A stretch of 64,000 nt of DNA. It comes from Cristatella mucedo (lineage: Eukaryota; Bryozoa; Phylactolaemata; Cristatellidae). How positions within the stretch are numbered: position 1 is the stretch's first letter; every line of letters starts with the position of its first letter. The stretch covers positions 2,609,001 through 2,673,000 of the forward strand of contig WPIO01000004.1 in the NCBI GenBank assembly GCA_009760855.2, in the 5' to 3' direction. This document shows, in pieces, positions 1-64,000 of this stretch. The notes beneath the pieces were generated by a model. That model saw only the letters and a program-made list of their open reading frames with translations, had not been told where the DNA came from and did not search any database. Made by a program: the position numbers and the translations under genes.

Positions 1-1863
1 ACGTTAAAAAATGTTTTTTTGTAATACATGTATGAATCTTTACTCACATGTAAATTTAATTTTGTATTAAAAAATATAAAAAATTGAGACATTTCTAAGC
101 TAGTAAAGCTATATCTCACCACTTGCTGGTGGACGCCACTGATTCTAATTCGAATAGCCATTTCGGCATTTTCCTTATATTATACTGTAAATACAATTGC
201 AGAAATCAGTATTCATAATTTGGTTTCTTTGCAAATTAAGTACTTCTAAGCATCGCACAGTTTTTAGTTTTTTGCTTTCCTGGGAAAAGGGAAGAGATAC
301 AGGAACACACACACGACCTGACAGCATGCTTCGATGGCAGCTTGCAAAAGCATTCGCGTGATCATAAATGCACCCTTCCTGTCAGCCGTTAAATTTGGTT
401 GCACTGGAGCAGAAGGCGTGGCGATGCTTTATTGGAGGCTAGTGGTAGGTCTGAGGCAATTAGTGTTGTAATTCGCTAGCTTGGCATTCGCGGCAGACAA
501 GACTGACCGTTTCGCCAGTGCACCATCTATGAGCGTAATCGAAGCACCTGCGGATACTTGCCACAAAAAGGCATGCTGCTCGCGTTCATTTGACGGCTGC
601 AGTGCTCAGCTTCAGTGCACCAGCTACGTGGAACCGTACACGTGACTGGGGTGGGGTGGGGGAGGGTAAGAAAGGAGTCACAAGCTGCGCCTCTGGGCGC
701 TACGTCGAATCCGTTTCGGTGGCCTTCGGCGCTGCCGCTGGAAGTCAAAGGTCAAAGGCCGTACCGACAGACGGCTCTCCGCATGCGCACAAAGAGCCGG
801 CCGGATTGCAACAGGACAGGTTAGCCATTTAAGGGCTCTCTAATCTTGCCCGAATCTGCCAAACGTAGTGGGGCTATTTCAGCGAGATGGAGGGATGCTA
901 GAGTCCGGCGTCTCTTTCCCGCATCTCTTCCCTGGATACATTCCCGGCATCTCAACCCAAGTCAAGGTGAATGTATTTGATGACCGACGTCACAGGCTGA
1001 AGCCCGACGGCAAATACGAATCGCTTAAATAGAGATTCAGTTCTCTAAGGGTGGTATACAAATACATTATATTTTATTTCTTTATCTAGGATCCCTTCAT
1101 ACAATTTCGTCGATAATTTCATAATGACATTTATTTCCAAAATCCCTAGCCGGATCCCTTTCAAGCCCCTTAAGTTGCTGAAGAATGAGACGTAAATTGA
1201 GATGAGAGCTGGTCTCTTCTCGCTTCTCCTCGTCTCGATTGAACTGGGTAACACCCTTCCGAGCGAAGGCTGTGAAGAGACTTCTCTGGATTGAAAGAAG
1301 CAGATACAAGCGCTTATCCATAGGTTAAACGAGTAATTGAGGAACATTTAATAACAAGATTTATCACGTCGCTACAAGGAGACGGTCGCGTAAGGTACGA
1401 CAACGGAGTTAAATTCTCGAGTTTAAAATGTGCTTTCCTTGTAAAATTGTCGGATTGGTTAGTAAAAGCCAGAACTTGTGGGTCAGCCTACATGCTCACT
1501 CAGGCCAAAGTAGCGTGCTTACGTACAGAAAGCTGCTTAGGCTTTCAGTTCTCTATAGTAAAATCTCCTTCTTATCGCCGACTTAGTCTTTGTGGCCTGC
1601 AGAGTTAGACCGAGTTATGCAATTAAAAGTCGAGTCGGAAGCACGTAGATTGGTCGATATCCAAAAATCCGCAGTTATTTCGGCTCTAGTTTGAACTAAG
1701 TATTTAGATGTGTGTGTCTATGTCCGAATATATATGTATTCTCATTTCTTGGAAAATGGTGTATCAATTTAAGGCTTCGTGTTACACCTTCAAATAAAAA
1801 CGATGCAGTCACGGGTTAATCGATATTTGAAGCCTTACAAACCAGGAGAGAAAAACTTCAGAT
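1..1863. other. unclassified DNA
   Basis: I recognise no gene or repeat family here. The stretch from about 590 to 830 is richer in G and C than its surroundings and holds short open frames on both strands, but none resembles a known domain. Open frames on the minus strand at 1045-1347 are also unrecognised and look like chance. Confidence 0.4.
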
Positions 1864-2085
1864 ATGGATCCACAAAAAGTAGCTTCCTTCAGTGGTTGGT
1901 CTACATCTATTACGCCAACTAATAATAATACTAGTCATAATAAAAAACAACAGGATATTTCAACCGAGCCCCAACAGAACCAAATGTCTGTCTAGGCCCT
2001 AAAAGTGATCAAAAGTGAGCAAACAAGGATCCTTAGCCAGTTGGCTGAAATTCTATCAGCTTTGTTGTTTATAACTGGGAGCTAA
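1864..2085 (+). pseudogene. unrecognised small coding fragment with one in-frame stop
   Basis: From an ATG at 1864 the frame reads 43 codons beginning MDPQKVASFSGW, rich in Asn, Gln and Ser, to a TAG at 1993. The same frame then continues with a helix-like stretch (VIKSEQTRILSQLAEIL) to a TAA at 2083. It lies just upstream of a pogo/Tigger terminal repeat. It could be the 5' remnant of a mobile-element ORF or a chance frame. The family is not recognised. Confidence 0.2.
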
Positions 2086-2115
2086 TAGCCAGATCGTTAG
2101 TGCTATAGTAAGATG

Positions 2116-2137
2116 CAGTGATGCCTCGACTTACGAG
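2116..2137 (+). repeat. pogo/Tigger-like terminal inverted repeat (left end)
   Basis: The sequence begins CAGTGATGCCTCGACTTACG and matches the style of Tigger/pogo ends (CAG followed by CTCGACTTACGA). A second version, CAGTTAGCCCTCGACTTACG, occurs at 11631. It lies about 270 bp upstream of the transposase remains that start near 2390, the expected place for the left end. No right end was found; a SINE and a LINE follow the coding remains. Confidence 0.55.
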
Positions 2138-2389
2138 TGCCCCAAATTACGAGAGATACGAGCCGTCTTCGCTTTAAGTTGAGAGCCAAAATTCGTGTTA
2201 CGAGCAACCTTCCGACACCTCAGTGCTGGATTGGATCCGCAAAGGCTACGATGAACGCCGCAAGTGCCCAGTATCGCGTGCCTCACTCGTTTACTTAAAG
2301 CGGTTAGCTCCCGGTGAAAGCATCATTTTTGCGCTCGCATTAGCACTTGCAGTGATTTAACAAAAACTTTGTTTTTTAGCCACGGATCT

Positions 2390-4085
2390 AAAGAAAGTGG
2401 GAGCATATTTCAGTGCTGAGAAAAAGAGGTGGATGATAAGCTTTTAATTAAAGAAAGAAGTTTTTCAAAAAACATGACCACAGTTTTCGTGCTTAAAGTA
2501 GACTTGCCAAAGTAGTATAAGAGCAGCACTTCTACGACCTGCACTAAAATGTAGCGAATGAGTCTATAAATGCTACAAAACCAGCCAATGGCGCTAAAAG
2601 AATTTCTAAGCAGAAGAAGTACATCCATGAAAATATTAAAACTTTTTGTTTGTTTGGTTGACGAAAAAGCCTTGCGTAGAAGCACCCGTGGCGGATGCAA
2701 TAATCTGCGAGAAGGCACGAGCACGAGCAGCTGTTTAAATTATAATCATATATATAATTGATTATATATTCACATGTAATTATATATATATATATACACA
2801 TATATATATATATATATAATTAGTTATATATAAGCTATTAAATGTCGCAGTAGACACCGCGTACTTCAACGGACGAATCGTCGGGCGAGCCGTTTAAAAC
2901 CAGTCGGGGTTGGTTAGAGAATTTTGAAAAGAAGATCGACATGGCCAGCTCGGAAAGGAAGGCGGCTAAGAATTACCTCAACAACTTTGCTGAAATTATA
3001 GCTACAAAGGGATCCACGTCCAGCAAATCTAAAACTCTGACGAGAGACAAGGCTGTTCGGGACGAACATGCCAAGGAGTACTTATATGACGGATTTGGAG
3101 AAGAGGAAGCCAGGCCACAAATCCATGAAGGATAATTAACTTTGGCACTGTGAGCCAATGTGAGCGGAGACTGCAAGATTAAGCCGTTGCTTGTTTATCA
3201 TTCTGAAAAATCCGGAGAATTAAAGACACGCAAGATTATGAAAAAACAAATGCACGTTATGTGGAGGGAAATGCATAGGACAGGGGCCACCAGGCAGTTT
3301 CTTGTTGACTGGGTGAATTTGGTCTGCGATCCGTATTTCCAGGAAAATATCCTGAAAATGTCCTTCTTGTCTTGACACCTGCACGTGCACAAAAACCTAA
3401 CCTTTTAGATGACATCCGCGAAGAATTCAAGTTTTTAAAGGCTCTCTACCTTCCAAAACAACACAACCCAGATCCTGCAGCCAATGGACCAGCAAGTGAT
3501 TTCTAATTTCAAAAAGCTCTTTGCCACGCACCTGTTCCGACGCTGCTTTGAGATTATGGAGAGCGCAAACCGCATTCTTTATGAGTTCTGGAAGGATCAA
3601 TATAGAAATTGTTATCTGCATCAAAATTATCAATATGGCCTGGTAGGGTCTAACAGAGAGGACCTTGACGTCTGTATAGGAGAAGCTATGACCTGAGGTT
3701 GTGTCTTAAGCGGACTTTTAACGACTCAAACCCGAAGCGACTGTGGTGGAGGAGATTGCATCCCCCGGCACGTCCACGGGTTTGGGCCAAGAGGAAGATG
3801 ACATCAACGAGCTCATCGAGCAGCTCTCTAAGGAACTGACAACGGAGGAGCTAAAGTAGCTACAGACGTAGCTGGACGCAGAGGTTTTTTCAGGAAGTAC
3901 GCGACGCGAAGGAGGTTAGTTCTATAAGGGAGATAAAGGGTATGGTAGGAGTAAGCGAGAAACTTGCAGACTTTTTCAAAAGAAACTCGTAGAAAATTGT
4001 TCAATTAGGCGTGCGACGGAGCTATTTATTGACACTTGCGTAGAGCATTTCAGAAACATTCTAATAGGGAGGACTGATGGCACGC
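2390..4085 (+). pseudogene. decayed pogo/Tigger (CENP-B/jerky-like) DDE transposase
   Basis: The frames, broken by stops and shifts, read in order through the parts of a Tigger transposase. A segment at 2620-2730 resembles the N-terminal helix-turn-helix region (FVWLTKK, then ADAIICEKAR). At 2890-3020 the CENP-B-type DNA-binding part is seen (FKTSRGWLENFEKK, then a region like EAASADKEAA). At 3175-3380 the DDE core begins (KPLLVYHSEK, VMWREMHRTGATRQFLVDWV). At 3470-3700 the diagnostic LQPMDQQVISNFKKLF and FRRCFEIM segments follow. The C-terminal part continues to about 4085 (LADFFKRNS, ELFIDTCVEHFRNILIG). An AT microsatellite splits it at 2742-2838. The known family reaction is cut-and-paste transposition; this copy is clearly inactive. 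A SINE abuts its end. Confidence 0.8.
2742..2838. repeat. AT-rich microsatellite inside the Tigger remnant
   Basis: Runs of (TA)n with interspersed AAT, about 95 bp, interrupt the transposase frame between the N-terminal helix-turn-helix segment and the CENP-B-like segment. Confidence 0.8.
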
Positions 4086-4250
4086 TAGGTAAGGGGGTTG
4101 CTTTTACGACCTTGTGGGTTCGAATCTTGAGGCGAGCAATCCATTATTGCCGCTGCATGCGGTGGTGATAGCCGTAAAAGCTATTCTGTCGCTATATAAA
4201 AGAGGCTGTTAATCAGCTAGTATTTGCTAGTATAGTTAAGCAGCCATTAT
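4068..4250 (+). mobile_element. tRNA-derived SINE, copy 1
   Basis: The head has an A-box-like TGGCACGCTAGGTAAGG and, about 35 bp on, a B box GGTTCGAATCT, the internal RNA polymerase III promoter of tRNA-derived SINEs. The body then reads GCGGTGGTGATAGCCGTAAA and ends GAGGCTGTTAATCAGCTAGT. The same body recurs at 6716, 7475 (reverse), 21795 (reverse), 35925 and 36525 (reverse). This copy lies between the Tigger remnant and a LINE. Confidence 0.8.
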
Positions 4251-4257
4251 ATTATAT

Positions 4258-5517
4258 ACTCCAGAGTATTGTCGTGAATGGACAAAGATCATCTGAAGTA
4301 CCTCTGAAATAGGGAGTACCTCAGGGCTCCGTGCTACGTCCGGTTGTTTTCACGGTTTATACTCTCCCTCTTCCTGATGTGATTGCCAAGCACAATCTAG
4401 GCTTTCACTTCTATGCGGATGACACTCAGTTGTACCTTTGCTTTGATCCCTCCCAGCCTTCGAGCACCTCAAATTCCCTCAACTCCCTTGCTGCATGTAT
4501 TGATGACATCCGCACATGGATGGCAGCACATTTTCTAAAACTAAACGATGATAAAACTAACTTACTAGTTATGGGCAAACCCAGCGTGATTCAGAGGCTG
4601 TAAAGGCTGACTCTCAAAATTGGCTCGGCCAGCATATCTCCAGTTAAATCAGCTCGAAATCTAGGTGTCATATTCCAAAGCGACCTCTCGTTAGACGACC
4701 ATATCAGCTCCACAGTCAAATCTGCCTATTTTCAGCTTCATAACATTGCTAAAATTCGGGCTTGTTTAGATAAGGATACCACGTCCAAGTTGGTCCAAGC
4801 ATTCGTGACATCCTGTCTCCACTTCTGTAGCTCACTGCTTACTGGCCTACCAGCATGTGCAATCAGGCGATTGCAGCTGGTGCAAAACTCTGCAGCTAAG
4901 CTTGTCTGTTGTGAGCCTCGCAGTTGCCACATTACTCCACTTCTCGCCGACCTGCACTAGCTACCAGTCAAGCAACGGATTGACTTCAAGGTTTTGTCGC
5001 TCACTTTTAGGTCCCTTCATTCTATGGCTCTAGCTTATCTATCCGACATACTTCCCCATCAGGCCAAGCATCGTACCACCCGCTTTTCGGAATCCAACAG
5101 TCTGGAAATACCTCGTACAAACCTCAAATCCTTCGAGACCGTGCATTCAGTTCGTATGCTCCCAAAGCCTGGAACTCCCTACCGACCTGCGTCAGAACAT
5201 CTCTTGACCTGACCACATTTAAAAGGAACTTAAAAACACACCTATTTAGGACAGCATTTAGTGGGTCCCTGTGATTCGTCCTTGATGTGCTTATGCGTGC
5301 TGACACTGTGCATGCTGCCACTAACCACATTTGCATGCTGACCCTGTGCATGTCACCCCTAACCATGTTATTCATTTTGTTTGTTTTTCAAGCATGATTT
5401 TACTTACCATTTAATTGCATTTGCCTTTGCAGCAAATGTAAGTAAAGCGCCTAGAAAGAGATTAAGTTCTCTGAGGGCGCTTTATCAAGTACAATATTAT
5501 TATTATTATTATTTATT
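4258..5517 (+). mobile_element. L2-like LINE family A, 5'-truncated copy 1
   Basis: It starts inside the reverse transcriptase (VNGQRSSEVPLK, stop, GVPQGSVL). It carries the catalytic box as YADDTQ near 4415, then the [12 protein letters not shown] and LLTGLPACAIRRLQLVQNSA segments, and the usual C-terminal tail (SLTFRSLHSMALAYLSDILP, RTNLKSF). The 3' UTR contains two GTGCATG-containing units and a stem-loop made by AAAGCGCC and GGGCGCTTT. It ends in (ATT)n at 5497-5513. Several stops and at least one frameshift make it inactive. Elements of this family copy themselves by target-primed reverse transcription; 5' truncation is typical. Confidence 0.88.
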
Positions 5518-6099
5518 TATTAATTAAACTAACCTTATTGGACTGAGTTGTATCGTTAACCCCTGCAGATGAAAGTGAGGAAGGGACGGCAAATAGGATA
5601 CAAATAAGTCAATAACATTCTGTAATTCATTTCAGCCTTTCTCCTCTAACCTAGCCGATCGCTTCTCTTGCTTCTCCGTCAGCAGGATAGACAGGATCAG
5701 AGAGTCCGTCCCTAAGGTTGCAGCGTTCCTCTCGACTTCATCCCTGAGTGACATCAACACAGGACTCACGGCCTTCCAATCCGTGCACTACCTCGATGTC
5801 TGCATTCAACTAGGCCAAGAGTAACCTTACCCCGAAACTGATCTCCCAGTCGAAGAAGACTTACTAGACCTCTAATCTGCGACGCTTAGGTATGCTGCTG
5901 CCATAACTGGTGTAGTAAATATGTCCTCAGCCTCAAGTCACGTCCGTGAACCTTTAAAAAAGGCCGTCGATAGGCCTACAACTAAGAAAGCAAGGTTGAA
6001 CCATGAGAGCTTGAACAGCTTTCGTCCAGACTTCCTTCTATCGTATCTACCAAAGACACTGGAAGGAGTCTTGGCAGACCAGCTGAATCGTCACATATT

Positions 6100-6372
6100 G
6101 TCATATATATACATATAATATGTGTCTAATAATAAAATAACATATATCTAATAATATAATAAAATATATTTATAATATCTCTATATATTACATATTATAA
6201 TTTCAATATATATATATATTATAATTAATATACATATATTGTAATAATATAATAATAATAACTAATAATAATAATACATTAACCAATACATAATAAATAA
6301 ATTAATTTATAATAATCATAAATAATAATAATAATAACTATATATATATATATATGTAAATATATGCACATA

Positions 6373-6413
<41 letters not shown>

Positions 6414-6545
6414 TATAATAATATATATCTTATATTTTAATAATATATTGTCATATATATACATATAACATAATATATACATGTAGTATAATATACATAT
6501 AATATAATATAGAATATATATATACATATAAGTCATATATTGAGA
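6100..6545. repeat. long AT/ATA microsatellite inside LINE copy 2
   Basis: Almost pure A and T, with (TA)n, (ATA)n and ATATAC runs. It sits exactly between the RT segments LADQLNRHI and ETSNVTSKFQ of the host LINE, so it grew inside the element. Open frames seen in it are low-complexity artefacts. Confidence 0.9.
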
Positions 6546-6715
6546 CCTCAAACGTTACAAGTAAGTTCCAGTCTTGGTTTAGAACTAATCACTTCACAGA
6601 GTCGGCTTTGCTTATGGTGCACCTTCTCAGGAATGCAGACTTAAGTAAAGTTTCTCTGCTTGTTACGATTGATATTTCGGCGGCGTTTGATACTACCGAT
6701 CACAAAGTAATAAAC

Positions 6716-6897
6716 GTGATGGTGAGCCATGATGGCCCACTAGGTAAGGCGGTTGCTTTTCACGACCTCGGTCCCGATGTCTTGGGTTCTAATCCTGCGG
6801 TGGGCGATCCTTTATCGCCATTGCAAGCGGTGGTGATAGCCTTAAAGGCTCTTTTGTCGCTATACAAAAGAGGCTGTTAAATCAGCTAGTATTTAAT
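6716..6897 (+). mobile_element. tRNA-derived SINE, copy 2
   Basis: It has the A-box-like TGGCCCACTAGGTAAGG, the B box GGTTCTAATCC, then the family body and the 3' end GAGGCTGTTAAATCAGCTAG with an AT-rich tail. It interrupts LINE copy 2 right after the AAFDTTDH motif. The LINE resumes with AAAGTACTTCTTGAG, and AAAGTA stands on both sides (near 6701 and 6918), a probable target-site duplication. Confidence 0.82.
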
Positions 6898-7474
6898 TTA
6901 ATTTATTTAATTTTTTTAAAGTACTTCTTGAGCGCCTCAGATCTTGCTTGAGCAGCATTGGCACTGCACTGCAGTGGTTCAAGTCTTATCTCAGTAAATC
7001 TCCAGTGCATTTATCTGAACAGAGAAAGGTCAACCGAGGAACCACTTGAGTACGGGGTACCTAACGCTCAGTGCTCGGTCTACTTCTTATTTTCGCATTT
7101 GATGCTCTCCCTTTGAGTGAAGTGATCGCTAAGCACGATCCAGGCTTTCGCTTCTAATTCACGTCGAATTCTGTCCACACCCCTGCTGCAAGTATTGAAG
7201 AAACTCGCGCATGGATGGCAGCAAGCATTCGTAACTTGAATGACGACAAAACCAACTTACTAGTTACGGGAAGCCCAAGTTTTACCCAGAGATTGTAAAG
7301 CCTAATTCTTGAAACCTGTTCCTCCAACATATACCCTGTTAAATTTGCACTTAATCTTGGTTCCTCCAATGTGACCTTTCGTTAAACGACCACATCAGCT
7401 TCCCAGTCAAGTCTACCTTCTTTTAGCTTTTGCATATTATTACTAAGATTTAGGCTTTCCTAAAACATGCTAGT

Positions 7475-7612
7475 TAATTTAACAGCCTCTTTTGTATAGC
7501 CTTAAGGGTTATCACCCTTAGCTTGCAGTGGCAATAAAGAACTGCTAACTGTGAAAAGTGACCGCCTTAGCGTGCTGTCACGGCTCACCTACTAAACAGG
7601 GATGCTAAATAT
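7475..7612 (-). mobile_element. tRNA-derived SINE, copy 3 (reverse, internally deleted)
   Basis: The reverse complement starts GGTGAGCCGTGACAGCACGC, keeps the body (TTATTGCCACTGCAAGC, GGCTATACAAAAGAGGCTGT) and ends TTAACTAGCA, but the B-box region is deleted. It splits LINE copy 2; CTAAAACA before and CTAAACA after are a likely target duplication. Confidence 0.75.
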
Positions 7613-7794
7613 AAACTGGTGTATGCACATGTGACATCCCGGGTCAACTTCTGTAACTCACTGCTTGCCATATAAATTTATTTTTACTATTGTATTTCAG
7701 TGCAATGTTTGTTCTTTATAAACATACAAGAGATCCGGACTGACTGTCCATCGACAGGCATGCGAGGATAACTGTAGATGGTACCAATCGATCC

Positions 7795-8128
7795 TAACAA
7801 AGGTCAAGTCTAGTTTCTATAAAAATATTGTTGAATCACCGATGCACAATCCAAAAATTCTGAAGTCAACAATCAGCCATCTCCTCAACCACTCCCAAAG
7901 TAGCTCCTTACCAAATGATCCTTGTGATCTAGCTGATCGCTTCTCTAGCTTCTTTGTCAAGAAGATGGACAAGATCAGGGAGTCCTTCCCTAAGATGACA
8001 GCGTCAAACCATGAATACTGTTTCTCAATACTATGCGACATCTCACTGTCTACATTCAAGGAGGTCACATATTCCAATCAAAGAAGACCGCCAGTCTTTT
8101 GGACCATATTCCCACTATCCTGCTTCTA
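7795..8128 (+). mobile_element. L2-like LINE family A copy 3, part a (linker and RT start)
   Basis: The frame reads the linker between endonuclease and reverse transcriptase: ILKSTISHLLNHS, DLADRFSSFFVKKMDKIRESF, then after a frameshift SKKTASLLDHIPT. It runs up to an inserted LINE 3' end at 8129 and resumes at 8221. Together with 8221-9395 and 10919-11460 it forms one element split by later insertions. Confidence 0.8.
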
Positions 8129-8220
8129 CGATCCCTTTGTAGCAAATTTAAAGCACCTAGAAAGAGATTGAGTTATCCGAGGGCGCTTTATCAAGTGCAT
8201 TATTATTATTATTATTATTG
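8129..8220 (+). mobile_element. family A LINE 3' end only (~90 bp), inserted in LINE copy 3
   Basis: The insert starts TCCCTTTGTAGCAAATTTAA, includes the terminal stem-loop region (AAAGCACC to GGGCGCTTT) and ends in (ATT)n. On both sides the host LINE continues (DHIPT before, LLLPCITNVINMSLASGHV after), so this is a very short, separate insertion. GATC stands near both borders. Confidence 0.75.
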
Positions 8221-9395
8221 ATCTGCTACTGCCATGCATAACTAACGTAATAAATATGTCATTAGCTTCAGGTCATGTCCCTGCACCTTTCAAAAAGGCT
8301 GGAGTCGGGCCACTACACACGAAAGCTTCACTACACAAAGAAAACTCGAGCAACTTCAGCCCAGTCTCCCTTCTGCCATTCCTGTCAAATACAGTGGAAC
8401 GAATCGTGATAAACCACCGGATCTCATATATTGAAACTTCAAATCTTATTAGCAGGTTCCAGTCTCATTTTAGAGCTAATCAATCCACAGAGTTAGCATT
8501 GCTTCGGGTGTACAACGACTTTCTTAGGAATGCAGACATAGGTAGAGAACCTCTGCTTGTTTTGCTTGATCTATCGGCAGCTTTTGATACTATCGATCAC
8601 CAAGTTATTCTTGAGTGCCTTTCATCTCGTCTGGGCAAAACTGGCACGACGCTGCAATGGTTCCGGTCATATCTCTGTGGGAGACTCCAGATTATCAATG
8701 TGAATGGACAAAGATCACCCGAGGAACCTCTGAAATATGGGGTACCTAGGGAATCTGTGCTTGGTCCCGTTCTTTGCATGGTTTAGACTCTCCCTCTTGC
8801 CGACGTGATTGCCAAACCCAATCTAGGCCTTCAATTTTATGCGGCCGACGCTCAGTTGTACCTTTGCCTTGAACCCTCCCAGCCCTCGAGTAAGTCGAAT
8901 TCGCTCAACTGCCTTGGTGCAGGTATTGATGACATCCGCATATGGATGGCAGCAAACTTTCTTAAATTGAATGATGATAAAACCAACGTGATAGCTATAG
9001 GTAAACAAAGTGTAATTCAGAAACCGGAATGGCTAATGCTTAAAATCGGTTCTGCCTGCATAAATCCTGGTGAATCCACACAAACTCAAAGTGTCATGTT
9101 CCAAAGTGACTTTTCATTAGGCAACCATATCAGCAGTCAAGTTTGCCTAATTTCAGTTACATAACATTGTTATAGGTCGGCTAGTTTGGACAGGGATGCC
9201 ACATCTGAATTGGTTCATGCATTCGTGTCATCCCGTCTTGACTTCCGTATCTCACTTCTTGCTGGTCAACCGGCCTGTGCACTCAGGTGATTACAGCTGG
9301 TGCACAACTCTGCAGCTAGGCTTCTCTGTCGTGAATGTCGCAGTTTCCACATCACACCACTTCTCGCCGACCTGCACTGGCTCCCGGTCAAGCAA
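8221..9395 (+). mobile_element. L2-like LINE family A copy 3, part b (reverse transcriptase)
   Basis: This is the longest RT frame of family A in the plus orientation. It includes MSLASGHVPAPFKKA, SLLPFLSNTVERIV, LISRFQSHFRANQSTELALL, LLVLLDLSAAFDTIDHQVIL and EPLKYGVPRESVLGP. A stop follows, then LGLQFYAADAQLYLCLEPSQ. The catalytic box reads YAAD instead of YADD, so the first palm aspartate is lost. It goes on to HITPLLADLHWLPVKQ at 9395, where a reverse LINE is inserted. The rest of this element resumes at 10919. Confidence 0.88.
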
Positions 9396-10918
9396 TAATA
9401 ATAATAATAATAATAATAATGCACTTGATAAAGCACCCTCAGAGAACTCAATCTCTTCCTGGGCGCTTTACATTTGCTGCAAAGGGAAACGTGATTGAAT
9501 CGTGAGTAATATTATGCTTGATAAACAACATGAACAACGTGGTTAGGGGTGAAATGCACAGGGTAAGCATGCAAATGTGGTTAGTGGCAGCATGGACAGT
9601 GTCAGCACCCATAAGCACATGAAGGACAAATCACAGGGACCCACTAAATGCTGTCCTAAATAGGTGTTTTTAAGTTCTTTTTAAACGTGGTCAAGTCAGG
9701 GGATGTTCTGATGCATGTCGGGAGGGAGTTCCAGGCTTTGGAAGCATACGAACTAAATGCATGGTCTCCAAAAGATTTGAGGTTTGTACGAGGTAGTGAT
9801 AAACGGTTGGATTCCGAAAAGCAGGTGGTACGATGCTTGGCCCGGGGGAGTAGATCTGAGAGATAGGCTGGAGCCAAACAATGAAGTGACCTAAAAGTGA
9901 GCGACAAAAATTTGAAGTCGATTCGTTGCTTGACTAGTAGCTAGTGCAGGTCGGCGTGAAGTGGTGTGATGTTTACTGCGACGCTCACGACAGACAAGCC
10001 TAGCTGCAGAGTTTTGCACAAGCTGTAATCGCCTGATTGCACATGCCGGTAGGCCATCAAGCAGCGAGTTACATAAGTCAAGTCGGGATGTCACAAATGC
10101 ATGGACCAACTTGGACGTGGTATCCTTATCTAAACAAGCCCGAATTTTAGCAATGTTATGTAGCTAAAGTATGCAGATTTGACTGTGGAGCTAATGTGGT
10201 CGTCAAACAAGAGGTCACTTTGGAACATGACACATAGATTTCGAGCTGATTCGACAGGAGATATGCTGGCAGAGCCAATTTTGAGCGTCAGCCTTTCCCA
10301 TTTCTGAATCACGCTGGGTTTGCCCATAACTAGTGAGTCAATTTTATCGTTTAGTTTTAGAAAATTTGCTGCCATCCATGTACGGATGTCATCAATACAT
10401 GCAACAAGTGAGTTGAAAGAATTCGAGGTGGTCGAAGGCTGGGAGGGATTAAAGCAAAGGTACAACTGAGTGTCATCCGCATAGAAGTGAAAGCCTAGAC
10501 GGTGCTTGGCAATCGCATCAGCAAGAGGGAGAGTATAAACCGTGAAAAGAACCGGACCTAGCAGGGAGCCCTGAGGTACCCCATACTTCAGAGGTACCTC
10601 AGATGATCTTTGTCCATTCACGTCAATACTCTGGAGTCTCCCACTGAGATAGGACCTGAACCATTGTAGAGCAATGCCAGTTATGCCCTAGCAAAATGAG
10701 AGGCTCTCTAGAAGAACTCTGTGATCGATAGTATCAAAAGCTGCCGAAAGATCAAGCAAAACAAGCACAGACACTCCACCTATGTCTGCATTCCTAAATA
10801 GGTCGCTGTACACCCTAAGCAATACTGACTCTGTGGAGTGACAGCTCTAAAGCCGAACTGGAACTTACTAACAAGGTTTGAAGTTTCATTATATGAGTTC
10901 AGCTGGTCTGCCACGACC
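9396..10918 (-). mobile_element. L2-like LINE family A copy 4 (reverse), inserted into copy 3
   Basis: It begins at its 3' end with (AAT)n at 9396 and the reversed stem-loop. On the minus strand it reads back through the C-terminal tail (9656-9907: SLTFRSLHCLAPAYLSDLLP, SKAWNSLPTC) and the palm (10130-10621: [45 protein letters not shown]). It ends in the RT start near 10905. The catalytic YADD is kept, but frames are broken. CAAGCAA at 9389-9395 and CAAGTAA at its other end are an almost perfect 7-bp target duplication, and the interrupted host resumes cleanly. Confidence 0.9.
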
Positions 10919-11460
10919 AAGTAACGCATCGGCTTCAAGGTTTTGTCACTCACTTTTAATTCCCTTCATTGTTTGGCTCCAGCCTACCTATCAGATCTGC
11001 TGCCCTACCAGGCTATGGGTCGTACCACCAACTTTTCGGAATCTAATTGTTTACCTATACATCGTACAAACCTCAAATCATCTGGAGACCGAACCTTTAC
11101 TTCGTATGCTCCCAAAGCGTGGAACTCACTACCGACTTGTGTCATAACATGCCCTGATTTGACCACATTCGAAAAGAAAAAAACGTATCTATTTCTCACA
11201 GAATTGAGTTAATCTTCGTGATTTGTCCTTTATGCTCTATGTGCTCGTGCTTGCTGACACTGTGCAGGCAGCCACTAACCATATTTGCATGCTAACTCTG
11301 TGCATGTCACACCCTCCAACCATGTTATCTTGTTATTTATTGAGCATGCTGCCAGCAACCATTCGACCGTGCTTCTTTTGCAACAAATGTAAGGCGCGAA
11401 GAAAGAGATCGAGTTCTCTATGGGCGCTTTATCAAACGTAACATTATTATTGTTATCATA
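10919..11460 (+). mobile_element. L2-like LINE family A copy 3, part c (C terminus and tail)
   Basis: It resumes the host at RIGFKVLSLTFNSLHCLAP, continues with YLSDLLP, FSESNCLPIHRTNLKS, YAPKAWNSLPTC, the 3' UTR and the stem-loop, and ends at (ATT)n with interruptions near 11460. It completes the element broken by copy 4. Confidence 0.85.
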
Positions 11461-11630
11461 ATTTAGTACATTTTTTCATTAAAAGATAGTTACAAAAATT
11501 GCGACGTGTTATAGGGTTCCGGAATGGAATAATGGCATTTCAATGGGGAAAATTGATCTGACATGCAATAATTTTAGTTAGGAGCTCCGTCAGAGAAAAA
11601 AAATCTTGTAAATGAAGAAATCTTAGTGTA

Positions 11631-12250
11631 CAGTTAGCCCTCGACTTACGACAGCTTGAATTACAAAAAGTTGGAGATACGAACTCTGCCACGTTTAGGC
11701 TAATAAAAAGTAAAAATAAAAAATCGTAATCCTAGGGAGGTCAATAGCTGCGACGCCGCCGCAAACAGTAGACAGAAAAAGACGTATGACAGCTGAGCAC
11801 TGTGGGTACTGAGGACTCTCTTGCTCACGTGATTTGCTAGAGGTAAGGCATGTTCAGAGTGGCTCTATGCTTTCACCTGTTTTGCGTTGTGAATTCGCCG
11901 TTCGCTACTTTATTACTGCTAGTTACTTTTTTATTAGGTATTTAGCTTATTTTGAGACAGCTGACAAACGCAAAAGTAGCACCTCTCCTTCTGGTGGAGG
12001 AAAGAAGCAGTGAAAGGAGAATTATATTGAGCAGAAAGCAAGTGTTGAGTTAATCAACAAAGAATTGGTGGTTGGAAAATGAAAGAAAATATTAAACAAG
12101 TGATGACGAACCTGAGGAGAAAGCAAGGAGCAGAGGAGACGGCAATCTATTGAGGAGAAAAAAGCGCTGAGTTAACTGACGGAGAATATTTGATTGAATT
12201 TGACAATAAAAAAATAAAATGACGACGTACCTTAGGTGGGGTCACAAAAG
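11631..12250 (+). mobile_element. pogo/Tigger-like element, left end with transposase N-terminal remnant
   Basis: The terminal repeat starts CAGTTAGCCCTCGACTTACG, close to the repeat at 2116. From about 11965 the frame reads KRKSSTSPSGGGKKQ, a stop, then KENYIEQKASVELINKEL, the style of a Tigger N-terminal helix-turn-helix domain. A related segment, RRQSIEEKKALS, follows near 12140. No DDE core or right terminal repeat follows, so it is a truncated, dead copy. Confidence 0.6.
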
Positions 12251-12690
12251 TTTGACATAATAGAAATGAATTCTATTCTATGGAATGGAATGCACTTGCT
12301 TGACTGCTAAGTATTGTTAAATAGAAGAGCTCTAAATGCCTGTATCTGCAAGGTTTGGTAAGCTGTAAGCATCGGCCTCTGTTTATTTTGATATCTTAAC
12401 TCTATACAGACACTATTATTATAACCTAAATCTAAAATTAGTCTATTATTTTAGTAGTCTATTATAATAAATCTATAACGTTACATCATATATAAAGGTA
12501 GAATAAGTTTGTTTAAATGTAGAGCTGTAAGTTAAGGAGCTGCTAGCCAACTCATTGGCTGGCTCGCTCTCAGGTAAGTCAAGTCAGAGAAGCTTCTGCT
12601 CGGACGTAAAATTGGCTAGCACTGGCAGGTTGCTGGTATAGCAAAGTAGAGCTTGGCCTGACTACAGCTGCTCCTGCTAGTTGCAGAACA
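12251..12690. other. unclassified AT-rich spacer
   Basis: No open frame or repeat family is recognised. It lies between a pogo/Tigger end and the 3' flank of the TRIM-like gene. Confidence 0.4.
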
Positions 12691-12764
12691 AAATTCGAGA
12701 GATTCGTGGGTTCATGGATTCTTCATTGTACACTACAAGGCTAATGATATAAGCGACCGTTGAC

Positions 12765-13744
12765 TCAGGCAAGCGAAGCTAAATGACACCCAGTGCTAGG
12801 TAGCTGGGTCACAGCATCATCATCAGCTGCTGCTGCTACAGCGTACACGGTCACATTCCTAGTCTGCTTGCTTGTTGCGTCGTGGCCGAGCACCGCTAGT
12901 ACGGTCCCCTGCCCTCTGCCTAGTGACAGCCACACAGGCCAATGCAGTCCGTAGCTGCTGTAGGAGAGGACACAATGCTGCATCTTCCCACTCTCTGCAC
13001 TGAGCACCTTCATGCAGTCCTTGCTCCTCCCGTCCTCCTGCCCTCGCACAGCCACAAACAGGAGGCCGCTTGCAGCACAGACGCCTCGAGCTAGCTCTCC
13101 ACTGCTCAGCTCGTGTCTCCACTGTCCGTCACCTCGGTGACCGTAGCTGTCCACAACGTTCAGCTCTCTGCCGTCGTCCAGCTTCACCTTGCTGTGGCTC
13201 GTAGTGACCAGAGCAGCAGCAGTGAGAGCCAAGCTCCATATGTTATACTCGTGCTTCCTCCGGTACAGCAGCCGCCCCGTGCTCAGCTGCAGCAGCTGCA
13301 GCTCTGGGCCAGGCTCACACTTCTTGTAATTAAATTGGTCACTAAGTCTGGCCTCAGTCACAGCTAGGAGGTCACCGAGCACGGACAGCTTCCACGGAGG
13401 TGACAGCAGCTCAGCGACGCGTCTTTCCTCGAACCACTGCGAGTCCCCTGCAGCAGCAGAGCAGCGTCTGAGCAGCAGGACGAGCCGTGAGCAGAGTAGG
13501 CCTACAGCAGCACGGCCGTCCTGAAGAGACCGAACTGAAGTGATCCATTCCTTCTCTCGGTCGCTCTGCTTTTTAGGTCGCCAGACGCTCAGCTTCCTGC
13601 CGCTCTGGCTGTATTCCTTCAGGCCGTGCTCCCAGGCAGCAAGCAGCAGATGCCCCTCTGACGTCACAGACAGGTCGATGCACTCGTCAAGCATATGGAA
13701 GCTGCTGGAGGCACGGCTGAAGTGCAGCACTGGCTGCTCCTCTG
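12765..13744 (-). CDS. TRIM-like gene, last exon: beta-propeller-like C-terminal domain
   Basis: About 325 residues are open to a stop at 12765. Repeating strand-turn units of 40-50 residues (for example DLSVTSEGHLLLAAWEHGLKEY, then ISVRS-type units ending in LVLLLRR, then NIWSLALTAAALVTTS) suggest an NHL/WD-like propeller. That is the usual C-terminal ligand domain of many invertebrate TRIM proteins. I infer this from repeat style, not from a family match. The acceptor is chosen at TTGTAG ending at 13745. It gives phase 1, the phase of the upstream donor at 18347. There is no stop or frameshift in the exon. A decayed copy lies at 23345-24300. Confidence 0.7.
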
Positions 13745-14792
13745 CTACAACAAACCCATCATTGAGTGAATGCAGGCAACAGCAAAGAGCTGTGCAGAGA
13801 GTGGCAGACCGCTGGCATGAATAAATAAGCAGTTCTTGAATGAATGAAAGGATAAATGAATATTTCCTATATATTCACAGCGCTATCCATGGCAAGCACC
13901 AGCAAGTTAGCGGCTGCTGCTATACTCTCAAAGTCCGAGTCTGTTGACGTTTCTCAAATTGGCAGGTCACTGTGTATCTTAGATTGTCTCAGATTCATCC
14001 TAGATTATACCATGCACATGCATTCGGCTGTGGAAAGCACGTACTCAGTGAAACACGAGACTTGTCAAGCCCCAAGCTGTTGGAATGGAAATAGCAGACA
14101 CTCAATCGGTATACTCTCGAGCACTATAAGGCAAAAAAAGAAGGGACACTGATTACTCGTAGGTTAAACTCAATTTCTTCTTTCAGTTAAACTTTCTCAT
14201 CATTATGACTCGTAAATAAGTCCCAATTTTTTCATAGTCCCAGCATTTCTTTAGTAATTATAACACGACGTTTGCATAGCGCTAAAAAAGGACTAAATAT
14301 CTGTCTAGCTACTGTGAAACTATAAGTCAAGGTCTTAACAACGAAAGGTTTCTGCTACACTGAGTATTATGACTACACAAGCATGCAACACAAAAAATGA
14401 ATCACGCAGGTGATAATGCAAAAGCAAACGAGAACACACTCGGCACTATCTCTTTCTAGAACCCCTAGCTGTTAACATACAGCTATGGTTGCACAAGTCC
14501 ATATTTTAAATGTCGTTACTTCCTTGTATTCACGCCTCCCAAAATCTGGCTGCTACAGTCTGCAGCAGTACTATCCCGAGTATGGCTATTACAGTCGCAT
14601 GGTGCACCCAAGGTCAGAGTAGTCTAATTTAAAATACCCAAGCTCTATGTCCATTTCTTTATTTAGGAGGACAACCTAATATGCTCACACAGCTTACCAA
14701 AGGAGTGCACTAAATCGAATGACACCTTGGCATGTCCATCATCTCAGACAATTCCGATTGCACATCAGTAAGAAATGGTATACATCGCTATG

Positions 14793-15325
14793 AGACATTC
14801 AAATAGCAAACACGTACCTTAGCCGCAATTCGCAAAACGTCTGTTCTAGTGCCAATATCGAGACAGTACAGGGAAGTGACGATGGTGAAGCAGTCCCAGC
14901 CAGCCACCAGATACGATACGATGCCATACAATTTTATGCTTTATTGCACTGCACGTCGATGGGCTACTAGCATCAAAGCTAGTCGAACATGACTAAGAAG
15001 AGGCTCCACATGAGCTTGCAGTTTTGGCCATCATGGCATGCAGCTGGTGAAGCTGCCTTGCTAATAACACAACGGCTCAGCCTGTCAAAATATATTTATG
15101 GTCTAGCGTTCTACGTAGTAGCACCAGTCAGCCAAAGCACGGACAAGTGAGACGAGCAGTACTATAGAGCTCAGGGCATCGATAACTACTAGTCGATCCA
15201 TAAGTCAGATTAGCTTTCCCATTTTGTCTGCTAATAGATTTATAAATTGGAATACCTCATTAAAGATTTGTCACTACAAATCACTCAGCAGCTGGAGAGG
15301 CTGAAAGTGGGCAGCACAGTATTCC
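14793..15325. repeat. highly conserved tract shared with 26051-26588
   Basis: About 530 bp match the second copy with only a handful of single-base differences, while sequence on both sides in the same duplication is far more diverged. It lies in the intron before the propeller exon. It contains the candidate exon at 14818-14937. Confidence 0.8.
14818..14937 (-). other. candidate coding exon in the conserved tract
   Basis: On the minus strand 40 codons are open, reading LYGIVSYLVAGWDCFTIVTS and then LYCLDIGTRTDVLRIAAK. They are followed directly by a good donor, AAG|GTACGTG. The copy at 26079-26198 begins with ATG (here ATA) but has a TGA in place of a CGA codon. The exon ends in phase 0, which does not fit the phase 1 start chosen for the propeller exon. 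It is therefore either a skipped or alternative exon, the first exon of something else, or chance. The family is not recognised. Confidence 0.3.
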
Positions 15326-15667
15326 CAGAGAAAGTTAGCACATCATGTTTTATATTAAATCATTAAATTATTATGTCGTTAAATTATTAATAAATTAACG
15401 GCATACGAACGTCTTCCTCAACCTTACAAAAATCAATAAGCCTGATGGCTTGTGAATTTTTCTGTTCGTTTATAGCCACAGACTTGAACTAACTACTGTT
15501 ACTCTAGAAGATAGCTATGGCTGTAAGGCGACCAATGTAGCACAGGTGCTAGCCACAGCTGAAGCTCTACGTGTTAAAAAATCGATAAGAACGATAGAAG
15601 GCTTGCGAATTCTTCCCTAGTCGCATATAGCCACCATGGAGCCAGTCACTGTTTTAACTTGCTACGA

Positions 15668-16460
15668 TACTACTATGCTGCCTACTTTCAGCTACATAAC
15701 GTTGCTAACATTCGGGCTTGTTTAGATAAGGATACCACGTCAAAGTTAGTCCATGCATTTGTGACATCCCGTCTCCACTTCTGCACTCACTGCTTACTGG
15801 CCTACCGGCATGTGCGCTCAGGCGATTGCAGCTGGTGCAAAACTCTGCAGCTAGGCTTGTCTGTCGTGAGCATCGCAGTTGCCACATTACTCCACTTCTC
15901 GCCGACCTGCACTAGCTACCAGTCAAGCAACGGATTGACTTCAAGGTTTTGTCGCTCACTTTTAGGTCCCCTCATTCTATGGCTCCGGCCTATCTCTCAG
16001 ATATTCTCTCCCATCAAGCCAAGCATCATACCACCCGCTTTTCGGAATCCAACAGTCTAGAAATACCTCGTACAAACCTTAAATCCTTTGGAGACCGTGC
16101 ATTTAGTTCGTATGCTCCCAGAGCCCGGAACTCCCTCCCGACTTGCGTCAGAACATCCCTTGACTTGACCACATTTAAAAAGAACTTAAAAACACACCTA
16201 TTTAGGACAGCATTTAGTGGGTCCCTGTGATTCGCCCTTCCTGTGCTTATGTGTGCTGACACTGTGCATGCGGCCACTAACCATATCTGCATGCTGACCC
16301 TGTGCATGTCACCCTTAAGCATGTTATTCATGTTGTTTATTAAGCATGATATTACTCACCATTCAATGGCTTTTCCCTTTATAGCAAATGTAAAGCGCCT
16401 AGGAAGAGATTGAGTTCTCTGAGGGCGCTTTATTAAGTGCATTATTATTATTATTATTAC
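15668..16460 (+). mobile_element. L2-like LINE family A copy 5, in the TRIM-like intron
   Basis: It is 5'-truncated and starts in the RT thumb (FQLHNVANIRACLDKDTTSK). It continues through the C-terminal tail (SPHSMAPAYLSDILSHQA, RTNLKSFGDRAFSSYAP), the 3' UTR and stem-loop to (ATT)n at 16441. TACTACTA lies on both sides (15667 and 16457), a target duplication. The duplicated copy of the locus lacks it near 28545. It lies antisense to the host gene. Confidence 0.9.
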
Positions 16461-16832
16461 TACTAGTGACTGAACTACTGAGTTATGGACTGCGGCTCTG
16501 ATGCCGAACTAGCTGCCTGTATTCACAGTGAACTGGTAGCGTCTGCACAACCATTCATGTGACCACTGCCAACTCTTGTCACTTGCCAGATGAGGACCCA
16601 AGGCTGATGACCCGGGTTTCTGCTTAGGAGCAGGTCCTGTCGAGCAAGATGAAGATAAGACAGCTACAACAACAGCTTGAAAGAAGACGTATGTGAAAAT
16701 TAGTAATAAAGTAATAAATAATAATTGGTGAATCCATTGCAACTTTTTAGAGCACAACAATAACGCTAATCCAAAAGTTGACACTTATAAAAGGTTGAGT
16801 TTGGTTTCTCCTATTCCGGCCAAGGAAGGCCG

Positions 16833-17284
16833 CAATGGCCAAACATTTTACCACCCACTTTTCGGAATCCAACAGTTTGCCAATACCTCGTATAAGCCTC
16901 AAATCGTTTGGAGACAGTGCATTTAGCTGGTATGCTCCTAAAGTCTGGGACTCACTGCCGAGATGCGTCACAACATGCCCTGACTTGACCACATTTAAAA
17001 AGAAATTAAAAACACACCTATTTAGGACAGCATTTAGTGGATCTCTGTCTGTGATTCGTCCTTTATGTGCTTATGCCTACTGATACTGTGCATGCTGCCA
17101 CTAACCACACTTGCATGCTGACCCTGTGCATGTCAACCCTAACATGTTATTCATGTTGGTTATCAAGCATGATATTACTCACCATTCAATCGCGTTTCCC
17201 TTTGCAGCAAATGTAAAGCGCCTAGAAAGAAATTGAGTTCTCTGAGGGTGCTTAATCAAGTGCATTATTATTATTGTTATTAAT
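16833..17284 (+). mobile_element. L2-like LINE family A copy 6, in the TRIM-like intron
   Basis: Only the last part of the RT (FSESNSLPIPRISLKSFGDS, LTTFKKKLKTHLFRTAFSGS), the 3' UTR, the stem-loop and a short (ATT)n are present. The matching site in the duplicated locus, near 28990-29010, lacks it, so it came after the duplication. Confidence 0.88.
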
Positions 17285-18347
17285 CTAAGGAGGGGCCGTT
17301 AATTAGCAAAAAGCTGAGCCAATCACATTATGCCTGAAATTCTTTATTCCCAGCTCCTAAATCATCACGGCTAGGGACCGATTGTGTGACAATCTAAGGC
17401 CAAGGAGGCAAAATAGCTTAAGCCCTGTGATAAGCTGTCACATGTGCTCCAGGAGTTGGCCTTACCGTTGGAGCTGATCTGAGCTCCAGGCCACATAGCA
17501 GGTACGAGCTGTTGTTTGTACTGCTCATACCTCAATGCAATGGTGCTGCACTCACAAGTCGCTAGCTGTGCTTCAACGGCTCCGAGGGCTTCAACGATAT
17601 TGTTCAAGTGTCGCTTGAGACTGGCACAGTTATGAGTGCTGTCTTTGTGGCCGAGTTAGAGTAGGACATGGCAGCAGCAACACCTCATTTGTAACACAAC
17701 TGAGATTCTGCTGATGAAAATCACACGAGGCCTTACTCGACTGTAACCTGGCATAGTCCGCGAGAAGCTAGATGGGTACAACATGTAATGGTTATGACTT
17801 CACCTAGTGCCAAGATGATTTGCAGTACTTAATCTGGCTATTTTTTCTGAACTCAAACTGAAGTACCGAACGACTACCAAAACACAAAAGCCAAAATAAA
17901 TCTAGAGACGAGACTGCTGGTTCAAATCAGACAGACATCATAAGTCCTTACTAAGATCCACCAATGGCACATTCAGGTAATTTTTGAGCCCAAGCTCTGG
18001 CTAAATGAAAGGTCAACAACGAAGCTTAATAACTGCTTTCCATTCGAACGAGCCTCCCAATTTAGTTTTTGCATATAGTTGCATACAGGCCCGACAGCAT
18101 CCATTAGCTTCATCTTGGCACAGCACAAAGTGAGCTTAATGCATGCATAGGTAAAGAGCATTCCATCGTCATCCGGTCTGCCTTACGGTTCCCGACACGA
18201 ACAGATGAAGGTACGTATAGTTAAATGCAGTAAAAATGTGGTACATCCAGAAAAGGACCGCTAAGTGAATAGCAGCACTACAGGAAGAATTGTGCTACAT
18301 TAGAAATATGTCGAGTAGCAAGTTGTTTTCAGAAAATCCCAACTCAC

Positions 18348-18413
18348 CTGCAACATCATCTCCAGCACCACCCTTAACGGCGATGACCTGGGCAAGGATT
18401 CGCCCAAGGCAGT
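18348..18413 (-). CDS. TRIM-like gene, middle exon (66 bp)
   Basis: It has a strong acceptor (TTGTGTTCCTTGCAG before 18413) and a consensus donor (GCAG|GTGAGT after 18348). Joined to the exon ending at 18524 in phase 1 it reads TDCLGRILAQVIAVKGGAG and DDVA, and it leaves again in phase 1, in frame with the propeller exon at 13744. The intron before it is only about 110 bp. There is no known domain; it links the coiled coil to the propeller. Confidence 0.6.
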
Positions 18414-18523
18414 CTGCAAGGAACACAATCTCAAGGGCTGCAACTACAGAACATCGGCGAGATTTGTGTGTCGGCAAGCTGAGCCAGGCCATACGCAAAT
18501 TGCATTGCTTCAGGGGCAGCTAC

Positions 18524-19602
18524 CTGTGGCCAACTTCGGAGTTCCCATCCACGAGGAGATAAGTTTGCTTAAGTCATCGGGCAGGGAGCCACTCAGCTCC
18601 ACAAGCTCGCCAGCATCCGGTATCACCCCGAATCCATCCATCTGCTTGACCAGCACCTCGAGACGTGACTGTAAGGCCACCTGCTGGTCCAACAAATCAG
18701 GTTCACCGGCCGAGTCTGTCAGGCTGCTGGCATATTCGGATGCATGCTGCAGTGACTGGTGCAGCTGCTCGGCCAGGCTCTGCAGGGCAGCAGCAATGTC
18801 CTCGAGCTGGTCATAGCAGTCCTGAATCTTCAAAGCTTTTGCTCACAGTGTCCACCACATACTTCTTAATTATCAGCTCGTCCAGATGAACTGCACGAGC
18901 TGATTGGACGTCGTTTACCAGATTCCTGGGCTTGAGTAGCTGCTCAGACTTACTAAGCAAATGCTCATACAGACGGTGTATTCTCTCTCTTGCGTCCTTC
19001 AAGAGACTTTCGGCTATTGATCCTTTTAGGTGCTGTAGCCCCGGGTGTCCTAAACCCTCGCACTGCCTGGCACAGTCGGTGCATTTGGCTTTCTTGCAGT
19101 CGATGCACAGCAGATCCAGTGGCTTCGAGTGGTGCCTGCACTGCTGCTGCACTTCGGCTTTCAGCAGTTCGTTCCAACTCGTGATTTGCTCGAGCAAAAC
19201 GGTCGCATGACACCTGTTGTATCGGTTATGGCCAGGTAAGCAGGTTGCACACAAGGATCTCTGGCACTGCATGCACCAGACGTCTGCTAGCTTATTTGGG
19301 CTGCCATCCAATCCGCAGACACTGCACTTGTCAGCATCTTGCAGGGCTGTGAAACGTCTCACCAACTCAGCGATGAAACCATTGTGATGCTCTGTTAAAC
19401 TGATGTCGGTGAGTATGTCGCAAGCAGGGCATCGTAAGCTGTTTGAGCCCTCTGCTATGGCAGCACGATCAGCACAGCTACTGCAGCAGCTGTGCAGGCA
19501 TCGAAGCAGCAGTGGCTGCTCTGCGATTTGTTTGCAGACGATGCAAGATAACAGGTCTTTGTTTATCGATGCTAGTCAGTACACTGGAAGCTCTTGTGCC
19601 AT
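18524..19602 (-). pseudogene. TRIM-like gene, first coding exon: RING, B-boxes, coiled coil (with stop and frameshift)
   Basis: TRIM proteins are usually RING-type E3 ubiquitin ligases or RNA/signalling scaffolds in the cytoplasm. In order, the exon shows a RING (19560-19410): CIVC, then CLHSCCSSC, then CPAC. Next is a B-box-1-like set (CSVC, CMQC, CATC; about 19330-19240), then a B-box 2 (CRHHSKPLDLLCIDCKKAKC with later His) at about 19150-19040. A helical, Leu-rich coiled coil (RIHRLYEHLLSKSEQLLK, DQLEDIAAALQSLAEQL) runs to a donor GCCACAG|GTAGCT at 18523. Two defects are visible. The ATG at 19602 (MAQELPVY) meets TGA at 19576-19578, eight codons in. A one-base shift near 18831-18841 (AAAAGCTTTG) splits the coiled coil into two frames. 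Either this is a recently dead gene, or these are assembly errors, or the start is supplied by an upstream exon through another acceptor. Preserved introns argue against a processed copy. Confidence 0.75.
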
Positions 19603-19604
19603 GG

Positions 19605-20821
19605 CTAACCTAAGGAACGTACGACATTAACCCAGCTGACAGATCAACAACACAAAATTCAGGCAGATTTTAACAACAAGGGATGGATGAAACGTGAACC
19701 ATTGCAGAGCAGACACACTTGATAACTAATCCGTTAAGGGCAGACGTTTTTTGAACTGCTACTCTTTGGAGAGATACCACTTGATTGTGTTATCTGGCTT
19801 TCTGTGGCAACTGGGTAACATCATCTGGGCATCGTCAAAACTAGTAGGCGTCAGCCTCCTTTTGCCTCAAAATGTGCATAACTTGATAGCTTACTACTAG
19901 TTTTGCAGAAGTTGTGTAGTAAATTGCTGGCACATACCAAGCACAGAGTAACCCGCTTGACTTGGGAGCGAGTTCAGAGCTCAGAGGTAGTCTTGTGTTA
20001 GGGAGGGATTCGTGACGATAGCAGGCAAGGGCGAAGACGAATAAAAAAATCGAAGATTTTGCCAACTTCAAGGAGAAATCCCGAATTTCTGCTCAATGTC
20101 AGTAGCCATGCATAGTTATAGTAAATCAGCATAAGACTTACCAGTTTGGAGCAATGTGCAAGCCATTAATCATAGCCAAGCCAACTTGCAGCTTTTACTT
20201 GAAAAGAGCTTCAGACCACAAGGTGGCATCCACATGCATACCAGATGCACTTCACCTCATGCAGCTGCTTGTCGTAGCTTGATTTTATTGCAGTATATGC
20301 AGCTTGCCAAAAACATGGCTTGAGTCAGGCTAGGGGCATCATAGTCTGCAAACCGTTACCAGGCAGTTCTTTTTAGCACAATGCAAGGCTCAATCGATCA
20401 ATTTAAGTAACAGCCAAGAGTCAAGCTATGACTTAAGCATGCGATTTGACAGAGGACACAATTTATAAACCGGCGGTCGATAATATTTAGGATACCACAC
20501 TTGGGGGAGCTTGATTTAAGTGAGTATACGAACGAGTAACTTTAAGCAAGAACACACAAACAGCAGCTATGTAAACCATTTCCACATCACTTATAACATC
20601 TGTAAAACAAATGATTATCCGATGTATGTTACATGATAATTCGAGGTGAGGTAAATGACTATGCCGGAAGGAAAAGCACAGAGTTTGGTTAGCTGATTCG
20701 ACAACCTGATTCACAGCTTACGTAGAAGCAGAATAGCCTTAGCAGCCACATCTCCAGCTTTCAGCCGGCAACGAAGACGACCCAAACCCTATGCTTGGGT
20801 CGCAGAGTGCGATCACCTTAC
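19605..20821. other. probable first intron / 5' region of the TRIM-like gene
   Basis: No repeat or open frame is recognised. An acceptor-like CGTTCCTTAG lies just before the ATG at 19602 on the minus strand. Confidence 0.35.
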
Positions 20822-20930
20822 CTCTAGGAATCTTGAGATGCTCTATTGGTAAGTACAGTTGAGTAGGTTGAAGGCCGGAAATGCTGTCTTCGTGAGCTCC
20901 TGACCAAACAAATGCAGCCACGTGCAACGT
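20822..20930 (-). other. candidate 5' exon (109 bp) on the minus strand
   Basis: It is bounded by a good acceptor (TTGATTTCAG) and a strong donor (AGAG|GTAAGG). One frame is open throughout and reads VAAFVWSGAHEDSISGLQ and LYLPIEHLKIPR, without an ATG. Joined in frame to the 28-bp exon at 21153 the reading stays open. It may be a 5' UTR exon of the TRIM-like gene. Alternatively it may be a coding exon that, in phase 1, could join the RING exon downstream of the TGA. Confidence 0.4.
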
Positions 20931-21152
20931 CTGAAATCAATACAAGACTTCCATCAAGCACCATTCGACCTGCCCGAAATCGTTGAGCTCCTCTACGAAT
21001 CCCAGGCCCCTAGTTGGGTTCAGCCCACTATCCTTCCGAGCACTAAAGAAGGTTACATCAGCCTTGTCAATCAAGGTCGAGTAAACTAGCTGAGTAATAT
21101 AAACACTGTCTGCCGATTTATAAAATGTTCTACAAGATTTCTATCAACTTAC

Positions 21153-21180
21153 CTTGGTTGAAGCTAGATGAACAATAGGC
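21153..21180 (-). other. candidate 28-bp microexon
   Basis: It has a textbook acceptor (GTGTTTTTTCTGCAG) and donor (CCAAG|GTAAGT) only 28 bp apart on the minus strand. It is in a frame that continues into the exon at 20930. A further donor-like site (CACAGG|GTAAGA) lies upstream at 21258. Confidence 0.4.
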
Positions 21181-21301
21181 CTGCAGAAAAAACACCCGCC
21201 AGCAGGCAATGGCTACTTCTTATCGCGTTACCCATTTGGGACACCGGGATTTCTTACCCTGTGGAGCAACCGTGTGAGTGCCAGGTAACCACAAGACTTC
21301 T

Positions 21302-21309
21302 TTATATAA
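21302..21309 (-). promoter_or_regulatory. TATA-like box upstream of the TRIM-like gene
   Basis: On the minus strand CTTATATAAA lies about 45 bp before a donor-like site at 21258 and upstream of the candidate 5' exons. The position would suit a promoter with a short first exon. Support is sequence alone. Confidence 0.25.
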
Positions 21310-21479
21310 GTTAACCGGTTTTAATAAAATGTAGATATTATTTAAATATTTTCTATATACGCAAACGCCCCTGATTTATCAACAGAATTCAGTAGCAGCA
21401 ACCGGAGACCTGTTGGCCGATAGCTGCGGTTGCCTGGTCGAGAATGACCCGAAAACCCGATTACTGCCCTGATAACAAT

Positions 21480-21792
21480 AACCTATTCCTCTGTTATATG
21501 ACTTCTGCTCATGCGAGTAGTCCGATCCGAGCGATCGTGATAGCGGTCGTGCGATCGTGTACCCTTCCGCAGGACTAGAACAAGCCGGAACTCTTAATCA
21601 GGTTTCGTTTTCAAATGCGAACTAGGCTGGAGCGAAAGGGGCTGCTGGCATTCCTATCGGGCGGCTGCTGCACGGGACTGCCGTGCGCCACTGGCGTCGG
21701 CACCAACCCGAGATTCGGTACCTATCGGCAGCTATAGCGACCGGTTGGTCGCCCAGCTTCATCTGAGTTAGCACCCATTCATCTGAGTTAGC
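21480..21792 (-). repeat. dispersed repeat 'Y', copy 1
   Basis: It is shared with 34110-34385 in the same orientation. Common blocks include TATGACTTCTGCTCAT, CCTATCGGCAGCTATAGC/CCTATCGGTAGCTATAGC, ACCGGTTGGTC and TGAGTTAGCACCCA. A 24-bp unit (CATCTGAGTTAGCACCCA...) is doubled at its right end, 21762-21800. The class is unknown; it could be a solo LTR or part of a composite SINE. The strand is chosen to agree with the adjoining SINE. Confidence 0.6.
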
Positions 21793-21794
21793 AC

Positions 21795-22105
21795 CCAAGC
21801 ATACATACACTAGCTGATTTAGAAGCCTCATTTGTATACTGGTAGGAGAAGCGTTCACGGTTTCATCACCGCTCGCAGCTGCGATCGCCCAATGCAGTAT
21901 TTAAAACCACGACCTCAGCCCTGAACGGTGAGCACCTTACCTCCTCTGCTTCCACGGCCCTGCATGGCTCATTAGCCAGGGCAGCCGATATCTGCTACCT
22001 CCGGCTATAGATCGCTCAGCTGAGTCCAGCTGACCCCCAAGCCAGCGGCTTGGCCGTAGGCTATTCGGCGGAGGTTCTCGGGGAGTTCGAGTGTGTCTAT
22101 CGCGA
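21795..22105 (-). mobile_element. tRNA-derived SINE, copy 4 (diverged subfamily, reverse)
   Basis: The reverse complement carries GAGGTAAGGTGCTCACCG, GAGGTCGTGGTTTTAAATAC (B-box region), GCGAGCGGTGATGAAACCGT and the 3' end GAGGCTTCTAAATCAGCTAG. It is closely related to the copy at 36525. The 5' side (to 22105) is shared with that copy as well (CAGCGGCTTGGCC, GGTTCTCGGGGAGTTCGA), so this subfamily has a longer head. Confidence 0.65.
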
Positions 22106-22820
22106 ATAGCCACAGTTTGATCTTGCCCCTAGGTCGGGAAATAGCAGTGGGTTAGGGAGTAACCGTGATTCAGGGACTATCCCATACATCAGTGGCAGGA
22201 CGCCGAGCTGTGCCAATAGCCTAAACATTAGGTGCAGGTGAAGCGCTAAATAACATCAGCAGGCAAACGAAACATTGCTTCCAGCAGAAATGTTAATAAA
22301 TCACGCAGTCCGCCTGCATGACAGGGGGTGGCGCTCGCTGCCTGAAGTTTCAAAATCGACCTGCACTAGAAAGTCTCAAATTTCTGAGGTCGCTCGCCTC
22401 CGCCCACCAAACGTCGACGAAACACGCTGGTGGGTCCTCATTTGGCCGGCGAGACAGTGCGTCTCCCTCGATGTTAAGGTCTGCTCTCTAGAATGTTATT
22501 TTGAGGTCGAACTCTTCTTTCATGGCTTCGTCTCAGAGTGCCCGAATCTTCTTGTGCTTTCTGGCCGCTAAGCAGCCCAAGCTGAATTTATCTGTTCTGA
22601 CCACACATCGTGTGTAAAGAAGTGGTGCCTGAACTCCTTAGATGCTTACATGTGTGCCGGACGCGTTTTAGATGGCGCCATAGTTTAAGTAAGAAGGAGA
22701 CAAGTCGAAGGTCTGGTAGTTTAGCTATCGCCCCAAAACCTGGGTCAGTGATTGGGTCGAGACCACGAAAGGCTTGGCAGTCATCGGGTGGGCGAGCCCC
22801 GAAGTGATGGCCAGTGTCCC
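22106..22820. other. unclassified stretch
   Basis: No recognisable domain. The open frame at 22275-22571 does not resemble anything I know. It lies between a SINE and a Ty3/gypsy fragment and could be other, unrecognised parts of that retroelement. Confidence 0.3.
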
Positions 22821-23130
22821 TTAAGTAGCTCCAAGTGTTTTATGTGTATGCTCCCATGTGTACGGCGTCCCTGTTACAAGTAGTTCATGCAAGGGGGCCG
22901 TCAAATCAGGAAAGCCCTTTGTGAACCGACGATAGTAGGACGTCAAGCCCAGAAACTCGCGATGTTTCGACAGCGACGTCGGTGCTGGCCAATCGCTGAC
23001 TTTGTGCACCTTCTTCGGGTAAGAGCGCGTGCCACTCCTGTCAACGACATGTCTCAGGTATGTCACCACAGCCTGCCAGAGATGGCATCAACAACCGAAA
23101 AATGTCAATCCAGCATTTTGCAGCAGGTAA
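22821..23130 (-). mobile_element. Ty3/gypsy LTR retrotransposon pol fragment (RT end / RNase H start)
   Basis: On the minus strand it reads a segment like the end of a gypsy RT (NAGLTFFG, then YLRHVVDRSGT, KKVHKVSDWPAP). The hallmark REFLGLTSYYRRFTKGFPDL and APLHELL follow. No LTRs or other pol domains were recognised, so it is a truncated, inactive piece. Confidence 0.8.
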
Positions 23131-23529
23131 AACACCATATTCAAACGGTTGTTGTGCCTCACCTTGTGTCACAATCTAGGCTCGGCTTACCATTATGCCA
23201 GGGGACAATGCCCCTATTGCAATGCAGCACTACAATTTTCCCTGATTTTCGCAGGCATGAGTGAGTAATAATAATATTAATAACACATTTGAATGGTACT
23301 ATCAGGGAGCTAACCCTTTCTAGGCACTGCTCGTAGGAGAGGATTCAAGAGATTCGTTAGTTCACAGATTTATTCTTCACTACGATGCAACGCAAGTGTA
23401 TAGGTACGAACAGCAATTGGTGCAGTCACGAACACACCAAGCTGAATGAACCCAGTGCTGCCCCAGCATTTTCTGCTCTCCGCTGCTGCCTGCTGCTGCT
23501 GCTGCTGCAGGGTACACGGTCACATTCCT

Positions 23530-23645
23530 GTTTATCAAGCATGATATTTCTCACCATTCATTTGCATTTCCCTTTGCAGCAAATGTAAATCGCCTAGGGA
23601 AAGATTGAGTTCTCTGGGGGCGCTTTATCAAGTGCATTATTATTA
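23530..23645 (+). mobile_element. family A LINE 3' end only (~115 bp), inserted in the dead propeller exon
   Basis: It runs from GTTTATCAAGCATGATATTT through the stem-loop region to TTATTATT. In copy 1 the flanks are joined directly (CACATTCCT then AGTCTGCTTGC at 12852), so the borders are exact. No clear target duplication is seen. Confidence 0.85.
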
Positions 23646-23891
23646 GTCTGCTTGCTTGCTTTGTCGTAGCTGAGCACCACTAGCACGGTCCTCTGCCCTT
23701 TGCCCAGTGACAGCTTATCAGGCTGCTGCAGCCCGTGGTTGCTGTAGGAGAGGACATGCTGTAGCACCTCCCCACTTTCTGCACTGAGGGCCCTCAGAAG
23801 TCTCTGCTCCTCCTGTCTCTGCTCCTCTCTGACGAATGCACCCTAGAAACACGTCTGACCATGAGCCCCTGCAAGTCCCCTGCATCAGCAT

Positions 23892-23997
<106 letters not shown>

Positions 23998-24300
23998 GTT
24001 CCCCCTGAGCAGCAGGACGAGCCGTGAATGGAGCAAGCCCACAACAGCTCGTCGGTCTTCCAAAGACTGCTCGGCACAGACCTCGTCGCACCCTCCATTG
24101 CTCTGCCTTTAAGGTCTCTAGGTGCTTAGCTCGATGCTTCTCTCGTCGTATTCCTTCAGGCCATGCTGTAAGGCAGCCAGCAGCAGATGCCCATCTGATG
24201 TCACAGACAGGTCAAAGCAAATAGCAGGTGTTTGAAAGCTGCTGGAGGCATTGCCGAAGTGCAGCACTGGCTGTCCTGCTACAACGAACCCTGCATGGGT

Positions 24301-26050
24301 GAATAGCAGCTCGGAGAGTAGATATAAATAAAATTTAAATATAAACTTTAGTAAATGAACAATCTTTCGGCTAAACGTTCTCAATGCTATCCATGGCAAG
24401 CACGAATGAGCGAATGCTGCCACAATCTGTAAGTCCTAGTTTGCTGACCCCGTTGCAGTTGCTTATCAAAAAGAAATCATCGGAACGACAACTCGTTGCT
24501 GGTTGAAAGCAAGTTGCAGAGTTTGAGCATACCAGATGCAAAGTCTGTTGCAACTCGTCTATGAGCAATTCAATAAGGCAGTTCACAATAGTATGTCCTA
24601 AACACACAGTGCTGCTGAAGTTGGTAGGTCATTGTACTATCTTAACTTGTATCAATATCATGCTTGTAAAGCACAGAGAATTATTAGGTTTCGCCAGGAC
24701 AAAAGGCGAGTGCAGTAGCTTGAGTTATCTTCTCTAGTTCTCTGCAAACCACGCAGAGAGTGGATAGCCTCACCATCTGCACCATGCGATGATGCTCATT
24801 AAAGAAGCATGGTCTCTATTCACACAGCAATGGAGATTTGCAATTTGTAACTATTGACAATTCAAGGGATCCCGAACAATGCCTTTATGATCTCATTCCC
24901 AGTGCTTTTCCATCTTGGGTTATCTGCATTTCCAAATTTACTACTTCGCATTGTCATCTCAGATAAAGGTAGCGCAAGCATTGGGTCACCCGCTAGCAGT
25001 GCAGCATGCCGCTGATGACTGTAGCTGCATGTCACTCCCCCATCAGCCCGAACCGATGTATGAGGCTAGCAATAGCAATACATACAGCCTCAGATCGGCA
25101 AACTAAGCAAGTGCCACAGTTGCAGCTCTGCATCTTGTAGCAATTAATTAATGCTAATGAATATTATAATAAATGCATACAGCCCCAAGAGATATTCACA
25201 TATTTCAATGCAAGTGAGTTTTTTGAAAAGGTTGCAATACAATTGCTTAGCATTATAACGTCACCGAGAATCCAAGCAGTGCAGATGCATTCTGCTGCAG
25301 TAGCAACACACTTACTGATAAACAATACTTGTGCTGCTGGAGCAGAAATAGCAAACGCTCAATCTCAAGTGTCGCACGGTTTAAAAAAGGGGTACAGAGA
25401 TTAATAACAAACAAAAATCAGCTTCCTTCTTTCAGTTTAGCTTTCTTATCACTATGACTGGCAAGGAAGAATCACGATTCCTTTTTATTGCACGAGCATT
25501 TCTTTAGTAATTATAACACGACGTTTGTATAGCACCATAACATAACTAAATCTCTGTCCAGCTGCTGTGAAACAAGCTGCAATAGTGTCGAAAACTAAAT
25601 GTTACTGCTAGACTAGGTATCATGACTACACAAGCACACACAACAGAAAAAATGTACGCTTGCTTAGTTTAGAATATTAGAGCAAATAAGAACACACTCA
25701 GCACACGCAGCCTCATAGTAGAACCCCAGGCTGTTAACATACAGCAATGCATGCACAAGTGCACATTTCCAACGTCGCTACTTAACCGTGTTTATGCCTG
25801 CCAAAATCTTGCTGCTTCCGTGTACTGTGGCACTATCCTTAGTCTAGCTATAAGTTATATCGTGAGCCCAAGGTGGTAGGTCAGAGAAGTCTGACTAAAA
25901 CCTCTGCTGTCTGTACGTTTATTTATTTAGGAGGGCAATCTAATACGCGCACACAGCATACCAGAGGAGTGCATTTTGTTTTGGCTTGTCCCTCACCTCA
26001 GGCAACACCTCTTGCACGTCAGTACAAAATAGGTAGGTATACATATATCT
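24301..26050. other. diverged intron of duplication copy 2
   Basis: It aligns by eye with 13750-14790 in several places (for example TAATTATAACACGACGTTTG in both, and CTGTTAACATACAG in both) with many differences and indels. No gene is seen. Confidence 0.6.
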
Positions 26051-26588
26051 ACAAGACATTCAAATAGCAAACACGTACCTTAGCCGCAATTCACAAAACG
26101 TCTGTTCTAGTGCCAATATCGAGACAGTACAGGGAAGTGACGATGGTGAAGTAGTCCCAGCCAGCCACCAGATACGATACGATGCCATGCAATTTCATGC
26201 TTTATTGCACTGCACGTCGATGGGCTACTAGCATCAAAGCTAGTCGAACATGACTAAGAAGAGGCTCCACATGAGCTTGCAGTTTTGGCCATCATGGCAT
26301 GCAGCTGGTGAAGCTGCCTTGCTAATAACACAACGGCTCAGCTTGTCAAAATATATTTATGGTCTAGCGTTCTACGTAGTAGCACCAGTCAGCCAAAGCA
26401 CGGACAAGTGAGACGAGCAGTACTATAGAGCTCAGGGCATCGATAACTACTAGTCGATCCATAAGTCAGATTAGCTTTCCCATTTTGTCTGCTAATAGAT
26501 TTATAAATTGGAATACCTCATTAAAGATTTGTCACTACAAATCACTCAGCAGCTGGAGAGGCTGAAGGTGGGCAGCACAGTATCCCAA
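26051..26588. repeat. highly conserved tract shared with 14793-15325
   Basis: Nearly identical partner of the tract in copy 1. It includes the counterpart of the candidate exon at 26079-26198, where the start is ATG but codon 36 is TGA. Confidence 0.8.
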
Positions 26589-28290
26589 ACTGAGAGCTGC
26601 AACTGCAGTTTGGCTGGTATGACAGGGGCTGCATCCAACCTGTTCGAGACACTGAGCAAAGTCAGCACCACCATACAGCATTAGAAACTGATGCATCAGT
26701 TGATACTACTACGTTATTAGGTGTAGAAGAATGCAGAGTGCAATAATTGCACAAACTCTCACGCAGCACGTACAGCTTCCAAATCTTTCTATGCCGATTA
26801 ATAAAATGCTGGTTGCAAGGCTTATCCTATGGCACTCGGATTTGCCTGCCTTTAGACTAAAAAATGGCCGGAATAATTATCTAATGATGATAATATTCAA
26901 TTGGTTAGGAACAAGTTGTTTCATGGAAATGAACAAAATCATTTGGGCCATGAGGGTATTGCTAACCTCATAATTTGTATGACTTATCTTGTAGCTTACG
27001 TAATTGAAGACCAGCTGAATAAATAGTCTCAACGACGTAGCTGCTTGACAGTCTCAGTGGTAATGACTTCCCTTGGAATTTCGCTGAGTTCAATTGTCAG
27101 CTTCAGTATTCAAACCGACGACCTGGCTAGTAAAGTATGTAGTAAAGTAAAGCATTATACCCAAAGGCCGGGACCAGGCGAGAAAGGTAATGACTGTTCG
27201 ATTCAATAACCTTATTTATACAATGGGTAATTTACCATGGCAACTACAAACTCTGCTTACAGTGTGCAATACTAAATTGCCTGCCAGCACCTGATCCCTG
27301 GGCTAAGACTCGTGGGCAGAGTAGTACCAATGCAAAGGAGCTCGGTGGCAGCATCTGAATGCATAACCAAACCTGTCTTTTGTGAAATTAGGTAGGGAAT
27401 ATAACTAAGCATAAAGTGCTGCACTTGCACAACTAGTCTGAAATACGGCCATGGTTTATTACGACCTGTCTGCTTGCATTTTGCACGTGCTAATTTAAAG
27501 CGGAATGCATGCAAAGCAAAAAAATACATTCCTTAATGCACACTCAATGACTAAGCTGTTTTTGGTTAGGATACCGGAGCGAAGAGATTTCATTTCGCCT
27601 AAGAAATAGAAAGTGAGAAGCACAGCTGAATCAGAGACAGTGAACGGCCTAAGCAGTAAAGAAGCAGCAGCTCTCCGGATGGCTTGGAAATATCTACTTT
27701 AATCAGAGACAGGACCTAATGCAATCGGACCGGTGTGGCACGAGCCCCCACGAGCTTATAATCCTACCGTTGGTTGCTATTCGTATTACATTAATATTAT
27801 AATGATATGATTAGCATAACTCGAACCACAAAGAAGCACACTAAAGCTATTAGTATCTAAATAATGATCCCATGGTCGATTGAGCCGAATGCTGCTGAGA
27901 TGTCTAGCAGGACCGAGGAGGTGTCAACGCCACCATAAATTCGCCATTTTTCTTTAAGCGAATCGTAAAAACATGCAATTGATTTCACGAGCCAGTAGTG
28001 GCTACCGAGTATCATATAGCAGCTTTTGGACGGGCTAGCCTCGATAATATGGTTGCCCAGAGGCAGAAGTTCGTCACGTCTGCAGTAAAATTTTTTTATC
28101 TCCCGGATAGCCAACGACTAACCAGAGGTCTTCTGAGACAAATTCCGTGACTGCTTCGAGGCATGAACTTCAGTGATCAAATGTCGCAAGCAGGCTTGAA
28201 CTTATAACTGCGAATCTAGACGATAGCGAGGGCTATAAGGCTGCCAATGTAGCACAGGTGCTAGCCAAAATCGCAGCTCAATGTATTATG
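26589..28290. other. 1.7-kb segment present only in duplication copy 2
   Basis: In copy 1 the flanks (GGGCAGCACAGTAT and AAAGTTAGCAC) lie almost next to each other at 15310-15340, while here they are 1.7 kb apart. Most of it is unrecognised. It contains a small LINE RT shard at 27857-27945. It may be an insertion here or a deletion in copy 1. Confidence 0.6.
27857..27945 (-). mobile_element. small LINE reverse-transcriptase shard
   Basis: The minus strand reads SSVLLDISAAFGSIDHGIII, the RT block with the first catalytic Asp of L2-like elements (here AAFG, so changed). It is cut off on both sides. The upstream part of the same open frame is unrelated. Confidence 0.6.
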
Positions 28291-28844
28291 AGGTTGAGGA
28301 AAAAGCTAGTGCACCATGTTTTGTATTAAATCATTATTAAATTCATTACGCTGTTACCCTGTTAAATTATTTTTAAAATAACAGGACACAAATGTTTTCT
28401 TCAACCTTATAAAAATCAGTAAGCCTTATAGACGACTTGCGAATTTTCTGTTCGTTTAGAGCCACAGGCTTGAACTTACTACTGTTCATCTAGAGGATAG
28501 CAATGGCTGTGAGGCAACCAATGTAGCACAGGTGCAGGCCACATCTGAACTGCTGAGTTAACAGATAGCTGCTCTGGCGCAGGACAAGCTGCCTGTATTC
28601 ACAGGGAGCTGATAGTCTGCACAACCAGTCATGTGACCACTGCCAATTCTAGTCACATGCCAGCTGATGACCCGGGTTTCTGCAATGGGACGGCTGCTGT
28701 TGAGCAAGACGGAGATAGGGAAGCTACGACGACAGCTTGAAAAAAGGCGTCTGTGAAAAGCAGTACATATTAAGTAAAGTAGTAAGTCGTAAATCAATAG
28801 TAATTTTGGTTAGAGCCTAGCAATGCGGCTAAGTCAAACGTGTA

Positions 28845-28968
28845 ATGTTATGTATCTCCCTCTGTAACTCCACAAAGTCATAAAGACCACGTGGGTGTTA
28901 CGCAGGAGAGTTTTGTATAGCGCACTCAACAGCCTAAGCGGCTTTCGGTACGCATTGACGCCTACCAC
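28845..28968 (-). mobile_element. LINE family B 3' end fragment
   Basis: It matches the 3' region of the family B LINE at 59105-59215: CTGTAACTCCACAAAGTCAT and CCTAAGCGGCTTTCGGTACG are common to both. Copy 1 of the duplication lacks it near 16790, so it was inserted after the duplication. Confidence 0.75.
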
Positions 28969-29834
28969 AGGTGGTTGAGTTTGTTTTCTCTTATTCAGGC
29001 GCTGGAAGGTCTTAATCTAACAACGGGACCATGAATTGGTGACGTGCTAAGCCGGCCTGATTATGCCTGAAATTTATTATTAACATCTCCTAAATTATCA
29101 TGGCTAGGGACCGATTGTGCGATAATCCAAGGCAAAGGCAGCAAAAAACCGAAGCCCTGTCATAAGTTTTCACGTGTCCTCCAGGAGTTGGCCTTAGTGT
29201 TAGAGCTTATCTGAGCTCTAGGCCATGAAACAGATATGAGCCCTAAAAGAGCTGTTTGTATGGCTCATACCTTGATGCAATGGTGGTGCACCTTCAAGTC
29301 GTTAGCTGCACTTACAAGGCTTCCAGGGCTTCACCGGTATTGTTCGAGTGTCGCCAGAGACTAGCACTACTACGATTGCTGTCTCTGTGGCTGAGTTAGA
29401 GCGTAACATAGTAGCAGCAACACTTCATTTGTAGCACAATTGAGATTCTTCTGATGAAAATCACACAAGGCCTTACACGATTGTAAGCTTGCATAGTTAT
29501 ATAGAGGCTAGATAGAGGCTAGACGGGTAAAACATGTAACGCTTATGACTCCGTTTACTGCAAAGATGAGATGCAGTAATTAATCTTGGTATTTGTTTCT
29601 GAACGCAAAATCATGTAATAAACGACTACCAAAACACAAAAGCCAAAATTAAATGTTGAATGAAACCGTGCTGCAGACGAGACGGCTCTGTCAATTCAGG
29701 CAGACATGATACGTCTTTGCAAAGATCCACAAATGACACGTTCAGCTATTTTTTGAGCCCAAGCTCTGGATAAATGACAGGTAAATAACGAGCTTAATAC
29801 CTCCTTCTTTCCATCCGAACAATTTACTGTCAGT

Positions 29835-30110
29835 TTGGGCGTTTAACCTTGGGCAATCTGTGGCAGTCGACGGCAGATTCCGAGACAATGCTGGAACAAC
29901 ATGATTTTCTGACTCAATTACATCCATTACATACATAGCTGCTGGGAGAATATACAATTTTCCTTGTGTATTACAGTTCGATATATTATTAGCGGAACCG
30001 GCATCCTTTCAGCTAATCTTGAACGTACATTCGAGGACGATGTGGGGCAATCGACGGCAAACGCCTGAGAAAGTATTGCAATCTATTCGTCGTAAGTGTA
30101 CACACTCAAC
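29835..30110 (-). repeat. satellite block 1 (about two reversed monomers)
   Basis: Two reversed copies of the repeat core are visible, GGCAATCTGTGGCAGTCGAC at about 29853 and GGCAATCGACGGCAAACGCC at about 30042. They are about 190 bp apart. They begin where similarity to the first gene copy ends (about 29825). The 400 bp to the next block hold only weak traces of the repeat. Confidence 0.65.
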
Positions 30111-30499
30111 TCAAGTCGTGAGACAGCGGTATGCTTGAAGCGATCGTATCAGGTGAGGGAGACCTTGCTGTTAGCTGGGAAAACATGCCATTGGCCCTCC
30201 ACAGCCAAATGTGCTGAGCATTAGACTTCCGTTAAGCCCTAAAACATCAGGGGTAGGCGAGAAGCTAGATTAATTAGTAAAACTTCAGCTTCGCATAGCT
30301 GTAGTGATGTTTAGTTGAAAATAATAGATATTTATTTATAGTGATCTACCTGAGTGCTCCGGAGGCAGTTAACAAAAGTGCGAACTTTACTGGCCACAAG
30401 TTTTCAGGAGTGTGAACTTTCAGCTTGCAGATCATTGCCAACCCATTAAGGACTTGTCAGCCGGACAAAAAAGCATTTTATATGAAATATATTACATTA

Positions 30500-33400
30500 G
30501 GAATAACTTTACACTTTTTAAAAGTGCAATGTAATGCCAGATGTATACTTTAGTTTTGCACAGCGTATGTGCAGTCGATTTTTGACGGACTGCTGAAAAT
30601 TGCTGCATTTGCATGGGCCATTGCCATTGATTGCATTGCAGTGAACGAGAGCTAACATTACTGATGGCATTTCCTGGGTGCACCAACATTTGAGTAAACA
30701 CGAACGAGAAATCTAAATAGGAGCGTCACCTAGCAGCAATCAGTCTACCTAAAGTTGATTTTTTATAGATTTCCGTATTTTCTCAGGCCTTGCCGTCGAT
30801 TGCCACACATTGTCCTCGAATGTACGTTCGAGAATAGTTGAAAAATGTACTTGCACTTTTTATACGGCGCACTGCAAAACGCACAAAAATTAGATCTTCT
30901 CCCACCAGCTTTGCTTGTAATTGTAACAGACAATCATAGATAGCTGCACAGTCTCGGGCAAATGCCGTTGATTGCAACGGATTGCCCAAGGTTGAATGCA
31001 AGAAATGACAGTATGTGCGCTTAGAGTGAGCGTTACGTGGTAGGGCAAATGCAAATTCAAACGGCCGACTTCCGGCAAATTTGAAGGTGATTGAAGTAGA
31101 GACTGGGCCATTGCCGTCGATTGTCGAGCATTGCCCTCGATTGTGCATTTGTCGGTTGTTTAAAAGGATGTGGCTGCACTTTTAATGCAGTGTAGTGCAA
31201 TACGCATGAACAGTTGGAGCTTCTCTCAGCAACTGTCGGTCCATATGTAACCGACCGCTATGGATTGAGGCATTTCTCCTGGCCATTGCCGTCGATTGCC
31301 GTGCATTGCCATAGATTTAGCGCTCACAACGGGTGAAGATTATGCACTAACGCAGGTAAATATTACGTGGAATGAAAATTTTAATTTATTGCAGCCAATC
31401 TAGTCAATTTTTCACGGATTTCCCTATCGGCCCCTACCATTGCTGTGAATTGCCGTGCATTGCTGACGGTTAACGAGCAAAGCAATTTAAAAACCCCACG
31501 TTTTTAATTTGGAAGTGGCGGAATTTTATATGTAATTACACTTGGCTTTTGGCACTGCCGATTTCTTGTCAATTGGCTGCGAAGTGGGGCGTTGGCCCGG
31601 GCAATTGCTGTCGATTGCCATTTATTGCTCGCGATTGTACGTGCCAGATTGGTTGAAAGGATGTGATTTCACTTTAAAAACAGTGGGCTGTGACAGATTG
31701 GATAAATTTGATCTTGGCCCGGTCAATTTCTAATGATTGTGATGGATTATGATGGATTGCAGTATTTGCCCGAGCCATTTCCGTCGATTGCCAAGCATTG
31801 CCCAAGATTGAACGGTCAGAACTGGTTGAAAGTATATTCGTGCCAGTTAGATGCTACGTGTAATGAAAATTGGAGCTTGATGCAGCCCATTTCTAATCGA
31901 TTCGCCACGGATTGTGGTATTGGTCCCTGCCATTGCTATCGATTGCCGTGCATTGTTGACAATTAGCGTGCCAAATAGCTTGAAAGTCTTAGGAATTTAC
32001 TTTTGGCACAAAGAAATGTGAAATTCGATGACAATTTGCACGTCGTGCAGAAAACTTGTGGTCGAACTGCCACGGATTGTGGTGGAGTGCTTCTTCGAGA
32101 CAAGCCGTTACCGTAGATTGCCATGCATTGCCCTAGGTTGTGCGATTACAATCGCCTAAAATGATTTGATTGACTTAACCAGTGTGCTTTGTAACATGCA
32201 TTCAAAATTTTAGCATTGGGAGACCAATGTCAGGGCATTTTGTATCGGATTGCTGTAGATTGCAGTATTGGCCCGGGCCCTTGCAGTCAATTGCAGTGCA
32301 TTGCTGCCGAATGGTCAAAGTAATTGTAGTAAAATTGTGCGATTACACAAAACCAAAAATTAGACCAACATGCAATCACTATTAGAGCCTAAAGTGTGCG
32401 CATTCTGGCGTTTTTGGGCTTGTTGAGGTGAATAGACTACTAGCACGACAGTTACAGTCAATTGTAGTGTATTGCTGCAGAATGGTGGAGGAAATTACAA
32501 TGAAGTTATGTGAGTACACAATAACCGAAATGCAGAGCAGAGTGAAATCATAACTAGATCTTATAGTGTAAGCGTTCTGTTCGCTGTTCGGCCGATTGCA
32601 GTGGATTTCGGTGGATTGCAATACCGGACCGGGCCGTTGCAGTCGAGTGCAGTTCTTTGCATGAGAATGCGTGGACACAACGGAGCGACATTTTGTGGGT
32701 GCACTTTGAATTGAGTCTAGTCCTCTATGAAATGTCAATTAGAGCTTCGCGATGGTGATTTGAGGACGATTTACAGTGGAATAAAGTAGATTGCTGTACT
32801 TTCCTAGGTCATTTCAGGCGATGGCCACCCATTGTCACAGTGCGAGGATGCACAATTTTTTATTTTACGTTGCGGTACACACAGCATAGTGTATTTTGAT
32901 ATGCAAGAAAAACTGGAGTTCGTTGCAATCTATTTCGATTTTTTATGCTGTGGATTCGGAGGATTGAAGTGGATCGTGGTATAGGCCAGGGGTACTGCAG
33001 TCGATTGCAGCACATTGCTAGAGAACAGACGGGCCAAAACAAGTGAAATTTTTTAGTGCAATTGTCGCAGAGTGTGCTCTCATATGAAATCAAAACAGCA
33101 GCTTTAAGAACAGGCTTTCTTTCGTTACACAGTGGATTGCACTAGATTGCAGTATTGGCTTGGGCCACTGCAATATTATTTCAGTGGACTTCGTGAGAAA
33201 GCCTGAGCGGAATGGCTTGCAATTTTCTGGATACAATTGACGTGTAGCGCAGTTTGATATTCCAAATTAAAAAAAGCAGCGGTGAGCTCATTTGAGGTGG
33301 ACGTGACGGGAACTATCACGGATTGCGGTGGATTGCTGTGGATAGTGGTACTATTGTCTGGCGTCGAAGCTCACTTGCACATGTGGGTGTGTGCTCAGCG

Positions 33401-33545
33401 ACATGAAATTTGGTGGACTGATAAAATCAAAACTGTACCACAATATCTGCACAAAATCTGAGCTTGCCGACGCTAATGTCTGGTTGATGTTAGCTTAATT
33501 AGAGTAGATTAAGGTGGATTGTGGTAATTCGTCTAACCCGGAGCA
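30500..33545 (+). repeat. satellite block 2: ~17 degenerate tandem monomers of ~150-190 bp
   Basis: The core, seen at about 30612, 30785, 30955, 31103, 31281, 31433, 31600, 31772, 31928, 32100, 32274, 32446, 32630, 32807, 32988, 33160 and 33350, resembles CCATTGCCGTCGATTGCCGT followed by GCATTGCC. The rest of the monomer often holds a GGTTGAAAG-like word, a TGCACTTTTA-like word, AAAATTGGAGCTTG and GATTGTGGTGGATTGC. Spacing varies between 148 and 190 bp. Monomers differ by many changes, so the array is old. Open frames inside it are artefacts. Confidence 0.88.
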
Positions 33546-33709
33546 CTCCACCCTGCTGACGGGCAGGCTGGGTACCACATAATGAAGCATTTTAGTCAGG
33601 CGGTAGCAGCTACCTAAGCGGATTTAATTGCAGCGAGTCTGCTGTGGTCGCGTGACCCGCTAGTCCTGCAATGTAGAACTTTCTGCCTCTGCGTCGGCCT
33701 TCATGCAGG

Positions 33710-33711
<2 letters not shown>

Positions 33712-33766
<55 letters not shown>

Positions 33767-33775
33767 ATCTATCTC
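33712..33775. repeat. (CT)n microsatellite
   Basis: Almost pure CT dinucleotides for about 55 bp, then a CT-rich, degenerate stretch to about 33835. It lies about 170 bp beyond the end of satellite block 2. Confidence 0.95.
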
Positions 33776-33839
33776 TGTCGCCATCTCTCTCCACGTCTGT
33801 CACTCTCGCTCTTCTTTTCTCCTCTCTCCGAGAGCTCCG

Positions 33840-34105
33840 TCGTTGCTTCCACGACGGCTACTACATCCGTATGTAGGCTCGCTCGCTTGCGTCGCGTGCG
33901 TACCATTCAATACGAGACATTGCCGTCATTATTACTGCCAACGCTTGCTTTGGCAGGTGGGGCATTCTCCGTCTAGCCGCCTTCGAGCGCAAACCAAAAT
34001 ACCCTGGATAACTGTGACACCTTCATCCGGAACTATTTTTGCTTGGATTGCAGCAGAGCTGTTGAGGCTTGCTCAGCAATGAAAATATTATGTCCGAAGA
34101 CCCTA
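33840..34105. other. unclassified stretch
   Basis: It lies between the CT microsatellite and repeat Y. No family is recognised. Confidence 0.3.
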
Positions 34106-34109
34106 GCTG

Positions 34110-34385
34110 TTCTATGACTTCTGCTCATTAGTGTAGCACGAACTGACGCGATCACTTACCCTTCCGCCAACTCGAATATCCCTGAACACTTTCTCAAGCG
34201 TCATTTTCCCGAAATACGTCGTCAGAGGCGAAAAGGAGCTGCTGGGATTGTCACCGATCGGCTGCTGCAGGGGACAACTGTGCATCGCCGCAGTTGGCGC
34301 CGACTAGAGGGTCAGTCCCTATCGGTAGCTATAGCAACCGGTTGGTCTCCGAGCTTCGCCTGAGTTAGCACCCAGCTGAGACGTA
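34110..34385 (-). repeat. dispersed repeat 'Y', copy 2
   Basis: Partner of 21480-21792: GACTTCTGCTCATTAGTG, CCTATCGGTAGCTATAGCAA, CCGGTTGGTCTCCGAGCTTC and CTGAGTTAGCACCCAGCTGA. In the other place a SINE of the same subfamily follows at once; here that SINE lies 2.1 kb away at 36525. Confidence 0.6.
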
Positions 34386-34639
34386 GTGAGACTTTTCAGC
34401 GCCCAGGGACAAAGCTACACATGGCGCCCCTATCCTTGTCAACAGTGCTGTGAAAAAGCTCGGACAAGGGAAGAATGAAAAAAAGGCCGGCATATCGAGT
34501 AAAGAAAGTTTTACTAACTATAGTCTAGGTACAAGGTAGCTACCGCAGCATTCACTTAGATGAATTTGCGTAGCCTTGAGCGTGGCAAACTAGTATGTTA
34601 CAAGTTTTTTTGTTACAGTTTAAAAATCAATATCACTCA

Positions 34640-34960
34640 ATCGCTGTTCTGACTCAAACCGTTTAGCCTTACCTCGCACGAACTTTATACTCACAGAGTC
34701 CGGAGCTCACTACCAATGCATATCTCAACGTCCCCCGACGCGACAAAATTTAAAAAGCAAAAAACGTACTTTTTAAAAACAGCATTTGGTGGGTTTTTGT
34801 GATTCGTTCTCTGTGTGGAAGTACCTACTTACACTACGCCTGCTTCTTGCCGATTTTACCACCAAACGATTGGGTGATGCTTTCTATACAGCACCTATAA
34901 AGTAACTAGAGAGAGACTCATTTCTCTGAGATCATTATAAACATAAATTGTTATTATTAA
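34640..34960 (+). mobile_element. diverged L2-like LINE 3' end
   Basis: It holds traces of the C-terminal tail (SPELTTNAYLNVPRRDKI-like, then KFKKQKTYFLKTAFGG), the GTGATTCGTTC word after the stop and an altered stem-loop (AGTAACTAGAGAGAGACTCA). It ends ATTGTTATTATT. It is more diverged than the other family A copies. Confidence 0.65.
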
Positions 34961-34964
34961 ATTT

Positions 34965-35600
34965 CCAGTGTTTTGTTCTCTATGCTTAAGAAGACCTAAT
35001 CAGAGTTGACCTTACCACATTGGTGCCCTCAGATAGCACAGGATTATCTTAAGCTTGCCAAACGAACGTTCACAGCTATCGACTAATACGCTATGGGGAA
35101 AAGAACTTCCAAGGCAGTTCTCGAATTAGAAAACTCATCTTCTCCATAACTGACAATCAAAGACATGAGTTCCAGTAGTGTCTTCAGTTCCAAGTTGTGA
35201 TAGATACGTTAACGATAAAAAACACAATACTTGATATTCCAGGCTCGAGGTTAGCAACAACACCGCCTTAGTAAAAGCACATCAATAGCCTATTATTTGG
35301 CGGTTGACACATGCAGGTGACTTCTAGCCTAATTGCTAGCAGGAATACAGGAGTTCGAGCCCAGCTCTAGATTCACCGACCGGCAGACAGTTGTTCCAGG
35401 AGAGCGACTGTGGTCAGGCACAAGGCTTTAATATTAGACAGGTCATAAGTAGCACAATAATCACAATCAAACGTTATTATGCCAAGGGATGCTCATTAGC
35501 CTCGGCTTATCGAGGCGATCTCATAAGCGTTCCAATTCAGCGGCAAAGCTTGAAGTCGAGGCTCAGCAGTCAAGCTCATAGTTCGTAATCACAGGGGATT
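34965..35600. other. unclassified stretch
   Basis: No domain or repeat is recognised. A word like a tRNA B box (GGAGTTCGAGCCC at about 35349) lacks a matching tRNA fold. Confidence 0.3.
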
Positions 35601-35924
35601 ACACTGACAACACTGTATGGACCGGATGAGCTCTGGCTTGTGTGACAGGCCGGCGCAGCCAGCTAAGCCTAGCTTGTGTGGTCTAATAGTTGGGGGTCGG
35701 TGCTCAGCTGCCGCGGCACGCTGGTTCGCCCTCCACGCTGGTTCGCCCTCCACGTGGTATAGCCGGCCGGGCTCGCCATTGACGCAAAGGAGCCCGTCCG
35801 TAGCTGGACAGGATGGGGCGAGCGAACGGGAAGGGCAGTTGGAATGCGGACGGATGGGTGCACGGCCGTATGCCTGTTGCGCCGCGAGCGCCAGCCGAAT
35901 ACACGGCGGTTGAAGCCCCCTCGG
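35600..35924. other. GC-rich island
   Basis: It is strikingly GC-rich compared with its AT-rich surroundings and has many CpGs. A 17-bp unit, CACGCTGGTTCGCCCTC, is repeated in tandem at about 35727-35760. Long open frames on both strands follow from the base composition; none shows a known domain. It runs straight into a SINE. It may be the unusual head of that SINE copy or a piece captured with it. Confidence 0.5.
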
Positions 35925-36100
35925 TGTTTCCGTGTCGTCGCGTGTGTGCTGCTAACCTCGGTTCCGAGGTCGTGGGTTCGATTCCTGCGGTGGGCGATCC
36001 TTTATCGCCACTGCAAGCGGTGGTGATAACCGTAAAGGCTCTTCTGTCGCTATACAAAAAGAGGCTGTTTGATCAGCTAGGATTTATCGTGTTTATTTAC
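35925..36100 (+). mobile_element. tRNA-derived SINE, copy 5 (best preserved promoter)
   Basis: The B box GGTTCGATTCC is perfect. The body (GGGCGATCCTTTATCGCCAC, GGTGATAACCGTAAAGGCTC) and the 3' end GAGGCTGTTTGATCAGCTAG match the other copies. The A-box side is partly replaced by the GC-rich island (GTGTGTGCTGCTAACCTCGG). Confidence 0.8.
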
Positions 36101-36524
36101 AGCGTCGTGCTCCAGCTTGATCTACGTCTGTAAGCGTGCTCAATTAGCTCAGCCAGTAATAGGCCATTTAATTGTGTTATATTTGTGCTAGCTGTCGTGC
36201 ACACCAATAAACGGCACACACAGAGACCGCTTATTATAGAACGAGGAACCGGGTCTGAGCGGCCATTACGCTAGCTGATCAGCTGCTGAGCTTACTCGAA
36301 AGTGGGCCCACTATTCCCGGACGGAATAGGACGGTGGCTTGGCAAGTCGGGCGGGTCCAATGCATTAAAACAAGGACTTGCTTGAAATAAAGATTGGAAT
36401 TGTCACACGAAAACGATTACAAAAATATTCACAATCTATTTTACTTTTGGAGCCCCTTGGTCTAGTGGCCCGGGGACATCTTTACCCCGCCCCCACACCA
36501 CGCCTCTAGGAATTAAGTATACAT

Positions 36525-36815
36525 GCATTAGCCGATTAACCGGCCTCATTTAAATAGTGACGCAAACAAGCTTTGGCGGTTTCACCATCGCTTGCCCCTG
36601 CCTATGCAGGATCGCTTACTGTATGATTTGAAACCACGACCTCAGCCCTGAAGAGCCCTGTGAGTAGCGCTCAGGGCTGCCGATACCTGATACGTCCAGC
36701 TGGAGGTCACCCAGCTGGGTCAAGCTAACCCTCGGATCTAGGTCTGAGGCCAGCGGCTTGGCCATAGGCTACTCGGCGAAAGTTCTCGGCGAGTTCGAAC
36801 ACATCTATCAACAAG
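36525..36815 (-). mobile_element. tRNA-derived SINE, copy 6 (diverged subfamily, reverse)
   Basis: The reverse complement reads GGGCTGAGGTCGTGGTTTCA, GCAAGCGATGGTGAAACCGC and ends ATGAGGCCGGTTAATCGGCT. It is close to the copy at 21795, including the long head (CAGCGGCTTGGCC, TTCTCGGCGAGTTCGA) up to about 36815. Confidence 0.65.
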
Positions 36816-37790
36816 TTCGCATCCTGATACACAGCCGCTCGCACCTGTGAAGAACGTGTTGATATTTTCGGGACAAAAGCTGGCTGCATTGTGAAAAGGC
36901 GTCGTTCTAAATCAGCCAGATTATGACGTGTAATTAGGATTCGTTATATCTGACTTAAAACGGCCAGGCTCAGATTATGCGATGGTCTATGGCCGATGTA
37001 CCACGTGAGCAGTGACCGTACAAGAGGCAGTCAGTTTTGCATCCGAATTTGACTTAGCATTTGAGGTCTAGGCTTCGGAGCCGTTGATGCATACCATAAA
37101 CGTTGTTAAACATCTATACTCCTCATCACAGTGGGCTGGGCTAATTTTAAGGTGTTACAGTAATGATGTTGTGGCAGTCACGAGTGCATTACAATTGTTA
37201 CACGATCTTCCGATCGGCCGCAGAAACTACGAAACTTGGGCTATAGCGAAAGGAACTTTTTACATGAGGCGACAAATGTATATTGTCATTAGGTTTTGCT
37301 CTATGACCAGCTGGACTACGGGTAAGGTGCTCGTTTTTAAGGATCCAGCTCTCGCGTGCCCTCGAGCCCGGTGGTGTAGGAAAAGCGCGTGGATAAAGAT
37401 TAAGTTCTCTTACGACACTGATGTATTAAATTATACATTTATCTCGAAATCACCACAATAATTCAGGCATGACTAACGTATCCCCGTCCTCATCAAAGGA
37501 TTGTTCCGCAAATTCACATTCACAAGACACGCTGTCGAACATATTTTTGAAGTATTTGATATTAGCTGGAATATTTTTGTCGCCCGTTTCGACGGTCAGG
37601 CACGACGAACGTGTATGCGGCCGGCTGAGCGTAGCGGTACCCCAGAAGGGGCTCTAGGCTCGGTCCACTTTTCTGTTTTTTAAAACATAACAGATGGCCA
37701 CTGTGTGCAGCGATATGTCTCGCCGTTTCTATATCCGATTAGATACGAAAGGTCACTGACCTTGAGTTTAACGATGTGCGGGCCTTGCCA
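36816..37790. other. unclassified stretch with an open frame at 37084-37461
   Basis: The frame at 37084-37461 (+) gives 125 residues from an ATG with no recognised domain, repeats or membrane segment. It may be chance, or part of an unknown element. Confidence 0.3.
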
Positions 37791-37795
37791 GTGAA

Positions 37796-38085
37796 TGTAA
37801 TAATAATAATACTAATAATGTACTTGATAAAGCGCCCTCAGAGAACTTAATCTCTTTCTAGGCGCTTTACATTTGCTGCAAAGGGAAATGCAATTGGATG
37901 GTAAGTAAAATCATGCTTGAAAAATAAACAAAATGAATAACATGGTTAGGGGTTACATGCACAGGGTCAGCATGCAAATGTGGTTAGTGGCAGCATGCAC
38001 AGTGTCAGCACGCATAAGCACAGGAAGGACACATCACAGGGACCCACTAAATGCTGTCCTAAATAGGTGTGTTTTTAAGTTTAAT
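37796..38085 (-). mobile_element. family A LINE 3' end (reverse half of an inverted pair)
   Basis: It starts (TAA)n at 37796. The reversed stem-loop and 3' UTR follow, to ACCCACTAAATGCTGTCCTA and AATAGGTGTGTTTTTAAGTT. It faces the plus-strand end at 38175. Confidence 0.9.
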
Positions 38086-38174
38086 GTAAAGCTTAAAACT
38101 GAGAACAAGTGATTTTAGCCAATTTTGCGGCCTCAATTTCTGTCATTCTTGGAAATGGAAGCATTGAACTGGTT

Positions 38175-38475
38175 TGTGACCTGACCACATTTAAAAGGAA
38201 CCTAAAAACACACCTATTTAGGACAGCATTTAGTGGGTCCATGTGATTCGTCCTTCGTGTGCTTATGCGTGCTGACACTGTGCATGCTGCCACTAACCAC
38301 ATTTGCATGCTGAACCTGTGCATGTCGCCCTTAACCATGTTATTCATTTTGTTTGTTTTTCAAGCATGATTTTGCTTACCATTCAATTGCATTTCCCTTT
38401 GCAGCCAATGAAAAGCGCCTAGAAAGAGATTAAGTTCTCTGAAGGCGCTTAATCAAGTGCATTATTATTATTATT
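38175..38475 (+). mobile_element. family A LINE 3' end (forward half of an inverted pair)
   Basis: It runs from TGACCTGACCACATTTAAAA (LTTFKRNLKTHLFRTAFSGS) through the 3' UTR and stem-loop to (ATT)n at 38461. With 37796-38085 it makes an inverted repeat of about 290 bp per arm around a 90-bp centre. Confidence 0.9.
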
Positions 38476-38779
38476 CTTACCTAGCTTATTGTAATTTCCT
38501 GCTCTTGGCCATTGAGGCGTACGCCTGTTGAATGCTATTTCTGTATTCATCACAGCTCACCATTGCTGCACGTGCGCTGTTCGGGCGATGCTGTCTCGAC
38601 CACGTTGCATCACAAGGGACTTGAGGTGTCCTGAGCCCAAATTAATTCATTTGGTGAAGACTATGTCGTTGCATCGAGGTGTATGCAAAGCATGCATGAG
38701 GATCGCACGAATCCCAGTCCTGCCGATCTGGACGAACAACTAGTCGGAACAGGTCGCAGCTCTCTCTGCCTGCTCTGTG

Positions 38780-39150
38780 GCTATCTTAATTAAGTGTAGT
38801 AAAAAGAGCTCGTCTCCTGAAGACCAAATACCAACCCTTCTGTGGTCTTTACTAGAAGACTAACTTGGCGCAGCCACAACTCAGATTTGTGATGCTTCTC
38901 TGGAAAACGGGCGTGCACCCACGTACTTTAATCGCCCATCGTTAGCTCGATACCTAAAATTCCATGAATATTAAGTTATTAAAAGGTGCAATATTAAAAG
39001 GTGCTAGAAAACTATCGCCCATTTTCCTTCTTCATTTTCTGTGAAAGATTCTTGATGGGATTGCCTCCAAAACGTTGGCAAAGCACTGCGGTTGTTAAAT
39101 ACACGAAGCCCCTGCTGCTGAGTTTCCGATCGTGTTTGCCATCGAGCTCA
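38780..39150 (+). mobile_element. badly decayed LINE reverse-transcriptase start
   Basis: Weak but ordered matches to the RT start: VTSASLENGRAPTYFN-like (near 38890), then ENYRPFSFF and FCERFLMGL-like near 39010-39060. It resembles 42880-43060 (CTCCTGAAGACCAAATACCA there and here). Confidence 0.45.
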
Positions 39151-39159
39151 CAGAAGGCT

Positions 39160-40130
39160 AAGATGATAATGAGTTAAGTGCCCACCGGAAGCAGATGGAT
39201 GGTTCGCCTGCTGTAAGAGCAGGCTTTTTATAATCGGACCAGGCGGTTCTTTGCACGGCAGGAAGGAGAGTCAGCCAGTGACGCTGCAAACATGCACAGT
39301 CTCACCCTGCCATTGGGTGGCGCTAATCCTTCTCTCGATATTGCTGCTTTGCATGCACCGAATTTCCTACGTACATTGCTTTCCTCGACTGTTCCTACAA
39401 GGTAGTAAGATTGATGCTCATTTTCTCGTCTTTGAGCCCCGTTTCTTCTCAATGGTGATTCGTGCGAAAATTTGGACCATAATTCTCTGCAGGGTCACGA
39501 GTTGGTGCTTCAGTAGGTAGGATTAAGGATGATCAGAACATATCCACCTTTTCCCCTTCCCCTGGGAGCAGCCACGAGCCAACCCTTGAGTCTGAGCGAG
39601 TGAGTGGGAAACCATTTAGCAGCCACGTCAGGGTTGAGCAGTCTCGGCTCGACGGTAGCTGTAGCAGACGACACGACCAACTATCGTGGCCTTGTGCCAG
39701 CACGTACCAGTGGGCGCATACCAAAACGGGAGTGCTAGTGCCTAATACGTCAAAGTGAGTGTGTCCGCACTCATTTCCAGTTTACAAAAGCGTGAGTGTG
39801 CTGAACGCATGCCTTGAGTGCCTGTGTGCTCATGCATTCGCTCTCACCCTGTGCACTCGTTCACACCTAAGCACAAAGAGGAAACAAAGACGGTAGGCAT
39901 TAAGAGATTAAAGACTTCTGTTGGGTAAAAAAATGATGTCATTAACTAACTGCAGCGGCCTCTGCCCAAAAGTCCTTAGGCTACAAACACTGTAACGGTT
40001 CTGTTCTGGTCTTTGTGGACGTGTGACAAAGATGAGAAGCAGACGGCTAGAAGCAATAGTAATGAGTCGAAGGTGCTGCCTCGATACAAGCCCAAACCAC
40101 ACACGACTTAGCTGTTGCATTAGTTTGGCT
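39160..40130. other. unclassified stretch
   Basis: No gene or repeat family is recognised. A run of GTG-rich words (about 39755-39870) has no clear period. Confidence 0.3.
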
Positions 40131-40580
40131 TTTTATTCCGCCTATACATCGATAATGACGTAGATTTCCACTCCAATGCAGTTAACACACATGTGTCCTT
40201 TTGCTTTGATCCCTTCCAGCCCCCTCGAACATCAAAATCTCTCAACTCCCTAGTTACACGTATGTCTGACATCCGCACACGCACGGTACCGAGCCTTCTC
40301 ATATTGAATGACGATGCAACTTACAAACTTACTAGTTATGGGAAAACCAAGCGTTACTAAGTAATTGAAAACTGTAAACTAAATATCTGGTCCACAATCA
40401 AATCGTCTGTTGCATCTGCTCACCCACCAGGCTAGGAATCATAGCACCTGCTTTCCCGACTAAAAACACTTAGGCATACTTCGGACGAACCTTCAAATCC
40501 TCTGACGACCGTGCCTTTAGTTTTTATTCTCCCTAAGTCCGAGACTCACTCCCAACGGACGTCATGATGTTTCCTGACTA
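40130..40580 (+). mobile_element. decayed family A LINE fragment
   Basis: It reads CFDPFQP-like, SLNSLVT, SDIRTR and ILNDDAT with TSYGKTK, the RT region just after the YADD box, then after a deletion the FSPKSETHSQRTS-like tail. It abuts the GA microsatellite. Confidence 0.65.
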
Positions 40581-40625
40581 TATACAACAGAGAGCTAGAA
40601 AGCGCGAGGAAAAGAGAGAGATAAA

Positions 40626-40630
<5 letters not shown>

Positions 40631-40712
<82 letters not shown>
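40631..40712. repeat. (GA)n microsatellite
   Basis: About 80 bp of GA dinucleotides, followed by a GA-rich stretch to about 40800. It lies on the spacer side of satellite block 3, as the CT run does for block 2. Confidence 0.95.
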
Positions 40713-40714
<2 letters not shown>

Positions 40715-40867
40715 ACAGATGGATAAAGACAGAGAAACAGAGGTACAAAGAGAGCTCGAGAGAAGGAGAGAGTAAGAAAGCAGAGCAGAGTGTATCTGGA
40801 GCGGTAGACACTCCTACAATTCCAGCTACACAAAGATCTACGGCAACGGCTCGGCTCGAAGCAGCAG

Positions 40868-42225
40868 TTTACTACAATCCCTGGCTAATCGACCACAAAT
40901 TATCTGCACAAAGTAACAATTGTCACACCATTTTACATTTAATTTGTGCTAAAAGTGAAGTCGTAGAAATCTAAAGCTATTTTTGCATGCTAGTTGTCAA
41001 CAATGCACGGCAGCCGACAGCAATCCCAGGGACCAATACCACAATCTGTGGCAAATCGACGAGAAATCGGCTGCACCAAGCTCCAGTTGTCTTTCCAAAT
41101 AACATCTCATTGCACTCGCACATACTTTCAACCTGCTCTGACCGTTCAAGTTTAGGGATTGCAGGGCAATTGACGATAATGACCCGGGCGAATACGGCAA
41201 TCCATCATGATCCATGGCAAATCACGTCAAAGTGACTGCGTCAAGGTCAAGTTTATCTTACGTCACAGCGAACTGTGTTAGTATAATCGCATCAATTCAA
41301 CCAATCGAGGACGTGCTAGCGCGAGCAATGAATGACAGTCGCTATCAATGGCCCGGGCCAATACCCCGATTCATGACAAATCGACGAGAAATTGGCAGTG
41401 CAAAGCCCCAATTGTCATTACGTGTAATATTCCGCTGCCTACAAAGTGAAATCTTGGCATTTTCCAGATGCTTCGCTCGTTAACTGTCAGCAATGTACTG
41501 CAATCCACAGCAATGGTCGATGCCTATAGCTCAATCCGCGGAAAATTGATAAAATTGGCTGCAAGAAACTGCAAATCTCATTCCGCATAGCATGTAACTG
41601 TGCGCTCGCATAATTTTCAACGATTGTGAGCTTTCAGTCAATGGCAACCCACGGTAATCGACCTCAATGGCCCGGAAAATACGCCAATTAATAATGGTCC
41701 ATTACAAATGAACTAAAAATTGCTGGGAGAAGCTCACAATTTTCTTTCGTATTGCACTACACTTCATTAGAAGTGCAGCCACATTTTTTTAAGCAACTGA
41801 CATAGGCTGAATCGACGGCTATTGAAGGAAATCGACGGCATGGGCCTAGCTTCGACCGAAATCTGCTTCAGATTGACTAGACGTTGGCTGTTCGAAGCTC
41901 CAGTTATGATGCTAAATAGTGTTCACTATGAGTGCTTGTACTTTTAACCCATTGGGCGAGTCAATCACTGGTAATGAATGACGATCGAAGGCAATGGCCC
42001 GAGAAAATACACCAGCATGTGCAGCTCTGTTACAATTACACACAAAGCAGGTGTAGAACATCTAGTGGCTTTGCTTAGTACAGGGCACTGCATTGGAGGT
42101 ACAGCCGCATCATTTCAAGAAATTGCAAACGTGCAATTGAGGGCGATGCACTGCGCTTGACGGCAAGGGCCAGAGAAAATACTGCAATCCATAACGCCAC
42201 AAATAGACAGGCAGTTGCTAGGCGA
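40868..42225 (-). repeat. satellite block 3: ~8 degenerate monomers, reversed relative to block 2
   Basis: Reversed cores at about 41022, 41180, 41340, 41502, 41660, 41827, 41980 and 42150 (for example CGCTATCAATGGCCCGGGCC and AATCGACGGCATGGGCC), 153-170 bp apart. The same monomer body is seen reversed, such as CCAATTGTCATTACGTGTAA. The identity of the family with block 2 is clear; orientation is opposite. Confidence 0.85.
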
Positions 42226-42229
42226 TGCT

Positions 42230-42880
42230 CTGAGGATACTATACAAGGTATTACTATTATTATTGTAGTTTGTTCTTGTCTGCATTGCAGAAAGCCAGCC
42301 GATGACCACCACCAACAGTTTAAAACAACGCACGGAGCCGATGGGCGAACGGCTCCCTTAGGCTCTTACTCACACTCGACTGTTCCCTCCTCCCCACTCC
42401 CTCCCAACCACAACTCATCCCGTGAGTTGGCGGGAGGACAAAGCCGACCCGTAGATAAACCACAGCCGTCGGACCACAGCTGACCACCGGCCTGTCACTA
42501 GGCCACAGCCACCAGCTGTTTGACCCTGGGGTGGTTTAGGGCACTTACCGGTCTGCCTGCAATGGCAGTGTGCCTGCGAACCCAGTGTCTATGATCGAAT
42601 CATGCATACATAGAAACACAAACCACATTTATTATCTCACAAAGTGCAAATGTAAGCTTGTACGGGAATTAAGCACTACCTGTAATTTCGCTGCCAATTT
42701 GATTTGGACGATCGGCTGTCCACTTTCTTCGCTGAGGTATTGGCATTTATTCGCACCACTATAAAGCTACCTCAGACTGAAGCAAATATCAGGTCTCAAA
42801 CTGCAATTTTCCTTATGAAATGTCTCTAGTTTTACGCATGTAGACAAGCTACTCTTACAAAACTCCGTAAAGCGAGATCG
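42230..42880. other. unclassified stretch with a GC-rich part
   Basis: 42330-42560 is GC-rich and CCAC-rich. A reversed tRNA-B-box-like word (GGGTTCGCAGGC on the minus strand) is present, but the SINE family body is not. Nothing is called. Confidence 0.3.
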
Positions 42881-43620
42881 TCTCCTGAAAACCGAATACC
42901 ATCCTTTATTTTGTTTTCACTGTCAGACAAACTTGGACCAGCTATGACTTCAGTTTTGAATGCTTAAATGACAGGAGTGCACCAACGTCTTTCGATCAAT
43001 CGCCAAACGGTTCTACTGATACTTAAAAAGCCTGTATTTTATATAAAGGTCTTAGCAAACTAATGCAAAGTTTATCATCTTCGTTTTTTGTCAACAATTC
43101 TTATAAAAATTACGACTATTCAACATTTAGAACCCATGGAAAGAATACGTTATCACAAAAATTCCCTTTATTTAATCGACACGACTCCACTTAACTGCTC
43201 TCCTCAATGTGTCCAATAAAATCCTAAGCAGCAACGATGATGGCACTGTTACTGCCCCGGGCCTGTTAACAACTATCGGTTGCATTTGCCACTATTGATA
43301 GCGACATTCTACCCGAATGATTTTATCAACGATCGGTCAGGCGCACAATGCACTGGCGCCATTCAAATCACAGTTTTCCGATTGCGTTCAATTTGTGTTG
43401 CGTGGGACTCAATTCTTGTCCATCAGACTAGTCACATGAAAAGGTCAACAGGGGTTTGACCTCAGTCATTTGCTCTTCTTTATTACTACTAAACCTCTGG
43501 GGAAATTTATTCGGGCAAACTGTATCATCTACATCCATGGTGGTAACGCCCATCTGTATATTTAATTTAATTGTAATGTGCTCCATTGACTGATAGGCTT
43601 AATACTTGCCTTCCTGACGT
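42880..43620 (+). mobile_element. badly decayed LINE (RT)
   Basis: Broken frames show AFATIDSDIL-like (first catalytic block), LRGTQFLSIRLV, and KPLGKFIRANCIIYIHGGN followed by AHLYI. This is the segment around the YADD box of the family B type (PLGKFIKANGI in the copy at 48.9 kb). Its start resembles 38780-38900. Confidence 0.5.
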
Positions 43621-44540
43621 TTGATTATGGATGTCGGCAGCGACAAATTCTCTTAAACGGAAAAGAATAAAACCAAGCCTCTAGTAGGCATCCCCAATCC
43701 TGCGGCTGAACTAAAATACTTCCCTCTTGTGATCGATGGAGTTTCTGCATGACCATCACCATCATGTGCCTGGAATTTAGGTGCCCTTGTCTACATCGGC
43801 CTAAATTCTAAACGTGTAATAAGATTTTCTTCGCACCACTGGCATCGCTACCAATCCGTGGCTAAGATTAAATAGCATGCATTCCTGTGTAGTACCTCTC
43901 CCCCACCTACGCAACGCCTCCAATTTGCTCAGAGTCTAAGATGGTACCGCATAAGCTAATACTAAATAAAGTACATAACACTATAGAATATTTACATCGC
44001 TCTTACCTAGAACACTTGAAACATTGAATAGCTCTGCAATTCTATCTATGCTAGACTGCCACAGTTCCATCTTAATTGGGCTACCGAAAAGAAACCGTTT
44101 AGCTTTTGCAGCTTGCGAGGGATATGGCAGTAAGGCAAGCCAAGGACACTCAGAGGGTCAGCCACGTGCTTTCTTGGCTGTCGGAGCTGTAAAGATTCGG
44201 GTTTGATCAACGCATACACAGTAAAATGCTTGCAGTAGTCGACGAGACCTGCCATTACTTGGCTTCTTTTCATGAGCTGACTTCTGCAAAATGTTTTGTC
44301 ACCTAGGTCCTAATTTTATAGTGTTCCGGATCTTCCATTCTTACGCTTAAACACTTTTGGCGAGAAAGGGTTTGCTCAACAAGCCCCAGACAGGGAAACG
44401 CATTTGTACAAACCTTACACAACATCTGATGACAATAATGATAAAAACAGATTTTTATATCGGCTTCAGAAAACTTCTCCTCATTCTAGGTAATGCACTG
44501 GAACGAATGCATGAAGTTATCACCGATCATTTTGTAATTA
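43621..44540. other. unclassified stretch
   Basis: No recognised gene or repeat. Confidence 0.3.
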
Positions 44541-44544
44541 TTTC

Positions 44545-44635
44545 TATACAGCATCCATAAAGTTTCTAGAAAGAGAATGAGTTCTCAAATTTCTACTCAA
44601 ATAAATTACTTTTGCTTTTAATATTATTATCGTGA
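44545..44635 (+). mobile_element. ancient L2-like 3' tail
   Basis: TAAAGTTTCTAGAAAGAGAA and TGAGTTCTC, followed after a degraded part by AATATTATTATC, match the family A end region. There is little else of the element. Confidence 0.5.
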
Positions 44636-44639
44636 TAAA

Positions 44640-45580
44640 TCAGGTTTCTGGTATCTAACTCAGAGTAAACATGCACAATATGGTTTTCTCCTATAGTAGA
44701 CTGTATCACGTACACTCCCTCCTCCCAGGAAACTACTTTCATTCTGTAGGTGCTATGGTAATGGACTCCTTAGTTACGGAGACCCCGGCAGCAGTAAATT
44801 ATATACGCATTATCCCTAATGATAGTTTACTTGCCGAACAAGAGTCGCTTCTGGTTTGTGAGCCGATGTGAACATACAAATGCAAACATGTTTCTGGCAA
44901 GTAAATAAGGAGTGGGCCTTGGAATGCTGTTTGCAGCCGGTTGCTATGAGCTGAGAGGGGGAAGGGGCGGCAATTCGCCTAGCCGATCGGGTTTACGCTT
45001 TTTGATTCTTATAAATACCAGTTGAACGGTTGTTCTCGAGAGGGCGTGCCATTATTTTGAAAATTAAACGTGTTTTAATAGCTTGATGTGATTTTCTGCG
45101 TTTTTGTTTAGGGCTAAGGACTTTGTATTTACATAGTTCACCACGAACGCTCGGTTCCCGAGGTCGGGTTTAAAAGAAACTGCTGAGCTCAATGTACTAC
45201 TTCCGATGTAAGTGGAGCTGACAAAATAATTGTATTACTATATTCCGGTCATCTGTCAATCACCAAATCTGGGATTGCATCTATAACTAGTTCGCCTTTT
45301 AACAGGCAAATTTACAAAAAACTCAAAGTTTTACGCCCGTTTTCGGCCCTTCCCAGCATCCAACCATCAGCTAGTATTTTCCAGGCCGTCTGGGTGAGGG
45401 CTAAAAGTGTGGTATTTAGAGGTAAAAACGCGTCGAGCATGCCAGCTAGGGTCGCGTGTTGTGCCAATCCAATAGCAATGACAACAGGTCGGAAGGGGGA
45501 CTGAGCAGCAGACGCAAACACATATTCTCAAACGGACAGCATCGACGTGAAAGGTCTTTAGGTTTCGCAAATCACAGACG
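44640..45580. other. unclassified stretch
   Basis: No gene recognised. A word at 45138-45172 resembles the middle of the tRNA-SINE (CTCGGTTCCCGAGGTCGGGT) but the rest is missing. Confidence 0.3.
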
Positions 45581-45589
45581 GTTTTTAAT

Positions 45590-46090
45590 TTGTTCAAGTG
45601 TGTGATCCGTGATGTGAGTAGGGCCCTGCAGATAAGCCATAAGAGACAATAAGTCAGTCAGTGCACGAAATTTTGTGCTGGAGGAGTAAAATGAAATATC
45701 AAAATCAATGTTAAAATCACCCATAAGGAGAAAGGATCAATTTCCTATTTGCAAAATCGAAATAAAATAACAGAAACCGGAAGTTTTGGAGGACTTGTTA
45801 CCTGAAGGGCGATAGCCTATTTTCACCAATCGTAGCTTGTCAGATGAATTCAAAACAATAGATTCAAAAGACTGCTTTGAGTGGACTGCAAACGGCTTGA
45901 AATTAAACGATGAGCGTGTAATAACGGAGAGTCGACCTCCAGTTTTGACTGATCTAGGTGTGTGATAGAAAGGGAAACCTGCTGGGGTTACGTCGTTAAT
46001 GGTCGGGTTGTTTAACGACTTTAGCCAGTTTTTTGTTATGATGAGCTGGTCGAGGCCTTTACCAGAAACAAGGTAGTTCAAGGGGGATTT
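45590..46090 (-). mobile_element. LINE apurinic-type endonuclease domain fragment
   Basis: On the minus strand it reads NNPTINDVTPAGFPFYHTPR, SVKTGGRLSVI, SFESIVLN and then, in another frame, LMGDFNIDFDISFY and GPTHITDHTL. These are the middle and end blocks of the LINE endonuclease (GDFN and the final histidine). The N-terminal catalytic block and the RT are not adjacent. It is broken by a frameshift. Confidence 0.8.
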
Positions 46091-46269
46091 AATGCTAATG
46101 CCTACGGAAAACGCTTCTACTTACACATTGCACACTCTACTAGTAATGGAATCCTGCCTTAGATTTTCAATCTAGTAACTGAGAATGAAAATGTAAGACT
46201 GAGAGACCCATCTCTCGAGCTCTTGACGAAGTCTTGCATAGAAGATATGGGATGTGTAGTGGGGAATGA

Positions 46270-47000
46270 TCACCATGTAGCTTAGCTAATGGAGGCAATG
46301 TAAGCTTGCGTTCCTAGCAACCTAAATGTGATCAAAGTCTGTGAACACGGTAAATCTCTTGTTATAATGGGTGCCTAAGACATGTTAAATCCAAAAGTGT
46401 TCCGGAATACTTGGCAGCCCAAATAGTTCATCCATTCGTCTAATTGCACATCGGCGGTTCTTTCTATATAGGACTCCTGGCCTGCCAATTTAATTCATGG
46501 CGTGGAGTGAAAAACGCAGCAGCTCAACTTGTCTGCAAATAAAGAGTAGCTGCCGCATGAAACTATTTCGATGTGAACTTCCCTACCAAGCGTCGAATAG
46601 AGTTAACTATTCTGTTCGTGGCCTTTGATCAACAAAATCACTTGCACCAACCTGTCCACACATCTAGCCTTCTTTATGGCTCTAACGACACTCGCAACCA
46701 GGCTTCCAGTGGCTTTCCCACTGGCTATTTTATCGCGCTGACACAATGTATATTACTGCTAACTGTAACGTTATGTTTTTAGAAAATTAATTTAAAGCCA
46801 ACACTACGTGCCTAGACAATTATTCAGTTATCTTTGAGCAATATATAAATTTATCATCTTTATTATTCGTTGTTAATAGCATTACATTGAGGTCTTTTAG
46901 CGATTTTGCCTCCAGTTCTTATGCAACTAATTTCTGGTATTTGCTGCCGGGCTCTGTCACTACCGGCATTGATTCGGCATCCATAAACCTCGGCTAAAGA
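46270..47000 (+). mobile_element. decayed LINE RT C-terminal part
   Basis: Ordered weak matches: VKNAAAQLVCK near 46510, LPTKRRIELTILFVAFDQ at 46580-46630, TSSLLYGS, then DFASSSYATNFWYLLPGSV at about 46905-46965, the RAFSSYAPKAWNSLP block of other copies. No tail is recognised. Confidence 0.5.
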
Positions 47001-47039
47001 CTAACCAATTACACCTCAGGTTTGTCTGTACTAAGTTAG

Positions 47040-47985
47040 CTTATAATGTCTATCAATATTCTTACATTTTTACGTAATTATTATTGAGTGCATGTAAGTA
47101 ACCAAGGATCCTACCAACAAATTTCCCCTAATATTTAGATGTGTACGTTTGTGTGCTTGTAGAAGCGTGATACCATGTATTTCGCTGACTCCTGATTATT
47201 AATCCTCTCGCAGCCAGCCCTCCAGTGCCTGGATAGAGATGTAGCTCTCTTTGGAAGCTATAAAAAAGACGCCATTTTTTTACCTTTTAAGACAAATGAA
47301 TCTCTGCAAATTTGAGAAAGCCGAAAATGCTGACATACATAAAAGCCGTCCAATGGCCATTTAAGGGCTCTACGGTCGCATAATTTCTAAGCTCTTCACT
47401 AATGTCAATATCAAAGCATCTGCCATATAAGCATAGTCAACGCTACAGCAATATTCATTGAAACATGGCATCCTAATAGATGTTACGACGTGACACTGAT
47501 ATCCATGTTTACTAATAGGAATATACATATTTGTATGAGCTGATTGAAAGTCCGGCTTTTAGTTCTGAGTTAAAAGCCTTTCGGGTGCAATGGTAGTTGG
47601 TTTTGATGGGCCCAAGAAAAAATCCTTGCAAAGTCGTCATCTTGTGTTCGCATTTAGCATTGAATCATCCGTTAGAGCCTATAAGGAGAAAATAGTAACA
47701 CTTGAAAAAACATTTGTCACTACGAATGTGATAGATCTGATTTTAGGAGCGGGTCCTCTAACGTAACAGCACCTTAGCAGTAACGGCTGAATTGTAGCTC
47801 TCTTACACAATCAAAGAAAAAATCGAAATGGACATTTTTTTAATAACGCTTTGACATGCATGATGAAATCAGCTTCTGAGTACTTAGCTGAACTATACAT
47901 ATTTATATTCTTAGCTTTTTTGCAAGAAAAAGATGTTGTAAGCGTATGTTGACAATCATGCATGTACTTCCGGTTTAATTTGCAC
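47040..47985. other. unclassified AT-rich stretch
   Basis: No gene or repeat family recognised. Confidence 0.35.
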
Positions 47986-47989
47986 GAAA

Positions 47990-48290
47990 TTAAGGTATCA
48001 TGCTCCAAAGTGACCTTTTATTAGCCCACAACACCACCCGAACAGTCTAGTCTGCCTACATCCAGCTACACAACATTGCTAAAATTCGGGCTTTCATAGA
48101 CAGCGATACAACATTTACATTGGTCCGTGCATTTGTGACATCTCATCTCGCCTTAACTCATGTAACTCACTGCTTGCTGGTCTACCTGCTTACCCAACCA
48201 TTAGCTTACAGCAAGTGCAAAACTCTGCAGCTATGCTCGTCTGCCGGGTGCCTTGCAGTTGACATATCACACCACTTCTCGCAGATACAT
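47990..48290 (+). mobile_element. L2-like LINE family A fragment (RT thumb)
   Basis: It reads YIQLHNIAKIRAFIDSDTT, LVRAFVTSHL, CKTLQLC and ISHHFSQIHD, ending where a reverse family B LINE begins. No tail follows directly, so it is cut by that insertion or by deletion. Confidence 0.75.
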
Positions 48291-49310
48291 GACCTGAAGG
48301 CACGAAGAGGCTGAACGTGGTGCATCAATTCAGCTAGATATGGGAGGAGCCAAGCCGTGGTCTTGGCCTTGTGGGACACATTAAGAACACTGCTCGGTAT
48401 CCCTCTATCATCCGGCAGACATCCTAGCTCTTGTAGCAAAGGAGACACGTGGTCAAACCTCTAGAGCTTGAAAACTAGCCTTGCAGCCACATTCAGGGCC
48501 ATTCGCAGTGGCAAAGTTGCTTTTTTGGTAGCCCAACTAAAAGGGAATTACAATAATCAAGCTGAGCCAGAAATAAGGAGCTAGTTAACTTTTTTGCAAG
48601 TCACCTTGGAAGAGAGCTCCTAATCTCGGATAGGGATCGGACTGATGGCTAGCTGCAGAAGCAGTCTCCTGAATGAAACTTTAAAATTAAGGCAGCTGTC
48701 GAAAACGAGGCCTAAATTTCGAGCAATATTTGGTAGTTTACAACTGCATCGCCTATAAGAAGAGCAAAGCCTTGTAATCCAGCCACACGCTTAGGGTGTC
48801 CTATAGGCAGCAGTTCAACTTTGTCGTCATTTAGTTTCAAGAAATTTTACGACATTCAGGATCGAATGTCAGCAAGGCAGGCATTCAGTTTATCAGTTGC
48901 TGCAGTAGATTCAGACGGTTTGAATGACAAATACAGCTCAGTATCATCAGCATACAAGTGATATCGTATTCCGTTGGCCTTAATAAATTTTCCCATAGGT
49001 TGAGTATAAATGGAGAAGAGCGAGGGACCGAGGACGGACCCTTGAGTGACTCCACAGGTGACCCGTCTCGTGGGTGAGACCTGATCCCCACACGACACGT
49101 GTTGAACTCGACCAGACAAGTACCATTAAATGCCTCATCTGCCGACCGATCGTTGTTCTCAATCGTTAAAGTAGGACATCGCGGTCAATGGTATCGAAGG
49201 CAGCTGATAGATCTAGCAGAGATAGGGCAGTGAAACTACCGTCGTCGTTACAGCATATAATGTTATTTTTAACAAAGAGGAGAACAGTTTCGGAGGATGG
49301 AAGAAATGTA
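48290..49310 (-). mobile_element. LINE family B copy 1 (RT fragment)
   Basis: The minus strand reads (49310 downward) a decayed first catalytic block (LLDLSAAFDTIDRDVLL-like) and GRVQHVSCGDQVSPTRRVTC. Then come [60 protein letters not shown] and further C-terminal parts to 48290. It is related to, but distinct from, family A. It matches 59400-60290 along its length. Stops and shifts make it inactive. Confidence 0.85.
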
Positions 49311-49357
49311 GAAATCAGGTAAAGGTCCACATAGAAATCAAGTAAAGGTCCACACCA
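49311..49357. repeat. short tandem duplication
   Basis: AGAAATCAGGTAAAGGTCCA followed at once by AGAAATCAAGTAAAGGTCCA (unit about 23 bp, two copies), at the upstream edge of the family B copy. Confidence 0.7.
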
Positions 49358-49399
49358 CCCTAGGCCCTAGGCCGCTCTCTAGCACTGGGAGGAATGATC

Positions 49400-50213
49400 T
49401 TTAATCAGCAGACCACATTAGCTCAACAGTCAAATCTGTCTACTTTCACCTAGATAACACTGTTAAAACTCGGGCATGTTTATACAGGGAACAATGTCTA
49501 AATTATTCCATGAATTTATGACACACCATCTAAATTTCTGTAACTCAATGCTTGCTGGTCTACCGGTCTGTGCACTCAGGCCCTTACAGCTGGTGCAACA
49601 GTCTATAGCTAGGTTAATCTGTGGTTAGCACTGCAGTTGCAACATCTCACCAGTTTTTCATTTTTCGCCAATCTACACTGGCTCTCAATCAAGCGACGGA
49701 TATAATTCAAGGTTTTGTCTCTTACTTTTAGGTCCCTTCATTTTTTGGCTCCATCCTCCCTATCAGATCTACCCACCCACCCGGCTAAGCATCGTACAAC
49801 CAGCTTTTCGGAATCTAACTGTTTACCCATACCTCGTAAAAATCTCAAATATTTTGGAGACCATGCCTTTAGTTCTTATGCCATAACAGCCGGAAACTCA
49901 CTACCGACATGCATCTGGATGTATCCTGATATGTCCACTTTAAAAAAATTTAAAAAGCATCTATTTATTACTGCATTTAGTGGGTCCCTGTGATTCGTTC
50001 ATTATGTGCTCATACATGCTGACACTGTACATGCTGCCACTAACCATAGTTGCAGGCTGACCCTGTGCACGTCACCCAAAACTATGTAATTATTGTTGGT
50101 TGTTGAGCATTCTACCACTAATCATTCGATCTTGATTGCATTGTAGCAAATGTAAAGTGCCTCGAAAGAGATTGAGCTATTTGATCGTGCTATATCAAAT
50201 GTACTATTATTAT
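49400..50213 (+). mobile_element. L2-like LINE family A copy, C terminus and tail
   Basis: It starts near HISSTVKSVYFHLDN and continues through SLTFRSLHFLAPSSLSDLP, FSESNCLPIPRKNLKYFGDH, LKKFKKHLFITAFSGS, the 3' UTR and an altered stem-loop to (ATT)n at 50203. Several frameshifts. Confidence 0.85.
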
Positions 50214-52205
50214 TACATCCCTGAACACGGGCATCGTTCTGTCAATATTTAGGTCTGCAGTTGAGTCTAAGAGAACTCAATGAAATTAAGCTGCTTCCAC
50301 TGGCCTAATTATGAATGTAAAAATACAATACTGCTTTGACGTAATGCATCCATTTTCTAATGTTTTGCCTTTTTTCTGGGTATGATTTATGTTGATCTTA
50401 ATAAGCTAAGTATTGACTACCCGCCGGGCCAAAGTTCACTGATTAATGCTTTTGCATGCTAGTCCAAACTTGGTAAATCGATTACACTTAATGATGGTTA
50501 TCGCTTACTTAGTAGCTAGCTGCATAGCACTTGAATAGGGATCAAGTTCTCTCAGTGCACTTAGGCGACAGGACCGTGCAAAATGACCAAAGTTGTATTT
50601 CCTGGCTAGTAACTGTATTTCATAATTATTCACGATTCACACCATAGACGGCCATTATTTTCTCACATGACCGGCACACTGGTTATATCAAAAAAATTAA
50701 TTTAGAAAAAAATTAGAACTGCATCATTATTTTACATTTCAAATTTAGTCATAAGAACAGTGCTAGAGTTAAATTAACCTCAATTTATTGTGGAAAGACT
50801 CAGTGAAGCTAACTTCAAAGGAGTTAAACACGATTAGATATTTTATTTGTGGTTTTATTGCAAATCGCTTCAGTGAATAGGCCCTAAAATTTAGCCTCCA
50901 TTGCATTTTTGTCATACTATTCACAATAAGGGTTGTCATAGTCAAGTAATCCAGTTGAGGGCTCTTGGCTTAGTCCACAGCATAAGCGCCTAACTCCTCT
51001 TTGAATTTTTTAAGATTAGCATCAATCTCGCGGCCTTTTTATTTTAGAAATTATGCATACCATTTCGGGTTTGGTTTTTAAAACATTGACCAACTACTCA
51101 AAATTACCAGCCTTTTAATCGCACAGGCAGCTGAAAACCACTGCAAAGAAAGTTTGCTAGCAGCTGTCTTCATCTTGCTCAGCCTCTTGGGGTTTACTAC
51201 TTTATGATCTGTATAAATGATTTAAAGTATATACTAGCTTTAACTTTTCCCCCTGAATAGGTAGCAAGACACACATGGGAGGTACTTAAAAGCTGATTTC
51301 TAATTATATAGATCTGAGACGTCCTGATTGATGAAGCCAAACTTTATTCTTAGAGATCGCACTTAAAACTTCCAAGGATCTACAAGCGGTTGTCAACATC
51401 ATGTTTTTTCCACACTGTGAAATCAGTAATTTGTGGCCAATATCTTTTATGATCGTACACTTTAGTCTCTTGATAATCATATCGGTAAAAAAGAAAGGGA
51501 AAATTCATGACACAACTATATAGCTTCAGCAGGAATGACGTAGTTTTGAACTCTTCAATTACCTCCCTTACAGCCATATTCGCCTTACTATAAGAAACTC
51601 AGCAGCATCTTGAAACTACTGTAGTAACTCCTCTTTAAGGTAAAGAAAGCTACAGGGAAAGTCTTCCTGTTACGAAGAAGCGAGGCTTTGCGGCTCCTCC
51701 TCGATTTACTGTTTATGAATGGGCTCAGTTCAAGTGCAATGCGCACATTTTTGCAGAAGCCCCACTTTGTTTCTTTTGCTGCAGTTGGCAACAGGTTGCT
51801 CACGCGTTCTCATGTTCAAAGCTTTCACAGTAACTCTAGCCTAAATATGAGAAAATATAAGAAAAAACAAGAATTTGACATGATAAGACCAAGTGTCTGA
51901 TCATATCAGTAACGTCTGTCAGGTTGGAGAAGTATACATTTCCCTTCTCGCTCGCATTTGTGTGATTGCAATCTGGACCTGCTAAACCTTCCTCACCGTG
52001 TGACTCGCTGATCTCCCGAAGACACCGCTCAGGTCAACACGATACTGGACTGATGGATAAAGGAATGTGTGATACAGGATAAGAAGCCCACAAATGGAAG
52101 TTTAATTTTAGTGGGTCCAAAATACGCAACTTAATAGTTACTTGAATTGCTAGTCAGTTACACTCCAAAACTCTTTTTTTTTATACCGGTAAACATAAAC
52201 AAATT
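50214..52205. other. unclassified AT-rich stretch
   Basis: No gene recognised. A faint L2 tail (GCACTTGAATAGGGATCAAG then TTCTCTCAGTGCACTTA) lies at about 50527-50570. Open frames at 51380-51900 have no recognised domain. Confidence 0.35.
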
Positions 52206-52211
52206 ATATCG

Positions 52212-52274
52212 ACACACACACACACATACACAAACACAAACACACACACATACACACACACACATATATAAATA

Positions 52275-52344
<70 letters not shown>

Positions 52345-52346
52345 CA
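52212..52346. repeat. compound (CA)n-(TA)n microsatellite
   Basis: ACACACA runs with single-base interruptions pass into TATATA runs with C interruptions. The open frame through it is low-complexity. Confidence 0.95.
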
Positions 52347-52489
52347 GTTTTTATTCACACATAGCTGTATATTTTTGAAAAGAAATCATTCAGCCAACAT
52401 TTAACTTACCGTCCAAAAACTTTAGCTGATTTATAAGCCTTACTTGCATAGCGGCAAAAGAGTCTAGTGTTTGCAGTATTTATTAAGGA

Positions 52490-52567
52490 TAGGCCACCAG
52501 CGGATTCGAACCCAAAGCCAAGGTTGGTCGTGCAGAGCGACCACCTAAAGCTTGGGATAAGAAGCAA
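52490..52567 (-). mobile_element. tRNA-like SINE fragment (different family)
   Basis: The reverse complement has AGCTTTAGGTGGTCGCTCTG (A-box region) and, about 30 bp on, the perfect B box GGTTCGAATCC in TTTGGGTTCGAATCCGCTGG. The rest of a tRNA acceptor stem is not evident and the body differs from the other SINEs here. A degraded tRNA gene is possible. Confidence 0.5.
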
Positions 52568-53214
52568 GAGCAAGAGTTCACTTGCTGCGTTTTAAGTGGA
52601 CATGCCAGTTTACCAGAAGCTTCTCCGGATTTCCGAAGGAAATGCCGAAGTATGCCTTTTCTGCACTCGGCATCTTAACAGATATCTTCACGAGTAAGAT
52701 TTCACTCTCTTCTCAATAAATTTGACCCAATACCCAACGCAATGGGTCTGTTGAGTGACAGAAAAATTGAGATGATAATTCTGTCAATTATTTGGCTTCA
52801 TTGTCAGCAACGCAGCAAACTTAAAAGTATATACAGGAAATTGCTCTTTCAAGGTACCTTATTGCTAAAATTTTACGAGTACTGCTCTTAAGTGCTAATT
52901 CCTCCTAACAATTACTAGTTTAAATAGCTGAATAAAAAATAGTATAAATTTAAACCTGATGGGGAGCAATATCACTGACATAAACGACACGATTTTGAAA
53001 ATATTATTATCCATATTATGGAATAAAAGTTTTGGTGCAGTAATAGGTTTTTCTATTTATTCAAGATGGATGAGATAAGGAAATCAAACATTCTACCTAA
53101 AACTAAAAGCTAAATTAATTAAAATCTATTGAATTTTTAATAATTCAATTTTTATCATATGATAGCTGTAGAGTGTAGACTCTCTGCGGAGACTATGAGG
53201 TCGACGTCGCGACA

Positions 53215-53520
53215 TTTACTTATTGCCGAAATTAAAAAAACAGAAAGCGTACCTGTTGTTTAAATTATTTAGTGGGGAATTGTTATTCGTCATTTGTGTC
53301 CTTACGCATGCTGCTGACGCTGTGTATGTTGCCATTAAGCATATTTGCATGACAATCCTGTGCATGTCAGCTTTAAACATGTATTGCTTGTTGACACAGT
53401 GCATGCTACCACTAACGAAATGATCATAGTTCCTTCGGAGCATAAACAAAGTGCCTAGACATAGATTATATTCTCTGAGGTGCTATTTAAAATTTATTTT
53501 TGTTATTAGTATTAAAATTA
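53215..53520 (+). mobile_element. ancient L2-like LINE 3' end
   Basis: PKLKKQKAYLLFKLFSGELL matches the LKKNLKTHLFRTAFSGSL end of family A. The 3' UTR words (GCATGCTGCTGACGCTGTGT, CCTGTGCATGTCAGC) and a worn stem-loop (AGTGCCTAGACATAGATTAT) follow. It ends TTTTTGTTATTAGTATT. Confidence 0.7.
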
Positions 53521-55415
53521 CTCAAAGCCACTTCGAAAAAGCCATGTTACACATAATTGTGTATCATCATAATATTTTTATTGTAATTTAGTAAAATGTT
53601 AATGGGAATGATATGGAAGAATTATTCTTCCTAACCATGATTGCGACTCCGTGATTTAATCATTTCTATGGCTGAAAAAAATTGGGCAATTGCTTTTGTA
53701 AAAATTAGATTTTCTTATACTTCAACCATTTTAAATGTACATTAAACATTTACTAGTAAATTGCTCGTCAGCAGCTATTACTGAAATTTTACATAATCAC
53801 AAAAACTGGAGATAATAGGAAATTAAGCTTACCGGTCAGACAAGAGTTCTTCCACTTTAGCTATTCGGTGCACTAGCACCTATAAGAACAGCATATATAC
53901 GAAAAGAAATATTTTAAAATTTGAATATGATTCTCTGCTGGCAAAGTAATATTAATAATTTTAAAGCTTTGATTATAATAAAATTTAAAAGACTGCATGC
54001 ACCGTCTTCAATATCATATTAGAATAATTACATTTTGTTAGGTTTTATAGGTAATAAATAATAATCACATCGATATTATTCATACAATTCACAGACCAAT
54101 GGAATACCTATATAAAAAAGTAATATTTTGACTAATGGGTGTATTCTAAGGGTTACAGAAAATGACTTTACGCTTGTTATATAAATTATCGAAAGATGCT
54201 AACAACTTTTGCATAACTATAGGCAAAATTTGATGTTCAATCTAAAATGTACTATTTATACTGCAGGTACGTATAAGAAATCTTAAAGCTTCTCCATTGA
54301 TATTTTTAACAAGTTACAAATATAGTTTCACTAACACAGTGATACAATACTTAGCACTAAAGGTGCCACATTAGCTTGACTTAGTGACTAGTGTTTGCTG
54401 AACTTACGGACTTACGCACTAACATTTAAAAAATCAAAACAGCATCAATCATCATGTTGAGTCGTATATAATGTCTCTAAGACTTTTCATTGGTTCGCGT
54501 ACATAAATTACTGAGTTTTGAAATATTTCACATTTAATATTAGTCCAAATGAAATGCACGTTGAGGTGTAGAATATCGCATATATTTGGTGGATGTATAT
54601 TGACTCAACCTAAGCTACCGGTCAAGCTGTAGCAGTATACAATCGACGGATTTTTGTAATGAACTATTGGTGTTATGTTGTTTCAAGATCGTCAAATCTC
54701 TTGAGGCATATAACAATAATAACATTTTTAATAAATCCATGGGTCAGATGCCACTGTTAGAGCTCTTCTAAACATTTTACATAAATACAAAATGTGTTGT
54801 AAAAATGGTGTTTGTAATTCGTGATTGCACGGCTGATAAATTGAATGAATATGCAATGGCACCATTATTTGATCATGCAAGTTTTGTTCAGTAGTATTTG
54901 GGCACTTGCATCAACGAAGCAGTCATCTTAACATTGTTGTGACGATCTAAGACTTGAGTCCACGGAGACTGGTTATAGACTACATATGGGCCGATGCCTT
55001 GGCTAATAATGTGATGAACATGCGCCTTGATATGTTCCATAGTCAAGTTATATATTTCATAAGTCATGCTATATAGTTATATAGCAATGTTATATAAGAG
55101 AAATAATAAATATAGTCATCATGACAAAGGTATGTATTTAAATTTTTTAGGTTTGGACGTAACATTGCAAAACCAAGAGCTGCATTTGCGCATTACTGCC
55201 ATCAGTAGAGGTAGCAAAACTAAACGCAATCTATCTATTAGTTTAGTTATAATGAGTTTCACGAAGGTCTTTCAAAGCTTACAAGAATTTTTTTTTATAT
55301 AAGACTGAAAACAGGCAAGATTGATTTACACGTATAAAAATATTTAACTGCAATAGAGTTGCTGACATAAAAACATTCAAAATGTCAGGGTTAGTAATCG
55401 TATTAATATTGATAC
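53521..55415. other. unclassified AT-rich stretch
   Basis: No gene or repeat recognised; a frame at 55066-55302 has no known domain. Confidence 0.4.
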
Positions 55416-55419
55416 ATGC

Positions 55420-55855
55420 GATACACCGCCCTCAGAGAAATCAATCTCTTTCTAGGCGCTTTACATTCGCTGCAAAGAGAAAGGCGATTGAATGGTGACT
55501 AATATCAAGCTCACCATTCAACTCACCATTCAATGGCATTTCCCTTTGCAGCAAATGTAAAGCGCCTAGAGAGAGAGATTAGGTTCTCTGAGGGCGCTTT
55601 ATCGAGTGCATTATTATTATTATTAATATTATGCTTCATAAACAACATGAATAACAGAGCTAGGGGTGACATGCACAGGGTCAGCATGAAAATGTGGTTA
55701 GTGGCAGCATGCACAGTGTCAGCACGCATAAGCACATGAAGGACGAATCACGCGGACCCACTAAATGCTGTCCTAAACAGACGTGTTTTCAAGTTCTTTT
55801 TTTTAGTGTGGTCAAGTCAGGGGATGTTGTGACGCAAGACGGAAAGGAGGGTGGT
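55420..55855 (-). mobile_element. family A LINE 3' end (reverse) interrupted by a second, forward L2 tail
   Basis: The reverse element shows its stem-loop at 55425-55475 and continues, after a forward insert at 55502-55612, at ATTATGCTTCATAAACAACA. It runs on to ACCCACTAAATGCTGTCCTA and AGTTCTTTTTTTTAGTGTGG. In uninterrupted copies the two parts are adjacent (GAGTAATATCATGCTTGATA). A 16-bp unit (GATCCGATGCTTGGT) is doubled at 55845-55880. Confidence 0.85.
55502..55612 (+). mobile_element. family A LINE 3' end only (~110 bp) forming a hairpin with its neighbour
   Basis: It starts CTCACCATTCAACTCACCAT, includes the stem-loop and ends (ATT)n. It lies head to head with the reversed tail at 55425-55498, so the two make a near-perfect inverted repeat of about 75 bp with almost no loop. 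AATATCA before and AATATTA after may be the target duplication. Confidence 0.85.
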
Positions 55856-55884
55856 CCGATGCTTGGTGATCCGATGCTTGGTTT

Positions 55885-56510
55885 CTAAGGGTGCTTTATC
55901 AAGCAAATTATTATTATTATTATTAGTATTATTACAATCATGCCATACAAATAGCAAGAAGCACTTTAAAGACAGCTTTTAAACCTTTCAAAGACAGTTT
56001 TTAAAGACATTCAGCGACTGTTATTTGGTGGCTTTTAAGTATTAATATATAAAAATCCTGGCTGGAAAAGAAATTCCAATAAAAACCTCTACAATTTACG
56101 CGAAAAAACTTTTAAAATAGCGAAAGTGCAAGCAGCAGATAGCGTTAACGATTGTATGGTGAGCAAAGCTGGTGCCACATTTCATTTAACGAATAATCCA
56201 GTCTGTAGGTGCTTAAAAGTGTACTTTCTCAAGCTGCACTAAACGAATAACCACTACTCTATCATACATGGCAGACAAATTACCATGAAATGTATCACAT
56301 CGCCAAACGATTGATTCATACTAATGACTTGAGTAAGTTGCTACATTGGAATACGGTTACTTTTTAAAGCTTGCATACCCAGCCTGAAGCAGAAAAGTGA
56401 ATACAAGTATAAATTATAATACAACGAGCTCAATTTAAAAAAATTGTAAGTAAAGGTATATAATGGCCCCGCCACAGAACTTACGCCGCTGTTTTCCATA
56501 AGAATCAAAT
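55885..56510. repeat. ~600-bp duplicated segment, copy 1 (starts in an L2 tail)
   Basis: It matches 61985-62545 in the same orientation. It begins in the stem-loop end and (ATT)n of a family A tail (GGGTGCTTTATCAAGC) and continues through CATGCCATACAAATAGCAAG, GGAATACGGTTACTTTTTAA and TTGTAAGTAAAGGTAT. The L2 part here is very short. Confidence 0.85.
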
Positions 56511-59100
56511 AGGATATTCACGTTCCGTCTGTCTAATGTCGTCATTTAAGCAGTTTTTTGCTACTCCCTATAATGTTTTTTGTGACTGTCCGTTGCATAT
56601 GACATTAGAATTATAAATTCACTTTGAAAATCCTTTAGCGATAACCTGGTCTGTTCCTTTTCTACTGTCTGATTAACAGTAGTCCAGTATCGCACTTTAA
56701 TCGAGCCACTCACTATGGCTGCAATAGTAGTTGGCTCATGTCATCACTAAAGATGACTGCCATACCAATGCCCTTCTAATTTTCCTGTGACTCCAATAAA
56801 AGATACTTGACAAGTGAAATCTCAGAAATATGTTTGGCAGGCAGGTCTTCTTGATCTGCACCAAGACTCGACCAAATACAGCGACACCCTCACGGATGCC
56901 ACGAGACTGGCACGAGTAGGAGCACCCTTGATCAGCAGGATTCCGTGCCCTCTCTCAATGTACCGAGTCATGGAGATTATTTTAAATTATCTACGAGACG
57001 TCAAAATATACGCCGAGGTCAGCACGAGCTTTAGCAAAGTTACTAGAAGTTCGGATCTGACGACGAGAATTCCTCGGAGTCGACGCTAATACATTACAAA
57101 ACGGGGCTTCTTTTCACTCGAAAGCTAAAGTCCTAACAGACCCAGAAACAATTTGTAGGATGATAAACAATTAGTATGCTCATTCGGAGAGGCATCACTC
57201 CACATATATAAGCTGCTTGGCTGATAACTTAAAGCTCTCTTTGTTTTAAAAGCTATGTTCGTTATTGCCTTTAGTCAGCCTACTCTGACGAAAGCCATTG
57301 TTAAATCGCAACTTGTTTCCTTCCTTTAAGATTTTCCTAAGCTCCCGCACGTGATTTGGCTGCCTTCATAAATAGTAGTTAGAAGACTTGTTTCCTAAGG
57401 CCCTATAACATCATCCCGGTGATCTTCACTTGCAGGTGAATGTAGCCTAGCCACAATCGAGGTTTTCAATGTTTCTCTAAAAAAAGACGCATCAAAGTTC
57501 TCACATCCATGAAGCGTGCGACATCCATATTAGTCAGCGAATGCTATTACCATGATTCTAATAAGCCTATGTTTACTAAGGTGGTTGTCAGCATTGATTA
57601 AATGGTTTTTGATTTACAGACGAACTTAACTGCTTAATTCATACTCAATAATGTCTGTCCTTTTTTCAAATGTCTGTACTAGAATTGATATTTCAGCTCG
57701 ATTTGAAAAGAAATTCATTAAGAACAATTATTCCAACAATTTTTTTCCGAGTTATGAGTATGCCATTTAACCATTAAGAAACGATTCGGAATATGAGGCC
57801 AAGTTTGGAAATTTTAAGACGGGCACGTTAATCAAACAAAGTTGCAAATCGTTAAATGTAAATAGTAGAAAATCTCTATTCAAGTCACTTGCAGTTGCAT
57901 ATTAAGGCTCACTCAGTAACTCAATTGAAAATCTGCACTTTCTCCATCGTATTGCTAGGGGTATAGGTATTCAATTAAAAAAAGCTTTGACTTTCATCGA
58001 GATCGAGCAGATCTCTCTTATACTATGATTTATTTGCGCTATATTTGCTTGTAGGATAACCGAAAGCCACGGAAACTCAGGCTCCAAAGTAGTGGGTGCT
58101 TATCTCCTTACCTGGACTTGGTTGGGGTAGAATACGGTCCTTAATTTCTAAAAATTACAGATCAAAAGGCTAAATATACTTTAGAGGATACAAATTGGTC
58201 ATCGCAAAATAACAAGGTTATACTACAACAGTCAACTTTCAGAGCACGTGTGCATAACAGCAAAGTTGGGGAAGTGCTTCAAGATCAGCAGTGTTTTTTG
58301 CACTGATCGAGTAGTGGAAGTAGCGTCGCCAGCCATAACAAAATATCGGACCACAGTATTTTTAGGTTAATATGTACATTAATATGCATCTCAGAATGAC
58401 GACGTAAAATAAGTTCCCATCAGATAATTCTTAAAAATGATATTACCGATTGATTTAAACAACCTCCACTTTTTAAAAATACGAACAATTCTTTTTGCTT
58501 ACCATAAATATAATCATAGTGAAGCTTAACTTTCTCTTAGCATACTAAGATGAGTGCAAGAAGAGCAATTTTGTCATAAAAGGTCGTGAACCATTTTCAG
58601 ATCGTGATGAATTATTCAGACACCATTTTAGGGGATTAGGGTTGAGGTAATAATATAATCACTTTTTAATTGTAGGGTTTCTGAGCTTAAATTATACTAA
58701 CCGGTTATAATTTCAGAATTCACTTCGACGAGTGATGGCTCGAGAATAAGCAACTTGAAGAAATATTGTTAACATCACCCAATCACCCAGGAAAAACGCT
58801 TCTTTATGACCAGACAGTAGTCACTTTGGACACAAGTAGTAGATTAAAAAGCCTACATAAAATTTCTTATCTAAAACTTAGTCGCACTGTCAACACTTCA
58901 ACGTGGCCAAATAAATAAACTATTGAAAACTTCAAGATTTTTAATAGCTAAAAATTTCATAGGAGGCATAATTTAATAACACCAATAAAATACTATGTTT
59001 GAAAAACATCGTATGCAGTTTCAATGGGACTTATTATGGCATAGGTTCTAAGTCGAAGTCAATGAAATGTTTGCCTAGTACACACTACTTGTAATGTATG
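56511..59100. other. unclassified AT-rich stretch
   Basis: No gene or repeat family recognised. The frame at 56814-57089 (91 residues) shows no known domain. Confidence 0.4.
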
Positions 59101-59104
59101 TAAA

Positions 59105-60290
59105 GTATCACCATCTGTAACTCCACAAAGTCATATGGACCATGTGTGTGTTACACAGGACAGTTTTGTATAACGCACTCACAGCCTAAGCGGCTTTCGG
59201 TACGCATTCGGTAGCCAACAGACTTTGTCTCACGCAACAAAGAGAAAGTGTGAAGCATAGCAGAGTCAGGAGAGCAGTTGAAGTAGTGAGTAGCATGAAA
59301 GTAGCACCTAAGGACCGCTGAAAAGGATGTGCCATAGTCGGCAGTAGGAGAGTAGTTGTCGTTGCGTAAGAATTGTGGAAGCAAGTTCCACAGTCAAAGA
59401 CCTGCAGAGCTAAAGCTTCTGTCGCCAACGGTCTTTAAGTGGAGGAATGGCACAGCTAATTTATTGTCCACACAGGACCTGAGGCCGCGAACAGGCTAAA
59501 ACGGATGCAGCAATTCAGCTAGGTACGAAGGAGCCAAGCCGTGGCGGGCTTGTGGGTCAGTGTAAGAACTTTGCTCTGTATCCGTTGGTCAACCGGCATC
59601 CATCCTAGCTCTTTTAGGAAAGGAGACACGTGCTCAAACTTCTGGGACTTAAAAAAGACTAGTCTTGCAGCCATATTCATAGTCAGGTGCAGTGGCCTAG
59701 TTGCTTTGTTTGGTAGCCCAGCCAAAAGGAAATCACAATAATCACGCCGAGTCAGAACCAAAGAGCTAGTTAAATTTTTGGCAAGCCACTGTGGAAGACA
59801 GCTCCTAATCTTGGATAGGGATCGGACGTGATTGCTAGCTGTAGAGGCAGTCTTCTGAATGAAGCTTTTAAAACTGAGGCAGTTGTCGAAAATGACAACT
59901 AAATTTCGAGCACATGGTGATGGTCGCACAACAGCATCACCTATTAGAAGAGCAAAGCCTTTTAATCTGGCCACACGCTTAGGGTGTCCTATGAGCAGCA
60001 GTTCGGTTTTATCATCATTTAATTTCACGAAGTTTTCCGACATCCAGGATCGAATATCGGCAAAGTAAGCATTCAGTTTCTCAGTTGCCGCTGCAGATTC
60101 CGACGGTTTGAATGACAATAACAGCTGAGTATCGTCAGCATAAAAGGGATTTCCTATTTCATGGGCCTTAATCACTTTTCCCAGAGGTTGCGTATAAATG
60201 GAGAACAGCAAGGAACCGAGTACAGACCCTTGAGGGACTCCACAGTTGACCCTTCTCGATTGCGAGACCTGGCCCAATATCTGATATAAT
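59105..60290 (-). mobile_element. LINE family B copy 2 (RT, C terminus and 3' UTR)
   Basis: The longest open LINE frame in the window runs from about 60290 to 59519 on the minus strand: [119 protein letters not shown]. The YADD catalytic box is intact. The 3' UTR goes on to about 59105. It is 5'-truncated, with the first catalytic block missing, so it cannot be active alone. Confidence 0.88.
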
Positions 60291-60375
60291 GATCTGATAC
60301 AATATCTGATATATTGCACAGATATTGCAATATCTGATATATTGCAATATCTGATACATTGCACAGATACGCTTG
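60283..60375. repeat. minisatellite, ~17-bp unit, at the 5' edge of LINE B
   Basis: AATATCTGATATATTGC and close variants repeat about five times and extend the LINE frame by chance. It begins exactly where LINE similarity ends. Confidence 0.8.
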
Positions 60376-61060
60376 TTAACTGGTTTAAGCTGTATCAGTT
60401 CACGTGTTGAATGTTTGCCAGAAGGCATTTAAATTGTAAAAGGCTTCCGTCTATTTCAACAGCTTTTAACTTAAAAAAAGATGACACAGTATTACATGCA
60501 ATGATATATATGTTGAACGAGAGCGGCCTCGGGCGACTCCTAGCGTGGTGTGGACTGATATTAGGTAAAAGGAAATGTCCTGCCGAACGACATTTAAATA
60601 GTTGCTACTTGTCAAGCCGAATGCAGCCTTGCCCGAATCCAGGCCCGGGTTTCCCATGAGCCAGCTACCTTACTGCCCGTACGCTTTAACCAGCAAGCAT
60701 ACAGCAGCTTTAGCTTCTGAGGTAACTAGCGATCTGACTATTAGGAACGATCGTGCGCGGTAATGATCGTTTCACTATAGTTGTGCAAAGGCATTTCTGG
60801 AAGCGGCTGTAGATGCTAGGGTTCATGATTTTCGCATTTCCAGGAAGCAACCGTTGCAGAGTAAACTAATAGAGAAGGAGATCATTGCTAGCATTTCCAG
60901 AATTGTCTAGGACCGTCCTGTGACAACTAACTTAGGCACTGCTGCATGTTGCGCTGCAGTGAATTACTATAACTTATTAGTCGTCAGGCACACTACAACC
61001 ATGATAGAGTCTTACAGTTTGCCTCTGAAATCGTTGCCCAATGCGACTTAAACTTTAACT
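60376..61060. other. unclassified stretch
   Basis: No gene or repeat recognised. Confidence 0.35.
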
Positions 61061-61064
61061 GAAT

Positions 61065-62020
61065 GTTGTGACAACTCACTTACTAATTATGGGCAAACCA
61101 AGTGTGATTCAGAAATTCGAAAGGCTAATGGTCAAAATCGGATCTGCCAGCATATCTCCTGTTAAATCTGCATGAAATCAACGTCTCGTGTTCCAGATTG
61201 ACCATTCGTTAGGCGGCCGCATCAACTCCACAATAAAGTCTGCCTACTTTCAGATACATAACATTGCTAAAAAGTGGCTTGTGTAGACAGGGATGGCACA
61301 TCTAAGTTGGTCTACGCATCGTGACATCCCGTCTTGACTTCTGTAACTCACTGCCCGCTGGGCTACTGGCTTGTACAATCAGGCGCTTACAGCTGGTGCT
61401 AAACCCTTACAGCTATGCTTGTCTGTCGTGAGCGTCGCAGTTGCCACATCACACCACTTCTCGCCGACCTTCACTGGCTACAAGTCAAGCAATGGATCGA
61501 CTTCAGGGTTTTGTCGCTCACTTTAGGTCCCTTCATTCTTTGGTTCTAACCTACCTATCAGATCTACTTCCCCACCAGGCCAATCATAGTACCACCCGCT
61601 TTTCGGAATCTAACTGTTTACCAATACTTCGTACACACCTCAAATCCTTTGGAGGCCGTGCATTTAGTTCATATGCTTCCAAAGCCTGGAACTCACTCAA
61701 AACTTGCATCATGACATTCCCAGACTTGACTACGTATAAAAAGAACTTAACAACGCAACTATTTATGACAGGATTTAGTGAATCCCCGTGTTTTGTCCTT
61801 CGTGTGCTTATCTGTGCTGATACTGTGCATGCTGCCACTAACCACTTGCATGCTGACCCTGTTCCCGTCACCCCTAGCATTTTAATTAATGTTGTTTATC
61901 AAGCATGATGCCGCGTACCATTCGATCGTGTTTTCTTTGCAGCAAATGTAAAGTGCCTAGAAAGAGACAAGAAGAGAGTTCTCTGAGGGTGCTTTATCAA
62001 GCGAGTTATTATTATTATTA
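61065..62020 (+). mobile_element. L2-like LINE family A copy, palm end to tail
   Basis: It reads [20 protein letters not shown] (with stops), HITPLLADLHWLQVKQWIDF-like and LTYLSDLLPHQANHSTTRFS. It continues with LRTHLKSFGGRAFSSYASKA and YKKNLTTQLFMTGFSES, then the 3' UTR, the stem-loop region (with a short AAGAGA insertion) and (ATT)n near 62008. It has multiple frameshifts. Confidence 0.88.
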
Positions 62021-62545
62021 GTATTATTACAATTATGCCATACAAGTAGCAAGAAGCACTTTAAAGACAGCTTTTAAACTTTTTAAAGACAGCTTTTAAA
62101 GAAATTCAGCGATTGAGGCTTGGTGACTTTTAAGTATTAATTTACGTAAATCCTGGCTGGTCAAGAAATAAAAAATAAAAAATAATACAACTAACGTGAA
62201 AAAATTGTTAAAATAGTGAAAGTGCAAGCACCAGATAGCTTTAGCAATTTCTTGGTGAGCAATGGTGGTGCGACATTTCCTTAAACGGATACTCCAGTCT
62301 CTAGGTGCTTCAAAGTGTACTAGCATAACAACGAATATTATCACATCACCTAACAGTTGATGCATACTAAAAACTCGAGTAAGTCGGTACATTGGAATAC
62401 GGTTACTTTTTAAAGCTAGCATAACCAGCTTAAAGGAGAAAAGTAAAAGGACCTATACATTATAATACAATGAACTCACTTCAAAATATTGTAAGTAAAG
62501 GTATTTAGTGGTCCGCCACAGAACGTTCACCGTTGTTTACCATAA
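61985..62545. repeat. ~560-bp duplicated segment, copy 2
   Basis: Partner of 55885-56510. Here the L2 tail belongs to a nearly 1-kb LINE copy, and the shared part continues beyond (ATT)n for about 520 bp (CATACAAGTAGCAAGAAGCA, TTGGAATACGGTTACTTTTT, CGCCACAGAACGT). Confidence 0.85.
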
Positions 62546-64000
62546 GGATACAATATTATATTCCAGATAAGCTGTCTGCCGCTTCAGTTAGCCAGATTGT
62601 CTTACCGTCTAAGATATCCTTGATATGGCTAATTTTTGTCTTGATCTGGCTAACTTCTCCTGCAGCAGTGAGCATACCACATTAAGTACGATGCATGGCT
62701 GAAATAAACTAAACTAGAGGTATCAATCTCAGGATATGGTAGTTTGAAACTAACCATATAGTAAAAACTAAGTCTACTGGCTTCCTAAAAATATTAAATC
62801 TTTAATATCGTTAAAGTTTTCGCCGCCAAGAAGTACTAAACCTGTATCTGGAACTTGACATATAACAGCAACGAGATGTATAATTTATAGACTTAATAAA
62901 TTTATCAATCAGAGAAAATCAGCAAAAACCTATTAGTTGAATATTAACGACAGGCCAAGTCTGGCAGGTACATGCGATTTAGCTAGATTTGCAATAAAGT
63001 CAACTCTCGGATATTAGTTGGCAAATCAATAAAGAAGTTCAAATTAAAGCGTGTGATAACTGAATTCAAGATTTTCTATAAATTTTAACTTACTTTCAGG
63101 AGACTGACCAACATAGTCGCAGTAAGCAATAGAGAACCTGAGGTGGAGAATTAAGAGATCGGCAGGTCAAACGCAAAAAATGTAATGGAACAAGTTTAGC
63201 GATCGAAACTTGAATCAAAATTCGTGATTAGCTGTTAACTTAGCTGTTAATTAATTAGCTGTTTACTTCTCGCGAGTAAAGTCGAGGTTATGAAATTCTT
63301 GTGACGGTTTGCCAATGGCCGTGAGAGTCATTCTGGTAGCTTTAGCATGTAAAAGGATTTTTGTTTCTAGTCTTTAGTTGGAAATCGTGCAGGTAACGTT
63401 GGTCGCTTATTGCAAGTTAGACGCTTTCAACCTTCACATGCATGTTTAATTCTTTTTGAGCTACGCAAACGAACTATATTGACAGTTAGTATTACGTGCG
63501 AGTCTTCAAAAGATGTCATTACACAGTATTTAAGGTTTTAAACAGTAAAATTCATAACACGATCTTTGACATTGTGTTCATTTATTATCCAATAAGGCTT
63601 GTATCGATCACGGTTAAGTAATACTTATCAGGCAATAGTGAACTGTTATCAGTATACTTTCTCTTGGTTCTTTCATATCTCCCTTTCCGTAGATGGGAAT
63701 TAAGGTCTAGTTTAATTTGCTACGAGATGAAGTTGTTGCAACTTCCACTCATCTCCAAAACTTTGAAGATTCCCCAAACCTTGTTAGGATATCTCAGGAG
63801 GGGCAACAAGTTAGCTTAAAAATAAGATGCATATTTAAACTTTTGAATTTCTTTTTGCCAATCTGCCTACCTCATATTTCAATTGTTTTTTGAATCTGCC
63901 TACCTCATATGAGTAGTTTAGTTTTAGTGGGCAGTTTTGAAGTATTATCGTGAAAAGCATTCATTACGCCAAAGCCGGTGCGTTCATTTTAGTCAGCCAA
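62546..64000. other. unclassified AT-rich stretch
   Basis: No gene or repeat family recognised. A word CTGCCTACCTCATAT occurs twice, near 63862 and 63895. Confidence 0.4.

What the first reader, a model, noticed from the sequence alone, without database searches (positions are those of the whole stretch)
30500..33545. Nucleosome-length satellite with ATTG phased at 10 bp
About 17 degenerate tandem monomers, 148-190 bp apart, each carry a core of about 70 bp. In that core the word ATTG recurs at steps of 10, 8, 13, 10, 10 and 10 bp (seen for example at 31905-31960 and 32248-32300). The 10-bp step is one DNA helix turn and the monomer is about one nucleosome. The phase is kept although the rest of the monomer has drifted, which suggests the spacing, not the exact sequence, has been retained. 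Function (nucleosome positioning, centromere-like or heterochromatin role) is inference.
Basis: partly seen in the sequence, partly recalled or inferred. Interest (0 to 1): 0.75.

Follow-up and report, generated by a model that had tools for sequence, protein, structure and literature searches.

The report
Transposon arm built from nucleosome-length repeats
The supposed nucleosome-length satellite is one arm of a palindromic mobile element scattered through this animal-like genome, and its 10-base rhythm is best explained by a short repeat that gains and loses whole 10-base units rather than by a centromere or chromatin signal.

Summary
In detail: 72 ATTG (31 expected) and 24 pairs exactly 10 bp apart (0.3 expected). 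But the array is the right arm (30765-33539) of a non-autonomous foldback-type DNA transposon, not a satellite. Genomic copies align to it collinearly over 2.6-3.4 kb at 76-80%. Minus-then-plus arms occur in 13 of 26 loci; one copy of 6.5 kb has both arms. Outer ends share GGGTTCGACGAATTACC. In 14 two-ended copies the flanks match over 9 bp, 76 of 126 positions against 35.9 permuted (z 6.8): a 9-bp target duplication, as in Mutator/Foldback elements, though 5 of 14 show none clearly. The window also holds a left-arm stub (29825-30086) and a truncated second copy (42194-40836). The 10-bp phase behaves as a minisatellite: among core indels of 3 bp or more, 33 of 59 are exactly 10 or 20 bp. Core and linker evolve alike; ATTG is slightly better conserved. 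The cores share 10-bp units and register with the element's own end, which suggests repeated transposase-binding sites, as in Galileo (inference). No transposase with these ends was found.

The parts
29825..30086 (-). stub of the left arm of the element: monomers 3 and 2, inverted, cut at 29825
   Evidence: 72.6% to 31013-30765 inverted; best partners of A02 and A03 at 78% and 77%; same arrangement in L030, L031, L032
30087..30764 (.). centre of the element, including a divergent first monomer (core about 30579-30663)
   Evidence: window 29828-30718 aligns as one block in L030 and 29827-30616 in L031; 30116-30549 shared with 5 other loci
   Evidence: collinear 76-80% matches elsewhere in the genome with shared limits; monomer alignment
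33390..33539 (+). terminal domain of the arm, ending GTAATTCGTCTAACCC; element boundary at about 33539
   Evidence: 19 ends aligned, similarity stops after GAACC(C); the window end scores 147.3 bits
31736..31822 (+). example of a monomer core with ATTG at 10-bp steps
40836..42194 (-). second copy of the element: one arm only, monomers 2-10, outer terminus missing
   Evidence: 72% over 1366 bp collinear with 30763-32118; B04-B09 pair one to one with A04-A09 at 72-79%; no terminus hit there

Best explanation
The array is one long terminal inverted repeat of a non-autonomous foldback-type (Mutator/Foldback-like) DNA transposon. Shown: dispersed collinear copies, palindromic layout (arm of about 2.8 kb, centre of about 0.7 kb, arm), a common outer end GGGTTCGACGAATTACC, and 9-bp target duplications as a group. 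Also shown: each arm is a tandem array of ~172-bp monomers whose ~80-bp core is built of 10-bp units (roughly ATTGCNGTNN), and such units are gained and lost in place between copies, which keeps the helical phase. Inferred: the 10-bp units are transposase contact sites. The element's own end carries two of them (GTGGATTGCGGTGGATTGCGGTAATTCGTCGAACCC), and each monomer core is probably a duplicated, decayed relative of that end. An arm with many in-phase sites would help a transposase supplied in trans to find and pair the ends. The copies compared are 85-94% identical to their majority, so the family looks old rather than freshly active.
For: Collinear copies with shared limits. A04-A09 each match B04-B09 best (72-79%), other monomers at most 68%. 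Palindromes: minus-then-plus runs in 13 of 26 loci, three of them with a single plus monomer; full-length 6508-bp copy L035 with 16 minus and 14 plus monomers. Within-element arm identity is 94.7% in L009 and 93.6% in L020, 71-86% in most other comparisons, against mostly 75-85% between loci. Terminus: 19 ends aligned; 756 matches with at most 1 mismatch against 88 for the control. TSD: 14 pairs, 76/126 at 9 bp against 35.9 +/- 5.9 permuted, lengths 3-8 and 10-12 z below 1.5; scan over lengths and offsets, z 6.9 against a permutation maximum of 4.3 in 2000. Terminus profile: 93 partial hits inside arrays, 9 outside, arrays being 29% of the sequence; 32 of 57 placed hits at monomer positions 18-22, 16 more about 10 bp to either side. 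Unit gain and loss: core indels of exactly 10 bp 28, of 20 bp 5, of 9 or 11 bp together 4. MULE transposase domains exist in this genome: 59 matches.
Against: No copy seen with these ends encodes a transposase; the one MULE copy fetched (L048) has other ends. Five of 14 two-ended copies match at 4/9 or fewer flank bases, among them the full-length L035 (1/9). B02 and B03 match A02 and A03 at only 58-59%, no better than other monomers. The terminus consensus against the monomer consensus is weak by pairwise alignment (p 0.01). The profile hits are partial and many have poor E-values, so the likeness of end and core may be no more than the shared 10-bp unit. Binding by a transposase is untested.
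Confidence: 0.9

Rival explanations
1. A nucleosome-length satellite whose 10-bp phase positions nucleosomes or marks centromeric or silent chromatin.
For: Core AT-dinucleotide power at 10 bp is 1.00 against 0.33 in shuffles (maximum 0.505 of 100), 0.42 in linkers and at most 0.543 in 200 random samples of the window; mean spacing 171.5 bp (n 329); spacing steps of about 10 bp; ATTG columns slightly better conserved than other core columns (0.941 and 0.913, p 0.001).
Against: The copies studied are dispersed elements with sharp ends and 9-bp duplications. The longest one-direction run in 26 loci is 19 monomers, and that locus has two minus-strand termini at the run (two elements); the others are at most 16. 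Monomers are not homogenised. The periodicity is expected of any 10-bp tandem repeat with AT-rich and GC-rich halves. Only 26 loci were looked at, so long arrays elsewhere are not excluded.
Confidence: 0.05
2. The 10-bp phase is held by purifying selection on spacing rather than by unit slippage.
For: Phase concentration near 10 bp of the 15 window spacings (R 0.56, P 0.011) and of 15 per-position medians (P 0.017); small ATTG conservation excess.
Against: Core deletions are about as frequent as linker deletions, and many are themselves 10-bp units. Between arms A and B/C, consensus positions (fraction 0.6 or more) are kept at 0.885 for ATTG, 0.872 for other core and 0.880 for linker; ATTG against other core gives p 0.07, 0.24, 0.71 and 0.19 at four thresholds. 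By letter only A is significant in the 19-arm set (p 0.012; T 0.14, G 0.33). The spacings are not independent, since some monomers are related.
Confidence: 0.12
3. A segmental inverted duplication of one old satellite block, not a mobile element.
For: In the window alone A and B form one inverted repeat of 1366 bp, and C77 (L042/L043) shows a flank copied in inverted orientation.
Against: Nineteen aligned ends stop at the same base in different flanks, the end recurs genome-wide, and 9-bp duplications are in excess.
Confidence: 0.02

Closest known systems
Tetris (foldback element of Drosophila virilis; PMC4079207, sections 3, 9 part 1 and 16 part 1 read)
   Same: Non-autonomous, long inverted repeats with an outer domain and tandem repeats of about 220 bp, variable middle, 8-10 bp duplications, no transposase found, 37-bp stretch shared between outer domain and tandem repeat.
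   Different: Tetris had 3 structurally complete copies, arms up to 1735 bp, and repeats 87-94% alike that expanded into satellites. Here there are about 16 monomers per arm, within one element at most 68% alike, in fixed order, with a second 10-bp level of repetition; no satellite expansion was seen in 26 loci.
Galileo (P superfamily; PMC3688188, abstract and passages read)
   Same: Foldback-like long inverted repeats with internal tandem repeats, in which extra binding sites for the transposase THAP domain were found and tested by gel shift.
   Different: P-type transposase; shorter target duplication (7 bp, recalled, not from a call). Binding not tested here.
Tm1 of root-knot nematodes (Mutator/Phantom; PMC3169594, passages read)
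   Same: Composite inverted repeats of variable length with ~14-bp tandem motifs; 45 of 53 complete copies with 8-10 bp, most commonly 9-bp, target duplications.
   Different: The largest part of each inverted repeat is an array of ~14-bp motifs, with asymmetric 7-bp end motifs; some copies encode a Phantom-type transposase.
Muta1 and other Aedes MULEs (PMC5225508, passages read)
   Same: 8-9 bp duplications; 10 of 12 long-TIR families have 9-15 bp subterminal tandem repeats.
   Different: TIRs of 145 bp (Muta1) and 151 bp (Muta5); no nucleosome-length second level in the passages seen; transposase known.

Membership tests
[quoted passage not shown]
   minus-then-plus runs in 13 of 26 loci; self-inverted arms from about 0.2 kb (L013) to over 2 kb (L012, L035) in 8 two-ended copies
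Foldback-type transposon (structural class) | defined ends and target-site duplication | tested here: met
   19 aligned ends; 9-bp excess in 14 pairs; 8 of 14 pairs match at 6 or more of 9, 5 of 14 at 4 or fewer
Mutator (MULE) superfamily | 8-10 bp, mostly 9-bp, target duplication | tested here: met
   only k=9 in register stands out, z 6.8
Mutator (MULE) superfamily | moved by a MULE-type transposase encoded in a copy with the same ends | tested here: inconclusive
   59 MULE matches in the genome; the one fetched with flanks (L048) has other ends. By eye, none of the 100 listed termini (of 756; the list stops at contig C133) lies within 30 kb of a MULE match; only 19 of the 59 MULE matches are on contigs up to C133
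Satellite DNA | long homogenised head-to-tail arrays without fixed ends or order | tested here: not met
   runs of at most 19 monomers in 26 loci, fixed order across copies
Centromeric or nucleosome-positioning repeat | CENP-A enrichment or MNase phasing | not testable with these tools
   no chromatin data at hand

The most novel reading that the evidence does not exclude
Each arm is a self-phasing landing strip: dozens of 10-bp transposase contact units lie on one face of the helix in nucleosome-length blocks. Because units are often gained and lost as whole helical turns, the strip can change length without losing phase. Transposase would coat it as an ordered multimer, or read it from a positioned nucleosome.
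Probability: 0.25. Interest if true: 0.65.

Novelty: new member of a known kind. Interest (0 to 1): 0.45.

Why it matters
It shows how a transposon arm can look exactly like a nucleosomal satellite. It also gives a large natural set of copies (hundreds of near-intact ends by pattern count) in which the growth of repeat-bearing inverted repeats can be followed at two levels, 10 bp and about 172 bp. Foldback arms have been tied to satellite birth (Tetris) and chromosome inversions (Galileo), and what their inner repeats do is largely open; here the repeat and the element's own end share units, so a binding test would be simple once a transposase is found.

Tried and rejected
Rejected: satellite (fixed order, ends, TSD); inverted segmental duplication (the same end recurs in different flanks); Rfam RNA family (none at gathering score in the window); coding repeat (no frame spans the array, the longest in it being 132 aa); prokaryote or viral relatives by exact core pattern (0 in genome contigs, 0 in viral contigs). 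A first reading that ATTG words are specially kept between arms A and B (0.835 and 0.921 against 0.72) was dropped because choosing intact words biases the count. A fairer test gave no clear difference, and a 19-arm test a small one. The 2.9-kb insert in L020 and the long frames beside the arrays in L023 and L017 look like reverse-transcriptase-type retrotransposon pieces, judged by eye from the translations, not a transposase. The paper searches listed no family that I could match to this one; Repbase and Dfam were not available, so 'new family' is unproven. The species was not identified.

Selection: the first 20 loci were picked from the first places listed (100 of 4147), so they favour copies with intact ATTG triples; six more were picked from the matches. 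L012 and L013 overlap by 3.8 kb. In the TSD test two alternative left ends (L012 at 1547, L042 at 504) were left out. The 9-bp register was first seen by eye and then tested on all 14 pairs; one search scans lengths and offsets. Spacings outside 100-260 bp were dropped. The 19-arm alignment holds two arms each from L009 and L012. In one search five of the six 10-bp deletions counted as linker lie at 33502-33504, in the ATTG units of the terminal domain.

Full report
What was checked. The region holds 72 ATTG words (30.7 expected) and 24 pairs exactly 10 bp apart (0.32 expected; maximum 4 in 300 shuffles); distances 20, 31, 41 and 51 bp are also in excess. Base autocorrelation is highest at lags 10, 165 and 328.

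What surrounds it. A profile of the cores found further pieces on the minus strand: two hits in 30086-29833 and a run in 42194-40836. Blast of the region against the window showed 30763-32118 and 42194-40836 to be collinear inverted copies (72%, 1366 bp), and 30765-31013 to match 30086-29825 inverted (72.6%). In a joint alignment each of A04 to A09 has its best partner in B04 to B09 (72-79%), and A02 and A03 in C02 and C03 (77-78%); other pairs are at most 68% alike. B02 and B03, against this, match A02 and A03 at only 58-59%. On the whole the monomers diverged before the block was copied.

Genome. The window lies in a 572-Mb assembly. ATTGN6ATTGN6ATTG occurs 4147 times against 212 for its reversed control. 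Blast with 29800-33600 gave 106 matches from 40 scored of 1685 candidates; the longest other than the window itself run from window 30153-30890 to about 33495-33547 at 77-80%. In the 26 loci fetched monomer runs in one direction reach 16, and 19 in L012, where two minus-strand termini show that two elements adjoin; minus-then-plus pairs occur in 13 of 26, three of them with a single plus monomer.

Anatomy. The outer limit is sharp: in 19 aligned ends, similarity stops after GTAATTCGTCGAACC(C). This 15-mer with at most one mismatch occurs 756 times against 88 for the control. In two-ended copies both outer ends carry it, facing outward; they were found by that mark. L035 is a 6508-bp copy with 16 minus and 14 plus monomers and a centre. 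L030 and L031 have one full arm and the centre but lack the other arm; L029 has centre and arm. The window copy keeps the right arm, the centre and only two monomers of the left arm.

Insertion mark. For 14 two-ended copies, the 9 bases outside GGGTTCG...CGAACCC match at 76 of 126 positions (permuted mean 35.9, sd 5.9, 0 of 2000); lengths 3-8 and 10-12 give z below 1.5. A scan of lengths and boundary offsets peaks in the same register (z 6.9; largest permuted 4.3); its top combination is that register extended by one base on the element side. Matches per copy are 7, 2, 7, 4, 8, 4, 4, 1, 7, 6, 6, 7, 8 and 5 of 9. So five copies, the full-length L035 among them, show no clear duplication; recombination between copies or age could explain that, but it was not tested.

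The 10-bp phase. With ATTG masked, cores still match themselves best at lag 10 (0.334 against 0.20-0.30 at the other lags from 4 to 21), so more than the ATTG word is repeated. Among 19 arms the core shows 112 indels: 42 of 1 bp, 28 of exactly 10 bp, 5 of 20 bp, and only 4 of 9 or 11 bp; of the 59 that are 3 bp or longer, 33 are 10 or 20 bp. Most of the 10- and 20-bp core inserts are GATTGCGGTG-like units. In the linker 7 of 149 are 10 bp and 10 are 9 bp. Core-to-core spacing (n 329, mean 171.5, sd 14.3) often differs between copies at the same position by about 10 bp, for example 155/165 or 176/185/195, with some values between. Thus the phase is carried largely by gain and loss of whole units. 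Constraint: majority fractions are 0.941 for ATTG, 0.913 for other core and 0.913 for linker outside CpG. The ATTG excess is small but significant overall (p 0.001 and 0.0003), and by letter only for A. In the A against B/C comparison (eight monomer pairs) ATTG and other core did not differ clearly (p 0.07 to 0.71 at four thresholds). I report both.

Why the core is there. The terminal domain contains two 10-bp units next to the cleavage end. A profile of that domain, true ends left out, hits arrays 93 times and other sequence 9 times, with arrays being 29% of the letters; of 57 hits that could be placed, 32 fall at monomer positions 18-22 and 16 about 10 bp to either side. The hits are partial and many are weak, and the plain consensus alignment gives only p 0.01. 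The element thus appears to end within what would be a monomer core, and each core is a likely relative of the end. [quoted passage not shown] Tetris shows a shared stretch between its outer domain and its 220-bp repeats, and its authors suggest a similar role (PMC4079207, sections read). The same function here is inference.

What mobilised it. MULE transposase domains occur in this genome (59 matches). The one fetched with flanks (L048) has its own inverted repeats of about 120 bp with ATGTCC-type subrepeats and not these ends. The Mutator assignment therefore rests on the 9-bp duplication and the foldback build, as it did for Tetris; Tm1 (PMC3169594, passages) has the same commonest duplication length and a Phantom-type transposase.

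Verdict. A real pattern with a different cause: a dispersed foldback transposon family, with a two-level repeat that makes its arm look like a nucleosomal satellite.

Noticed in passing
window 37801-38479: Two 290-bp copies of what looks like a retrotransposon 3' tail lie tail to tail as a 92% palindrome with 99 bp between the arms; about ten or more further copies of this piece lie in the window.
   Followed up: partly
window 8256-8786, 10130-10621, 59519-60364: Reverse-transcriptase fragments (RVT_1), apparently of non-LTR retrotransposons, with many related pieces in the window at about 64-91% nucleotide identity.
   Followed up: no
window 35955-36086, 6765-6895, 4114-4225: Short repeat, 84-90% alike, with a tRNA-like GGTTCGATTCC box (recalled motif); possibly a SINE. 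No tRNA scan was run.
   Followed up: no
window 18811-19365: B-box zinc-finger frame pointing to an animal-like host; another frame, 12765-13730, has no Pfam family at E 0.001.
   Followed up: no
L042 and L043 (G000:C77:6131080-6135000): A second terminus of the family has a 30-bp flank that is the reverse complement of the right flank at 29 of 30 bases, as if the flank had been copied in inverted orientation, perhaps during hairpin repair.
   Followed up: no
L020 4506-7374: A retrotransposon-like piece interrupts the plus arm, the two sides meeting at the same window base 31756: a nested insertion that gives relative age.
   Followed up: partly
L048 2494-4631: MULE transposase copy with ~120-bp inverted repeats containing short ATGTCC-type tandem repeats: at least one other MULE of this genome also carries subterminal repeats.
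   Followed up: partly
two-ended copies, e.g. C111:13648352-13650835 and C44:1474892-1481380: Two-ended copies range from about 2.5 to 6.5 kb, probably by unequal loss of the inner part of either arm.
   Followed up: partly
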